From Fidelibacterota bacterium (GTDB taxonomy: Bacteria > Fidelibacterota > UBA8477 > JABMPR01), in assembly GCA_013202495.1 (NCBI GenBank), contig JABMQQ010000233.1, positions 1-53,492 of the forward strand: a stretch of DNA of 53,492 bases, read 5' to 3'. Both the position numbers and the translations under genes were made by a program. The notes under the pieces are model-generated. The model was not told where the DNA came from. It worked only from the letters and a program-made list of their open reading frames with translations, and searched no databases. This document shows, piece by piece, positions 1 through 53,492 of this stretch (its first letter is position 1; each line of letters opens with the position of its first letter).

Positions 1-37
1 AGGCGAGGGAGTGTAACGACGCTCAGCCAATCCTGGC

Positions 38-2218
38 TTAGAAGTCGATGACTTTTGGTTTTGAGCGATTACCGTGAACATCACAACTCTGGGATGGGAC
101 GGTTCCAGGCAAAAAGACTTCACGCTCCGGAGTACAATACTGAGTTGCTAATTTGTGGGTTTCAGAACAAACATTGGTAAACACAACTGACTCTTCAGGA
201 ACGACAAATTCCTCGCGTTCCCATTCCAGACTATCATAGACTGCCTTCATGTACTGAGCCCAAATTGGAACTCCTAATGCTGAGCCGGCCATACCATTTC
301 CCAGGCTGATGGAGGGAGAATCCATACCAACCCAGACGGCTGTGGACAAGCGTGTCGTGAAACCAACATACCAGGCATCTGTAAAGCCAGTTGTTGTCCC
401 TGTTTTTCCACCGGCTGGTTCATGGAAACCAAATCTGGTTCTGGCGCCAACACCGGTTCCCCTATTGGCCACAGTCTCAAGCAGGGAAAGCATGACATAG
501 GATGTCCCGCGTCCTAAAACCTCTTTTTGATTTGGATTGTAGTTACGCAGAACGCCTCCAAATCGATCCTGAACAGACCGAATTCCCAGCGGCTGAATCC
601 AGATACCCAAACGTGGATATACTGCATAGGCTGCTGCCATCTCTATAGGGTAAACTCCTGAAGCCCCCAGAGCCAGCGCATCACCGGGGTACAATCTGGT
701 GGTAATGCCCATAGCTCGAGCTTTTTCAACTACTGCTGCTGGCGCTATGAGTTCCTGGATTGTTCTTACTGCAATCAAGTTGAGTGATCGTCGAATACCT
801 TCTCGCATGGTGGTTTCGCCACCCATACTTAAATCATAATTTTTCGGCCGCCAATCCGTCGAATCATTTGTTCCCAACTTGATCACAACAGGTTGATTTA
901 AAAGGGTCGTCGTTACAGGATATCCATTGTCTATGGCTGCCGTATAGAGGAAGGCTTTAAACGATGACCCGGGTTGACGCTTCATCTGGGTAGAGCGATT
1001 CCATTTTGATTTACTGAAATCTTTGCCACCAACCATGGCTTTTATCTCACCAGTTTCCACATCAAGAGAAATCAGTTGCGCCTGTACCGTTAACAAATCT
1101 TCAATCTGATGCGTCATTTCAACCGAATCAGATATCATTAAGCGAACTGTATCAACCGTGAGGTCAATATTGTGTTTTTCTAGAATATTGGCCAAGGCCT
1201 TTGAATTCTCATCCATCATGCGGGCATCAAAAATGGTCTGGATTCGTTCTAGCTCTTTCGCTACAACTTCATTGGCGATGGTCTGCAAACGCGTGTCAAG
1301 AGTGGTGTAAATCGTCAGACCATCCCGGTAAAGATCCACACCCATTTCATCATCTTCTTTTTCAAGCTGGCGACGCACAAACTCACCAAAGTGAGGTGCC
1401 ACATTGCCAACATCTACGCTATCGGGGACATAGGTTTCAACTGGAAGCCCTTTGAAATAATTCCTTTCAACGGCATTAATAGCTTTCTCTCTAAACATAC
1501 TATTGATGACCACATTGCGTATGTGCCTGGATCTATCGGGGTGAGTAATTGGGGAATAGTAAGCTGGAGCACGGAGCATGCCGATAAGTATGGCACCTTC
1601 ATCCAGAGTGAGGTTCTCAACCCGTTTGTGAAAATATTTAGTAGCCGCAGCCTGTAGTCCATAGGTCCCATGTCCGAAATAAACCGTATTCAGATACATG
1701 GTCAGAATTTCTTCTTTGGTAAAAGTGTGCTCAATCTGAACCGCAGTTACCAACTCCCTAAGCTTACGCAGGTAGGTTTGCTTAAATCCTATGCGGGCGT
1801 ATAAACTTCGGGCCAATTGCTGGGTCAGTGAGGAAGAGCCACCATGAATTTCACCCGTTACCATGTTCAAGGCCAGGTTATAAACGGTGCGGAACAAATT
1901 CATACCCCAATGGCTGTAGAAACGCTGATCCTCCGTCACAATGAGCGCTTTTTTAACATGAGGTGGAATTTCATTGGATTTAACCAATGTCCTCTGTGTG
2001 GTAAACAGCTCCTGGATAACCTGATCGTCAGAGGAAACAATGCGGGTGATCAGATCAGGATCATAACGTTCCAATTCATCCAGGGAAGGCAGATCCTTTG
2101 ACAAAAAGAAGAGCCATGTGAAAATGCCTACTACAAAGGCCAGCGACACGATTGAGGCAATATACAACCTGTGTTTAAATTTCTGTCGACTACCTCTGGC
2201 TTGGAACTGTTTCATCAT
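38..2218 (-). CDS. Class A penicillin-binding protein (PBP1A family)
   Basis: Bifunctional peptidoglycan glycosyltransferase/DD-transpeptidase that polymerises and cross-links glycan strands at the periplasmic face of the inner membrane. One N-terminal membrane segment spans about residues 18-40. The GT51 domain follows, with catalytic Glu96 in TEDQRFYSH and the motif GGSSSLTQQLARSLY around 126-140. The transpeptidase domain has nucleophile Ser418 in SSFK, the SLN motif at 478-480 and KTGT from 605. At 726 residues it is of normal length and looks intact. The C-terminal tail contains three cysteines. The start could be either of two adjacent ATGs, because the ribosome site is weak. It is divergent from the acetyltransferase gene across a 271-bp gap. 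Assignment to the PBP1A family is firm; the exact paralogue is not resolved. Confidence 0.95.
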   Translation of the reverse strand: MMKQFQARGSRQKFKHRLYIASIVSLAFVVGIFTWLFFLSKDLPSLDELERYDPDLITRIVSSDDQVIQELFTTQRTLVKSNEIPPHVKKALIVTEDQRFYSHWGMNLFRTVYNLALNMVTGEIHGGSSSLTQQLARSLYARIGFKQTYLRKLRELVTAVQIEHTFTKEEILTMYLNTVYFGHGTYGLQAAATKYFHKRVENLTLDEGAILIGMLRAPAYYSPITHPDRSRHIRNVVINSMFREKAINAVERNYFKGLPVETYVPDSVDVGNVAPHFGEFVRRQLEKEDDEMGVDLYRDGLTIYTTLDTRLQTIANEVVAKELERIQTIFDARMMDENSKALANILEKHNIDLTVDTVRLMISDSVEMTHQIEDLLTVQAQLISLDVETGEIKAMVGGKDFSKSKWNRSTQMKRQPGSSFKAFLYTAAIDNGYPVTTTLLNQPVVIKLGTNDSTDWRPKNYDLSMGGETTMREGIRRSLNLIAVRTIQELIAPAAVVEKARAMGITTRLYPGDALALGASGVYPIEMAAAYAVYPRLGIWIQPLGIRSVQDRFGGVLRNYNPNQKEVLGRGTSYVMLSLLETVANRGTGVGARTRFGFHEPAGGKTGTTTGFTDAWYVGFTTRLSTAVWVGMDSPSISLGNGMAGSALGVPIWAQYMKAVYDSLEWEREEFVVPEESVVFTNVCSETHKLATQYCTPEREVFLPGTVPSQSCDVHGNRSKPKVIDF

Positions 2219-2489
2219 ATCTTACAATTATAAACTTATATGTCTGTCTTGTTCATACGTTTTTGAATCAAATAAGTAATATTTCATGGTTTTCCAGGGT
2301 AATTGGCATCATAGTGGGTGATCTCTGCCAAAGATTCTAAACGGCTAAGACGAGATCACCTTGTTCAAGCGCCAAAAACAGCATATTGCACAACCCCACT
2401 CAATCACTATATTTTTTGCTCCACCGCGAGAATAGTTGTTTTAGTAGATAATCAGCAATGAGTGAATAGTATTATAGGGAATTCCCTGC
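2219..2489. promoter_or_regulatory. Divergent intergenic region with inverted repeats
   Basis: This gap must carry the promoters of the PBP gene (minus) and the acetyltransferase gene (plus). A perfect 9-bp inverted repeat (GGTGATCTC at 2317-2325, GAGATCACC at 2352-2360) is separated by 26 nt and could be an operator or an RNA stem. A 12-bp palindrome, AGGGAATTCCCT, lies at 2476-2487 directly over the Shine-Dalgarno (AGGGA) of the plus-strand gene. I cannot place -35/-10 elements with confidence. Confidence 0.45.
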
Positions 2490-3722
2490 ATGTATACATT
2501 TAGAAAATATGATCACGACAAAGACATTGAAGCTGCCCGAAGAATCTGGCGTGAAGTCCAATGGATTGATGATAGTTCTGATGAAAAATTACTGGATGCT
2601 TTTCTCGGAGGGGGAAGAGCTTTGGTTGCCGACCTGAATGGGAGTGCTGAATGTCTGGTTACTGCCAATGCGGGTAAAATAAAGTATTTGAACGAGGAAT
2701 TATCACTTTCTGTCGTGACTTCCGTTACCACCAGCCGGATAGCCCGCAAGCAAGGTCTGGCAAAAAAACTGACAGCCCAACTCATCGCCGAGGAAGCTGA
2801 AGCGGGTGCAATTGTATCGACCCTGGGAATTTTTGAGCAGGGATTTTATGATCAATTGGGATATGGAAGCGGCTGTTATGAGCATTGGATGAGCTTTGAT
2901 CCAGCCGACATTACCATTGATAGCAAAATCAGACCTCCGCTGCGTCTAAAAGAAGATGACTGGAAAAAAATTCATCAGGCACTTCAAAACCGAAAAACCC
3001 ATCATGGTGGCGTCACGATATACCCGGAGTGTTTTGTTGAGGCCGAGTTAGCCTGGTTAAAGAAGGGTTTTGGTCTGGGTTATGCGGACGGACCCAAGGG
3101 CGAATTGACCCACTTCTTTTGGGGAACCAGTAAGGGTGAGCATGGTCCTGTCGTCATACATATTCTGTCATATCAAACAACGGAACAATTCATTGAATTG
3201 ATGGCTTTGATTAAGTCACTGGGTGATCAAATTCGACTCGTCAAAATGAGAGAACCTGCTGGAATACAACTTCAGGATCTAATCCGAAACCCTTTCAGGT
3301 CAAGGATAGTAACAGAGAAATCCAAGTTTGAGCATATCAATAGAGCCTCGGCCTACTGGCAGACCAGAATCTGCAACCTGGAAGCGTGTATTGAAGCTAC
3401 ACATTTGAATTCAAGGTCTTTGAGATTCAATTTGGACCTCAGCGACCCCCTGGAAAAACTCATTGATCCAGAAATGACCTGGCGGGGATGCGCAGGGAAA
3501 TACACAGTTGAACTAGGGTCAATATCTAGTGCAACGGTAGGATTTGACAAAGCATTACCGACCCTGATCGCTGATATCGGTACATTTACCCGATTGTGGC
3601 TGGGGGTTAAACCGGCAACCGGTTTATCAGCTACTGGCAATTTGAGTGCTCCAGAATCGCTTCTTAAGGATCTGGATGAAGTGCTCTGTCTTCCCAATCC
3701 GCATCCAGACTGGGATTATTAA
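2490..3722 (+). CDS. GNAT N-acetyltransferase, Eis-like
   Basis: Likely transfers an acetyl group from acetyl-CoA to an amine substrate. The N-terminal ~150 residues form a GNAT domain with the acetyl-CoA pyrophosphate-binding signature RKQGLAKKL at 86-94. The next ~150 residues look like a second, degenerate GNAT-type domain and the C-terminus resembles a sterol-carrier-like fold. That three-part plan and the 410-residue length match the Eis family of multi-acetylating enzymes. The ATG at 2490 is preceded by AGGGA, which lies inside a 12-bp palindrome. The substrate cannot be told from sequence. Eis-type enzymes are known for aminoglycoside acetylation in mycobacteria, but nothing here shows that role. 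Confidence 0.8.
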   Translation: MYTFRKYDHDKDIEAARRIWREVQWIDDSSDEKLLDAFLGGGRALVADLNGSAECLVTANAGKIKYLNEELSLSVVTSVTTSRIARKQGLAKKLTAQLIAEEAEAGAIVSTLGIFEQGFYDQLGYGSGCYEHWMSFDPADITIDSKIRPPLRLKEDDWKKIHQALQNRKTHHGGVTIYPECFVEAELAWLKKGFGLGYADGPKGELTHFFWGTSKGEHGPVVIHILSYQTTEQFIELMALIKSLGDQIRLVKMREPAGIQLQDLIRNPFRSRIVTEKSKFEHINRASAYWQTRICNLEACIEATHLNSRSLRFNLDLSDPLEKLIDPEMTWRGCAGKYTVELGSISSATVGFDKALPTLIADIGTFTRLWLGVKPATGLSATGNLSAPESLLKDLDEVLCLPNPHPDWDY

Positions 3723-3831
3723 GCAGGAAAAATACAGTATAAAACCCGTGTGCAGAACTCATGGTTGCACCCATCTGGTTAGCAACTATATTTTTGGTAC
3801 AATTCAGATTTTGAGAACAAATGGGAGCTCG

Positions 3832-5070
3832 ATGATGCAACGTAAATATTTGCCTCTAAGTATAATCATGCTAGCAATTCTGTTGAACGCCTGTAGTTCA
3901 CAGAAAGTTGGTGTTTATGATGACTTAAATAAGAGTAAAATGGATAAGTCATTCGCCAAATACAGGGGTACTCCCTACAAATGGGGCGGTACTGAGCCAG
4001 GTCGTGGTGTGGATTGCTCAGGATTCACTTCAGGAGTTTATCGTGATCAGGGCATCATCATCCCCAGAACTTCCCGCATGCAATACACTGTTGGTGATGA
4101 AGTATCCAGAGATGAGCTTCAATATGGAGATCTAATATTTTTTGATACGCTGGGCAAGGGTGTCAGTCATGTTGGGGTCTATACCAAGAGCGATAAAATG
4201 ATTCACGCCAGTTCAAGCGCTGGAGTAACAGAAGTTCCCATGGATACGGACTACTGGATGAAACGCTACATCGGAGCGCGACGATTGACGGGGTCAGATT
4301 ACCGGTCTGGTGAGGTTGGCGGAGAGTTCCATTTGTTACCCAAGGCATATCCAATCAGAGTTCGCAGACTTATTGATATTCCCACCGCAGACGTGATTGA
4401 AAATCGATTTATCGGCCTGGATATCCAGAATGATGCTCAGGGTAACCTCAGAGTTGCCGGGGCAGTGAGTATCTTGAATCGCTGGGAATTCGGGACAGAG
4501 GTTCAGGTAAACCAATTTCTTGGTCACAATATGGATGATTTCGGATTTGAATTGCCTTTCGTAAGTACCAAGTTTCGCATCTGGGAGCAAAAAGGAAAGA
4601 TACTCCCATCCCTGGCTGTTGGCGCTGAGAGCAATAGCAGGAATTGGACGGTGACTACAGACACAAACTCCGTGGAGATTGTGGAAAATCGTTGGAGCCC
4701 TCCTCGCAATGCTTACGTCGTGGCTTCATATAAATATGAGCGATTTAAAAAATTACATCTCGGTCGGGGTCGTGTAAGTGGCGGAATGGCTATGACTGAT
4801 TTGTTTGCCTATCATGATAAATCAGCCCGCTATGATGGAAATGAAGACACGTTTTTCTTTCTTGGAGTTGAACAACAAATTACCCGACGTCTCATGACCA
4901 CCATAGAATTTGATCATGTCTTTTTAAAAGATGTGGGGATTACCTGGAATATGGGGTTCCAGTTTGCTTTGAATAATGCCTCCAGTATTGCCTATACCTG
5001 GAGAAATGTGGGTGCCAAGGAGCGTTCATTGGAGCGCGCCATGCAGTTTAGTTATATTCTTGAATATTAG
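3832..5070 (+). CDS. NlpC/P60 lipoprotein with beta-rich C-terminal half
   Basis: Putative cell-wall endopeptidase anchored as a lipoprotein. I start it at ATG 3832, which has GGGAG just upstream and gives a good lipoprotein signal peptide with lipobox LNAC and acylated Cys21; the frame is open further upstream, but that extension lacks a signal. The NlpC/P60 domain covers about residues 38-160, with catalytic Cys62 (VDCSGF), His113 (SHVGVY) and a third polar residue His125 (IHAS). The remaining ~240 residues do not look like a usual SH3 or LysM partner. They are rich in alternating hydrophobic/aromatic strands and end in an aromatic residue (YILEY), as outer-membrane barrels do. The length of 412 is about twice that of simple NlpC lipoproteins. 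A barrel is inference only. The next gene starts 14 bp downstream. Confidence 0.82.
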   Translation: MMQRKYLPLSIIMLAILLNACSSQKVGVYDDLNKSKMDKSFAKYRGTPYKWGGTEPGRGVDCSGFTSGVYRDQGIIIPRTSRMQYTVGDEVSRDELQYGDLIFFDTLGKGVSHVGVYTKSDKMIHASSSAGVTEVPMDTDYWMKRYIGARRLTGSDYRSGEVGGEFHLLPKAYPIRVRRLIDIPTADVIENRFIGLDIQNDAQGNLRVAGAVSILNRWEFGTEVQVNQFLGHNMDDFGFELPFVSTKFRIWEQKGKILPSLAVGAESNSRNWTVTTDTNSVEIVENRWSPPRNAYVVASYKYERFKKLHLGRGRVSGGMAMTDLFAYHDKSARYDGNEDTFFFLGVEQQITRRLMTTIEFDHVFLKDVGITWNMGFQFALNNASSIAYTWRNVGAKERSLERAMQFSYILEY

Positions 5071-5084
5071 ATTGGAGCCTAGTT

Positions 5085-5957
5085 ATGCCTTTTCGCTGGA
5101 GACCTGATGGAACCTTTGTTAAGAATTTGCCCAACACACGCAGGATTATGCCATTTCTTATGCATGGCAGAACTGAATCAACGGTCTACTATGAACAACA
5201 TATTGAGGTAGAAAAAGCCTGGAAGTTTGTAGAGGATTTTCAAAAAGAAACCGGGCTGAAAACCAGTATTTTACATCTGATTATCTGGAGAGCAGCTCAG
5301 ATTTTTAAAGAACGCCCTGGTTTGAATAGATTTGTAACGGGTCGGCGCATTTTCCAGCGTGATGGGATTTGGATCAGTTTCTCGATGAAAAAAGAGATGA
5401 ATGAAGATGCTCCAATCGTTGTGGTTAAAAAGAAAATCGATCCAGACTGGACCTTTGAAGAAACAGTTCGGCATATTCAGAGTGGCATTAAAAAGGGTCG
5501 CGAAGGTGCCAGATCAGTTTCGGACAAAGAAATGGATCTGGTATTCATGTTTCCAATGTTTATGGTTAGCTTTTTTACCTGGCTGTTGAAAACACTCAAT
5601 CATTTTGGATGGTTGCCGAGGTTCATGATCCAAGCAGACGAGTTGTATGGGAGCCTGTTCATTGCGAATCTTGGCAGTATCGGTCTGCAACCAGCATATC
5701 ATCACCTATATGAATGGGGTGATATCCCTATCTTTATGGCTCTGGGCACGAACGAACCCAGAATGGCTCTCGATGAGCGAGGTCGACCAGCCGTGAAAGA
5801 TATGATGACGATTAAGTATAGCTTCGATGAACGAATTAATGATGGATTCTACAGCATTAAAGCTCTGGAGTTATTGAAAAATCTGGTTGAAAATCCGGAG
5901 ATGGTTTTAGAAAAGGAACCGGTTAAACCGCATACCGATGAGGCTCTGGGTATTTAG
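5085..5957 (+). CDS. E2-like (2-oxo acid dehydrogenase) acyltransferase domain protein
   Basis: A stand-alone catalytic domain of the chloramphenicol-acetyltransferase/dihydrolipoyl acyltransferase superfamily, 290 residues. It has no lipoyl domain and no peripheral-subunit-binding domain. The fold signatures seen are the N-terminal RRIMPFLMHGR region, HLIIWRAAQIFKERPGLNRF around 64-83 and the strand-turn FIANLGSIG around 192-200. The active-site motif, normally DHRxxDG, reads DERINDG (residues 248-254), so the catalytic histidine is replaced by Glu249. It may be inactive or do different chemistry. Such single-domain E2-like proteins occur in several phyla with unknown role. ATG 5085 has GGAG seven bases upstream, and the gene follows the NlpC/P60 gene closely, suggesting cotranscription. 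Confidence 0.78.
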   Translation: MPFRWRPDGTFVKNLPNTRRIMPFLMHGRTESTVYYEQHIEVEKAWKFVEDFQKETGLKTSILHLIIWRAAQIFKERPGLNRFVTGRRIFQRDGIWISFSMKKEMNEDAPIVVVKKKIDPDWTFEETVRHIQSGIKKGREGARSVSDKEMDLVFMFPMFMVSFFTWLLKTLNHFGWLPRFMIQADELYGSLFIANLGSIGLQPAYHHLYEWGDIPIFMALGTNEPRMALDERGRPAVKDMMTIKYSFDERINDGFYSIKALELLKNLVENPEMVLEKEPVKPHTDEALGI

Positions 5958-5980
5958 TACTCATGAGATAATGACGTAAA

Positions 5981-6823
5981 ATGAACATTGGTTTCCTACA
6001 TCCTGGAGCTATGGGAATATCCCTGGCGGTCTCAGCCCAGGCAACTGGGCACCAGGCTTTTTGGTTACCAGAGGGACGAAGTGAAGAGACCAGAGCACGA
6101 GCTGCAACCCATAACCTCTCTGAATTGGATTCTCTGGCAGATTTTTGCGAAACATGCGATATAATCATCTCGGTGTGTCCCCCCCACGCAGCTGTGAAGG
6201 TTGCACATCAAACCCTTGAGTTTTCATTCAAGGGTATCTATGCCGATGTCAATGCCATATCGCCTGAGAAGACAAAATCCATACACCAATTAATGACCTC
6301 AAAAGATATTGAGTTTGTAGATGGCGGGATCATTGGGGGACCGGCCTGGGAAGCCAAGAATACCTGGCTTTATCTAGCTGGGCAGAAAGCAGCTGAAGTA
6401 GCGGCTTGCTTTCATGGGGGACTGCTGGAAACGGAACTCATGGGACCTGAAATTGGAAAAGCCTCGGCTATAAAGATGAGCTTCGCTGCATATACCAAAG
6501 GATCCACAGCCTTACTTTGTGCCATCATGGCCGCCGCCGATGAGATGGGTGTTCGTCAGGATTTGGAAAAGCAATGGTCACGCAATGGCTCTGATTTTAC
6601 TGAGCGCACCCATAATCGACTCCAACGTGTTACGGCCAAGGCCTGGCGGTTCTCTGGAGAAATGGAAGAAATTGCCGCCACCCTAAAAAGTGCCGGTCAA
6701 CCTCAGGGATTTCACCTGGCAGCCGGCGAAATCTTTCATCGTATCTCAAAATTTAAAGGTGCAGACTCAATACCTTCAGTAGAGGATGTTCTTGAAGCAC
6801 TGAAACATGATTCCAAGATTTAA
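5981..6823 (+). CDS. NAD(P)-dependent beta-hydroxyacid dehydrogenase-like protein (DUF1932 type)
   Basis: Predicted cytosolic oxidoreductase of the 6-phosphogluconate/3-hydroxyisobutyrate dehydrogenase superfamily. The Rossmann nucleotide-binding loop is GFLHPGAMG at residues 4-12. The substrate-loop equivalent is DGGIIGGPAW at 114-123, and the conserved catalytic lysine is probably Lys165 in GKASAIKMSFAAYTKG. The C-terminal helical part resembles the short DUF1932 C-terminal domain rather than full-length 6PGDH, and the total of 280 residues fits that subgroup. The substrate is unknown. It starts 23 bp after the E2-like gene and probably shares a transcript with it. Confidence 0.82.
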   Translation: MNIGFLHPGAMGISLAVSAQATGHQAFWLPEGRSEETRARAATHNLSELDSLADFCETCDIIISVCPPHAAVKVAHQTLEFSFKGIYADVNAISPEKTKSIHQLMTSKDIEFVDGGIIGGPAWEAKNTWLYLAGQKAAEVAACFHGGLLETELMGPEIGKASAIKMSFAAYTKGSTALLCAIMAAADEMGVRQDLEKQWSRNGSDFTERTHNRLQRVTAKAWRFSGEMEEIAATLKSAGQPQGFHLAAGEIFHRISKFKGADSIPSVEDVLEALKHDSKI

Positions 6824-6887
6824 TAACTTTAATTATCGTAACATACAGATTGTAGTATATTAGAAATACCTTTTGGGAGGTTCCGTT

Positions 6888-7109
6888 ATGGATAGTTATT
6901 TTGCACCAGCAGAGCGCGCAACAGCAGGGCAGCTCCATACTGCACATGAAATTATTTCCCAAAGCATTGTTGTCGAAGGCTTGCTGGAAAACGCTGCTAA
7001 TTCTAATGATCTGCTTCAACAGGATATCGCCATAAAGCTATTCGGAAAAGTAAGTTTCTCTTCAAGACCAGCGGACGGGACTGTTTTTACTCTCTCGCTT
7101 CCTCTTTGA
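6888..7109 (+). pseudogene. Probable remnant of a histidine kinase, internally deleted
   Basis: A 73-codon frame with a strong ribosome site (GGGAGG, 7 nt spacing) at ATG 6888. Its first ~35 residues (MDSYFAPAERAT, then SQSIVVEGLLENA) resemble the N-terminus of a family of sensor histidine kinases. Its last ~18 residues (SSRPADGTVFTLSLPL) look like the final strands of an HATPase_c domain, the usual end of such kinases. The PAS-like sensor, the His box and the N/G1 boxes are missing. The simplest reading is an in-frame deletion of a full-length kinase gene. A functional mini-protein is the alternative. The kinase resemblance is from memory of the family and was not tested by search. Confidence 0.5.
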
Positions 7110-7121
7110 TGACATCATCAT

Positions 7122-7610
7122 ATGATAAATAGAGCACTGATACTGCTTATCTCGACCCTAAGTCTGCAGGCTATGGATCCTGAGTTGCCCAAAGCATACA
7201 GGTATCTCGATATTCAGGAAGTCTTCCACCAATGGCGTCACGAGGAACCAGGACAATTCATTTTCAGTGGTGGGGATTTCAATGGGGACTCCCGCTACGA
7301 TGGTGCCCAGCTTGTGGTCAAGCAGGCCACCAACCAAATAGTGCTTCTCGCATTTTTACGGCAAAGTGATGGTCAATCATTTCGCTGGATTGAGTTGACA
7401 AACTTTCCAATGGAGTCAATTGAGAGTATTGGGATTCAGGTCATCAGACCTATGGAACTTGCCTTTTATAAAGATCCAAATAGTGCTGTGAAATCCAGAT
7501 TCTATCTCATGACAGATGCCATCAATCTTTTTATGGATGAGGGGTTTGCTTCGGTTTTTTTCTGGGATGCTGGAGAACAGGCATTTCAACAGATCTGGGT
7601 TGCAAAATGA
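7122..7610 (+). CDS. Secreted hypothetical protein with Asp-rich FG-GAP-like motif
   Basis: 162 residues with an N-terminal signal peptide (ALILLISTLSLQA), so probably periplasmic or surface-exposed. It contains GDFNGDSRYDGAQLV, which resembles the Ca-binding D-x-N-x-D-x-x-x-D loop of FG-GAP/VCBS propeller repeats, but only one such repeat is present. The rest is a mixed beta-rich sequence that I do not recognise. It begins 12 bp after the kinase remnant. No function is assigned. Confidence 0.6.
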   Translation: MINRALILLISTLSLQAMDPELPKAYRYLDIQEVFHQWRHEEPGQFIFSGGDFNGDSRYDGAQLVVKQATNQIVLLAFLRQSDGQSFRWIELTNFPMESIESIGIQVIRPMELAFYKDPNSAVKSRFYLMTDAINLFMDEGFASVFFWDAGEQAFQQIWVAK

Positions 7611-7644
7611 AGCCCCTGCTATTGCCCACTTGTTGATGTACTGA

Positions 7645-8067
7645 ATGTCAAATCTAACTCGCAAAACCATAGTAGTTGTTTTGCTGGAGCTATGTCTGGC
7701 TTGTGTCAGTATATTCAGATTTGGCCAGGTGTTTAATGGCGATTTATATGAATTGTACTATGGCTATTTCGGGGATGTTCAGATTCCCTTTGCTGCCTAC
7801 TTCCTCTTGTCAATAAATGAGGAGTCGATTCCATTTCTCAGACCATGGCTTGTGAAATTTGGAATCGTATTTCTAGTGATGACAACCTCAGAAATAGCTC
7901 AGTTTTTTGGGGTGGAGTTATTTGGTGTAACCTTTGATCCCTATGACTTACTTGCTTATGGAATGGGGGTGACTCTGGCTGTGTTGGTGGATGTAAAAAT
8001 ATTTGCCAGATACCTGAGCTTTTGGAAAGTTTCCGAGCCAAGCTATTCAGGATTTGAGGAGTTATGA
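7645..8067 (+). CDS. Small integral membrane protein, VanZ/DUF2809-like
   Basis: 140 residues with about four hydrophobic segments. The stretch SEIAQFFGVELFGVTFDPYDLLAYGMGV resembles the E-x-x-Q ... F-D-x-x-D-(L/I)-x-A-Y-x-x-G signature of DUF2809/VanZ-like membrane proteins. Its stop overlaps the start of the EamA gene by 4 nt (ATGA), implying translational coupling. The function of this group is largely unknown, and the family assignment is tentative. Confidence 0.6.
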   Translation: MSNLTRKTIVVVLLELCLACVSIFRFGQVFNGDLYELYYGYFGDVQIPFAAYFLLSINEESIPFLRPWLVKFGIVFLVMTTSEIAQFFGVELFGVTFDPYDLLAYGMGVTLAVLVDVKIFARYLSFWKVSEPSYSGFEEL

Positions 8068-8960
8068 ACGAGCAACGCCTTCATCATATTTTTGCAGTTC
8101 TCCAGGCCCTATTGGTAACCTTCCTCTGGTCCACATCATTTATTATCATCAAATGGGGGTTGGCAGATATACCACCCATTACTTTTGCTGGTTTAAGATA
8201 TTTCCTGGCCTTCTTGTGTTTTCTGCCCTTCATCTTCAAAAAGAAATATGTGGATGAGATCAAAGGACTCTCGATCCGACAGTGGTACAAATTGGTACTT
8301 TTGGGTTTCGTTTTTTATACCCTCACTCAGGGGACCCAGTTTTTAGGATTATCGCTATTGCCTGCTGTGAGTGTAAGTCTCATGCTAAATTTTACTCCCA
8401 TTGTAGTTGCCATCATGGGAATCGTATTTATCAATGAAATTCCCAGTCGTTTACAGTGGTCTGGGGCAGTCATTTTTATCATCGGTATCATTTTTTACTT
8501 TTTCCCAATCTCATTTGAAGGAAATCAGGGTCTGGGATTGATGGTGATGGCCTTCGGAGTGTTGGCTAACTCAGGGGCAGGCATCCTTGGAAGAGATATA
8601 AATCGCCAACGCAATATCAGCCCGGTCGTCATCACCTTTATTAGTATGGGTGTTGGTTCAATCATATTACTGTTTACTGGATTTCTGTATACCGGGATTC
8701 CAACAATAAGCACTGAGAACTGGATGTATCTGATCTGGCTGGCCGTAGTGAACACCGCTTTTGCATTTACATTATGGAATCACACCCTGCGTTCTATCTC
8801 AGCCATGGAATCAAGTATCATCAATGGTACCATGTTGATCCAAATTGCTTTTCTGGCCTGGTTTTTTCTGGATGAAAAGATTACCACACAGGAAGGAATA
8901 GGAATGGGAATTGCGGCTTTGGGAGCGACACTGGTTCAGCTTAAACGCAACAAGACATGA
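8064..8960 (+). CDS. EamA/DMT-family transporter
   Basis: Inner-membrane permease of the drug/metabolite transporter superfamily, likely exporting a small metabolite. It is 298 residues with about ten membrane segments arranged as two EamA repeats. The first repeat shows FLWSTSFIIIKWGLADIPP and FAGLRYFLAF. The second is less conserved and ends with ESSIINGTMLIQIAFLAWFFLDEKI, the typical helix 9-10 region. The start ATG follows GAGGAG closely and overlaps the upstream stop. The substrate cannot be predicted. Confidence 0.9.
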   Translation: MNEQRLHHIFAVLQALLVTFLWSTSFIIIKWGLADIPPITFAGLRYFLAFLCFLPFIFKKKYVDEIKGLSIRQWYKLVLLGFVFYTLTQGTQFLGLSLLPAVSVSLMLNFTPIVVAIMGIVFINEIPSRLQWSGAVIFIIGIIFYFFPISFEGNQGLGLMVMAFGVLANSGAGILGRDINRQRNISPVVITFISMGVGSIILLFTGFLYTGIPTISTENWMYLIWLAVVNTAFAFTLWNHTLRSISAMESSIINGTMLIQIAFLAWFFLDEKITTQEGIGMGIAALGATLVQLKRNKT

Positions 8961-8986
8961 AAATACTGTGGCAGGGTAGGAGAAGC

Positions 8987-9061
8987 ATGAGTATTGTAGA
9001 TTGGAGTTCTGTTAACTACATTCATCCACATCTAACGATTCTGAACTACTGGCTTTTTTGA
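8987..9061 (+). CDS. Possible 24-residue small ORF with good ribosome site
   Basis: The gap after the EamA gene holds AGGAG at 8978-8982, four bases before an ATG, followed by 24 sense codons (starts MSIVDWSSVNYIH, ends NYWLF) and TGA. The ribosome site is better than for many real genes here. The peptide has no recognisable feature and could be a leader peptide, a microprotein or chance. Downstream at 9071-9086 is a short stem, GTTCC/GGAAC. Confidence 0.25.
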   Translation: MSIVDWSSVNYIHPHLTILNYWLF

Positions 9062-9104
9062 ATGGTGAACGTTCCTCAAGGGGAACAATTGTAGGGATGG
9101 CTTG

Positions 9105-9314
9105 ATGCAACATAGTAATTGGCAATGTCCAAAATGTAAAAATAATGAATATGAAACCGGTCAGTTTGCAGCAACTGGTGGTGGGCTTTCAAAAATATTT
9201 GATGTCCAGAATAAAAAGTTTACCACAGTTACTTGTACGAATTGTAAGTATACAGAAATTTATAAATCCGAGACCAGCTCTCTTGGTAATATACTGGACT
9301 TGTTTACAAACTAG
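9105..9314 (+). CDS. Zinc-ribbon protein (COG3478-like)
   Basis: 69 residues with two CxxC knuckles (CPKC near the N-terminus, CTNC near residue 45) forming a predicted zinc ribbon, and the intervening GQFAATGGGLSKIFDVQNKKF typical of small nucleotide/nucleic-acid-binding proteins of the COG3478 type. I use ATG 9105, which has AGGG eight bases upstream, over the in-frame TTG at 9102. It is cytosolic and its precise role is unknown. Confidence 0.75.
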   Translation: MQHSNWQCPKCKNNEYETGQFAATGGGLSKIFDVQNKKFTTVTCTNCKYTEIYKSETSSLGNILDLFTN

Positions 9315-9385
9315 TTTTAAGTTCGACTTTTCAGTGATACTTAAAACTGGACATTTTAATTAATCTAATTGCTTGAGAGGAAAGC

Positions 9386-9811
9386 ATGAGCCTAATAGAT
9401 CTATTTGCCGCGGCAATCACAGTTGTTTTGTTTATTATTTTAGCCTACAAAATTTATAATAATACCAAACAGATGCGGGGTACCCTGAAGAAATCTAGGA
9501 GTGGCAAAGCCGACGACATCATGCACGAATTTATGGATCAACCAGTATTGTGGGCCAAGCTATCCAAAGGTCTTGAAGCCAGTGGCCCAGATGAAGAGCT
9601 TAGTATGACCCTCATGGTTAATGCGGCATTCCAGGGTTTTGAGGCTCAGTGCGAAGAAGCCGAGACTGGAACGCTAGATGAGAATGAGATTCTCGCGTTG
9701 GAGGAAGGTGTTCATAGAATATGCGCCATGCCTGGTGTGGCTAAATATATGGCTGACCTGAAGCCAGATTTCTCTCAGAGGCTGCTAAATATTATTGATC
9801 AAAAATCGTAG
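9386..9811 (+). CDS. Membrane-anchored hypothetical protein
   Basis: 141 residues: one N-terminal membrane helix (LIDLFAAAITVVLFIILAYKIY), then a basic stretch and a soluble, helix-rich, acidic cytoplasmic domain. The ATG is preceded by GAGAGGAAAGC, a good ribosome site. I do not recognise the soluble domain. It lies upstream of the AddAB gene, separated by 82 bp. Confidence 0.55.
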   Translation: MSLIDLFAAAITVVLFIILAYKIYNNTKQMRGTLKKSRSGKADDIMHEFMDQPVLWAKLSKGLEASGPDEELSMTLMVNAAFQGFEAQCEEAETGTLDENEILALEEGVHRICAMPGVAKYMADLKPDFSQRLLNIIDQKS

Positions 9812-9893
9812 CCACATCTCTATTTTATATCTGCACAGATTGTCCCAATTTATTAAAACCTTAAACAGCTTTACACTCTAAAAATAAAACAGC

Positions 9894-12800
9894 ATGAGTA
9901 TTGATTTAAGCAAAGTATTTGATCTCAATAAAAACATATTTATTGAGGCTTGTGCCGGTGCTGGGAAGACCTGGCTGCTTTCAAAACGCTACTCCACGAT
10001 CATGAATGATTTTGCGAGGCAGCATGAAACTTCGCTTTCAAAGAAAGATGCTTCAAATATTCTGGTTATCACCTTTACCCGCAAAGCCGCAGCAGAAATG
10101 GCTGGACGCATTTATGAAGACTTGAATAAGCTGCTCAATGACGAAGCTCTGGACAATGTAGATCCTGATTTTGGTTCCTTTCTGCGATCTGCTTCCGAAA
10201 ATACCAAAATGCATTTGCGTTCCACATTTTCCAAAAATGCCATTTCAACCATCGATTCATTTTGTGCTCAAATCCTAAGAGAACAGGCGGAGCGGCTGGA
10301 TATTGATCCTGAATTCAGAATTCAAGATGAAGCTGACACACAACGCATGGAGTTGGAAACCTGGGAGAAATACTTGGGGGATTGCAGTCGTAATGGTGAC
10401 GAAGATTTAAAGATTCTACTGGATCATCTTTCTGTGCGGCACATAAGCGAGTATGTGAAAAAGTTTCAGTCCAATGCCCAATTGATGGTGGGATGGTTGG
10501 AACACCACAGTAGCACATCTCCTGAGGATCTCCAGTCTGAATTCAAATTGAGGCACCCTTTGCCAGATGCTCTGGCGGAGATTGAGCCAGCCCTCATTCA
10601 CTTGCTGGATGGTCTTCCGACAGCTGATGAGATGTTGGATAGCAATCATTCCCAGTATCAGTCACTCCGAGATCTCCTGGAACTTCTGAGCAATCCCATT
10701 GAAGATGATTATCGCTACAGTCAAGAGCTCATAGAGTATGTGCGTCGTATCGCCTTAACCAAAGACCGCAAAAATTATTTGAAGCGACCTTCCGTTCCAT
10801 CAAATGTCTGGCCAGAGGATTTTAAGGACGAGATCAGGGCTCGTTTAAGAGACTTTAAGGATAAGGCTGAACAGCTGTTCCCCTATGAAACCCTGATGCA
10901 TGAGATCCCCAGCGTGTGGGATATAGAAGCCTGTCTGGTAAATCACCATTTTGCAAAATTCTTTCAAGGCTATTGGGGTGCTCTGAATCAACGCCTGAAG
11001 CGTGAAGGCATATTGAGCTTTAACGAAGTCATGCTGAAAACCAGAGAAATTCTCAGGGATGAGCAGATAGCTGCACTTTATGGTCAACGATATCAGCACA
11101 TCTTGTTTGATGAGTTCCAGGACACCAATGATGTGCGTTGGGATATTGTAAGACTCATCGCAGAATCTGGCCAGGGTGTCCTTCGCAATCAGGGTCTCTT
11201 TATAGTGGGGGATACCAAGCAGTCCATCTATCGATTCAACCAGGCCGATGTCCAAGTCATGAATCGAGTGAGGAATATCATTGATAAGGGTGATGGGTGG
11301 GTTCTTACTGCCGACGAAACCTATCGTTCATCTCAAAAATATGTGAGCGGAGTTATCAACCCATTGATCAGTTCAGCCTTCCCTGGTGAAGAGGATCGTG
11401 ACAAGGTAGAATTATATGAGACTGTCTTTAGGCCAACTAATGCAGCTAAAAGCACATTAAAAGATGACGGTTATATAGATATATCCCGTTGTACTGTCAG
11501 TGTTGTGCTGGATGATGAAGCATCCAGAGGCTCGGCAGTCGATATATACAAGACAGCTGATCTGACTCTGGATTGGCTGGATTGGGTAAAACAAAATAAG
11601 CTGGAGCCTGAGAGCGGACCTTCGGTTGGCATTCTATTGAGATCGTTCACACCCATTCTGGATTACATTCGCATTTTCACCAGCAAGGGTATAGAGTTTG
11701 AAGTTTTATCGAGTAAAGGTTTGTTTGAACAACAAGAGAGCTATGACATCTACCATTTGATTAGCGTATTGGTCAATCTACTTGATGACCAGGCTCTAGT
11801 GGGAATTTTACGCAGTCCATTCTTTGTGATGAAGGATGAGGATATTCAACGCTTAAAAGATGTAGCCAAAGATCGCACCAGCTCCGGCTGGGTCTGGAAT
11901 GGATTAAAACAGTTGCATCCAGAAATATGTGATACTCTGAGAGACTGGCAACAGGCCAGTGCCCGGGAGCCCCTGGATCGGCTCATAGAGAAAATTATCT
12001 CTGAAGACGAAAGACGACTGTCCTGGATATCTGAAACAGGTGGGGTGCTACGTTTGGCAAATCTGGATCGAATTATTCTCATGGTGCATCAGCTTTCGCT
12101 CGATGGTCTGGGTATCAGAGAAATTCATGAATACTTCAAATTCCAGATTCAACATGGTGATGCCTCACAGGCCGAACTTCCAGGAGCGGCCAGGGTTCAA
12201 ATTTTAACGATACACAAGGCTAAGGGACTGGAATATCCTGTGGTCCTTTTACCTGGCCTGCAATCACCCATACCCTCAGATAGAAGCGGTGTGTTTATTG
12301 GTCGTCATGAGGGTGACTGGCAGGCCGGTATTACTTTGGACTCAAAAAGAGCCAGTCACAAAACATGGATGCATGAGCAGATTAAGGAGCAAACCAAGGC
12401 TGAAGAAGAGGCCGAAGATAAAAGACTGTTCTATGTTGCTGTGACCCGAGCCAAGTTCGGCGTTGGTTTTATTGCCAAAATCAAACCAGACATAAAAGCG
12501 CCTGCCACTTCCCGCTGGGGCAGATATCTGCAACCCGTCTTCGACCTGGAGCTAGATAAGGATTTGGCTCTTAACGATCCCCATGCATTGCAAAAGGAAT
12601 GGCAGGCCAGATCAACGGCATCTGTGACTTACGATCTGACCGCAGGGTCGGATATTCTGCTTTCCGAAGCTGGGCGATCCGTTTCTACGGCAGCTGATAT
12701 CACTCAAATAGATCCAGTCATGCAGTCCCTGGTTTATAGTGAAATTTCTCCTCACACCATCATGAAGTGGATGGATAAAAAGAAATATGCTGGAGCTGAT

Positions 12801-15800
12801 GAAGGTCAACTGGGTGATGATCTGGACCTGGAAACAGCACCTAAAACTTTTGGATTACTCCTGCACCGAGCGATGGAAATGGAATGGTTTATTCCAGAAA
12901 ACTATGTGGACCAGATTCGACTTTTTCTTGAAGACGGCAATGTGATTGAAGCTGAAACTCAGAATCAATTTATTGAGGATCTTACAGACTGTCTTGAGAT
13001 ATACCGTAAGAGTCAGTTGGCGCAAAAGATATCAAGTCTTGATCCAATCAATAAATTACCAGAGTTACCTGTCTTTGGATTCCTGAAGAACAACACCCAT
13101 ATTTTTAAGGTTTCAGGTATTATTGATCTGCTATATCAAAGTGGAGATGAGTGGATTGTTCTCGATTACAAAACAGATAAAGAAGTTCCCCATGTGGACC
13201 AGTTGAAGCAGCATGCCTATTGGTACCAGATTCAGACCTATCTGTGGATGCTTAAGTATTTGTATGGGATAGAGGCACGTGGAGAACTTTATTTTAATCG
13301 TTTTGATACACTGATTCCTATAGCCTTTGATGAGGATCGATACTTTGCCAGTCTGGCTACCTATGAACATGGACGAGGTTTAAAACCAGTATTGCCTGGT
13401 GCTCAAGACATAAACCCCAGCTTGACCAAAGTTTTAGAGCGTCAGGATGATCTGGCAGAAATGCTCATCATAGAGCCAACAAAAAATAGTGGCGAGTTGT
13501 TAGCTCAATCACTGGCGAAGGCTGGACTCAATCACCCCAGACTGCAAATTATGACACTGGGTGAAGTTCGCAAAATGACCGAGCCTGCTGGTCGCAGACT
13601 GACACCTTATCTGACACGTTTAGGTATTGCTCAACTCTCTGGGAAACGGTTGCAATGGGGTGTAGTCAATCGTCTGGCCGAAGCTTTCTATAAAGCGACT
13701 GGGGGTGAGGGTGTCGTGGATGGGAAACAGGAACTTTTTGCTGAATTTTTAGGGTGGTGTGAGAAGCAATCCATACAGACTCCTGGTCAAAATTCTGATT
13801 TAAAGCATCTTCCTAGTTCCAGGAAGATCATAGTGAACTCAATCCATTCCACATCTCCTTCGGATTATGATTTCTTAAAAGCGCTTGCTGATGATCATGA
13901 CCTCATATTTTTTGATCCTCTCAGAGATAGCCAGCCAGTATCAGGATTTGATATGTCCATTGAGGCTTGGATGTCTCAGGAGGAAATGCCCTCCAAGGAT
14001 AAGCGTCATAGCTACACACCCTGCTTTTCCATTTATGAAGAAGCGGTCCTGGTGGGAGATCAGATTAGACAACTGATCAAGGACAATGTGGCACCAGCCG
14101 ACATCCGGATTGCTGTCTCCTCCATGGAACGCTATGTCCCGGCCATTAAGAGGGTCTTTGACCAACAGGGTATTTCGGTGCGTCTGAGTAAACGTGAACC
14201 CGTTATGGAAAGACCAGTCACCCAACTGGCTTTCGCACTTATTCAGGGGCGACTCCGGCAGCAGGTTTCCTGGGATATGGCCATGTCTGTCTGGCTCCAC
14301 CCCCTGGTCATTCCCAGTGGGGCAGATGGCTATGCGAGATTAAAACTTGATATTGAAATGCGAAAGCTTGGGGTCACCCAGGTGAGTGAAACTCTTCCGG
14401 AGCTGGTCACACATCCCAAACTCCAAGAAACAGCGAAAGAACTGCTTCATTTTCTATCTGAGACCTGGCACACAGGACAGCCCCTGGGTTTAGTGGACGC
14501 TGCTGACTGGTTGGTCGAGATACTTAAGAATTTCCAGTTTGCCCATCGTTTGGATGCCGGTAGTGTAGCCTCCAAATCCTATACCTCATTGAAGAATGCC
14601 ATTCTCGGTTTAAGTAAGGATTGGAAGAGATATTTAAGTCGCAAGGGGAGTCTTGCTGATCTGAATCGAGAATTGAGAGAGCGTTTGCGGGGAGTGGAAG
14701 TGGCCTCATCCAGCCAGGGTTTTGGTATTGATGTCATCTCCCTGTTGGATACATTGAATCTGAAGTCTGGTCATCTATTTGTCATGGGTCTTACGGAGGG
14801 ACAATTCCCCCTGACCATGAATACGAATCCGTATTTAAAGGCTGCTTCTCTCAACCCCTGGTTTCTCAATCTATATTTATTCAAGCAGTGGCTCAGTTTC
14901 CCCAGTGGTCAACTTCACCTCTCTGCACCGTCAAGGAATGCTGATGGAGCAGTGCTCCAGGAAAGTACCTTCTGTCAATATTTAGAGAAATTGGAATATC
15001 CAACTCTCACTACCCTGACACAGGACCAACAATACATTCAACTCTCAGGAAAGCGCTTCGCGACACCAAATTCTCAACGTCGAATTCGACACAATCAGTT
15101 GCAGCAAACCACAGGTCAAGGGGCGTGGCAGGGAAAACTGTACGATCATGATATCAGTGAATTTGATCATATCTCGGCTTCAGCGTTTGACGAACTGATT
15201 AAATGTCCACAACGATATTGGTATAGTCGCAAACTTCGATTGGAAGCTGCTGAAACCAATATTGCAGAACGTGAGGAAATTGAAGTGGGCAATCTGGTCC
15301 ACAAGGTTCTGGAGCGCTTTGGACGAGATGGTGGCTTTTTATTGGCCAATGATAATTTCCCTGCAGCCCTTCAAAAATTAGAGGAGATCGCCACCGCACT
15401 GTTGCATGAAAAGGAAATCGATCTTGATGCTGATCTGCTCCATAATAAATGGGGTGAGTTATATTTCAGAAACTTCCAGGATGTAGAACAAAACCTGATT
15501 GCTGCCATGCTGAAAATGGAGCTTGATGTGTTACCGGTATTCCGTGATGTTGGACTCCATGAGCAAGCATTTGGGGATGCTGAGGATGAGCAATCCTGGC
15601 CTGCATATAAAATTGAAGGGAACTCCATAAAACTATCCCTCCTGGGAAAAATTGATCGTGTTCTGGTGTCTGGAAAGCATGTCTGGGCAACTGACTATAA
15701 AACCGGCAAAGTTGATATTAAAGAAAGCAAAGAGCTATGGACCAGCCAGATGCTGTTTTATTATCTGGTTCTCAAGTCACAATATCCTGGGAGTGATGTT

Positions 15801-16097
15801 GTTTTAACTTATGAGCAGATCAAGGGATACAGAGACAATGCGATTGGGCTAAAGGGGTATGTTGGCGATGTTGACTCTGATCATCCCGTGATGGATACGC
15901 TGCCATCTCGTTCAAAGGCAATCGTGGCTATTGGTGGTGAGGCAGACTGGACGGTTGATCGAATAAAAGCTGAGACGCTTCGCTATGCACAGGCCCTGGC
16001 GGACAACCATTTCCCATTAACAACGCGAGAAGAGAAGCATGCCTGTGCCTATTGTCCTTATGATAGAATTTGCAGGAAGACTGCATTACCTAGGTAA
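9894..16097 (+). CDS. Single-chain AddAB-type helicase-nuclease (AddA-AddB fusion)
   Basis: One uninterrupted 2067-residue frame. Residues 1 to ~1165 are AddA. This part is a UvrD/SF1A helicase with Walker A Lys25 (ACAGAGKT), motif Ia TFTRKAAAEMA, Walker B DEFQD at 406-410, GDTKQSIYRF, motif V TIHKAKG at 772-778 and motif VI FYVAVTRAK around 846-854, followed by a PD-(D/E)xK nuclease (LDYKTDKE, Asp1091/Lys1093). Residues ~1190 to 2067 are AddB-like. This part is an inactive helicase with no Walker A and a RecC/AddB-type MGLTEGQFP segment, then a second nuclease (TDYKTGK, Asp1934/Lys1936) framed by an iron-sulphur staple: Cys1771 and Cys2051-x2-Cys2054-x5-Cys2060. Together these would process double-strand ends for recombination. 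The halves are normally separate subunits of ~1000-1200 residues each. An in-frame ATG at codon 1190 could allow internal initiation. Confidence 0.9.
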   Translation: MSIDLSKVFDLNKNIFIEACAGAGKTWLLSKRYSTIMNDFARQHETSLSKKDASNILVITFTRKAAAEMAGRIYEDLNKLLNDEALDNVDPDFGSFLRSASENTKMHLRSTFSKNAISTIDSFCAQILREQAERLDIDPEFRIQDEADTQRMELETWEKYLGDCSRNGDEDLKILLDHLSVRHISEYVKKFQSNAQLMVGWLEHHSSTSPEDLQSEFKLRHPLPDALAEIEPALIHLLDGLPTADEMLDSNHSQYQSLRDLLELLSNPIEDDYRYSQELIEYVRRIALTKDRKNYLKRPSVPSNVWPEDFKDEIRARLRDFKDKAEQLFPYETLMHEIPSVWDIEACLVNHHFAKFFQGYWGALNQRLKREGILSFNEVMLKTREILRDEQIAALYGQRYQHILFDEFQDTNDVRWDIVRLIAESGQGVLRNQGLFIVGDTKQSIYRFNQADVQVMNRVRNIIDKGDGWVLTADETYRSSQKYVSGVINPLISSAFPGEEDRDKVELYETVFRPTNAAKSTLKDDGYIDISRCTVSVVLDDEASRGSAVDIYKTADLTLDWLDWVKQNKLEPESGPSVGILLRSFTPILDYIRIFTSKGIEFEVLSSKGLFEQQESYDIYHLISVLVNLLDDQALVGILRSPFFVMKDEDIQRLKDVAKDRTSSGWVWNGLKQLHPEICDTLRDWQQASAREPLDRLIEKIISEDERRLSWISETGGVLRLANLDRIILMVHQLSLDGLGIREIHEYFKFQIQHGDASQAELPGAARVQILTIHKAKGLEYPVVLLPGLQSPIPSDRSGVFIGRHEGDWQAGITLDSKRASHKTWMHEQIKEQTKAEEEAEDKRLFYVAVTRAKFGVGFIAKIKPDIKAPATSRWGRYLQPVFDLELDKDLALNDPHALQKEWQARSTASVTYDLTAGSDILLSEAGRSVSTAADITQIDPVMQSLVYSEISPHTIMKWMDKKKYAGADEGQLGDDLDLETAPKTFGLLLHRAMEMEWFIPENYVDQIRLFLEDGNVIEAETQNQFIEDLTDCLEIYRKSQLAQKISSLDPINKLPELPVFGFLKNNTHIFKVSGIIDLLYQSGDEWIVLDYKTDKEVPHVDQLKQHAYWYQIQTYLWMLKYLYGIEARGELYFNRFDTLIPIAFDEDRYFASLATYEHGRGLKPVLPGAQDINPSLTKVLERQDDLAEMLIIEPTKNSGELLAQSLAKAGLNHPRLQIMTLGEVRKMTEPAGRRLTPYLTRLGIAQLSGKRLQWGVVNRLAEAFYKATGGEGVVDGKQELFAEFLGWCEKQSIQTPGQNSDLKHLPSSRKIIVNSIHSTSPSDYDFLKALADDHDLIFFDPLRDSQPVSGFDMSIEAWMSQEEMPSKDKRHSYTPCFSIYEEAVLVGDQIRQLIKDNVAPADIRIAVSSMERYVPAIKRVFDQQGISVRLSKREPVMERPVTQLAFALIQGRLRQQVSWDMAMSVWLHPLVIPSGADGYARLKLDIEMRKLGVTQVSETLPELVTHPKLQETAKELLHFLSETWHTGQPLGLVDAADWLVEILKNFQFAHRLDAGSVASKSYTSLKNAILGLSKDWKRYLSRKGSLADLNRELRERLRGVEVASSSQGFGIDVISLLDTLNLKSGHLFVMGLTEGQFPLTMNTNPYLKAASLNPWFLNLYLFKQWLSFPSGQLHLSAPSRNADGAVLQESTFCQYLEKLEYPTLTTLTQDQQYIQLSGKRFATPNSQRRIRHNQLQQTTGQGAWQGKLYDHDISEFDHISASAFDELIKCPQRYWYSRKLRLEAAETNIAEREEIEVGNLVHKVLERFGRDGGFLLANDNFPAALQKLEEIATALLHEKEIDLDADLLHNKWGELYFRNFQDVEQNLIAAMLKMELDVLPVFRDVGLHEQAFGDAEDEQSWPAYKIEGNSIKLSLLGKIDRVLVSGKHVWATDYKTGKVDIKESKELWTSQMLFYYLVLKSQYPGSDVVLTYEQIKGYRDNAIGLKGYVGDVDSDHPVMDTLPSRSKAIVAIGGEADWTVDRIKAETLRYAQALADNHFPLTTREEKHACAYCPYDRICRKTALPR

Positions 16098-16114
16098 AAA
16101 TATTTTTATTATTG

Positions 16115-16150
16115 ATATCCAGGCTGGGATTCGAATCCCAGCCTAGATAT
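16115..16150. terminator. Perfect-core palindrome between convergent genes, likely bidirectional terminator
   Basis: Two 17-nt arms (16115-16131 and 16134-16150) pair with one mismatch around a 2-nt centre; the core AGGCTGGGATT/AATCCCAGCCT is perfect. It lies between the ends of the AddAB gene (plus) and the Uup gene (minus). There is no long U-run, but the AT-rich stretch before it (TATTTTTATTATTG) would give one for the minus direction. The right arm is also the first copy of a tandem repeat. Confidence 0.55.
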
Positions 16151-16200
16151 GCAACGAATCCCAGCCTGGATATTCAACGAACCCCAGCCTGGATATTCAT
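16132..16200. repeat. Three 23-bp tandem repeats
   Basis: Three head-to-tail units at 16132-16154, 16155-16177 and 16178-16200. All begin CGAAYCCCAGCCT and continue with RGATATKCAW. Units 1 and 2 differ at two positions and units 2 and 3 at two. An inverted copy of the conserved part lies immediately upstream (16115-16131), making a hairpin with unit 1. They fill the gap between two convergent genes. Confidence 0.9.
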
Positions 16201-16206
16201 ACATGT

Positions 16207-18015
16207 CTATCCCTCAAGTTTTGAGATAGCTTCCCCAAGGGACTCCCAATCCTCCAACAGAGATTCAAGTTCAAGATTTAGCTTTTCAATAGCAATTGAA
16301 AGCTCCCCAAGTTTAGCGGGATCAGTGGCATTTTCAGGATTATGAAGTTCTGCTTCCAGGGCTGACTTGTTTAATTCAGCCTTATCAATATCCCGTTCAG
16401 TTTTATTAAATGTTTTGCGTAAAGTTTTAAGTTGCTGGTGTCGCAGTTTGTTGTTGCTGGGGTTGCGAACTTCTATTGGTTCATCAATGTTGGTTAATGA
16501 CTTTTGATAGTTGGTTAATTGGTAGGTGTCAGCAAAGACCTTTACAGTCCCATCGCCAGCAAGGTAGATGATCTCATCGCAAACTCGGTCCATTAAATAG
16601 CGATCATGCGTGATCAAGAGGAGAGCGCCGTTAAACTCCAGTAGACTCTCTTCAAGCACTTCCAGTGTAGGAATGTCAAGATCGTTCGTAGGCTCATCCA
16701 GTATGAGAATCTCAGCCGTTTCCAACATAATCTTGGCCAGCAGTACACGGGCTCTTTCTCCACCTGACAATTGTGATATGGGGAGTTCCAACTGCTCTTT
16801 CTGGAATAAAAACTTCTTGGCCCAGGCGCTAACGTGGAGGGGACTTCCATGGAAAATCACTGTATCACCATCAGGAGCCAGAGCACGTTTGAGTGACAAT
16901 TTCTCATTAGGGAGATGACGCGACTGATCAAGGGTAACCAGATTAACCCCTTGTGTTATTTCAACCTCACCAGTATCGGTGTCCAACTGCCCGCGAAGGA
17001 CATCTATAAGACTACTCTTACCACTTCCGTTGACACCCATAATGCCGATTTTCATCCGAGGGGAAAGAAAAAGTTCGAGATCTTTAAACAGTATTTGACC
17101 CCCTCTAGTTTTGCTAATTCCCCTGGCATGGAGAAGTTTTTTTGAGCGACGGTTGCCGGCTTCAAATTTTAGCCCAGCCTCAGTCTGCAGGTTATTCCGT
17201 TGTTTTAATTCTGAAAGATCATCAATCATATCATAGGCCTTGTCGACACGGTATTGGGCTTTGGTCGTACGTGCTTTGGGTCCATGACGCAGCCAGTCGA
17301 TTTCCCGCCTTACTTTATTTGACAACGCTTCTTCTTCCACGCGCTGATCGTTTAGAATCTTTTCCTGATCCTGGAGAAATTGAGAATAGTTGCCTTTGAC
17401 TTTCAGGTATCCCTGCTTATAGCGTCGATCAAGATCCATGATGCGATTGCAGGTATTCTCCAGAATAAAGCGGTCGTGACTGATCAATATGAATGCAAAT
17501 TTCGCTTGTTGGAGAAACGATTCCAGCCAGAGAATACCTTGGAGATCAAGATGGTTTGTCGGTTCATCCAGGAGCACCAAATCATTATCCTGTGCAAGAA
17601 TGCAGGCCAGCGCGACACGTTTTTTCCAACCCCCTGAAAGGGTACTTGAGATCTTATCAAGATCTGAGAACTGCATTTGCTCCTGGATATCTTTGAGCTG
17701 TTTCTGTCTCTCCCAGTTCTCGAGGTGATCTGGAAAATGGTGAGAGATGATATCTCTTATGGACAGTTCCTCATCAAAGACATCAGTTTGGGGGAGATAC
17801 GAAATGCGGATACCGGAGCTGAAAGATATGTCACCGCTATCAATTTGTTCTAGGCTGGCCAGGATTTTCAGGAGGGTTGATTTGCCAGCACCATTGGGAC
17901 CGATGAGACCAATGCGTTCACCGGAGTGGATGTTGACGGACAGGTTCTTAAACAGGAGAGTATTACTGTAAGATTTATGGATACTTTGAGTGGAAATGAG
18001 TGTAGTTGGGGTCAT
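16207..18015 (-). CDS. uup: ABC-F family ATPase, Uup-like
   Basis: Cytosolic, non-transport ABC protein thought to act on the ribosome and, for Uup, to affect replication fork or transposon-excision phenotypes. Two ABC cassettes are present: Walker A Lys45 (GPNGAGKST), signature LSGGWKKR and Walker B ending LLDEPTNHLD (Glu150); then Walker A Lys332 (GVNGSGKSS), signature LSGGERAR and LDEPTNDLD. Between them lies an ABC-F interdomain linker with the WLRHGPKARTT motif at about 240-250. The C-terminal ~80 residues are a charged coiled coil, as in Uup. The LSGGW and NDLD details favour Uup over EttA or YheS. It starts 21 bp after the CHAD gene and probably shares a transcript with it. Confidence 0.9.
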   Translation of the reverse strand: MTPTTLISTQSIHKSYSNTLLFKNLSVNIHSGERIGLIGPNGAGKSTLLKILASLEQIDSGDISFSSGIRISYLPQTDVFDEELSIRDIISHHFPDHLENWERQKQLKDIQEQMQFSDLDKISSTLSGGWKKRVALACILAQDNDLVLLDEPTNHLDLQGILWLESFLQQAKFAFILISHDRFILENTCNRIMDLDRRYKQGYLKVKGNYSQFLQDQEKILNDQRVEEEALSNKVRREIDWLRHGPKARTTKAQYRVDKAYDMIDDLSELKQRNNLQTEAGLKFEAGNRRSKKLLHARGISKTRGGQILFKDLELFLSPRMKIGIMGVNGSGKSSLIDVLRGQLDTDTGEVEITQGVNLVTLDQSRHLPNEKLSLKRALAPDGDTVIFHGSPLHVSAWAKKFLFQKEQLELPISQLSGGERARVLLAKIMLETAEILILDEPTNDLDIPTLEVLEESLLEFNGALLLITHDRYLMDRVCDEIIYLAGDGTVKVFADTYQLTNYQKSLTNIDEPIEVRNPSNNKLRHQQLKTLRKTFNKTERDIDKAELNKSALEAELHNPENATDPAKLGELSIAIEKLNLELESLLEDWESLGEAISKLEG

Positions 18016-18036
18016 GAGGAATATGAGTACTCTATT

Positions 18037-18831
18037 TCATTTTAGCTGATTTATTAATTGATGAAATGAAAGGTTCTGTTGAATAAAGAGTTGGTTCCCC
18101 TGCTCCACAGTTTCAGTCAATAATACCTCGCGCTGATGCTGGATAAATCTTGTTAGCTGTGTGTCAGATTCGTCGGGCAAAACAAAACGAAGAACATCCA
18201 GGTCATGGATTTCCCCCAATGACTGTCCGAGAGAGTCACTGGAATTGACCGGATGAATCAGCTGGGTATGCTCTTCGCCGAATAAAAAATGCAGCTGGTA
18301 CCAAAGTCTTTTAGTTTTCTTGCGCCAGGAATGCAGAACAGGCGCTCCTGAATCCTTACGGACTTTATTAAAAGCCTTAATACCAGAACGAAATGTTTCT
18401 TCAACCTGATCCACGACTCTTGCCCCGGTTAGTTTTGGATGATACGATTTCAGGCAGTTTGCACATATGATAAATTGATTATCGAGGATCTCCAACTGAA
18501 GTGCTCCAGGAATGGGATCTGAATAATAGGGATTTTGATAAAGTCTCAATTCCAGTTCCTGGTCTTGCAGTCCGTCTCCAGTATTAATGAGGTTTTGATA
18601 GACTTGAACATTGACATGTGCATCTCGATAGGGTGCGAGAAGACGACTAATCATCTGGAGGGATCTCGTAATGGATATTGGTGCAGCAGTGTCAAGTTTA
18701 AGAACAGCTCTAAGATATTTCGTTGACTTACGAATATCATGGATAGCCAGGATCGAATCTGTGGGGAGAGTAGAGCGGGATTCCTGGATGTCTTGAAGTA
18801 GATTTTCCATTTTTTGAATCAGAGATATCAT
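18037..18831 (-). CDS. CHAD-domain protein
   Basis: 264-residue helical protein built on a CHAD domain, a fold known to bind polyphosphate. The two repeat signatures are visible: HDIRKSTKYLRAVLKL near residue 30 and HSWRKKTKRLWYQLHFLFG near 165, both rich in the conserved His/Arg/Lys that line the basic channel. No CYTH domain is attached and no signal peptide is seen. It is the upstream partner of the uup gene. The start is uncertain: the first ATG (18831) and a second one seven codons on both lack a clear ribosome site. Confidence 0.85.
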   Translation of the reverse strand: MISLIQKMENLLQDIQESRSTLPTDSILAIHDIRKSTKYLRAVLKLDTAAPISITRSLQMISRLLAPYRDAHVNVQVYQNLINTGDGLQDQELELRLYQNPYYSDPIPGALQLEILDNQFIICANCLKSYHPKLTGARVVDQVEETFRSGIKAFNKVRKDSGAPVLHSWRKKTKRLWYQLHFLFGEEHTQLIHPVNSSDSLGQSLGEIHDLDVLRFVLPDESDTQLTRFIQHQREVLLTETVEQGNQLFIQQNLSFHQLINQLK

Positions 18832-19162
18832 GATTCAATATAATAATATCGTCAGCCTATGCTATTTGTGCTATTGGGTTAATGAAAATCCCCAATCTTA
18901 CAATATTATGGAGAATCAGCATAATCGCATAATATTGTTATTGGAATTGGTGAAGACGATTAAAATATTATTGCTATTCTGGTAACATATTCTAGTGAGG
19001 GAGATCATACCAGCGCGAAACGTTATAATTATGACGCTTTTAGTGCTTGTATGATGTACCCTCACCCCATATTATGTTCAAAACGAAGAAAATGAAATGA
19101 ATTAGCACCTAAGGTGCTGATATTGTTTTATTTATTGCATGCAACAAAATAACGGAGGAAGT
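18832..19162. promoter_or_regulatory. Divergent AT-rich promoter region with long imperfect stem-loop
   Basis: 331 bp between the CHAD gene (minus) and the giant surface-protein gene (plus), with no gene. A long imperfect hairpin spans 18996-19064: TGAGGG pairs with CCCTCA, ATCATAC with GTATGAT, then AGCGC with GTGCT and AAA with TTT, closing on an AT-rich loop. A second short stem (AGCACC-TAA-GGTGCT) lies at 19104-19118, just ahead of the start codon. Promoter boxes cannot be assigned confidently. Confidence 0.5.
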
Positions 19163-22100
19163 ATGTGGCGTAGATTGTTACTAATTAGTCTGGTAACCAC
19201 ACTGGCTTTTAGCTTTGCTTTTGCAGAGGTTGGACAAGCCATTGGTGAAGACGATACCCGGATTGGCCGGATAAAAGCCAAGCTGGAAAACAATGAAACT
19301 TTAACCCCATCTGAAAAAGATATGGCATGGGAAAATGGATTATTCGAGGAGCAGGTTGCTCCACCAGCCTATTATAATCCAAGCAGTTTACGTACTGCAT
19401 ATCTTGATGAAGGTTTTGAAACCTGGCCACCAGCTGGCTGGACATTAGATCCTGCAACCGGTGACGGTGCATGGTTACAGGACATGGCAGATGACCATGG
19501 TCCTGGGACAGTCATAGAAGGTACATATACAGCATTTTTTAACGACTATGACTACTCAAGTGGCACAGCTGGAACCATGACATCATCAGCCATCGACTTA
19601 ACTTCCGCCACAGCTCCTAGACTTAGCTTCTGGTATTATGATGCTGGTGGTTCTGATGTTATTGATGTTCTGGTTTCAACCGATAATACCACATTTACTT
19701 CCGTATACACAACTGACGGTACAGTCAGTTCATGGACAGAAATATTAGTTGATTTAACATCATACGTAGGCAATGCCACGGTATACGTGCAATTCGCCGC
19801 ATCAAGTGTTTGGGGAACAAGCAATCCCCACATTGATGCATTTTCTGTAGATGAAGCACCAACAGATCCTATCATTGGACTGTCCGCAGCAGCATATGAC
19901 TTCGGTGGTGTTATCCTCGGGATGAGTGCCGATGAAGTTTTAACTATTTCTAATACTGGTGGAGCCGATCTCAATATCTCAAGTATTGTTGCATCTGATG
20001 ATGCATTTACTGTCGATGTTGCCTCTGGTGTTGTTGCAGCTGGTGGAACTCTTGATGTAACCATCACTTTTGCCCCTGTACTTTCAACAGATTATACTGC
20101 AGACCTGACCATCACATCTGATGATGCTGGTTCTCCAGCTGTTGTCACTCTATCTGGTTCAGGTGCTCCTACCTCTGGCGGTCCAGATGCAGGTGGATAT
20201 TCATGGGTAAATAGTGTCGATGCCTCAGGTCCAACATTTACCTGGATCGATACAGTTGGTGCCACAGATGCTATTATCGCAAATGGTGATGATTATCGTG
20301 GTACGATTGATCTTCCATTTACCTTCAGATATTATGGTAACCTATATACCCAAATTACAGCCACAACAAATGGTTGGGTTGGTATGGGGCCACATACAGA
20401 TTATAGTAGTTCCTACTGGACCAATACTACGCTTCCAAGCACTACATCGCCTGACAATATTATTGCTCCCCTATGGGATGATTTTAAAGCTGGTGATGCA
20501 CCTGGAAGTACAAGTGCAGCCCATGGAACCATCCAGTCTAAGACTTTGGGAACCGAGCCAAATCGTCAGTTTGTTGTCATCTTTGACGAAATCGTTCGCG
20601 GAACCTATGATACGGATTATTTCAGTTTTGAAGTTATTCTGGACGAAGCCACCAGTGATATCACGATTCAATATCTAGATGTAACTGGAAACACCTCTGC
20701 TGACAATGGTGTTGGCGGTACTATCGGTCTAGAAAACGCTGATGCGACTATCGGTTTACTTTATGAATACAATGGCGATCCTCAGCTCATTTATGATGCT
20801 ATGGCCATTCATTTTGTAGCTCCACCTCCTCCATCATTACCTAATATGGTGCTTGATGTTTCGGCTCTGAATTTTGGTTCAGTTCCTGTTGGTGGATCAG
20901 CTAGTGCTGATGTCATGATTACAAACAATGGTAGCGGTGACCTGGTTGTATCAGGTGCCACCGTTGCAGCACCTTTCTCAACTACCTACTCAGGTACAAT
21001 TGCCGAGAATACTTCTGCTGCAGCAACCATCTTCTTTGATCCATCAGCTACCGGCTCCTTTGCCGAGACGCTAACCTTTACTGTTACCGGTGATTACACT
21101 GCTGATGATGATGCGGTTGCTCTTACTGGTAGTGCATATCCTGCAGACTTTGTTCTTGAGGATTTTGAAGGCGCGGATTTTCCTCCTTACGGATGGACGA
21201 TTATCGATGTTGATGGTGGAAGCGCCATCAATCCTGATCTTTCATACATCGATCCTCATTCAGGTGAAGTTGCTGCTGAAGGTATGGGTTGTGCAGATGA
21301 TTATCTGATCACACCATCCCTTACTATCCCAGCTGGTTATGCTGATTTCTCCTTCTGGCATGGACAAGAATCCACTAGCTATGAGAACTCTTTTAAACTG
21401 ATGGTCTCTACAACTGGAACAGCTCCTGCAGACTTTGTAGAAGTTGTTGATTATCCAAACACGGTTCCACCTGAAGCTGATGCCTGGACCATGGAAACAG
21501 TTGATTTGAGTGCCTATGCTGGTCAAGAAATCTATGTAGCTCTTTATGTCTATTATAGTGAGTCAAGTTATTATGGGTTTGGTTTTGATGATATCCTCAT
21601 GCCGCCCCTCACACCAAATACAAATACCCCATTCTTCTCTGAATACATGGAAGGATCAAGTAATAACAAGGGTATTGAAATCTATAATCTAACTGGCTCC
21701 ACCATCGAGCTGGATGAGTATCAAATTGCTCAGTCAAATAATGGTGGCGGTTGGTCTCTTTATCACGCCTTCCCAGCTGGTGCAACTCTAGACTTTCAGG
21801 ATTTATGGCTGATTGTCACAGATGCTGCATTCCCAGAAATGCAAGCTATGGCTGATGAAATTCTACCTTATAGCACGGAAGATAAGGTTGTTCACTTTAA
21901 TGGTGACGATGCCCGTGCCTTGATCCACATTGTTGGAACTGATACCACCTTTTTGGATGTTATCGGCGTTCCCACAGAGGATCCAGGTTCAGGTTGGGAT
22001 GTTGCTGGCGTTGCAGTCGGAACGCAAGAACACAACCTTGTACGTAAAGCTGATGTAGAAACAGGAAATACTGATTGGGCAGCTTCTGCCGGTACCAATG

Positions 22101-25100
22101 TTGATGATTCAGAATGGATCGTTTATGATCAAGATTTCTGGTATGGCATGGGTTACCACAATGAAGATTACCCACTCCCAGGTGACAACTGTGAACTGGC
22201 ACTTGTTTATGGTGATGTCAATGATCCTGCCATGGTAGGCACAATTGATTCCTATGGTGCAGCCTGGTATACCTTCTACAATGATGGCACTTATGATAAC
22301 GTCTTTGCATCACTCTGTGGATCAACCTTCGATACGAAGATTGAAGTATGGGCTGGTTGCGATTCAGCAGCATATATTGCCTATAATGATGATTTCTGTG
22401 GTACTCAGTCAGAAGTTGATCTTGGTGAATTACCTGCTGGTGATTACTGGGTTAAGGTATTTGGGTACGGCTCAGGTTCAGGCGAGTATACGCTGAACGT
22501 CACCGGTACCAATGGTGTACCTGACTTTGTTGTGACCTCGATGGAATACTATGGTCAGGATACTCTGGATGTTGTGGTTACCAATATTGGTGATGGCGAC
22601 TCTCCTGGATATGCTGGAACTGATTATCATGGTCTGTATATTGATGGCGATTATCTCGGTTATGTTGCCGAAGATGGCGTTGCCCTTCTGGCAGGCGCGA
22701 GCTATACATATAGCCTCATTGGTATCAATTATGACTTCCTCGGTGTAGGAATGCACCAGGTTGTATTTGAAGCTGATACAGATGATGATGTTTTAGAAAT
22801 TGATGAAACAAATAATAATGATACCCTCATGATTGAGATTGGGTATCCACCACTGGCTCCAAGACATGTCATGGCCATGGGAGGCGAAGCTCATGTATCT
22901 CTTTACTGGGAAACATCAGTCATCCCTGTGCCAGATGTTGCTAGTCTGGGAAGAAGCATCAGGGGTGTTAGCGAAACCAGAAGTAAACCAGCGGTTGTGC
23001 TCTCTCAAGAGTTACTGGACAAACGTGACGCAGCTCGTGGATCTGCTTTCCGTGAAGCTGGAGACACCTGTGCTGAAGCAGTAGAACTCACAGTAGCTGA
23101 TGGCTCTGTAGTTTCCGCTCCTTATGCACCATACTGGTATTCATACACACCTGCTGTAGATGGTTATTTGACAGCTTCTTCTGATGGTTTGACCACTGAA
23201 GATACCAAAGTGTATGCTTATGATGATTGTGATTTACCATACATTGATTATGATGATGATGGCGGAGCTGGACTCCAGTCCATTCTCACCATTCCTGTAA
23301 CTGCTGGAACCACCTACTACTTTGAATGGGTGGACACATATAGTTCAGCTGCCTTCGATTGGTCACTGACTTATATCGACTATCTACCACTTGCAGATCT
23401 TGAGGTTACAGAGATGTACCTTGAGGGTGATGCTGTCTTTGCTGTGATCACCAACATTGGTGTTCTCGACGCTGCTGGTGTCTCTTGTCATTGGTGGGTT
23501 AATGGTGAGGATGTTGCGTATGAATATACGGATCTCCTTATTCCAACAGCTGCTGATACATTAGGTCTGTATGGATTTTCATGGGCCAATCTTGGCGCAG
23601 GAACTTTCAATGTTGCCATGGATGTTGATTTCTGGGGTAGCGTAGACGAGATGTCTGAAGAAAATAACCTGGATTCAATCACCGTTGTTCTTGAAGATCC
23701 AGATTATATGCCAACTTATAATGTCTATCGTGATGATGTCCTTCTTGTAGGTGGTCTCGATGCAATCAACAGAGACTTCGATGGTGAATATATCGATGAA
23801 GCTGTGGTAGCAGATGTTGAGTATACTTACTATGTCACACAGATATTAGAAGACTTAAGTGAAACCATCCCATCCGAGTCTGTTTCAGCAACTCCTTGGG
23901 CTCCTGTATTCTATCCATTCCCATTCACAGAAGACTTTGAAGCTGTGATGGACAATATGCTTCCATTTGGTTACCTCGTTGAAGAAATCGGCGAGCCAGA
24001 TGGTAGTCAATGGGAAGTTGGAGATAGCGCTTACTTCGAAGGTAACTCTTATAACTACTGGTCGCCACCAGGTGGAAGCCAGTTTGCTGGTATCGATGAC
24101 GATGGTTGGGGTTCTGGCGTGAACGGTAACGAAATTCTGTGGACACCATGGGTAGATTTCGCTACTGCTGTCAATCCCCAGATTCAATTCAACTATACAG
24201 TCCAGGGTGGTAACGGTGGTGCATTCCTCGTCTTTGACGGTGATGCAGCCGTAGTTTACCCACTGGAAGATTCACCAGCTGATTGGGCAGGTGTTCTGTT
24301 CAACCTCGGCGAATATGCTGGAGACGTCGTCCGTTTTGGTTTCCATTATGATGATAATGGTGGCTGGGCATACGGTATGGGTGTTGACAACATTACTGTT
24401 GAGGAAGCACCTCTACCTGGAACGATTACTGGTACAGTACTTGACGTTGATGGTAATGCCATCGATCATGCTAATGTGCATGCCATGGGTCTGTTTGCCG
24501 ATGAAGGCACCATGACCGACGCAGCAGGTGTTTATACAATCACAGTTCCTGCTGGCGATTATGACGTTGAAGTCATGCGTGTGAATTATCATCCAGCAAT
24601 GGCTGAAATGGTAACTGTCGCTGAGGGTGCTGCAACAACTCTAGACTTTGTTCTGGATATGTACTTACCAGCTCCACAGAACCTCATGGCCTATCCAAGT
24701 ATGGTAGACACAACCATCGGTCTCATGTGGGCACCTCCTGTTCCAATGGGTCAGGTTGCCTATGATGATGGAACCTATGAAGGTTTTGTTACACCAGTAA
24801 GTCCTTCTACAGCTGACAACTTCTTTGCAGCTCACTTCAAGGCTGCTATTAGTCCAGGATATGCGATCAATGAGGTCTCCGTCCTGTCTACAGCAACTGG
24901 AGCTGAGTCAGCATTTGAAAGTATCTCTGTATTAGGCTCCGATGAAATGGGTCTGCCAGACTTTAGCGATGTTCTTTGGACATCCGCTGGAGCGGTTGCA
25001 GTCTTGTATCCTGAAGCTGCCTGGGATTTTTATCCAGTTGGTGTCACACCAGCTGAACATGATTTCTGGGTTGTTATCGAATGGCCTGTTGGCAATGAGT

Positions 25101-26707
25101 TTGGTCCCTATATCGGTCACGATGATGACACTTTCATAGGAAACTCAATCTGGTCCAATGCTGCCGATACATCAGGTGCTCCTGCATGGATTATGGATCC
25201 AGGTACTTTCGCAATTCACGCTTACCTCGGTGAACCAAGTACTGGTCGTTCAGTCGTCCTCCATGGTTCTGAAACTGTTAATATTGAGAAACTTGGTGCT
25301 CCAATTGAACTCAGTGTTAAACAGGATCTCGTATCCGCAGGTAGCGTTGAAGGTCCTACTATAACAACAGTTGGTCGTGAACTTCTTAACTACAACGTGT
25401 TTAGATCCCTGGACCCAATGGTTTTTGGTGATGCCTATGCAAACGTTGCTGGTGAGATGTTCTTTGATGATGACTTCATTTTCGATACACAGTACTTCTA
25501 TACCGTAAGTGCTGTATACGATCTTGGTGAATCAGGTTATTCAAATGTGGATGCCTTTACCTATTGGTCACCACTGTATCTGCATCACTATGAAGACTTC
25601 ATGTATCCAGATGCAACACCTCTCGAGGATATCGGTTTTGTAACCGATGATGGTGCCGGCAATGTGGCTCCAAACTGGGGTATAGAGAATGAAATGATGC
25701 ATTTCGATTGGTCACCAACTGCTACTGATTTCTATCAGACTGTTACTTCACCAGAGGCTGACTTTGCCGGTGCAACAGCTGCTAGAATCTCATTCTATTT
25801 GATGTTGGATGATTATAATGATGGTGATAATGGTACATTGGATATCTCAGCTTCTATTTCAAATGATGGCTTCGTGACTGAGACCGTACTTATGGCTCAT
25901 AATGATTCTATCTATGGAGATATTGATGATTACATGATCTTCAATGTTTCTGACGTAGTAGCTGGAACAGATGGATGGCAACTGCGATTCACTGTTGAAG
26001 GTGCCACATCATTTACCATGGATAATCTGTGGATTGATGATATCATGGTTGAATCTGATGTTTACCCAGGTCCAGGAGAGTTCAGTCTTCTGTCACCAGC
26101 TAACGATGATGACGTTGTGATTACATCTGCGAATGTTGCCACAGGATCCTTGCTCTTTGCTTGGGAATCTGCTGGTGATGATATGATGTATGGTGTTGAA
26201 TTGACTGGTACACTTGGAAGTGTAATCATTCCTTTCGACACATCCGCAACTGAAGTTCTGATTCCTTATTCAGTTCTTAGTGCTGCCTTTGAATTTACTG
26301 GCACCACTGGTGTAACTGGAACCTGGGATATTGTTGCTTATAGTGATATGTATGATGCCTGGTCATTGAATGGTCCATTCAACCTCACTATTGGTACAAC
26401 AGTAGGTACAGACGATACATTTATTCCAGATGTATTCGCTCTTTATCAGAACTATCCGAACCCCTTCAACCCGGTTACTACCATAACCTATGATATTCCA
26501 GAAGCATCTGATGTGAGACTTGTTGTCTACAATCTTGTTGGACAGCCAGTAAGCGTACTTGTTAATGGTTTCCAAAACCCAAGTCGCTACACATTAGCAT
26601 GGAATGGTCTATCTGACGCAGGCTTGCCAGTATCTTCAGGTATCTATGTATACCGCTTAGAAACTGATAGCTATGTCAAAACCATGAAGATGATGTATCT
26701 GAAATAA
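19163..26707 (+). CDS. Giant multidomain secreted surface protein with T9SS C-terminal sorting domain
   Basis: About 2514 residues. I start it at ATG 19163, which has GGAGG just upstream and gives a clear signal peptide (WRRLLLISLVTTLAFSFAFA). Approximate domains: choice-of-anchor J jelly-roll (80-232), choice-of-anchor D Ig-like (237-334), nidogen-like region (340-552), anchor D (562-655), anchor J (665-812), lamin-tail-like (821-1000), PPC-like (1007-1113), CARDB (1117-1226), FN3 first half (1229-1253), PPC-like and CARDB (1300-1510), FN3 second half (1515-1577), anchor J (1588-1750), carboxypeptidase-regulatory-like (1753-1833), FN3 first half (1835-1862), an unassigned beta domain, FN3 second half (2074-2136), anchor J-like (2138-2300), linker, and a FlgD-like Ig sorting domain (2420-2514; YPNPFNP, ending KMMYLK). 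It is very acidic. It is probably an adhesin or surface-layer-like protein exported by T9SS. No catalytic domain was seen. Confidence 0.88.
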   Translation: MWRRLLLISLVTTLAFSFAFAEVGQAIGEDDTRIGRIKAKLENNETLTPSEKDMAWENGLFEEQVAPPAYYNPSSLRTAYLDEGFETWPPAGWTLDPATGDGAWLQDMADDHGPGTVIEGTYTAFFNDYDYSSGTAGTMTSSAIDLTSATAPRLSFWYYDAGGSDVIDVLVSTDNTTFTSVYTTDGTVSSWTEILVDLTSYVGNATVYVQFAASSVWGTSNPHIDAFSVDEAPTDPIIGLSAAAYDFGGVILGMSADEVLTISNTGGADLNISSIVASDDAFTVDVASGVVAAGGTLDVTITFAPVLSTDYTADLTITSDDAGSPAVVTLSGSGAPTSGGPDAGGYSWVNSVDASGPTFTWIDTVGATDAIIANGDDYRGTIDLPFTFRYYGNLYTQITATTNGWVGMGPHTDYSSSYWTNTTLPSTTSPDNIIAPLWDDFKAGDAPGSTSAAHGTIQSKTLGTEPNRQFVVIFDEIVRGTYDTDYFSFEVILDEATSDITIQYLDVTGNTSADNGVGGTIGLENADATIGLLYEYNGDPQLIYDAMAIHFVAPPPPSLPNMVLDVSALNFGSVPVGGSASADVMITNNGSGDLVVSGATVAAPFSTTYSGTIAENTSAAATIFFDPSATGSFAETLTFTVTGDYTADDDAVALTGSAYPADFVLEDFEGADFPPYGWTIIDVDGGSAINPDLSYIDPHSGEVAAEGMGCADDYLITPSLTIPAGYADFSFWHGQESTSYENSFKLMVSTTGTAPADFVEVVDYPNTVPPEADAWTMETVDLSAYAGQEIYVALYVYYSESSYYGFGFDDILMPPLTPNTNTPFFSEYMEGSSNNKGIEIYNLTGSTIELDEYQIAQSNNGGGWSLYHAFPAGATLDFQDLWLIVTDAAFPEMQAMADEILPYSTEDKVVHFNGDDARALIHIVGTDTTFLDVIGVPTEDPGSGWDVAGVAVGTQEHNLVRKADVETGNTDWAASAGTNVDDSEWIVYDQDFWYGMGYHNEDYPLPGDNCELALVYGDVNDPAMVGTIDSYGAAWYTFYNDGTYDNVFASLCGSTFDTKIEVWAGCDSAAYIAYNDDFCGTQSEVDLGELPAGDYWVKVFGYGSGSGEYTLNVTGTNGVPDFVVTSMEYYGQDTLDVVVTNIGDGDSPGYAGTDYHGLYIDGDYLGYVAEDGVALLAGASYTYSLIGINYDFLGVGMHQVVFEADTDDDVLEIDETNNNDTLMIEIGYPPLAPRHVMAMGGEAHVSLYWETSVIPVPDVASLGRSIRGVSETRSKPAVVLSQELLDKRDAARGSAFREAGDTCAEAVELTVADGSVVSAPYAPYWYSYTPAVDGYLTASSDGLTTEDTKVYAYDDCDLPYIDYDDDGGAGLQSILTIPVTAGTTYYFEWVDTYSSAAFDWSLTYIDYLPLADLEVTEMYLEGDAVFAVITNIGVLDAAGVSCHWWVNGEDVAYEYTDLLIPTAADTLGLYGFSWANLGAGTFNVAMDVDFWGSVDEMSEENNLDSITVVLEDPDYMPTYNVYRDDVLLVGGLDAINRDFDGEYIDEAVVADVEYTYYVTQILEDLSETIPSESVSATPWAPVFYPFPFTEDFEAVMDNMLPFGYLVEEIGEPDGSQWEVGDSAYFEGNSYNYWSPPGGSQFAGIDDDGWGSGVNGNEILWTPWVDFATAVNPQIQFNYTVQGGNGGAFLVFDGDAAVVYPLEDSPADWAGVLFNLGEYAGDVVRFGFHYDDNGGWAYGMGVDNITVEEAPLPGTITGTVLDVDGNAIDHANVHAMGLFADEGTMTDAAGVYTITVPAGDYDVEVMRVNYHPAMAEMVTVAEGAATTLDFVLDMYLPAPQNLMAYPSMVDTTIGLMWAPPVPMGQVAYDDGTYEGFVTPVSPSTADNFFAAHFKAAISPGYAINEVSVLSTATGAESAFESISVLGSDEMGLPDFSDVLWTSAGAVAVLYPEAAWDFYPVGVTPAEHDFWVVIEWPVGNEFGPYIGHDDDTFIGNSIWSNAADTSGAPAWIMDPGTFAIHAYLGEPSTGRSVVLHGSETVNIEKLGAPIELSVKQDLVSAGSVEGPTITTVGRELLNYNVFRSLDPMVFGDAYANVAGEMFFDDDFIFDTQYFYTVSAVYDLGESGYSNVDAFTYWSPLYLHHYEDFMYPDATPLEDIGFVTDDGAGNVAPNWGIENEMMHFDWSPTATDFYQTVTSPEADFAGATAARISFYLMLDDYNDGDNGTLDISASISNDGFVTETVLMAHNDSIYGDIDDYMIFNVSDVVAGTDGWQLRFTVEGATSFTMDNLWIDDIMVESDVYPGPGEFSLLSPANDDDVVITSANVATGSLLFAWESAGDDMMYGVELTGTLGSVIIPFDTSATEVLIPYSVLSAAFEFTGTTGVTGTWDIVAYSDMYDAWSLNGPFNLTIGTTVGTDDTFIPDVFALYQNYPNPFNPVTTITYDIPEASDVRLVVYNLVGQPVSVLVNGFQNPSRYTLAWNGLSDAGLPVSSGIYVYRLETDSYVKTMKMMYLK

Positions 26708-26729
26708 AGTACATCTCTCCGAAATACTG

Positions 26730-26762
26730 CAAACAGCCCCTTCACGGGGCTGTTTGTATTTT
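26730..26762 (+). terminator. Rho-independent terminator of the giant gene
   Basis: An 11-bp perfect stem (CAAACAGCCCC at 26730-26740 with GGGGCTGTTTG at 26746-26756) and 5-nt loop TTCAC, followed by TATTTT. It starts 22 bp after the stop codon of the surface-protein gene. Confidence 0.9.
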
Positions 26763-26878
26763 AAGAAGAGTTGCATCTGAATGAGGTGCAGGGAATGACT
26801 CTATTCCTCACCTCTCCACATTTCTTTACCCTTGATCCAAATCAAATAGTCATAGATAATTAGCAAAAAGAGATTGGT

Positions 26879-27307
26879 TTGTTCTGGCCTGTTAACTACC
26901 TTCGCTCCGTGAAATATCTCAGCACCATACTTGTGATGATGATCTTGGTAACCAGCAGTTTTGGTGATGCTACCATAAATGGCTTTAGTGGTTACTCCGA
27001 TGCATCCCGTATCATTATTCAGTGGAACACTTCCTCAGAACAAGGTCTGGATGGTTTTGAAGTTCAGCGCAGTACTGATGGCCATACTTTTTTCGAAATC
27101 GGATTCCTGCATGCCCAGGGTCAGGGAAGTGGCTATACCTTTATTGATGATTCCATCATTGCCAAGGTTGCAGGGCGAAACTATTTCTACCGTCTCAAAA
27201 TCAAGGATATGGGAGGCAGCTCTCAATTGAGTGATGTGATCACCATTCAATCAACTCTTGATGTGGTACCACGCACCTGGGGATCTTTAAAAGCTCTTTT
27301 TAAATAA
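26879..27307 (+). CDS. Small secreted FN3-like protein
   Basis: About 142 residues from TTG 26879, or 132 from GTG 26909; the latter gives a neater signal peptide (KYLSTILVMMILVTSSFG) but neither has a strong ribosome site. The mature part is a single fibronectin-III-like domain with the pattern W-N-T-S-S-E-Q-G-L-D-G-F-E-V-Q-R-S-T-D-G followed by a YFYRLKIKD strand, very common in secreted FCB proteins. It ends with RTWGSLKALFK rather than the long sorting domain. Unlike most such modules it stands alone. Its role is unknown; it may be a subunit or decoy of surface assemblies. Confidence 0.7.
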   Translation: MFWPVNYLRSVKYLSTILVMMILVTSSFGDATINGFSGYSDASRIIIQWNTSSEQGLDGFEVQRSTDGHTFFEIGFLHAQGQGSGYTFIDDSIIAKVAGRNYFYRLKIKDMGGSSQLSDVITIQSTLDVVPRTWGSLKALFK

Positions 27308-27334
27308 AATCAAGTCACAATTGGAATGATGAAT

Positions 27335-27360
27335 ATCCGCTGCGGCGGATTTTTTGTTTT
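27335..27360 (+). terminator. Rho-independent terminator
   Basis: Stem ATCCGC (27335-27340) / GCGGAT (27345-27350) with loop TGCG, followed directly by TTTTTGTTTT. It lies 28 bp after the stop of the small FN3-like gene. Confidence 0.88.
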
Positions 27361-27825
27361 TAGGGGGCTTCGACAGGCTCAGCCGCCGGTAACAAAACCG
27401 GACATTGAGTGGTCATCCTGAGCGGAGTCGAAGGACGAAATGTCCAATACTACAAAAGGACATATCAGTTTTTGACTGGAAGTGTATAAATCAAATCTTA
27501 CAACGAACTAAACGAAAGGAACGAATATACCATATAGCTATTCGTCATCTTCGTGGATTCGTTGTAGAAAAAAAGTCTTCATCCCTCGCATTTCGATAAC
27601 AGAGCCTGTGCTTGCCGTGGATATTCACCTCTGGCTTCGATGAACTCAGCCGCCGGTATCGAACTTGACAAGGGAACCGAACAACTTATTTAGTTAATCG
27701 TCATCTTCGTAGATTCGTTGTAGAAAAATGAGTCCATATCCCTGGCACTCAGATACCGGAGACTGAGCTTGTCGAAGTTGTAGGTTGGGAACTAGATGCT
27801 CGAAAGCTCCCCAAATTGTATGTCT
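27361..27825. repeat. Repeat-rich intergenic region
   Basis: No convincing gene. It holds (1) two copies of a 25-bp core beginning GGCTTCGA and ending CTCAGCCGCCGGT at 27366-27390 and 27633-27657; (2) inverted partners of its TTCGACAGGCTCAG part, CCTGAGCGGAGTCGAAGG at 27417-27434 and CTGAGCTTGTCGAAG at 27763-27777; (3) a 31-bp direct repeat at 27542-27572 and 27698-27728 that begins TCGTCATCTTCGT and differs at one position. A third copy of the 25-bp core is at 46580-46604 on the other strand. This is the pattern of a short interspersed, REP-like family. The open frame across 27405-27599 is made of repeat sequence. Confidence 0.85.
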
Positions 27826-28533
27826 TTAATGACACTCCAGAATGGCGCGGGCAGGTTCTGTGAGATATCGGTAGCCATTGTACAAGGTATAGAGACCATA
27901 GATGATGACAGAAAGTGCTGCCAGTTGTGTCATGACATGTCGGAATTTGAGTTTATTGAATAGCCCTACAAAAAAGCCCAGACTGAAGAGTGCGGGAATG
28001 GTGCTCAATCCAAAGATGAACATCACGAGAGCTCCATAGATGGGGCTGGCTGTACTGGCCGCTGTGATGGCAAAGAAATACACAAATCCACAGGGTAATA
28101 ACCCGTTGAGCATTCCCAGCAGATAAAACCCCAGAAGGGATTCACTTTTCAAGAGATTTTTAAATGCTGTTTGATACCATGTAGAGCTGGCAAAGGAAGT
28201 TTCAAATAATTTCAGTACATGGAGTTTGCCCAGGAGAGAAAGACCAGCAATAACCATGGCTACTCCAGCCACAATCCACAAAATACCGTTGGTCGTATTA
28301 TTAAAGACAACCACGCCGCCCAGGATTCCAAATACAGCTCCTAGAGCCGTATAGGTGGTAACCCTACCCAGAGAATAAAGCAGGTGTGAAATGGCCTGAG
28401 CCATCCTGCTACGATCTTTTTCAAGAGAAGCTGCTGAATAGGCGATGACAATGCCGCCACACATTCCAATACAATGACCAAAGGATCCCATAAAGGCGAT
28501 AGTAATAATGGATATAATATTAACGGTTTCCAT
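27826..28533 (-). CDS. SafE/UreH-like membrane protein (COG2836)
   Basis: 235-residue inner-membrane protein with about six helices. The first helix carries HCIGMCGGIVIAY, the hallmark CxMCGG motif of the UreH-like/TauE-SafE (COG2836) branch, and a second half-repeat contains GLLPCGFVY. The family is related to the CcdA/DsbD membrane core and is often found beside cytochrome oxidase or copper-handling genes. Substrate and reaction are unproven. Its ATG overlaps the stop of the NosL-like gene by one base (TAATG), so the two are translationally coupled and probably work together. Confidence 0.85.
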   Translation of the reverse strand: METVNIISIITIAFMGSFGHCIGMCGGIVIAYSAASLEKDRSRMAQAISHLLYSLGRVTTYTALGAVFGILGGVVVFNNTTNGILWIVAGVAMVIAGLSLLGKLHVLKLFETSFASSTWYQTAFKNLLKSESLLGFYLLGMLNGLLPCGFVYFFAITAASTASPIYGALVMFIFGLSTIPALFSLGFFVGLFNKLKFRHVMTQLAALSVIIYGLYTLYNGYRYLTEPARAILECH

Positions 28534-29036
28534 TATTGCTCCATGAGTTGCTTGCGGAAGCTTAAATTTGCCAGGGTCTCGCCCCTCAACATAGCTTGCT
28601 GCATGTCAGTAAAAACGACGAGACCCTCTCGATGGGTCCTATAAGCTCCAAATCCGTACGACATGGGGGTTTGATCCGTACGACTATACCACGCCAGTTT
28701 TCCGTCGATCCACTCGCCAGAGGGTAAATCCTTAACCCAGACAATTGCCTCATCTTTAAAGGATCTGGCACTTAACCAGGCCGCCATACACCCGTGATCA
28801 TCAAAAAACCAGGTTTTCCCACTAGGGGCCACAACTTGTGAAGCAAAATTTAATTCATTAATGAGCATCCCGCATTCACTGCACTGAAATTTACCAGGTG
28901 TCATTCTAACGGAATCTCTATTTGAATTTCCCTCATAGACAACAATCATCTGCTGGGATTTACCCAACAAAGAAAAGATGGCAATGATGACCAAGATGAG
29001 AATGAGAATAACGATAATGGGCTTGATGGTTTTCAC
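28533..29036 (-). CDS. NosL-like copper-binding family protein
   Basis: 167 residues with an uncleaved-looking N-terminal membrane anchor (PIIVILILILVIIAIFSLL) and a periplasmic domain. The conserved NosL pattern is present: CSECGM (a Cys/Met metal site), a following A-S-Q-V, FDDHGCMAAWL and a C-terminal FTDMQQAM. NosL binds Cu(I) and helps metallate nitrous oxide reductase; related proteins occur without it. Classical NosL is a lipoprotein, but here the anchor is a helix with no lipobox. No nos genes are in the window, so it probably serves another copper or haem protein. It is coupled to the SafE-like gene. Confidence 0.82.
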   Translation of the reverse strand: MKTIKPIIVILILILVIIAIFSLLGKSQQMIVVYEGNSNRDSVRMTPGKFQCSECGMLINELNFASQVVAPSGKTWFFDDHGCMAAWLSARSFKDEAIVWVKDLPSGEWIDGKLAWYSRTDQTPMSYGFGAYRTHREGLVVFTDMQQAMLRGETLANLSFRKQLMEQ

Positions 29037-29071
29037 GACTTACCCCGGATACATCTAAAAATTAAAAGATC

Positions 29072-30439
29072 CTACTCCTCAGTAGTATAATCCAACTCCG
29101 TGGAAAGTCGATAGCGCATGACCCGCTGATGTTTGGTATCAGCTATATAGACCACTCCAGTCGCATCCACTGCCACACTGCGGGGTCCATCCAGAATATC
29201 TGCCACCTCAATCTGATAGGTTGTGTCTCTGGTGATGTATTCATACTCTGATCCAATCAGAATGGAGTCGATATAACTGGAATCAACTAGAACCCGATTC
29301 ATTCCAATATAAAAAGCGAATCTCCCTGAGGGATTGAACTGTTGAATCCTATCGTGACCCGTGTCAGCTACATAAATATTCCCCAGAACATCAAGACTCA
29401 CATCCGAGGCCATGTCATAGCGCTCAATTTCCATAATATCATCAGTGGCGGTGGGGTCGTTTTGATCGTATTTGAATCCGTTGTTGCCACCAACTTTATG
29501 GACACTAAAATTTTCACCCCATTGTGTGTAAAACAGAGCGCCATCTTTTCCGTGAGTCATTCCACGGGGATCATTCACAGTCCCAATCCCAAATCCAGTT
29601 GAAACTGCACGTCTCGTAATCGTTCCGCTATAGACCAATATCTGGTCACCTGCTCCTGTCAAAAGGAGAGCCACAGGAACATATTGAAGCTCAATAATTG
29701 AATTCGAATTCGGATCGGCTACAAAACACCGATCACCAAGACTGCTGATACCTGTGATATGAATATTGACAGGATCGATAAAATGTCGTGCAACCTCAAT
29801 GGCTTCCAGACTATCACTGGCATCCCAGAAAGCACGGGGAGCCAACCAATAATCAAGATTTTCATCAGACCACCCAATGGACTTAATGGTCCAGTTCTGC
29901 TCCTGAAGAGCGGTAATAGAGTCGAAGTTGCTTACCCACAGGAAGTCGCCTGCTGGTGATTCAAGTCTCACACTGGTGGCTATTGAATCCACCCCCACAT
30001 TATTAAGGTATTGATTCCAGACCATGAGGCGATTGCTGCTATCTGCAATGAACAGGTTGAGCCGGTCGTCCTGATGAATAGCCTGGGGTATAATGCTTGC
30101 TCCTGTTTCATCAAGAAGATTCAAGAGCGCGCCAAAATGGTTTCCGAAATCATCATTGATGACTTCCTCTCCAGAAGTACTGATGACGTGAATAGAAGCC
30201 TGGTCATGATCAGCTATAAAAACATAGCCATCAGCCCCAACAATAATATCCCAGGGGCTGGCAAAGGCATAGCCATTTGAAATATCCCAATCTGGGCTAA
30301 TACGTATATAGGATGTATCTCCAGCTCCAAATACTGGATCAAATTCAGCAGTTTCAGTAGGTAGATCAACCTTGATACCACAGCCTGTGATGGCTAAAAC
30401 CAACAGCCATACTGATAAATATTGTTTAAGGCGCAACAT
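29072..30439 (-). CDS. NHL-repeat beta-propeller lipoprotein
   Basis: 455-residue lipoprotein (lipobox AITGC, Cys20) with a predicted six-bladed NHL propeller. Clear repeats include ASPWDIIVGADGYVFIADHD near the start, DVSLDVLGNIYVADTGHDRIQQF and GPRSVAVDATGVVYIADTKHQRVMRY at the end. I start it at ATG 30439, which shares a base with the upstream stop (TAATG), rather than the in-frame ATG 12 bases earlier that lies inside the PorV-like gene. It probably sits at the outer membrane and may bind a protein partner or ligand. It belongs to a coupled string with the PorV-like and TonB-receptor genes. Confidence 0.82.
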   Translation of the reverse strand: MLRLKQYLSVWLLVLAITGCGIKVDLPTETAEFDPVFGAGDTSYIRISPDWDISNGYAFASPWDIIVGADGYVFIADHDQASIHVISTSGEEVINDDFGNHFGALLNLLDETGASIIPQAIHQDDRLNLFIADSSNRLMVWNQYLNNVGVDSIATSVRLESPAGDFLWVSNFDSITALQEQNWTIKSIGWSDENLDYWLAPRAFWDASDSLEAIEVARHFIDPVNIHITGISSLGDRCFVADPNSNSIIELQYVPVALLLTGAGDQILVYSGTITRRAVSTGFGIGTVNDPRGMTHGKDGALFYTQWGENFSVHKVGGNNGFKYDQNDPTATDDIMEIERYDMASDVSLDVLGNIYVADTGHDRIQQFNPSGRFAFYIGMNRVLVDSSYIDSILIGSEYEYITRDTTYQIEVADILDGPRSVAVDATGVVYIADTKHQRVMRYRLSTELDYTTEE

Positions 30440-31410
30440 TAGAAGGACCATCCCAGACTGATATGCTCAGAACGATTTAAATCTGACATATCTGCATATG
30501 AATAGCCAAAGCTGAAACCAGACCATTCAATACCCAGACCGACTGTCCAGGAACGTACTTCATCACTGAAGTGATAACCGCTTCTTAAAAATAGCATGTC
30601 GTGGAATCCGTATTCAATTCCAAGTGATATATTTTCCGCCTTATCCACGGGGTGATTGAGCTGAATGGAACTGGTTAATTCCTGATTGGGTGATTGGAGC
30701 CATTCGTGGGCTACACCAAGACGAAAAATTGTTGGAGGAGCAAAGGATTCGTATTCTGCTTCAGTTGTATCCGTATCAGCATACTTTCCATCTGGACCAG
30801 CAGGCGAGCCGAAATTCAGGAGGGATACGGCAAAGCGTAGATCTTTATAGCCTGTCCGATAATAGGTTCCCAGATCCATAAGTACGCTTCGCATGGTCAA
30901 ATCAGCCAGCTGTTCTTCAACCAGCTTGGTGGTGATACCAAATGAGAAGCGGTCAGTCAATCTCAGAGCATAGGTGAGTCCCAAGAGCATATCACCATAA
31001 TTGAAATATTCGCCAGTTCCATCAGGTCTAAATTCAGTCGTAATCTCAGTTGGCGGAGCATATAAGGCAAGTGCACTGAATCCCAGGTGATGCACACGAC
31101 CAAACTTCCAGACGCCGGCAAAGGTGCTCAATTGAAAATCAGCAATCCATTGACTCTGATCCACCATAATGTTCATGGTTTCATCGACCTGTGCTGCCCC
31201 GGCAGGATTCCAGAAAAGACTGGAGGCATCGTTGGCAATGGCAGTATAAGCTCCGGCCATTCCATGAGCCCTGGCGCCAATCCCGATCTTAAGGAATGAA
31301 AAGGAAGAAGTCCCGGCTCGTTGACCACCCAGGCTGGGAAAAAGATTTCCTTGAGCCCCAACAAACTGGACCGAAAGGAGCAAGGTTAATATGATCAGAC
31401 CACGACGCAT
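30439..31410 (-). CDS. PorV/PorQ-family outer-membrane barrel
   Basis: 323 residues with a signal peptide ending VGA and glutamine as first mature residue. The N-terminal hallmark of PorV-type proteins is present (FLKIGIGARAHGMAGAYTAIAND, then SLFWNPAGAAQ), followed by amphipathic strands and a final aromatic residue (LGWSF). PorV is the T9SS shuttle that hands cargo from the SprA translocon to the attachment complex; family members outside Bacteroidetes may serve particular cargo. Its GTG/ATG junctions overlap neighbours by one base on both sides, so it is made in step with the TonB-dependent receptor and the NHL lipoprotein. Confidence 0.85.
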   Translation of the reverse strand: MRRGLIILTLLLSVQFVGAQGNLFPSLGGQRAGTSSFSFLKIGIGARAHGMAGAYTAIANDASSLFWNPAGAAQVDETMNIMVDQSQWIADFQLSTFAGVWKFGRVHHLGFSALALYAPPTEITTEFRPDGTGEYFNYGDMLLGLTYALRLTDRFSFGITTKLVEEQLADLTMRSVLMDLGTYYRTGYKDLRFAVSLLNFGSPAGPDGKYADTDTTEAEYESFAPPTIFRLGVAHEWLQSPNQELTSSIQLNHPVDKAENISLGIEYGFHDMLFLRSGYHFSDEVRSWTVGLGIEWSGFSFGYSYADMSDLNRSEHISLGWSF

Positions 31411-34142
31411 TAGAATCTCAAGCTCAAGCCCATTTCCACCGTTCGGGGGATAGAATAGCGGCCTGGATTATAATTCGGATCTGGACTGTTGATGAAGCCA
31501 TAGGAATAGATCTCACCGGGATCGTACCCTTTCCCGGTAAAAGGGTTAATGCTCGATGGACGCTTCACATTGAAAAGATTTTCAATAGTACAATAGGCTT
31601 TTAACTGGAGACCGCTTACTTGAAAATATTTATTCAACTTGAGATCTACGGTGGTAAAGGGATCGGCAGTTTCAGAGTAGGGGGTATCACTTTTCGACTG
31701 ACCCTCATAATAGAACTTACCGTCTTCTTCCCTGATGGTGATGTTCTCCATTCCTGTGTAGCGGCGACCTGCCTGATACTCAATACGCGCTGAAACACCC
31801 CAATCATTGGGAAGTCGAAGTCCAAAGAGGTGCAGCTCATCCTTTTTGCCCACATTGAAGTGTAAATTGGTAAAGATGCTGAAAGGTTGATCCCATCTTA
31901 AAAAATTCTCACCCAGGGGCTTTTCATCGAGACGACCAGCTTCCACAAGGAGGTTATCCAGAGGTGTGGAACTCTTGCCCGTGGTAAAACTGTAACTCAA
32001 ATTGGCATCAGCTGAGAAAAACTTGGCAAAACGTCGCCTAAATTTCATCTCGATGCCTCGAGATCGGGCATAATCCATATTGATATATATGAGATAGGAG
32101 AGATGACCATAGCGAGGATTGAAAAGGGTGACTCGCTGGCTGGTTTCGTAATCAAACATATCCTTGTAGAAAGCTTTGATTTCCAACACCTGGTTGGCGT
32201 CGAATTTATGCTTAATCCCTATCTCATAGGCCACAGTTGTCTTGGGAGATAAGTTGGGATTGCCAAAGAGCTGGTAGGTTGCTTCTGCCGATGAACGCAG
32301 TTTAGCATAAACATAATTAAATGTGGGTAGCTGTGAAAAATGGCCATAGTTGAAATACAGCACATCGGAGTCAGTAACCGGATGAGATATTCCCAACCGC
32401 GGACTTAAATGTCCTTTGGCTCTATTCCCTGCAAACTCAAATGTCTCAGCGTAAAATTTTGCTCGAGCTGCATCGGTGATGGTCAAAACAGAGCTATCCG
32501 CCACAGCGTCTTCCAGATATTGTCCAGGGAACCAGTAATCATAGCGAATACCCAGGTTAGCAATCATTCCATCAAACGTGATGCGATCCTGGATGTAAAA
32601 TGATCCATAATCAGTGGTAACATTCCAGAAGTCATAATTACGACCCAGACCGGATTCTCCCAACCAGGGCGAATCAATATCGATGACCTGCAGTTCTGAT
32701 TGTTTGTGACCGAACCCTGCCTTAAAGCTGTGACGTTTGGATGGCTGGTAGTTGACATCTGCATCAACGGATAGGTTATCTGAGTAGTAATCATACCAGT
32801 CAGAAGCATCACCATGATCCCAGAACTCATCCCCATAAGCAATATCGATCTCACCATCAATACCCAGTAGATAGTAATTGATTGGTTCAGTGTCAGTGGT
32901 TTGCTGGTACTCTGTCCAGTGTTTGTTTTGAACGGCGGAATGATTATTGGTAAAAAAGCGACCTATTGTGATTTCATAGAAGAGTTTTGATGAGAGAGTA
33001 TGGGTATATAGCATCGAGCTAAGGATAGATTCCCTGGTAGTGGTATTGAAATTATTCAGAATGTTTTTATATCTGTATGGGAAACCCCAGCCCTGATTGA
33101 TGTTTAAGGAATAATCATATGAGACACTGAGCTTTTGTTGACTGTTAATGCGCCAGGTCAATTTGTAGAGTCCATGCCAATCATTTTGCTGTCGAGTTGC
33201 AAAATTCTCCATCCATGACTGTGAAGGAGCCAGATCATCGGCCAGTGGCAGATAGGAATCATTTAAATTCATATAGCCATTGAGAAAAAAGCTGAATTGA
33301 CCAGGAAGTTTAATTCCCAGAGCACTCATGGCTCCAGTAAACATCTCCGGACCACTTAAGGTGAATTCCACTCTGTCCTTGGTGAAAGCCTCCCAGGGCA
33401 AATCCTTCAAGCCAAAATGATCACTGGAATAAGAGAATGTTCCGTGATAGTCCTCAGATCCTTCTTTTATACGAATGTTGATGATACCAGACATGGCCTG
33501 ACCATATTCAGCATTAAAACCACCTGTTATCACCTCAAGTTCTTCGATAGCATCCACATTCAAGTAAAGATTGTTAGCACTCCCTGAGAGTGGATCTTTG
33601 ACTGACATTCCATCCACAATAAACATGGATTCATCAACACGACCACCTCTGATATGGATTTCGTTATCCTGAGAAGTAATACCGGCTTGTTCAGCCAGAA
33701 CGTCACCAACATTTTCCACAATATTCATTTTCAGGTCATCAGATGTGAGTCTGACACTGGAAGATGTTTGATCCACTTCAAAAAGGGGACGTTCACCCTC
33801 AACTACCACTTCCTGACCCAGCGCCAGTGTGGTTTGTTCCAGTTCGATTTCTACATAGGCAGGCTCTGCAATGGTGACAATGGTATTGGTTTTCAGGACG
33901 ACCTTATAGCCAATCATAGAGAATTCGATATCATAGGTTCCAGGAGACATACCAGTCAATCTGAAGCGACCATCCAGATCAGTGGCACTGCCGTAGTAGC
34001 TTCCTTTAATGATGACATTCACACCAGGTAGTGACTCACCAGATACGGGGTCGCTCACATGCCCTTCAATAACACAGCTACCTTGCCCAAAAATGGACAG
34101 TGCCAGGGATAGAAATACTATGAGTGAAAGAAGACTTCGCAC
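31410..34142 (-). CDS. TonB-dependent receptor with carboxypeptidase-regulatory-like N-terminus
   Basis: 910-residue outer-membrane receptor. The order is: signal peptide (cleavage before Gln in IFGQGS), a carboxypeptidase-regulatory-like Ig domain at about 23-105 (GHVSDPVSGESLPGVNVIIKG), a plug domain with IRGGRVDESMFIVDGMSVKDP and GGFNAEYGQAMSGIINIRIKEG, then a 22-strand-type barrel ending in aromatic SLRF. It is of SusC/CirA-like build, but no SusD gene is adjacent. The start is GTG at 34142, in a TAGTG overlap with the upstream lipoprotein stop. It probably imports a bound ligand such as a metal chelate, haem, glycan or peptide; the substrate is not deducible. Confidence 0.9.
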   Translation of the reverse strand: MRSLLSLIVFLSLALSIFGQGSCVIEGHVSDPVSGESLPGVNVIIKGSYYGSATDLDGRFRLTGMSPGTYDIEFSMIGYKVVLKTNTIVTIAEPAYVEIELEQTTLALGQEVVVEGERPLFEVDQTSSSVRLTSDDLKMNIVENVGDVLAEQAGITSQDNEIHIRGGRVDESMFIVDGMSVKDPLSGSANNLYLNVDAIEELEVITGGFNAEYGQAMSGIINIRIKEGSEDYHGTFSYSSDHFGLKDLPWEAFTKDRVEFTLSGPEMFTGAMSALGIKLPGQFSFFLNGYMNLNDSYLPLADDLAPSQSWMENFATRQQNDWHGLYKLTWRINSQQKLSVSYDYSLNINQGWGFPYRYKNILNNFNTTTRESILSSMLYTHTLSSKLFYEITIGRFFTNNHSAVQNKHWTEYQQTTDTEPINYYLLGIDGEIDIAYGDEFWDHGDASDWYDYYSDNLSVDADVNYQPSKRHSFKAGFGHKQSELQVIDIDSPWLGESGLGRNYDFWNVTTDYGSFYIQDRITFDGMIANLGIRYDYWFPGQYLEDAVADSSVLTITDAARAKFYAETFEFAGNRAKGHLSPRLGISHPVTDSDVLYFNYGHFSQLPTFNYVYAKLRSSAEATYQLFGNPNLSPKTTVAYEIGIKHKFDANQVLEIKAFYKDMFDYETSQRVTLFNPRYGHLSYLIYINMDYARSRGIEMKFRRRFAKFFSADANLSYSFTTGKSSTPLDNLLVEAGRLDEKPLGENFLRWDQPFSIFTNLHFNVGKKDELHLFGLRLPNDWGVSARIEYQAGRRYTGMENITIREEDGKFYYEGQSKSDTPYSETADPFTTVDLKLNKYFQVSGLQLKAYCTIENLFNVKRPSSINPFTGKGYDPGEIYSYGFINSPDPNYNPGRYSIPRTVEMGLSLRF

Positions 34143-35653
34143 TATTCGAAGACCTCAAATAGGAGATAATCCATAATTGGAACAATGTTTTCATTCCCGT
34201 TACAAAGATGCAGGGGCAGACTGAAAAAGATGGATTGACCTGATCCAGATGAAGGTCTGAAAAGTTGCGCTACTGGCGGATTGCCAGTCCAGGCATCAGT
34301 TGAATTGCGGGAGTCCTGGAGAATAAATAGATCCTGACTGGTCTCTCCATCGATAAGAATTGCAGGATAATATGCGCTGACTCTGCGTGCGATCAGGGAG
34401 GAAGTCTTTAATGAAAGATTTGGCAGCGTCACGGTCGAATCAGTCACACTCAAGTCCACCATGTTGATATCCAGACCTGATATCATTCGTCCTGAAGGAT
34501 TAACCACCCAGTTTGAGTCTATGCTGGTGAAGGTATAATCTGAATCAATAAAAATACTGGAGATAAAGACATTTCCACCAGCTTCCAAATAGGTACGTAA
34601 AGCACCGTCAGCTCCTGGTAATGAGGGTGCTTCTGAATAGTGGTACCAGACAACGGTATTAAAATAATTAAACATGGCCAACTGGTCCGTTGTTGCTGCA
34701 GGTAGCGCTTTTTCATCAAAGCCCAATTCAAACTCTGAGTAATTGTCAACACCGACCAGGGAATCCAGAATGTCTTTGTAAAAAGTGTGAGTTGAGCCAT
34801 CATCAAGTTTGTAATCATCAATCAACAGGACATCACCAACAGGCTCTACCACTCGCCATTCATTGGGGGAGGCGGCATCTGTTGAATCTGGAAATTGCAG
34901 GAGATTACTGAAGGCTCCAGCAGTATCGATGGCTTGCACATAAAATGTATGTTCCCCGGGGGGAATTTCAGTTAGAGTCACACTCGAGATATTCCCCTGG
35001 CGATAATTCCAACTGCTTGTATTGTCCAGTCGGAAGCGAATCTGATTTATTGTTTCCAGTCCATCAATATCACTTACTGACCATGCAAAGGTTCGCGTAG
35101 GGAAGGTGACATGGGTAACATTGGGGTTGTTGCCTGACGAAGGATTACTGTTATTGGCAAACTCAATTTCTGGATGTGAATTAGCCACAGGTATTCGCAA
35201 GGTAGCCGGTGATGGGTCTAGAGCGCCTTGATTGTCTTCAGATTTAACTTCAAAAAGGAATTCATCGTATGAAATCTGGAGTGGGAGAAAGAAGGTGTCT
35301 GATTCGGCCGTGGTGCGAGTCCAGCCAGCTTCAAAATTCCAACGATAATGATAGGCCACCACCTCACCATCAGGGTCTTCACCCCACCAGTACATAACCT
35401 GATGACTTGTGGTTGTGTCAGCAATATTTCGGGTAAATATAAAGGTGGTGTCTGATGTAGTATCAGACAAGACCGTATCAATACGATCAGGGGCAAAGCT
35501 TAAAAATAGATGTGTCTCAGGAGCAGCATTTCCCAATCCTTCAGAAGGCAGATCATCAAGAAAGGGGTTTTCCAGAGACTCACAAGTCATGATGAACAAA
35601 AACATAAACATCATGGCGATGCTTGCGCTTATGTTTTTTCTAAATCTCATCAT
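34142..35653 (-). CDS. Surface/periplasmic lipoprotein with Ig-like domains
   Basis: 503 residues with a lipoprotein signal (lipobox IMTC, Cys24). The first ~250 residues look like two Ig/FN3-type modules of the kind SVSDIDGLETINQIRFRLD plus PPGEHTFYVQAIDTAGAFS. The second half, from VGDVLLIDDYKLDDGSTHTFYKDILD, resembles the GATase-like or 'DUF4350-like' fold often fused to such modules (an LEAGGNVFISS strand follows), but catalytic residues are not evident. It is located upstream of and coupled to the TonB-dependent receptor, so it could be its ligand-capturing partner. Function unknown. Confidence 0.65.
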   Translation of the reverse strand: MMRFRKNISASIAMMFMFLFIMTCESLENPFLDDLPSEGLGNAAPETHLFLSFAPDRIDTVLSDTTSDTTFIFTRNIADTTTSHQVMYWWGEDPDGEVVAYHYRWNFEAGWTRTTAESDTFFLPLQISYDEFLFEVKSEDNQGALDPSPATLRIPVANSHPEIEFANNSNPSSGNNPNVTHVTFPTRTFAWSVSDIDGLETINQIRFRLDNTSSWNYRQGNISSVTLTEIPPGEHTFYVQAIDTAGAFSNLLQFPDSTDAASPNEWRVVEPVGDVLLIDDYKLDDGSTHTFYKDILDSLVGVDNYSEFELGFDEKALPAATTDQLAMFNYFNTVVWYHYSEAPSLPGADGALRTYLEAGGNVFISSIFIDSDYTFTSIDSNWVVNPSGRMISGLDINMVDLSVTDSTVTLPNLSLKTSSLIARRVSAYYPAILIDGETSQDLFILQDSRNSTDAWTGNPPVAQLFRPSSGSGQSIFFSLPLHLCNGNENIVPIMDYLLFEVFE

Positions 35654-35678
35654 AACAGTAGTTTCTTATTTATTAGGT

Positions 35679-35711
35679 GTTTCCGCCTGATGTTAGCCAC
35701 CAGGCGGAAAC
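35679..35711 (-). promoter_or_regulatory. Intercistronic hairpin
   Basis: A perfect 11-bp inverted repeat, GTTTCCGCCTG (35679-35689) and CAGGCGGAAAC (35701-35711), with an 11-nt loop. It lies in the 68-bp gap between the haem-domain surface protein and the downstream lipoprotein. It has no U-run after it in the direction of transcription, so it is more likely an mRNA-stability or partial-attenuation hairpin than a full terminator. Confidence 0.7.
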
Positions 35712-35721
35712 TATTTCTTTG

Positions 35722-38559
35722 CTATTTCAAGTAGGTCATTTTTCCTACCATCTGCTCTGTGCCTGCTAGCATGCGATAGAAGTACAGACCTGATGATACG
35801 GGACGACCCTTTTGATTTAATCCATTCCAGACAACCTGATAGTCACCAGCACTCAGAGATTGATCCATAAGTGTGGTCACAACCTGTCCGAGTTGGTTGT
35901 AAATCACCAATTGGACTTGTTGTGCTTCAGGAATGCGGAAGGTGATGTTAGTTGTTGGATTGAAGGGGTTGGGATAGTTACCCAGGGCATAACCTTCAGG
36001 GACAACCAAATCATCGATGGCTGTGGGGTCTAGAATCAAGTCTGATTCATAGAGCGGTACCAACTTGTAGGTTGATGAATCCGCATAGGTGCCATAGTGA
36101 TGATAAACCCATCCACGAACTTCTTCATAAAGAGATCCAACTGGGGGCAGGATATAGTTGGAGAGACTGTCTGAGTCGTCATCTACAAATACACCGCCGC
36201 TACCATCATCAATGACCATAATGTCAAAGTTGGTGGGATTGAGTTCTGTGATTACGGCATCCTCAACCTTGACAACGACATTGCCCCACTGTTCTGCAGT
36301 GGTAGGCCAGCGGAGATCACCTGTAGCAACCACAGGCTCATCTGGTACTTCTAAACCAATATCTAGAATGTCGATCTCAGTTGTGATCCACAATTCAGTC
36401 ATATTTGAAGCATGGGTTCCTTCATGGGTATCAAATTCAAGGATTCTACCTGACAATTCAATCAAGTCACCCTCAAAGAGTACTGGATATGCAGTTGAAT
36501 CTGGATTGTAACTCAAAATAGAAGACCAGGGTCCACCATTCACATCCTGAAGGATAAACTTAATACCGTTTCCAGCATAAGAGAGTCCTGTAGGCATGGT
36601 TACAATTCCCTGAACCTTCACAATGGTCGTATCCGTCCACTCCTCATGGTAATAGCTGGTATCTGCGAACCACACGGAACTATCTAGACTTGAATATTTT
36701 GGTATAAGATCAGAATATCTAACCTGCTGAATAGCCTGAATTCGTGTCAGACCATCATCAGTCTGAATATCGATAGCCAGACGGGGTTGGATTTTAAAAG
36801 CACTCCAGGAATAGTCCAATACGCCAACTACAGATGATAGCGCTTCGTCCTGGACTGGGGTATAGAAATAATCAGCAGCATCATCAATGGCCAGTGAATT
36901 GGTTCCATCACTAACACTCCATTCACCATTTCCAAGATCGGGATTATCCACGGTTACATTTTGGATTTCTACAAGAACGCCTTCATACATTTCCATGTCA
37001 GCATCCAGAGTGATGAGCATGGGCTCCATGAAGTTGCCAGAGCTCAAGAGCTCAAATTCTGTAATATCCAGCAACTGGGTCATATCAAAATATTCGTCCA
37101 CAGTACCGGTAATACGAATTTCATCACCTTCCATCAGTGCACGGCCTGGATCATAAACCTTAATACCTGATTGAGCGGCAAAATCATCCTGGATGAAATA
37201 GTATAGAATTGCGTCTTCAGGATAAAATGCATATGGCTCAGCGGTTACAATCCCTTCAATCGTTACTGAAGTACCAGTTGGAATCGTACCGTCTTGTATG
37301 GAGGCAATTGATGTGACAGCACCGCCATAAACAACATAGCTAGATGCTTCAGAGGTGCTTACTCCACCCAGATCATCTGTGGCACTGATGGTATAGCTAA
37401 CCACTGCATTGGCTGCCTGAGCTGGTATGACACCAGTATATTCATCAGCTTCACCTAAAGTCATCACCACCGTCATCTCAATTCCACTATCAACGACATA
37501 ATTCAATGAGGCAGATGCCACAGATGAATTGTCGATGATTGTAGCACTAACTGTAACATCATCGGCAGGACCCGGACTGGCAGGATCCTGGGATACACCT
37601 GTGATAAGTGGTGTAGGATCTCCAATTTGGGCAAGGTCTGTATAATATCTGGGGAAGATCTGAAAGGTCTCATAGTAGCGACCTACGATTCCTGAAAAAT
37701 TGAAATATCCTAACAGGGCATCGTGCAGATGCAAATCGGTATCACCATCTATGCGCATGGTAATGGTCTCACCATTGGGATCAGCAACAGTCATGTTTAC
37801 ACTAGAGCTGGATGTTGGCCAGGTGCCGCCTACGATGGTAAGACTATCCAGATGCACAAACTCAGATTCATAATCAACACCGTTGCCATGAATCTCCGGT
37901 ATGGTCAAATTCTGAATGGCTGGCAAATCGTTTCCTGAACTCAATACCTCAATGTCTGTTGGGGCAACTGGAGATACTTCGATAAGGTCTGCATAGATAT
38001 CAATGGGACCCGTTACGATGACTTCATCTCCAACCACTAATTCTGCATCAAATCCACCGGCATAAATAACCAAACCACCAGTATCGTCCTGGATAGCAGC
38101 CTGGGTTGATGATCCAACAGTACCCCAGGTCGTGGCCGTGATGATACCTTGAACAGTAACCTCAATGCCGTCTGCCATACCTCTGGCTTCAGCAATGGTG
38201 ATGGGTGTAACCGCACCCAATTCTGTAATCCAGGTGCTTATCAGCGCAATTTGATCTGCAGTGAGAGCTCCTCCCTGAGGCATGATACCACCATTGACAC
38301 CAGTATTGGCAACTTTATTGTAGAGGACTGATGTGCTTGGGTCTCCACTCACAACGCGACGAGCTGGACCATAATTTGTTGAGACAACATCAACAAGGTT
38401 GTCAAAGCTGGAACCTGCAGCCAGACTCAAACCACCCTGGGTGCCATGGCAGCCAGCACAGTTTGCATTCCAGATGGGTTGAATTTCTGTCTCGTAATCC
38501 ACCGCCAAAGCGCTGCCCACAGAGATAAAGAAAATTGATAAAAGTAACATATGTTTCAT
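35722..38559 (-). CDS. Secreted c-type haem protein with OB-fold repeats and T9SS sorting domain
   Basis: 945 residues. The signal peptide (cleaved after ALA) is followed by a ~100-residue cytochrome c domain of the PSCyt/c-type: haem-binding C34-A-G-C37-H38 and probable axial Met93 in GGIMPQGG. Next come OB-fold modules of the DUF5689/YhcR type (VTVQGIITATTWG, VTIEGIVTAEPY, VKVQGIVTMPTG), a bacterial Ig-like segment, and a C-terminal FlgD-like sorting domain (GNYPNPFNPTTNITF ... GKMTYLK). ATG 38559 has AAGGAG upstream. The protein should reach the cell surface by T9SS carrying one covalently bound haem. A role in extracellular redox or metal binding is inference. Its neighbours include NosL-like and SafE-like genes. 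Confidence 0.85.
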   Translation of the reverse strand: MKHMLLLSIFFISVGSALAVDYETEIQPIWNANCAGCHGTQGGLSLAAGSSFDNLVDVVSTNYGPARRVVSGDPSTSVLYNKVANTGVNGGIMPQGGALTADQIALISTWITELGAVTPITIAEARGMADGIEVTVQGIITATTWGTVGSSTQAAIQDDTGGLVIYAGGFDAELVVGDEVIVTGPIDIYADLIEVSPVAPTDIEVLSSGNDLPAIQNLTIPEIHGNGVDYESEFVHLDSLTIVGGTWPTSSSSVNMTVADPNGETITMRIDGDTDLHLHDALLGYFNFSGIVGRYYETFQIFPRYYTDLAQIGDPTPLITGVSQDPASPGPADDVTVSATIIDNSSVASASLNYVVDSGIEMTVVMTLGEADEYTGVIPAQAANAVVSYTISATDDLGGVSTSEASSYVVYGGAVTSIASIQDGTIPTGTSVTIEGIVTAEPYAFYPEDAILYYFIQDDFAAQSGIKVYDPGRALMEGDEIRITGTVDEYFDMTQLLDITEFELLSSGNFMEPMLITLDADMEMYEGVLVEIQNVTVDNPDLGNGEWSVSDGTNSLAIDDAADYFYTPVQDEALSSVVGVLDYSWSAFKIQPRLAIDIQTDDGLTRIQAIQQVRYSDLIPKYSSLDSSVWFADTSYYHEEWTDTTIVKVQGIVTMPTGLSYAGNGIKFILQDVNGGPWSSILSYNPDSTAYPVLFEGDLIELSGRILEFDTHEGTHASNMTELWITTEIDILDIGLEVPDEPVVATGDLRWPTTAEQWGNVVVKVEDAVITELNPTNFDIMVIDDGSGGVFVDDDSDSLSNYILPPVGSLYEEVRGWVYHHYGTYADSSTYKLVPLYESDLILDPTAIDDLVVPEGYALGNYPNPFNPTTNITFRIPEAQQVQLVIYNQLGQVVTTLMDQSLSAGDYQVVWNGLNQKGRPVSSGLYFYRMLAGTEQMVGKMTYLK

Positions 38560-38612
38560 GGATTTCTCCTTTTTGATTCAAGCCACCACTCAGGATAGCC
38601 CATTATTTCTCA

Positions 38613-40793
38613 TTATTTAATAACCAATAGTTTCCCGGTTTGGACATGGCTATTGCTTAAGTTTTCTACTGTATAAACATACATTCCTGTGGAAACAGGT
38701 TCATCAAATTTGCTAATCAGATCCCAGGGGTGTTCGCCACCTGAAAGAACTGTATTCCCCGAAGGCACTCTGCGAACATCTCCACCATTGTACTGTGCGC
38801 CCTCATGGTCAATTTCTTCCACAAGATCTCCACTGAGTGTGTAAATACGTATTTTTGAGCTGGCAGGGAGATTCCTGAACCAGACCAAACGTTCCCTCTG
38901 TCCATCACCATCCCAGGTAGCTCTCACCCGGTAGGGATTGGGGTAAACGGAGACCGGAAAATTTGAGACATCTGAACTTGGTGGAGTACCAGGTATAACG
39001 CTAATTCGGTTTTCATTCCTGGAACTCTCTAAACTGGCCAAACCGGTATCTTCATCTCCACTATCGAAAGCGGTGATGGCGTAGACCGTATTGTTAGGCC
39101 AACCATTCTGGACACCCTGATTTACCCACTTATAATGATAGGAGTGCCCCTTGATTTCGATGGAATCTTTCAGGCCCATTTCGTTGTAAATCTGAACCAG
39201 GTCAAATCCGGAATCATATCCAAATTCATCACCGATGAGATCAAACTCTGCCAGCAGGGAGTACTGATCAGTATTCCCACTGGTTTTAGTACTGCCATAA
39301 ATCCTATATCCAGCAAAATCAAGTTTCCGGGAAACTGGATCTAAAGCTAATTCTGGGGCACTATCCCAGTATAAAGTGACTTGTTGATCTTCGGCTACTA
39401 CGGCCAGGGCAGGTGAGGGTGGAGGTTCAGGAACGATGTAGCGATCCAACACTCCATTTTCATTCAAATCCTCGCCAGCATCCAGAACTGAATTACCGTT
39501 AACATCTTCGCCATTAAAAGCCTTCTGAGCCCAATCTGCATTTTTAATGAGATCTTGGCGCCGATCAAAATTATTGCTGGAACCTTGATGAGACCACGGT
39601 GCGCCTATGACTGCAAAGACCACATTGATTGATTCACCCACAGGCAGAACAAAGCCATCGCCTTCAGGTAAAGTACCAAAAGGGCCGGCTGAGACCAGCA
39701 TCATCCAAGAATTAGGAAGATCCAGCCAGGGTTGGTCCTCGTGACTCTGAACAAAATTCTGGTCATAAAAAGGGGAGCTGGAAAGCTTGCCATAGCGTTC
39801 CTCATCAGATATAGGCATGTTAAATTCTGGGATATCCATATTCTCTGGACTATTCCAGCGCCAGGGATTGTAATAAGTGTACCAGTCTCCTTCTGCATCA
39901 GCATGGGAGGTTGATCGTTTGTTGGGACCATGCAAGGCCATAATGCCGAAATAGACTCGCGACCATCCATCATCACCATCATAATCATATTGGTAGCCAA
40001 TATTACGGGGATAACCATTGGTATTATAGGACCGCTCAAAACTGTTGATGTTGTCGTACCAGCTAAACCCACTGCCTGGTTCCCAGCGACTTTTATAATT
40101 CATGTTGTTGACAGAGGCATCTGCCCAGATACCTGCATAGATATCTTTAATATCCCAACCTGTCCCTGAAGAATCGACAAGATCACTTCGGTTAGTAATG
40201 GTATAGTCTAGAATCACAAATGATTCCATGAATGAATGGCTCCAGGCATAGGACTCTAAATGGACCTCAATGCCTAGAGGTACATGATTGATTATTTCAG
40301 AGTCAGTATCCTTGAAATCTGCTAACAAATCTTGATGACTAACTGCTTCAAGAGAAAAATAACTGGCTAGTGGGGAGGTGCCTGCAGAGGAAATACTGGA
40401 CCGAGTTTGAATGGTGTCACCAACTGCAGATGAAGTGGTAAATTCAAAACCCTCTTCACCATAATCAAAGGCACCATCAACAATAGCTGTCGATACCCGG
40501 GCTAGTCCTGGTACACCGTTAATGATGGGGATACCACCAATCCATAAGCCACCGTAACTCATGAGCTCAACCATCTCTCGCTCAGTGCCATATTGCTTAT
40601 AACGACAGGAAGCCTGATTTGGATTATTCCAGCCCTCACCGATGATCCCAAAATTGGTTACAGTGAGACCCATTTCCCCAACAATGGTGGCATTATCATA
40701 ATCATCAATTGCAGCTTTGTTTAACTGGGCAAAAACTGGATGTAGAGATCCAGAAATAATGAATATGAGGGCTGCAAATACGTTGAGGCGCAT
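38613..40793 (-). CDS. Secreted protein with T9SS-type sorting domain
   Basis: 726 residues with a signal peptide ending VFA and Gln as first mature residue. The N-terminal ~430 residues are a beta-rich domain I do not recognise, although its pattern (SYGGLWIGG, then SHSFMESFVILDYTITNRS) is common in large secreted proteins of this group. A short Asp/Asn-rich stretch (DVNGNSVLDAGEDLNENG) looks like a Ca-binding dockerin/EF-type loop. An FN3-like module follows (VTLYWDSAPE ... FAGYRIYGS), then a FlgD-like C-terminal domain beginning SVYPNPYRV and ending QTGKLLVIK. It is first in the eight-gene cluster, 53 bp upstream of the haem-domain gene. Confidence 0.75.
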   Translation of the reverse strand: MRLNVFAALIFIISGSLHPVFAQLNKAAIDDYDNATIVGEMGLTVTNFGIIGEGWNNPNQASCRYKQYGTEREMVELMSYGGLWIGGIPIINGVPGLARVSTAIVDGAFDYGEEGFEFTTSSAVGDTIQTRSSISSAGTSPLASYFSLEAVSHQDLLADFKDTDSEIINHVPLGIEVHLESYAWSHSFMESFVILDYTITNRSDLVDSSGTGWDIKDIYAGIWADASVNNMNYKSRWEPGSGFSWYDNINSFERSYNTNGYPRNIGYQYDYDGDDGWSRVYFGIMALHGPNKRSTSHADAEGDWYTYYNPWRWNSPENMDIPEFNMPISDEERYGKLSSSPFYDQNFVQSHEDQPWLDLPNSWMMLVSAGPFGTLPEGDGFVLPVGESINVVFAVIGAPWSHQGSSNNFDRRQDLIKNADWAQKAFNGEDVNGNSVLDAGEDLNENGVLDRYIVPEPPPSPALAVVAEDQQVTLYWDSAPELALDPVSRKLDFAGYRIYGSTKTSGNTDQYSLLAEFDLIGDEFGYDSGFDLVQIYNEMGLKDSIEIKGHSYHYKWVNQGVQNGWPNNTVYAITAFDSGDEDTGLASLESSRNENRISVIPGTPPSSDVSNFPVSVYPNPYRVRATWDGDGQRERLVWFRNLPASSKIRIYTLSGDLVEEIDHEGAQYNGGDVRRVPSGNTVLSGGEHPWDLISKFDEPVSTGMYVYTVENLSNSHVQTGKLLVIK

Positions 40794-40928
40794 TTAGCCA
40801 AGATAATAATCTGCACGGCTAGTGGAAGGAAAATTCAGTCTGAAAGGTGGCTAATCGGGCACAATTTTATCACCTCCAGGATATTGGGGAAAATGATCTG
40901 AATATGGGTCTGACGCAGTGGGTGCCAC

Positions 40929-42251
40929 CTATTTTAAGCGCAGGTTTACCATCTTATTCTGCTTTTTCCAGAAACGCCTGTATGGGAAGTGAGGTTTTTG
41001 TTCCACACTTTCAGTTTCCAGCATAGCGATGAGGGCATCCGCGGTTTCACGCTCCAGGCTAAAAGCCTCTGCCGTGAGGGCGGCTTGCTTGCCTGCTCCT
41101 ACTTTTTCAGCTTCCTGTAACCACCGATTTTCCAACACTTCAAATTCCCGCCGAACCAGAGTATTGCGATGTTCGAAATCGAGCAAAATCTGACGATGGA
41201 GTTCCTCATGATGCCACCAGAAAATATCATCGTCAAATTTTTCCAGATGCTCCCCGGCAAAGGATGTTGGGAGGGGATCATCACCAAACCAAACCGGCTT
41301 GAAAACTGATGTACAGGGGCTGGATGTGGCCGTTGCCCAATAGGTTTCTTTATCCTGAGTCAAATGGGCTACAAAAGAAGCTGTGGATTGGGAAGCCTGT
41401 CTGGCAGGGCTGGCACCGGCATGGGCGCAGACATGGTTCATTAGAAAATGATTGTCAGGACGGTAAGATCCTTCGCCGTGATCGCGGAGATGAGCAAAGG
41501 CATCTGTCAGTGAATAATTCTTGGTTCTTAACATCTCGTGTGATCGGGACTGTCGGACTGCACAGGCAGAAAATTTGGTATAGAAGGTATCGGAGTAACA
41601 GTTGGCAAAATGGAAATCAGCCTTTTTCTTGATCCAGCCTTTTTCCAGGGCTGTGTAGATCAAATCTTCATGCATGAGATCAAAATCGTTACCAATGGTG
41701 AGACCATTGCTGATAGCATAATAGTCTTCCACCTTTTTGGCTGCCCACAAATGCCCTGCTGTTTCCAGCACCCAGGCTTCATTGGGATCGGCAATAAGAA
41801 AGCTGTTGTGATAATAAAAGGATTTATTCTGGTAACCACAGTTGCCACCCTGTCCATATTTCTCCAACAGTTCGGTGATGGTTTCCAGAGCACCCCTGGC
41901 AGAGCTACGACGCTCCAGAGCCAGACGCAAAAGATCCATTCCTGTGAGACCACCCTCTTTTTGGACTGGCATCCTGGTGAATACCGCCTCATTGCCAATG
42001 ACAACGCCTCGATCATTCGCTCCTATCTCGGCACCCCACATCCAGAAGGGGCGACTGAGGAGCACGGCATGAGTTTCCTCTACCTGAGGGATACTCATAT
42101 GGGTACACGTGACTACATCACTTGGGTCATGACGACATTCTGGATGATACTCCAGAAGTTGAACCTCGGCAGCTTCACGATCACTGTTTTTCCCAAAGAT
42201 CATGCTTCCATCTCTGGTTACGGAGGGGAGGGCTACAAAGGTATCACACAT
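40929..42251 (-). CDS. Secernin-like C69 family peptidase
   Basis: 440-residue Ntn-hydrolase. The N-terminus MCDTFVALPSVTRDGSMIFGK puts the nucleophile at Cys2, exposed by Met removal or a short processing step, and is strikingly like the secernin branch of family C69. Other family features seen are FGKNSDRE, the GNEAVFTR motif and the ETAGHLWAAKKVEDYYAISN core with GxNC near residue 137. There is no signal peptide, so it is probably cytosolic. C69 dipeptidases release dipeptides; secernin substrates are unknown. It lies 110 bp downstream of the kinase-like gene on the same strand, so a common transcript is possible. Confidence 0.88.
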   Translation of the reverse strand: MCDTFVALPSVTRDGSMIFGKNSDREAAEVQLLEYHPECRHDPSDVVTCTHMSIPQVEETHAVLLSRPFWMWGAEIGANDRGVVIGNEAVFTRMPVQKEGGLTGMDLLRLALERRSSARGALETITELLEKYGQGGNCGYQNKSFYYHNSFLIADPNEAWVLETAGHLWAAKKVEDYYAISNGLTIGNDFDLMHEDLIYTALEKGWIKKKADFHFANCYSDTFYTKFSACAVRQSRSHEMLRTKNYSLTDAFAHLRDHGEGSYRPDNHFLMNHVCAHAGASPARQASQSTASFVAHLTQDKETYWATATSSPCTSVFKPVWFGDDPLPTSFAGEHLEKFDDDIFWWHHEELHRQILLDFEHRNTLVRREFEVLENRWLQEAEKVGAGKQAALTAEAFSLERETADALIAMLETESVEQKPHFPYRRFWKKQNKMVNLRLK

Positions 42252-42361
42252 ATCACTTATCTCCTGAAAGGGTTAAGTCTGCTTCTGCCACCACATCATC
42301 AAAGCCATACTTTTGCTTACAATCCGTGCTCATCAGTGTAAATCCGCGGCTCAAAATCTTC

Positions 42362-43273
42362 CTAGCGTTTGATTTTACCAGGCAGGACAAATTCATATCT
42401 TTGTCCAAGGAGTTTGCTTTTGATAAAGCGATCAATTCTTCTCAGGCCAAGGAAGAGTCTCCATATGAGCTTATCCTCCTTGTAGTAGGCTTCAATCGCC
42501 TGTTTATCCAGAGCATCCATTTTGTCTGTTGTCCCCGAGTTGATACTCATGATCCAGCTATCCACTATTTCAGGACATTGCTCCTTATACAAATTTGCAA
42601 TCAAATCCGTATAGACCAGTTTCCGATCATAATAGCGCGTCATGACATCTTCCAGAAACAACCAGCGAATGAGCCAGCGCAGGAAAGAAGGTGCACTTTG
42701 CAGGAGGAGTTCAGGATCAAGTGTCTCCACCCCATTTTCCAACATGAGGGGCGTACTTGTGTCGACGTAGGCCATTTCTCCTGATTCAAGCAAGACCCAA
42801 TTGGACAATTGACCATCTATGGCTAAACGAATTTCGGGATCATTTTCTGAATTATAAGTCCAGACCTTTTCAATTTCCTCAACAATCCTTTGAATCATGA
42901 TCGTTAAAATGTCAGCATCCTGGGTATGAATTAATTTGTGGCAAAATCGGGAGGGAGGAAGTTGCTTTTGGAGAATATAGAGCACTGCAATATCCCCATG
43001 TCCTTTTACACTTTGAGTAGAGTCTTCAGGCACAAATAATCCAGCTTTTCTCAGCCGTTCACAGTATTTTTTATATGCCGCAGCATATTTTTCAGCCGCT
43101 GAGATGCTGGCAAAAAGCGGCATGCGCTTGGCTGCAATTTCAAAATCGTTGTTGATTTGGAGGACGCAGGATATTTCACCATAGCCCAAGATTTCACATG
43201 GGATTATTGAAGATTTGGGGTCTCTGGGATTGAGATCATTCTCAAATTGCTGAAGTGTAGCCAGATCGAGCAT
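42362..43273 (-). CDS. Atypical kinase-fold protein (possibly DUF6206)
   Basis: 303 residues with no signal peptide. It shows a protein-kinase-like layout: a G-rich strand-turn (ILGYGEISCVLQI, 28-40), a candidate ATP-anchoring Lys49 in AAKRM, a Brenner-type motif IDGQLSN with Asp153 and Asn158, and a second metal-ligand Asp171 in YVDTST. The C-terminal third is helical and basic, with one or two amphipathic helices. It reminds me of the DUF6206 family, but I cannot confirm that. Its ATG immediately follows the TGA of the aminotransferase gene (TGAATG), so the two are coupled. A phosphotransfer role on an amino-containing metabolite is speculative. Confidence 0.55.
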   Translation of the reverse strand: MLDLATLQQFENDLNPRDPKSSIIPCEILGYGEISCVLQINNDFEIAAKRMPLFASISAAEKYAAAYKKYCERLRKAGLFVPEDSTQSVKGHGDIAVLYILQKQLPPSRFCHKLIHTQDADILTIMIQRIVEEIEKVWTYNSENDPEIRLAIDGQLSNWVLLESGEMAYVDTSTPLMLENGVETLDPELLLQSAPSFLRWLIRWLFLEDVMTRYYDRKLVYTDLIANLYKEQCPEIVDSWIMSINSGTTDKMDALDKQAIEAYYKEDKLIWRLFLGLRRIDRFIKSKLLGQRYEFVLPGKIKR

Positions 43274-44569
43274 TCAGGCATCATTCCCGGATAAGCGTTT
43301 GAGAATTCCACTACTCTTCTCTTTCGCGATGAGTGCAGTGCGCAGCTTTCGGGCAGCATTCATGGCTCTGTCAAGCTTCTCCATAACCAAATTAATCTCT
43401 TCATCAGTGATGGTGAGGGGAGGGAGAAATTGACTCACAGAGGTATCATTGTTGGCATATATCATTAGGAGATCCTGATCATAAGCAGCCTTCGTCAAAG
43501 CTGGACCGCCATATTCATCTCTCAACTCCAGACCAATCATGAGACCAGTTTGGCGAATACCGGTAAAGAATTTTGGATATTTCTTCTGAATACTATCCAG
43601 ACCTGCTCGGACTTTTCGCCCTGCTTCCTGAATCCGTACCAGAAAATCAGCCTCACTTGATATCTGAAGCACTTTTTTCGCTACCCGACATCCCAATTCT
43701 GAACCACCATAAGTTGAAATGTGGATAAAGGGATCCCGCTTAAAGATAGCATCCAGAGGTTCTCGAATAACCGTGGCAGCTATAGGATAAATGCCGCCGG
43801 AAAGACCTTTACCCAGTATCACCATATCAGGTGTAATCCCGGCATGTTCAAAAGCCCATAATTTGCCCGTACGTCCCAAGCCAGACTGAACTTCATCCAT
43901 GATGAGCAACGTTCCATTATTGTCACATAACTCTCGAACTTTTTGGAGATATCCCTCAACAGGCATGACCATTCCCAGGGTGGAGGGAACTGTTTCAAGA
44001 ATAAGGGCGGCCACTTCTGGATCAAGGGCTTGAGCCAGTGCACCTGCATCATTAAAGGGGACTTGAATCATATTTGAGGTGTTGATACCAAAGGGTTCGC
44101 GATACTGTGCATCACCGACCGTGAGCGCGAGACCAGTATGTCCATGGAACCCACCAGTAGCCGATATAATTTTGGACCGGCCAGTATGTCCACAAGCCAG
44201 TTTTAAAGCCAGATCAACAGCTTCACCACCACCCACACCGAAAATGCAAATGTTTAAATCACCAGGCATGGTATCGGTGATTTGTTCAGCGAGAGCAGTG
44301 CGCTCCTGACTCATAAAATGGTGGTTACCGATATCCAATTCATCAAGCGCGGATTTCAGGGTATCTATAATTTCCTGGTTGCGATGTCCCAGGTTGAATA
44401 CACCACCATTGGAATGACAATTGAAGAGACGTTTACTCCCATCCATATCATAAATCCAGGCACCATCCCTGCGACCCATGACAAAGTCCATTCCATATTT
44501 TTTAAAGAAGGCAGCCTTGCCAGCAGAGACATGGGTTTCAAAACTTTTTATGACGCTTTGTTTATCCAT
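43274..44569 (-). CDS. Class III PLP-dependent aminotransferase
   Basis: 431-residue cytosolic enzyme of fold type I, subgroup II (ornithine/GABA/glutamate-semialdehyde aminotransferase family). PLP-binding Lys254 lies in ILGKGLSGGIYP, the cofactor-nitrogen ligand is Asp225 in MDEVQSGLGRTG, and the phosphate-loop glycines are in FGVGGGEAVDLALKLA. The usual E-P-x-x-G segment is replaced by ETVPSTLGMVMP, pointing to a subgroup outside the well-studied biosynthetic enzymes. Substrate unknown. It is first in a run with the kinase-like protein and possibly the secernin-like peptidase. Confidence 0.88.
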   Translation of the reverse strand: MDKQSVIKSFETHVSAGKAAFFKKYGMDFVMGRRDGAWIYDMDGSKRLFNCHSNGGVFNLGHRNQEIIDTLKSALDELDIGNHHFMSQERTALAEQITDTMPGDLNICIFGVGGGEAVDLALKLACGHTGRSKIISATGGFHGHTGLALTVGDAQYREPFGINTSNMIQVPFNDAGALAQALDPEVAALILETVPSTLGMVMPVEGYLQKVRELCDNNGTLLIMDEVQSGLGRTGKLWAFEHAGITPDMVILGKGLSGGIYPIAATVIREPLDAIFKRDPFIHISTYGGSELGCRVAKKVLQISSEADFLVRIQEAGRKVRAGLDSIQKKYPKFFTGIRQTGLMIGLELRDEYGGPALTKAAYDQDLLMIYANNDTSVSQFLPPLTITDEEINLVMEKLDRAMNAARKLRTALIAKEKSSGILKRLSGNDA

Positions 44570-44599
44570 AAATCAGTCCCTTGTACGCGTAGTAGTTTT

Positions 44600-44690
44600 A
44601 TACTTCGATAGGCTAGGTAGAACACACAAAATTTTTTGCCTGTCTGCCTGTCTGCCTGTCTGCCTGAGGCTCTCGAAGGCTCAGAATAAG
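44600..44690. repeat. Octanucleotide microsatellite flanked by degenerate interspersed repeat
   Basis: 3.5 copies of TGCCTGTC (44637-44664) lie in the 168-bp gap between the aminotransferase gene and the PorQ-like gene. On either side are degenerate inverted pieces resembling the repeat family seen elsewhere (CTTCGATAGGCTAGG at about 44603-44617; CTGAGGCTCTCGAAGG at about 44663-44678). Confidence 0.85.
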
Positions 44691-44737
44691 GTATAATCAG
44701 CGCTTTCTCTTTCGTTCTATTTGTTACAAAAACCAGA

Positions 44738-45568
44738 CTAGTAATTCCAGAACAGAGAGATAAAGTGGCGCGCACCCAGAGTATGGTTCATTTGATAAAT
44801 AGAATAACCCAATGTGAAATTTGACCAATCTGCAGTGAAGCCGGCCGAGGGATGTATACGCAGGTCAGGATCAGCAGCTTCAATCTGAAAGCCACCCATG
44901 AGCTCGAATTTATCTAAAAGTAAATAGGAGAGACCAACTGCATTTGGAAATGATCCATTGTTGACCTCGGAAAACACAGTGAGTTGATTGAAGTTGGCAT
45001 CAGCTTCTACCCACATTTCAGCCGGAAGCTTAGTGCTCTCTTCATCCAGTTCACCACTCACTCCAAAGTGTCTTAGACCTCCGCTGAGAAGCAAGTAATC
45101 GCTCACATGATAGGCAGCCGCCAGATTTAGTGAAAGGCTGGTGGCGCTGGCATTCAAAGAACGCTCATAAACCAGTTCACCTCCCAATCCCAAAATGATC
45201 GGTCCCAACTCTCGAGCATAGGCACCGCCTGTATTGAATAGATTGTATTGAAAGGTGCTGAGTGGTTCTTCAGTCGGGATATCATTCCGATATTCCAGTT
45301 CACCGCTATTCAAGGCCTGGAAACTCAAATGAGCATTATTCAGTGAAATACCCATATAAGCTCCCTGGATATCAGCAACCCAATTCCAGACGCTCAGGGT
45401 AACTGTGGATTCTGGGTGGGTGAGAATACGGGTCGGTTTGACGGTTGGGTTGAGGGTCAGACCAAGAGATGCATCACGGGCATCAGTGGGAGTTGACAGA
45501 ATATCAAAACCAGTCTGGCTCCAGCCCATCCCGACAATTGTCAAAATAAGGAAAAGTCTTTTCATCAT
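44738..45568 (-). CDS. PorV/PorQ-like outer-membrane barrel (second of a pair)
   Basis: 276 residues. I start at ATG 45568, which shares a base with the upstream stop (TAATG) and is followed by a second Met and a signal peptide (KRLFLILTIVGMGWS) with Gln at +1. The N-terminal ...STPTDARDASLGLTLNP region matches the early strand of PorV/PorQ-type proteins, and the rest is alternating strands with an aromatic last residue (LFWNY). It belongs to the same coupled unit as the preceding PorV-like gene. It may form a paired assembly with it or process the BNR-propeller protein upstream. Confidence 0.75.
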   Translation of the reverse strand: MMKRLFLILTIVGMGWSQTGFDILSTPTDARDASLGLTLNPTVKPTRILTHPESTVTLSVWNWVADIQGAYMGISLNNAHLSFQALNSGELEYRNDIPTEEPLSTFQYNLFNTGGAYARELGPIILGLGGELVYERSLNASATSLSLNLAAAYHVSDYLLLSGGLRHFGVSGELDEESTKLPAEMWVEADANFNQLTVFSEVNNGSFPNAVGLSYLLLDKFELMGGFQIEAADPDLRIHPSAGFTADWSNFTLGYSIYQMNHTLGARHFISLFWNY

Positions 45569-46485
45569 TAGAAGTTTACTCCCCATCCAATATAATTTCG
45601 GTATCCTTCACCAGGAGTTCCGATTTTGATACCATAATCGATGTGCATGGGGGGACCCTGTTTCCAGGATAACTCATATCTGGCACTGAGACCGGGATAA
45701 ATACTCTCATCTTCGTAACTCATACCAACATTTACCTGGAGTGCCTGTATTCCATGCCACATCATGGCAACACGGTATATGTTTTCATCGATAAAATAAT
45801 AATCATGTTCCAATGCGAGAGAAATGGCTCCTATATCCTGCAGCCAGCCCCAGGAAAGACTCATGGGAAACTCGTCTTGATAGCTGCTGCCTCGCTCAAA
45901 AATGTCCTGAGTTTTCCATTTATAACTGCTGTTCCAGTCTTTGATGGCCAGGGCGAATGAACTTCCCGCCAGGGGTTTGAAAACAAATCCCAGACCGGCC
46001 CCAAAGCCACTTCCTTTTAAATCCAGATCAACATCACCAGAACTGAATTGTTTGGTCAGAACCTTGAGCGAGAGTCCAAGTGCAAGCTTGTCAGAAAAGC
46101 GGTTTGAGAATGAAACCAGATAGGTCATTTCAGTATCGCTGATGTCCCCGGCTGCATAGCCACGGGAGTCTCGAGCCTCAATATTGTTGGTTCCTGCAGC
46201 TATTACACCGATGGATAAACTGGCTGTTGGAGGTAAAGGGACTCCGGCATTCACTGTATAAATGAATCGATCCAGGGAGAGCTGGACCAGACCGGCATCA
46301 AAACTGCTCTGACCAAAAAATGCCCTGGAGGCTGGATTTTGAGAGTAGCTGTTGGTACTGGTCTGATGAAAGAGGGTTATACCTCCTGTCCCAGAGGAAA
46401 GCGGATCAGATGTAAAGCGATTCGAGGTCCCTGTATATCCACCCAGACCTGAGGCGAATGCGGATTGGACCATGAGTAGAACCAT
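45568..46485 (-). CDS. PorV-like outer-membrane barrel with disturbed start
   Basis: About 305 residues from ATG 46485. The sequence SNRFTSDPLSSGTGGITLF and the following SQNPASRAF correspond to the PorV/UPF0164 N-terminal signature, with a barrel ending in IGWGVNF. The start is uncertain. From ATG 46485 the signal peptide is only about eleven residues and uncharged. The open frame continues upstream for 66 codons to 46683, but that part is translated intergenic repeat, including a copy of the 25-bp core. Either a non-standard start near 46509 (before KGLYISLMVLL) is used, or repeat insertion has removed the original start. It is coupled by TAATG to the next gene. Confidence 0.7.
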   Translation of the reverse strand: MVLLMVQSAFASGLGGYTGTSNRFTSDPLSSGTGGITLFHQTSTNSYSQNPASRAFFGQSSFDAGLVQLSLDRFIYTVNAGVPLPPTASLSIGVIAAGTNNIEARDSRGYAAGDISDTEMTYLVSFSNRFSDKLALGLSLKVLTKQFSSGDVDLDLKGSGFGAGLGFVFKPLAGSSFALAIKDWNSSYKWKTQDIFERGSSYQDEFPMSLSWGWLQDIGAISLALEHDYYFIDENIYRVAMMWHGIQALQVNVGMSYEDESIYPGLSARYELSWKQGPPMHIDYGIKIGTPGEGYRNYIGWGVNF

Positions 46486-46679
46486 TAAAGAAATGTATAG
46501 ACCCTTTGAAAGGACTGCGCTGAGAGAGGTCGAAGTATCGGAGAGCGCGGAGGTTGTTCGAAGGGGTGGACTGGAGCAAACCGGCGGCTGAGCTCGTCGA
46601 AGCCAAAAGTTATCTCTTTCAAGGTGCTTGAACATTTCGACAGGCTCAATGTTCGAAGTCAGCAGCATGCGTAAATTAT
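46486..46679 (-). repeat. Repeat island between BNR-propeller gene and PorV-like gene
   Basis: 194 bp dense in the same repeat family as 27361-27825. It contains the 25-bp core in minus orientation (46580-46604; 23 of 25 bases match the copy at 27366-27390), a stem GAACATT (46630-46636) / AATGTTC (46648-46654) enclosing TCGACAGGCTC, and further TCGAAG pieces at about 46530 and 46557. The minus-strand frame through it is open, so automated callers would extend the downstream gene into it. Confidence 0.8.
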
Positions 46680-48263
46680 TCAATTTATCACCATCACTTT
46701 CGTCCAGTGAATATCAGAATCTATCTCTATTCGTATGAAATAGGTCCCATTGGATACGAGGTAGCCACCTTCATTCCGCCCATTCCAGGTGCGTTCCTGA
46801 GGACCCGATAGTGTTGAGGGAACATTGTCCAGGACTTCCCTGACACGATGCATGGCAAAATCAAAAATATTAATAGAAACATCTTCCCCGGCTTCAGCGC
46901 TATAACGAATTATCAGGTTGCCCTGGCCATTCAATACCTTGTCATACCGTGGTGTGAATGGATTTGGATAAGCATAAAAATCATCGGAGGTTTCTGTCGT
47001 TCGGGCCTTGTGAATATTCCAGGATAATCCTTCATTGAAACTCACCGCCAGACCGTCACCAGTACCCACCCAGACTGCTCCATCCTGATTCACCAAAACG
47101 GAATAAACTGCATCGGAGTAGATAATTTCAGAATAGTCATCATGATGAAAATTTGGCAATAACACAAAGTGAAGACCGTCTCTGGATTTCCACAATCCCT
47201 GGTCGGTAGCAGCATAAATATTTGAAGCGTCAGAACCAATATTCCAGACTCGATAATCCAGAAGAGGAGCCCGCCAATAGTTGGTCTCATCATCATAAAA
47301 ACTCAAGCCAGTTGCATCGCCGGCACCTGTAGTAATTGTGGATGCCCATATTCGATCTGAGCCATCTGGAAGGGTTTGTCGATTGAGGGCTATCACCCAA
47401 TTACCTGAGATATTTGAATTTTTAAATGTGAAGTGATCCCAGCTAAAACCGCCATCTATAGAGCGATTGATACCACCAGAAGTACCAACCCAGACTGTAT
47501 CCTTCCAGGCCTTTACAGCAAAGGCAATATGATTTAAATGAGTGAGGGGATCCAGAGCATATTTTTCAGGGTCATCCAGTATGTCGCTCTCCATATCCTG
47601 AACAACACTGGAGTCCAGTCTGGCTTGATCAGTCCAGGGCAGCATGACACGTTGCCAGGTATCACCCAGGTCATGCGAAACTCTTAACCCACCACCAAAA
47701 GAGGTTGCCCAAAGACGGGTTCCATCAAAAGCCAGATCATAGGTGATGTTTTGCACCACAGTCACCACATCAACTGACAAAATAGATACGCCAAAGAGAT
47801 CCATATCTGAGTATTTAGCATAACTTGTATCATTGCCTTCAATGATCATCTGGAGACTATCCATAGGTTGTCCCAGATGTGTCCAGCTTGCACCAGCATC
47901 CACGGAGCGGCTGATACCGCCACCGGCTTTGAGATCGCCAAAGGCAGTGGTTGTGTCAAAACCCATAGCGACCCAGATCGTATCTCCCCAGACTGCCAGA
48001 GCAGATACACCACCCTGACCCAGATTTGAAAAGCGAGAACTGAAACCAACGAAGGAATCTCCGTTGTCAAAAGTAGCACTAAGCCCGTGTCCTGAACCTA
48101 ACCAGAGGGTGTCCCCCCGGCCCACCAGGTCAGAGATACTGCTCCCAATCAATCCGCTGTAAACTGTGTCGGCAGATTCCAGAGAATAAGTTGAAGGTCT
48201 CAGCAGTTGGGCTTTGAGAGAGATTGATACTATCAGCAGGAATGGTAGTATGATGTATCTCAT
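46680..48263 (-). CDS. BNR/Asp-box beta-propeller secreted protein with T9SS sorting domain
   Basis: 527 residues with a signal peptide ending LKA and Gln at +1. It carries at least four Asp-box loops (SVDAGASW, SHDLGDTW, SIDGGFSW, SFNEGLSW), indicating a sialidase-like propeller; no catalytic residues for a glycosidase are obvious. The C-terminal ~95 residues are a FlgD-like Ig sorting domain starting YAYPNPFTP and ending TKVMVIN. Its start overlaps the stop of the upstream lipoprotein gene by 4 nt (ATGA). Followed by two PorV/PorQ-like genes, it is the evident T9SS cargo of this operon. Confidence 0.82.
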   Translation of the reverse strand: MRYIILPFLLIVSISLKAQLLRPSTYSLESADTVYSGLIGSSISDLVGRGDTLWLGSGHGLSATFDNGDSFVGFSSRFSNLGQGGVSALAVWGDTIWVAMGFDTTTAFGDLKAGGGISRSVDAGASWTHLGQPMDSLQMIIEGNDTSYAKYSDMDLFGVSILSVDVVTVVQNITYDLAFDGTRLWATSFGGGLRVSHDLGDTWQRVMLPWTDQARLDSSVVQDMESDILDDPEKYALDPLTHLNHIAFAVKAWKDTVWVGTSGGINRSIDGGFSWDHFTFKNSNISGNWVIALNRQTLPDGSDRIWASTITTGAGDATGLSFYDDETNYWRAPLLDYRVWNIGSDASNIYAATDQGLWKSRDGLHFVLLPNFHHDDYSEIIYSDAVYSVLVNQDGAVWVGTGDGLAVSFNEGLSWNIHKARTTETSDDFYAYPNPFTPRYDKVLNGQGNLIIRYSAEAGEDVSINIFDFAMHRVREVLDNVPSTLSGPQERTWNGRNEGGYLVSNGTYFIRIEIDSDIHWTKVMVIN

Positions 48264-49150
48264 TGGAAAACTCCCATTCTTCCAACTACTTTCGGATTTG
48301 GTTTTAAAAGACCAGGTTGGGGGAGAACCACCAATGAATCTTCAAGTGGTATGGATTCCACTCCTAACCACGTCTTTGCACTAAATGTCCAGTAATAGGT
48401 TCCACTCAAGTCAACTGGAGTAAGAGGTAAAACAAGACTGTAAATGCCATCACCAGCAACTTTATCACCACTTGTTAGGGTGATATCCCAAGTTCCCCAA
48501 TAAAAATTTAGTATCCTACTCCCATCATCCCAAAGAGTAATGGGTGAACCAAGGTTTGCATATGTTCCATCAGGTTTCAGCGACATCAAGCTAACAGATT
48601 TGATCTCATCCAACCCCTTGGAGTGGGTAACTTGGACTCTGAGGGTATCTAATACTAGACTGTTGGGCTGGAGTTGCAGTGTGTCCATATGGGTAATACT
48701 CAGAATGGCAGGTGGTTCAGGACGTTCCGGTTGCAATGTCTTAAATTCAGCGAGGAAATTTAATGCATCGTCTTCTACAATGACTTCAAGGGTCCAGAGA
48801 CTGTCTACATAGGTAGACATGGAGTCAGGTAAGATCCAGCTTCCATCATAGCGACCATCTCCAATAAGGATGTCATCGTCTTGGCCCAGATCATTCAGCG
48901 ACAAATATAGTGAACCACTGATCCCCAGATTGTATACGACCTCAGCTATTTCAAGTGGACTGGTTACTTCAACAGAGAAGAAAAACTGCTGGGATAGATA
49001 GTCGAATTCAAAGCGACTGATTTCCATGGAAAATGTAGTCTCACCAGAATCTCCAAGATAGGGCTCTTCATCCAGGGTTGTAGGTGATTGATCACAAGTG
49101 GTTAACATCAGTATTGTTAACATTGGAAAAAATAGTCGTAAACGCCTCAT
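48260..49150 (-). CDS. Lipoprotein of a surface operon
   Basis: 296 residues from ATG 49150, chosen because AAGGA precedes it by six bases and it gives a clean lipoprotein signal (FFPMLTILMLTTC, Cys19). Longer in-frame starts up to 49264 run through intergenic repeat-like sequence and overlap prmA. The mature protein is beta-rich, with two similar Ig-like modules (FDYLSQQFFFSVEVTSPLEI ... and ... DTLRVQVTHSKGLDEIKSVSL), each followed by a GDGxYxxxxxLP-type motif (IGDGRYDGSWILP and AGDGIYSLVLPL), suggesting an internal duplication. It is first in the operon with the BNR-propeller protein and PorV-like barrels. Function unknown. Confidence 0.68.
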   Translation of the reverse strand: MRRLRLFFPMLTILMLTTCDQSPTTLDEEPYLGDSGETTFSMEISRFEFDYLSQQFFFSVEVTSPLEIAEVVYNLGISGSLYLSLNDLGQDDDILIGDGRYDGSWILPDSMSTYVDSLWTLEVIVEDDALNFLAEFKTLQPERPEPPAILSITHMDTLQLQPNSLVLDTLRVQVTHSKGLDEIKSVSLMSLKPDGTYANLGSPITLWDDGSRILNFYWGTWDITLTSGDKVAGDGIYSLVLPLTPVDLSGTYYWTFSAKTWLGVESIPLEDSLVVLPQPGLLKPNPKVVGRMGVFQ

Positions 49151-49233
49151 TAGATTCCTTTTTACTTTCCTCATCGAAAGCTCAGCGCTCTTGGCGCCCT
49201 CTGCGGTGATTACATTGTTGTAGCATTTTACTT

Positions 49234-50082
49234 TTATACGACTTCGCATAAATAGGCGATCCATTCATTCTTTGTATAGGTTTTCAATATTTCCCAGGGG
49301 GATAGGGCAAGGAGTTCTCTGGTTTCCAAGTCTTCAACCTGGAGGAGACCTGAGACGATCACTCTGCCACCCCTACGAACTGAAGCGAAATAATCAGGGA
49401 GTATGGGAAAGAGTCGAGCTCTTATAATATTTGCCACCATGATGTCATACGGAGGATTCAAGACTGGGGTTTCACTTATCTGTAGATTAAATCCAGATTG
49501 AATCCCGTTCAATTCCAGATTATCCCGGATATTTTCTTCAGTAAAAGGGTCATTTTCCAGCCCATCCACTTCAGCCGCTCCCTTGAGCAAGGCAGTAATA
49601 CCAAGAATACCGCTCCCTGTACCTACATCCAGAACCCTTTCGCCTCCTTGAACCAGCTCATCCAGAATTTCCAGACATAATTGAGTTGTTTCATGGGTAC
49701 CCGTTCCAAAAGCCATGGCAGGACGAATCCTGGTCTTGATGGCCTGGGGGAACTGGTCAGGGACTTCCCATTCAGGAAGAATAATGAGTTGCTCAGTAAT
49801 TGCGGTAGGTTTGAAAAATGCCTGCCAGTTTTTATTCCAGTTTTCGCGATCTACCACATCTTGAGAGATACTGGCTGCTTGATCCAGATCGATGAGAAAG
49901 GTTTTCAACTCATCCAGGATAAGCTGAGTTTCATTATCCAGGGGATAACTTACTTGAAAGACATCATCCTTCTCAACAATAGCCAGACCACCCAATGCCA
50001 TGGCAAAATCAATGGCGATTTCACGGTGCTGATCAGCAATACGAATATCAGCAGATACCCATTGTGAGGTGGTATCTATCAA
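49234..50082 (-). CDS. prmA: Ribosomal protein L11 methyltransferase
   Basis: 282-residue SAM-dependent enzyme that methylates ribosomal protein L11. Family marks are ENWNKNWQAFFKP before the catalytic domain, MAFGTGTHETTQLCLE, SAM-binding VLDVGTGSGILGI, and MVANI near the active site. The start is TTG 50082: it overlaps the upstream ATPase stop in TTGA and has AGAAGG six bases ahead, whereas no ATG is available nearby. Length is close to the family norm (~290-310). It is coupled to the ATPase gene. Confidence 0.92.
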   Translation of the reverse strand: MIDTTSQWVSADIRIADQHREIAIDFAMALGGLAIVEKDDVFQVSYPLDNETQLILDELKTFLIDLDQAASISQDVVDRENWNKNWQAFFKPTAITEQLIILPEWEVPDQFPQAIKTRIRPAMAFGTGTHETTQLCLEILDELVQGGERVLDVGTGSGILGITALLKGAAEVDGLENDPFTEENIRDNLELNGIQSGFNLQISETPVLNPPYDIMVANIIRARLFPILPDYFASVRRGGRVIVSGLLQVEDLETRELLALSPWEILKTYTKNEWIAYLCEVV

Positions 50083-51128
50083 ATCAAACCTTCTCGTTTC
50101 TGCATCCAGCTCAGGAAGAGAGGATCATAGATATGATAACCTTCATCCCTGTTCACCAGCCAGCCCTCACGGACCAATTTTATGACAGTATTATGCGCGG
50201 TACTGGTGGCGGATAATCCGAATTTGGCAATAAATCCAAGTTCAGTGGGGCGGGAGTAGCCACTGGCCAATCCCAGCAGGAGACGTTTTTCATTTAACCC
50301 AAAATTATCCCATAAAGCCGTAAATAGAATATTGCGCTCTTTGAGCAGTTTTGTAATGGAGCGCTGTAGCAGTCTTGTTGTTGTGCCCTCAAGCCATATC
50401 TGTGATACGGTATATGCCAGTCTTTGCGTAAAGAGAGGTTGACCACCTGTATATTTGTAGACTGCTTCAGGTAAATCAAAGTCACTTAGACCCATTCGAC
50501 GAAAGCGCTGCTTTAAATAGCGGGTACAGGCTTTTTGCTCCAGATTCTCGAGCTCGTAAAATTCCTGGTTCTTAAAGAATACTTTGTTGTCATCGCCAAA
50601 GACTTCCCTGAGGATATCCGTACGGTGACTGACAAAAATATGGGTGATTCCCCGTCTTCCATTCAGACTGAGTCTCAGCTCTTCAACTATGTTCTCTTTG
50701 AATTTGGTGAGATGTTGAAATTCATCCCAGACCAGGATAAACTTCTTGTTACTTCCTTTAACCTTTTCATACCAGATGTCGAAGATATTTTGGAGATTGG
50801 CATTGTTCACATCTGCTGCTAAAGACTTTAATCGTTTATCCATTTCAACTGTTGGGAAGCTTGTTACCAGTGCTTTTAAAAGTAGCTCAAACAGCTCCTC
50901 TCGGCTGACAATAAATCGTAAATCAAGATGGATATATGGTGTGGCATTTTTGTCCAGGATAAAATTTAACAGACTTGTTTTACCCGTGCCGCGTTTGCCC
51001 GTCAGGAGCAGATGGCTTTGTTTTTCAATGCTGGCCAGAATGAATGCTTGATCTTCAGGTCGCTGAACATAATGATTGCCCTTTACAGGTTCACCCCAGT
51101 TAAAAGGGTTTGCGTAAATTTTACTCAT
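50079..51128 (-). CDS. Archaeal-type (MNS/STAND-like) ATPase with winged-helix C-terminus
   Basis: 349-residue cytosolic P-loop ATPase. Walker A is GKRGTGKT at 44-51 (Lys50), Walker B VWDEFQHL at 133-140 (Asp135/Glu136), and the sensor strand HIFVSHRTDI. The YTGGQPLFTQRLA segment is typical of the helical lid of PF01637-type ATPases. The last ~80 residues read as a winged helix (ELGFIAKFGLSATSTAHNTVIKLVREGWLV). Members are common in archaea and patchy in bacteria, with no agreed function. It is followed by prmA with a 4-nt overlap. Confidence 0.8.
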   Translation of the reverse strand: MSKIYANPFNWGEPVKGNHYVQRPEDQAFILASIEKQSHLLLTGKRGTGKTSLLNFILDKNATPYIHLDLRFIVSREELFELLLKALVTSFPTVEMDKRLKSLAADVNNANLQNIFDIWYEKVKGSNKKFILVWDEFQHLTKFKENIVEELRLSLNGRRGITHIFVSHRTDILREVFGDDNKVFFKNQEFYELENLEQKACTRYLKQRFRRMGLSDFDLPEAVYKYTGGQPLFTQRLAYTVSQIWLEGTTTRLLQRSITKLLKERNILFTALWDNFGLNEKRLLLGLASGYSRPTELGFIAKFGLSATSTAHNTVIKLVREGWLVNRDEGYHIYDPLFLSWMQKREGLI

Positions 51129-51185
51129 AAGCAGAGTCCTCCGGGGGTAAGCCGTTCGAGGCAGATCCCGTTTTACGTTTAGCTA

Positions 51186-52097
51186 TCATTGTTGATATAA
51201 CCAGCTTAGTAGTGTATTCCCCACAGCCTCCAGACTTTCCGCACTGCATTTATCCGGAGTATCGTCGTGGGTGTGCCAGTAAGCATTGTTAGGTCCTGGA
51301 TATTCAAAATCGATGATGTCAATGGCCTGAATGCCCTTTTCAATAAAGGGGACATGATCATCATACATAGAGGCACCGGTAACAAGTTGAAATTGATCAT
51401 AGCCGATATCATTAGCCAGAGCCCAGATTTCTTCAATCAGACGGGGTGCAGAACGGTAAGAGACAGGATCTACTTTGATGGTCAGTTCAGCATCACCCAC
51501 CATATCTAGCAGGATGACCCGCTGAGCCATTGGTTTGAATGGATGCTCCACATAATAGCGACTCCCCAGGAGATAGTGCTCCAGGTCTCGTGGTTCACCA
51601 TAATCTTCACCATCAAATAGAATGATATCAATTCCTGGATTCACAGGATTCGATTGGAGCTGTCTGGCTATTTCCAGGAGTATGGCTACTCCGCTGGCGC
51701 CATCATTTGCACCAATCATGGGTCTGGTTGGTGCAGTTGGATCGTATTCAGCCCGGGGTCGTGTATCCCAATGGGCGCACAGGATAATCCGCTGGGTTTT
51801 TTTGGGCTGAAAGCGAGCTACAATATTGGTGAGATTTAGCTGCTCTGACGAGTAGGGATCATCCATTTGAAAATTCTGTAAATGTAGGGTATCAGCCAGG
51901 GGTTTCAAGATGGAGCTATAAAACTGAATAGCTGCCTGAGCGCCATCCGAATTGGGATTGCGGGGACCCAGATCACACTGCGCATGCAAATCCTCAAAAG
52001 CACGTTCTGCATCAAACCCAGATTGAGCAGCCAGGGGTACCCCACTACACATAATGAGCAGAATAGACAGGTAAAAAGTATGAAAGTTGAGCTGCAT
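51186..52097 (-). CDS. M28-family glutaminyl cyclase (glutaminyl-peptide cyclotransferase) candidate
   Basis: 303-residue secreted zinc enzyme with a signal peptide ending LAA and Gln at +1. The M28 core is complete: AHWDTRP (109-115), zinc ligand Asp132 in GANDGASG, FDGEDYG (Glu164/Asp165), LLDMVGD with Asp198, YDDHVPF with Asp247, and YWHTHDD with His275. The spacing DDHVPF ... YWHT and the adjacent Trp274 match glutaminyl cyclases better than aminopeptidases, which use a second zinc set. The reaction would convert N-terminal Gln to pyroglutamate on exported proteins. It is 8 bp downstream of the SprA-like gene. The alternative is a generic M28 aminopeptidase. Confidence 0.78.
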   Translation of the reverse strand: MQLNFHTFYLSILLIMCSGVPLAAQSGFDAERAFEDLHAQCDLGPRNPNSDGAQAAIQFYSSILKPLADTLHLQNFQMDDPYSSEQLNLTNIVARFQPKKTQRIILCAHWDTRPRAEYDPTAPTRPMIGANDGASGVAILLEIARQLQSNPVNPGIDIILFDGEDYGEPRDLEHYLLGSRYYVEHPFKPMAQRVILLDMVGDAELTIKVDPVSYRSAPRLIEEIWALANDIGYDQFQLVTGASMYDDHVPFIEKGIQAIDIIDFEYPGPNNAYWHTHDDTPDKCSAESLEAVGNTLLSWLYQQ

Positions 52098-52105
52098 AAT
52101 TCTGT

Positions 52106-53492
52106 CTAACCCTTAATCTGGATATTTACACCAAATTGAAAATCGCCTACATCCTGTCGACCATGATCACGGGTATCAGTGATGCGATAATCATAGGAGA
52201 TGTTGCCCGATACTTTATCTGTGAAACTGTACTGGATACTGGGTCTGGCTGACAGGGTCTTGGTGTAGCGACCATCGCCAAATTCAATAGAGGTGGCATT
52301 TTCTGTTCCCGTGTATTCCTGTTCATGGGTATAAGCTATCTCCAGACGAAAATCGATATTGTTCTCAAGATATTTATCTTCCATCATGGGTAGGGGAATA
52401 TTCATTCCTCCTCGATGTGAATAGGATAGCCCAGCATTGACAGACTGATTAAAACTCTGATTTGAAGAGATGAAACTATCTGCATCAATGGAGTTACTGA
52501 TGCTTTTGGTCATGCTATAATTGAGCGAGCCATTGATGCTCTTTTTACCCTGAATATTCAATCCAATCAGTGGAGAGAATGCGATAGAGTAAGTCTCTCT
52601 TAGCAGAACGCCCTTCTCTTGATTTGAGTTTTTTTTCCCGGCATAGTTCATATCCAGACTGGCACCAGTAATAAATTTTTTAAGCCATTCAATATCCTTT
52701 AGTCCAGAGTACCTCAAGTTGAAAGAGGGCAGAGGAATACCTGAGGTACCAAATGATTTATATTCATCTTTTGGTGCCCCATAAAGGTTTCCGCTGGGAA
52801 GGAAATCCAGATTAGTATTGATAACTTCTCCCTGGCTTTTATTCGACAGAGTTGTTTTCTGGCCAAATGTAAAGGTGAATTTTGTGGTCAGTGTTTTAGT
52901 GAGTTTTAGACCTGTGCGTGTGGTCAGGTTAAAATTCGCACTGGTGGCAATAGGATTGGTAGCATCGGGATGATTCAGATTGTCCAGTGCAGTATTGAAT
53001 CCCATTCGATAGCCATACCCAACATTGTTCAAATCCATTTCTCTTACTACGAGGGTCAGGGAATCTGGAACACCTGTGGTATCTCCAGCACTGGTAACCG
53101 CTACTGTGTCGAGGGAAGCTATTTGGCGCATATTGCTGGTGTTTTGACCCCGGGTGATATTCACTGAAATTGGATCAATCCGCTCCAATGTCGTATAGGT
53201 CAAATCCAGAATTTTTGTAAAGGTCAGGGGCTCCTTGGTTTCTTCCGCCTTTTCTTCAGCCTGCTCTTGCTCCTCAGCAGGAGCCGCCCTACTGCGCCCC
53301 CGGCCTCTGGCGGACTGGGTGTTTTTATTGCCAGAGGATCCTTTTTTTGCATTCTCAGGCTTGTGTACAAGACCAAAAACTTCTGAAACAGTTAAAGCCA
53401 TATTTGCAGATGTATTAGAACTCACGTTCAAGTCAAGACCTGGTTGATCCACATTAATTTTATCAGTAGCCGAGAAGTTGGATGAATAGGAA
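52106..53492 (-). CDS. sprA: SprA/Sov-like T9SS outer-membrane translocon, C-terminal part (partial)
   Basis: The frame stays open to the window edge, so the gene continues beyond it and the 5' end is missing. The visible ~461 residues are the C-terminal barrel part. LDLTYTTLERIDPISVNITRG, GTSGIPLPSFNLRYSGLKDIEWLKKF, and FSPLIGLNIQGKKSINGSLNYSMTKS parallel the conserved end of SprA, followed by IQYSFTDKVSGNISYDYRI strands. A charged, low-complexity insert (RGRGRSRAAPAEEQEQAEEKAEETKE) is unusual for this region. SprA forms the giant outer-membrane pore through which T9SS cargo leaves. Most of the protein lies outside the window. Confidence 0.75.
   Translation of the reverse strand, partial: SYSSNFSATDKINVDQPGLDLNVSSNTSANMALTVSEVFGLVHKPENAKKGSSGNKNTQSARGRGRSRAAPAEEQEQAEEKAEETKEPLTFTKILDLTYTTLERIDPISVNITRGQNTSNMRQIASLDTVAVTSAGDTTGVPDSLTLVVREMDLNNVGYGYRMGFNTALDNLNHPDATNPIATSANFNLTTRTGLKLTKTLTTKFTFTFGQKTTLSNKSQGEVINTNLDFLPSGNLYGAPKDEYKSFGTSGIPLPSFNLRYSGLKDIEWLKKFITGASLDMNYAGKKNSNQEKGVLLRETYSIAFSPLIGLNIQGKKSINGSLNYSMTKSISNSIDADSFISSNQSFNQSVNAGLSYSHRGGMNIPLPMMEDKYLENNIDFRLEIAYTHEQEYTGTENATSIEFGDGRYTKTLSARPSIQYSFTDKVSGNISYDYRITDTRDHGRQDVGDFQFGVNIQIKG

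Follow-up and report, generated by a model that had tools for sequence, protein, structure and literature searches.

A 2067-codon gene of Candidatus Neomarinimicrobiota very likely codes for an AddAB-type helicase-nuclease in a single chain, an enzyme for the resection of double-strand DNA ends in recombination, and this single-chain AddAB is a new form of a known enzyme type. The gene was found in a stretch of 53,492 nucleotides (the window; contig JABMQQ010000233.1) from a MAG of 86% completeness and 255 contigs, where a single open frame runs on the forward strand from an ATG at 9894 to 16097 and encodes 2067 residues, an estimated 235 kDa or so, with no stop inside. The original prediction, that AddA and AddB are joined here in one chain, was borne out by relatives, motifs, trees and predicted folds. 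Among the titles and abstract openings listed in literature searches, none reports a fused AddAB; an earlier mention is possible. The parts of the gene are as follows.

9894..16097, + strand: fused addA-addB gene, 2067 codons, ATG start; 31 full-length single frames including the window's
9921..11273, + strand: N part of the SF1A helicase core, residues 10-460 (Walker A K25/T26, motif II 406-410); Pfam PF00580 UvrD-helicase, invariant in 31/31
12048..12461, + strand: UvrD_C helicase part, residues 719-856; domain match and alignment
12822..13298, + strand: nuclease A, PD-(D/E)XK, intact (H991, D1078, D1091, K1093, Q1112); PDDEXK_1 at 977-1134, 31/31
13293..13466, + strand: junction, residues 1134-1191; 50-59 residues in 31/31, predicted ordered
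13461..13463, + strand: in-frame ATG, codon 1190, proposed internal start; not conserved
13461..15167, + strand: AddB-type helicase-like part without P-loop, residues 1190-1758; predicted fold nearest AddB chains
14808..14966, + strand: latch region, residues 1639-1691; length compared between 31 fused proteins and 14 separate AddB
15168..16076, + strand: nuclease B, PD-(D/E)XK, intact (H1803, D1921, D1934, K1936, Q1952); PDDEXK_1 at 1759-2061, 31/31
15204..15206, + strand: Cys1771, first ligand of a probable Fe-S staple; 27/31
16044..16073, + strand: Cys2051, Cys2054 and Cys2060 (CxxCx5C), remaining probable ligands; 27/31, in the same proteins as Cys1771

The fused form is widespread among the relatives of the window's genome. 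The 31 full-length single-frame proteins came from 30 genomes with seven family labels and ranged from 93% down to 29% identity, and in seven further genomes a frame of the fused clade runs off the contig end. Within the genus of the window, 18 of 19 genomes (the window's included) hold the whole gene or part of it. Two genomes (G007 and G063) carry two fused-type copies each, by duplication or strain mixture. The one contig scan that reached other phyla, and only for close relatives, gave 13 loci, 12 from Neomarinimicrobiota and one labelled only as bacterium; a plasmid search for fusions outside the phylum matched 525 records, none of them with 80% of the query matched at a single locus. From a close-relative scan of chromosomes and a plasmid search, absence of the fused form in other phyla cannot be inferred.

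The helicase motifs and both nuclease motifs, already thought intact, are conserved throughout the alignment of the 31 full-length fused proteins, the window's protein included. In the motor, K25/T26 of Walker A, D406/E407 of motif II, Q443, G778 and R852 are present in 31/31, and R640 in 30/31 with lysine in the remaining one. The same complete conservation was observed for H991, D1078, D1091, K1093, Q1112 and Y1116 of nuclease A and for H1803, D1921, D1934, K1936, Q1952 and Y1956 of nuclease B. As anticipated, the AddB half has no Walker A motif: the pattern [AG]xxxxGK[ST] was found beyond residue 1150 in none of the 31 proteins. A canonical P-loop is likewise missing from the first 90 residues of 6 of 14 separate AddB, so its loss, once considered a trait specific to the fusion, is not claimed as one. 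The four cysteines named as an Fe-S staple (Cys1771, Cys2051, Cys2054 and Cys2060) are all present in 27 of the 31 proteins, including the window's, and all absent from the other four, which form a single clade; nine of ten separate AddB of the same phylum also contain all four. Judged from these residues, nuclease B is probably Fe-S-stapled.

The identity of each half was assessed with profiles and predicted structures. First, the N half has the features of an AddA subunit, namely an SF1A motor with intact Walker A and B motifs and a C-terminal PD-(D/E)XK nuclease. The best PDB match of a profile built from 29 N halves was B. subtilis AddA (E 7e-84), and the four top Foldseek matches of the N-half model were AddA chains (E 3e-46 to 3e-39). 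Second, the C half has the predicted fold of AddB, a helicase part without a P-loop in 31/31 and, in the window's protein as in most others, a nuclease with the four-Cys motif of a putative Fe-S cluster. For a model of residues 884-2067 built with fused sequences only, the top five Foldseek matches, at E 6e-25 to 4e-24, were the five AddB chains, with RecC (from 2.5e-17) and AdnA (from 3e-16) ranked below. Foldseek TM-scores were moderate, about 0.5. When 27 C halves were scanned at E ≤ 0.001, TIGR03623 (probable DNA repair protein, AddB-like) matched 25/27, addB_alphas 23/27 and addB_Gpos 20/27. All scores stay below the NCBIfam equivalog cut-offs, with 248.7 against 707.65 bits for addA_Gpos, 244.4 against 860.75 for addA_alphas, 29.3 against 903.7 for addB_Gpos and 26.2 against 486.5 for addB_alphas. 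TIGR03623, a beta/gammaproteobacterial type, likewise scores the window's C half at 48 against 299.6 bits.

The sequence profiles leave a small chance that the chain is a fusion of AdnAB or RecBC type instead. A profile of the 27 fused C halves alone matched AdnA (3e-9), its top sequence match, and RecC (1e-5). B. subtilis AddB did not appear among its matches at E ≤ 1, and AddB came first only after separate AddB of the phylum had been added. However, AdnAB of mycobacteria has P-loop motors in both halves, each a UvrD-like half with a RecB-like nuclease, and AdnA keeps its own P-loop, whereas the fused chain keeps one in its N half only and has the four-Cys motif, which is also found in most separate AddB of the phylum. 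RecBCD likewise pairs a RecB-type motor-nuclease with a helicase-like partner that is dead, RecC, and among the kinds of fold matched it came second for both halves, but the fused chain has no RecD-like part. In addition, the nuclease-like domain of RecC is described as inactivated in the title of PMC1185551, in contrast to the C-half nuclease residues intact in 31/31, and Foldseek places AddB above both AdnA and RecC.

Among known systems, B. subtilis AddA/AddB (PDB 3u44, 4cei) are the best fold matches for both halves and share with the fused protein an SF1A motor-nuclease, a dead-helicase partner with a nuclease, and the four-Cys motif. The fused protein differs from this pair in being one chain rather than two separate subunits, in its A-then-B order, in a B half without a P-loop, in a shorter latch region without the latch arginine, and in scores below the NCBIfam AddA and AddB cut-offs. 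DNA2-like enzymes, unlike the fused AddAB, carry a single nuclease and lack a second helicase-like half. What they share with it is that Dna2 and Bad join an Fe-S nuclease and a motor in a single polypeptide, as outlined in the abstract of PMC7430649.

A role in defence or in a mobile element, rather than in housekeeping resection, is improbable. UvrD-Cas4-like fusions of another kind do occur in defence loci (excerpts of PMC5704561), but the neighbours of the fused gene are ordinary (EamA, ABC-F and CHAD) and partly kept in congeners, and nearly every genome of the genus holds all or part of the gene. Moreover, profiles PF00580 and PF12705 revealed no other AddAB-like enzyme in the window's genome, only one other UvrD-type helicase and two other short proteins, respectively; another resection enzyme could be missing because the MAG is 86% complete.

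It is equally improbable that free AddB is made as well, from a start inside the gene close to the junction, so that both forms are in the cell. Two candidate codons do exist, an in-frame ATG at 1190 and a TTG at 1167, with AGGA and GAGG, respectively, ending 13 bases upstream, and codon 1167 is a possible start in 10 of 13 congeneric proteins (TTG in nine, ATG in one). However, TTG is an ordinary leucine codon, and this count was made within the genus. At codon 1190, methionine is found in only 3/31 fused proteins and ATG or GTG in 4/13 congeneric ones, and codon identity is not raised around the junction, where the 60-codon blocks (0.386 and 0.343) lie below the gene mean of 0.435. The suggestion of a separate AddB starting at codon 1190 was thus rejected on its poor conservation and codon identity.

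That two adjacent genes were wrongly joined in assembly or binning has a negligible probability: the window's MAG is fragmented and sister MAGs have contig ends near the junction (codons ~1064 in G011, 1085-1099 in G016, 1104-1146 in G014 and 1193 in G053) and elsewhere (1268 in G047, 1297 in G008, 1377-1422 in G010 and G012), but these cut frames stay open up to the contig end, the two pieces overlap in G010, G012, G014 and G016, the spacer measures 50-59 residues in every fused protein, and assembly error is ruled out as the source by full-length relatives down to 29% identity, one of them (G036) inside a single 2.79-Mb contig. No stop was seen at the junction, where the frame is open in 31/31, and separate pairs lie in the reverse order, addB then addA, so neighbours joined by mistake would not come out as A then B.

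In the inferred mechanism, the motor would pull the duplex in. In B. subtilis AddAB, the AddA-type nuclease acts on the 3'-ended strand and the AddB-type nuclease on the other; by analogy, nuclease A would cut the motor-tracked 3'-ended strand and nuclease B the other. The halves are linked by a short bridge, predicted to be ordered (pLDDT block means 80-91), rather than by a long floppy linker. Fusion would fix the subunit ratio at 1:1, as had been proposed, although AddAB is a 1:1 heterodimer anyway.

Control by Chi may also differ in the fused enzyme. An ionic latch, E129-R629 in domain 2A of B. subtilis AddB, is described in excerpts of PMC4824097. The latch region is 51-53 aa in the 31 fused proteins and 60-69 aa in 14 separate AddB, and in an alignment spanning this length difference the latch arginine is found in 0/31 fused proteins versus 11/14 separate AddB (one of the 11 being the row that places the column). 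An acid occupies the E129 column in 7/31 versus 10/14. Since this latch links nuclease switching to the recognition of Chi in B. subtilis AddB, its shortening and the missing salt-bridge arginine suggest that in the fused enzyme Chi control is probably either absent or replaced by a different gate. Loss of the Chi-contact residues F68 and R132 through fusion was also considered and dropped, because both columns vary in separate AddB too.

In both trees, fused and split forms lie on one side of one branch, supported (SH-aLRT/bootstrap) at 100/100 for the A half (49 rows) and 99.2/100 for the B half (46 rows), and one fusion is therefore the simplest reading. The join, an old one, would go back to a single event in the ancestry of part of the phylum, after which the A-B order was retained. 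In one genus the enzyme is encoded by two genes, cut inside nuclease A, the first nuclease; this genus appears to have re-cut the fused enzyme at a different place.

In conclusion, we tentatively propose a phylum-level lineage with a covalent AddAB without the Chi latch, in which switching may be Chi-free or gated by the bridge, and in which one genus may have returned to two polypeptides, with two loci rebuilding one PD-(D/E)XK site. The arrangement in that genus makes sense only as a descendant of a fused gene, and its enzyme would represent a split nuclease of natural origin. The clade that has lost all four cysteines together amounts to a natural experiment on the role of the Fe-S staple. 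A natural single-chain AddAB is 1:1 by design, which suits it to structural and single-molecule studies, and it offers a way to examine whether the covalent link stands in for regulation by the AddB latch.

The frame at 9894-16097 (+) starts with ATG and continues for 2067 codons with no stop inside, as read from the sequence, in a 3.9-Mb genome of 255 contigs that is 86% complete. As originally predicted, it joins AddA and AddB in a single open frame, and full-length frames were also found in relatives. The following domains were assigned by Pfam:

residues 10-460 and 719-856, + strand, UvrD-type helicase
residues 977-1134, + strand, PD-(D/E)XK nuclease A
residues 1759-2061, + strand, second PD-(D/E)XK nuclease (nuclease B)

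By NCBIfam, the N half received AddA-type names and the C half TIGR03623, Cas4 and AddB-type ones, every score being far below cut-off. Using a profile of 29 N halves, the top match was B. subtilis AddA (E 7e-84). The best four Foldseek matches of the structure predicted for residues 3-1165 (mean pLDDT 84.4, pTM 0.66) were AddA chains. The C half is, by sequence, more divergent than the N half. A profile built only from 27 fused C halves matched AdnA and RecC and did not find AddB at E<=1; with separate AddB of the phylum added, AddB was matched at 4e-59 by a profile that is then partly circular. Searched individually, 25 of the 27 C halves matched TIGR03623, 23 addB_alphas and 20 addB_Gpos, and Foldseek ranked the five AddB chains nearest to the structure predicted for residues 884-2067 (mean pLDDT 83.9, pTM 0.66), followed by RecC and AdnA, with TM-scores of ~0.5. 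When stretches retrieved from 11 phylum genomes with separate AddA were searched with the fused C-half profile, an AddB was found in 10 (all but G043). The profile also matched the AddB-like genes next to AddA in Haloplanus, Deinococcus and Azospira and the annotated addB of Rossellomorea; all E-values of this search were computed on a small frame set.

The helicase and both nuclease motifs, described as intact, proved so in a residue-by-residue check of the fused proteins. The Walker A Lys/Thr and the residues of motifs II, III, V and VI were kept in 31/31, as were six residues in each of nucleases A and B, and the sole exception was one R-to-K change at motif IV. The AddB half does lack a Walker A motif, no P-loop being found in any of the 31 C halves. 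This lack does not set the fusion apart, because 6 of 14 separate AddB also have none (8 have one). As for the proposed Fe-S staple, Cys 1771, 2051, 2054 and 2060 occur together in the window and in 27 of the 31 proteins overall, whereas all four are replaced in the other four (G024, G219, G220 and G216, labelled by genome); these proteins group as a single clade in each tree (99.4/100; 100/100). Such an all-or-none pattern is expected from a shared metal cluster.

A whole-protein search of 60 genomes, including the window's own, gave some match in 59, many of them only a related UvrD helicase, and all or part of the fused gene was present in 18 of the 19 genomes of the genus. In a separate phylum scan with residues 1-869 at E<=1e-20, 60 of 245 genomes (the window's own included) were matched; the other 185 gave no match, where absence or a more distant enzyme is possible. 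Sorted by open-frame length, contig ends and coverage, these 60 comprised 30 in which the fused frame is complete (1930-2145 aa; 31 proteins, G007 having two), 7 with a fused-clade frame ending at a contig edge, 2 with a split form, and 21 with a separate AddA (1121-1211 aa in 16, shorter frames of 616-915 aa in 5). Two fused-type copies lie in the bins of G007 (loci L006 and L108) and G063 (L094 and L081), perhaps by duplication or mixed strains.

An assembly error at the junction can be excluded for the lineage. First, full-length frames occur in 30 genomes, one of which, G036, is a single contig of 2,788,509 bases with one fused copy. Second, the contig-cut frames of sister MAGs, which end by the junction at codons ~1064 (G011), 1085-1099 (G016), 1104-1146 (G014) and 1193 (G053) or beyond it (G047, G008, G010 and G012), are all open up to the contig end. 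Two gene pieces overlap in G010, G012, G014 and G016. Every one of the 31 proteins has a spacer of 50-59 residues separating nuclease A from the AddB half. The contig ends (L011-L018, L029 and others) cluster near the nuclease A end and junction, codons ~1064-1193, perhaps through strain variation.

The suggestion that an in-frame ATG at codon 1190 gives a separate AddB was rejected. This codon is Met in 3 of 31 fused proteins; among 13 congeneric proteins from 12 genomes, 4 have a start codon at this position when GTG is counted. At codon 1167, 9 of these 13 have TTG and one has ATG, and the codon is otherwise an ordinary Leu codon. Codon identity in the blocks at the junction, 0.386 and 0.343, lies below the mean of 0.435 (617 columns) and thus gives no hint of an overlapping signal.

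Fused and split forms were contrasted with separate AddA and AddB from the same and other phyla in an N-half tree (49 rows, 1087 columns) and a C-half tree (46 rows, 824 columns). All fused and split forms fell on one side of a branch supported at 100/100 (N half) and 99.2/100 (C half). The simplest reading of these sequences is a single fusion event, which the trees leave unproved because they are unrooted. The order is A then B in 31/31 fused proteins, whereas all 10 separate pairs of the phylum have addB first and addA after it, both on one strand (with ~10 kb between them in G028). Haloplanus, Deinococcus, Azospira and Rossellomorea share this arrangement; Salinimonas has an AddB-like gene downstream of AddA on the opposite strand. 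Fusion by stop-codon loss in an addB-addA operon is ruled out by this reversed order, and a rearrangement is therefore needed. Five separate pairs (L089, L090, L091, L092 and L093) carry an opposite-strand frame of 277-590 aa between both genes. Haloarchaeal plasmids (L109 and others) with addB-addA-like pairs were among the best plasmid-collection matches outside the phylum, and addAB of a Rossellomorea plasmid (L112) is apparently broken, its AddA being divided between frames of 664 and 570 aa and its AddB followed by nuclease fragments.

In genus g22 (family f6), the enzyme is encoded by two genes at different loci (L084, L120, L082, L083 and L121). The first (1038 aa in G068, 1044 aa in G050) includes nuclease A only up to and including motif I, while the second holds the remaining nuclease A (GIID, DYKTD, QIQTY) and then the AddB half, in a 1013-aa frame in G068 and cut by contig ends in G050 and G069. 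Both genes lie inside contigs in G068, and the frames flanking each gene are alike between species; no first gene was found in G069 by the scan with residues 1-869. Both trees placed these genes within the fused clade, with weak support for their exact position (3.6/53, N half; 96.5/75, C half). On this sequence evidence, the g22 form is best explained as a fused gene that was divided at a new site, and its two chains would rebuild one nuclease A active site.

The ionic latch of B. subtilis AddB is a loop-helix-loop of domain 2A that gates the Chi response, and its E129-R629 salt bridge is described as absolutely conserved (PMC4824097). The latch region of the fused AddB half is shortened: measured between fixed anchors, it has 51-53 residues in each of the 31 fused proteins and 52 in the split protein, against 60-69 in 14 separate AddB. 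The Arg column is R in 0/31 fused and 11/14 separate AddB, and the Glu column is acidic in 7/31 and 10/14, columns which are less certain than the lengths as the alignment crosses a length difference. The 1A/1B stretch is also shorter in the fused form (92-108 vs 121-147 residues). Bridge loss alone is not unique to the fusion, because the separate AddB of Haloplanus and Azospira lack both residues. Together, the sequences suggest that the fused enzyme works without the known Chi latch.

In the window's genome, PF00580 matched one other UvrD-type helicase (733-aa frame) and PF12705 two other proteins (305 and 281 aa); no second AddAB-like enzyme was found with these profiles in this 86% complete genome. 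The neighbours of the fused gene are ordinary genes in an order partly kept in congeners. Two frames close to it are:

9386-9811, + strand, open frame of 141 aa directly upstream of the fused gene
16207-18015, - strand, ABC-F family ATPase, convergent with the fused gene

Of 8 loci compared, 6 retain the ABC-F gene downstream, and the remaining two stop within the fused gene. Neither Pfam nor NCBIfam matched the 141-aa frame at E<=0.001; it is 85-93% identical and in the same place in 5 of 8 loci. Further along, 19139-26707 (+) encodes a protein of 2522 aa that is probably secreted or surface-exposed; it has HYDIN/ASH Ig-like, Lamin tail, Cleaved_Adhesin and CarboxypepD_reg domains and a weak C-terminal Por_Secre_tail.

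Our sensitive scan for fused forms covered the window's own phylum, and no earlier report of a fused AddAB was found in the open literature, where coverage of key papers was incomplete. The likely role of the fused enzyme would be housekeeping break resection. Its parts are already known, and its chemistry very probably is too; the new features are that both subunits form one chain, how old this arrangement is, an order opposite to that of the separate genes, the altered latch and the cut through nuclease A.
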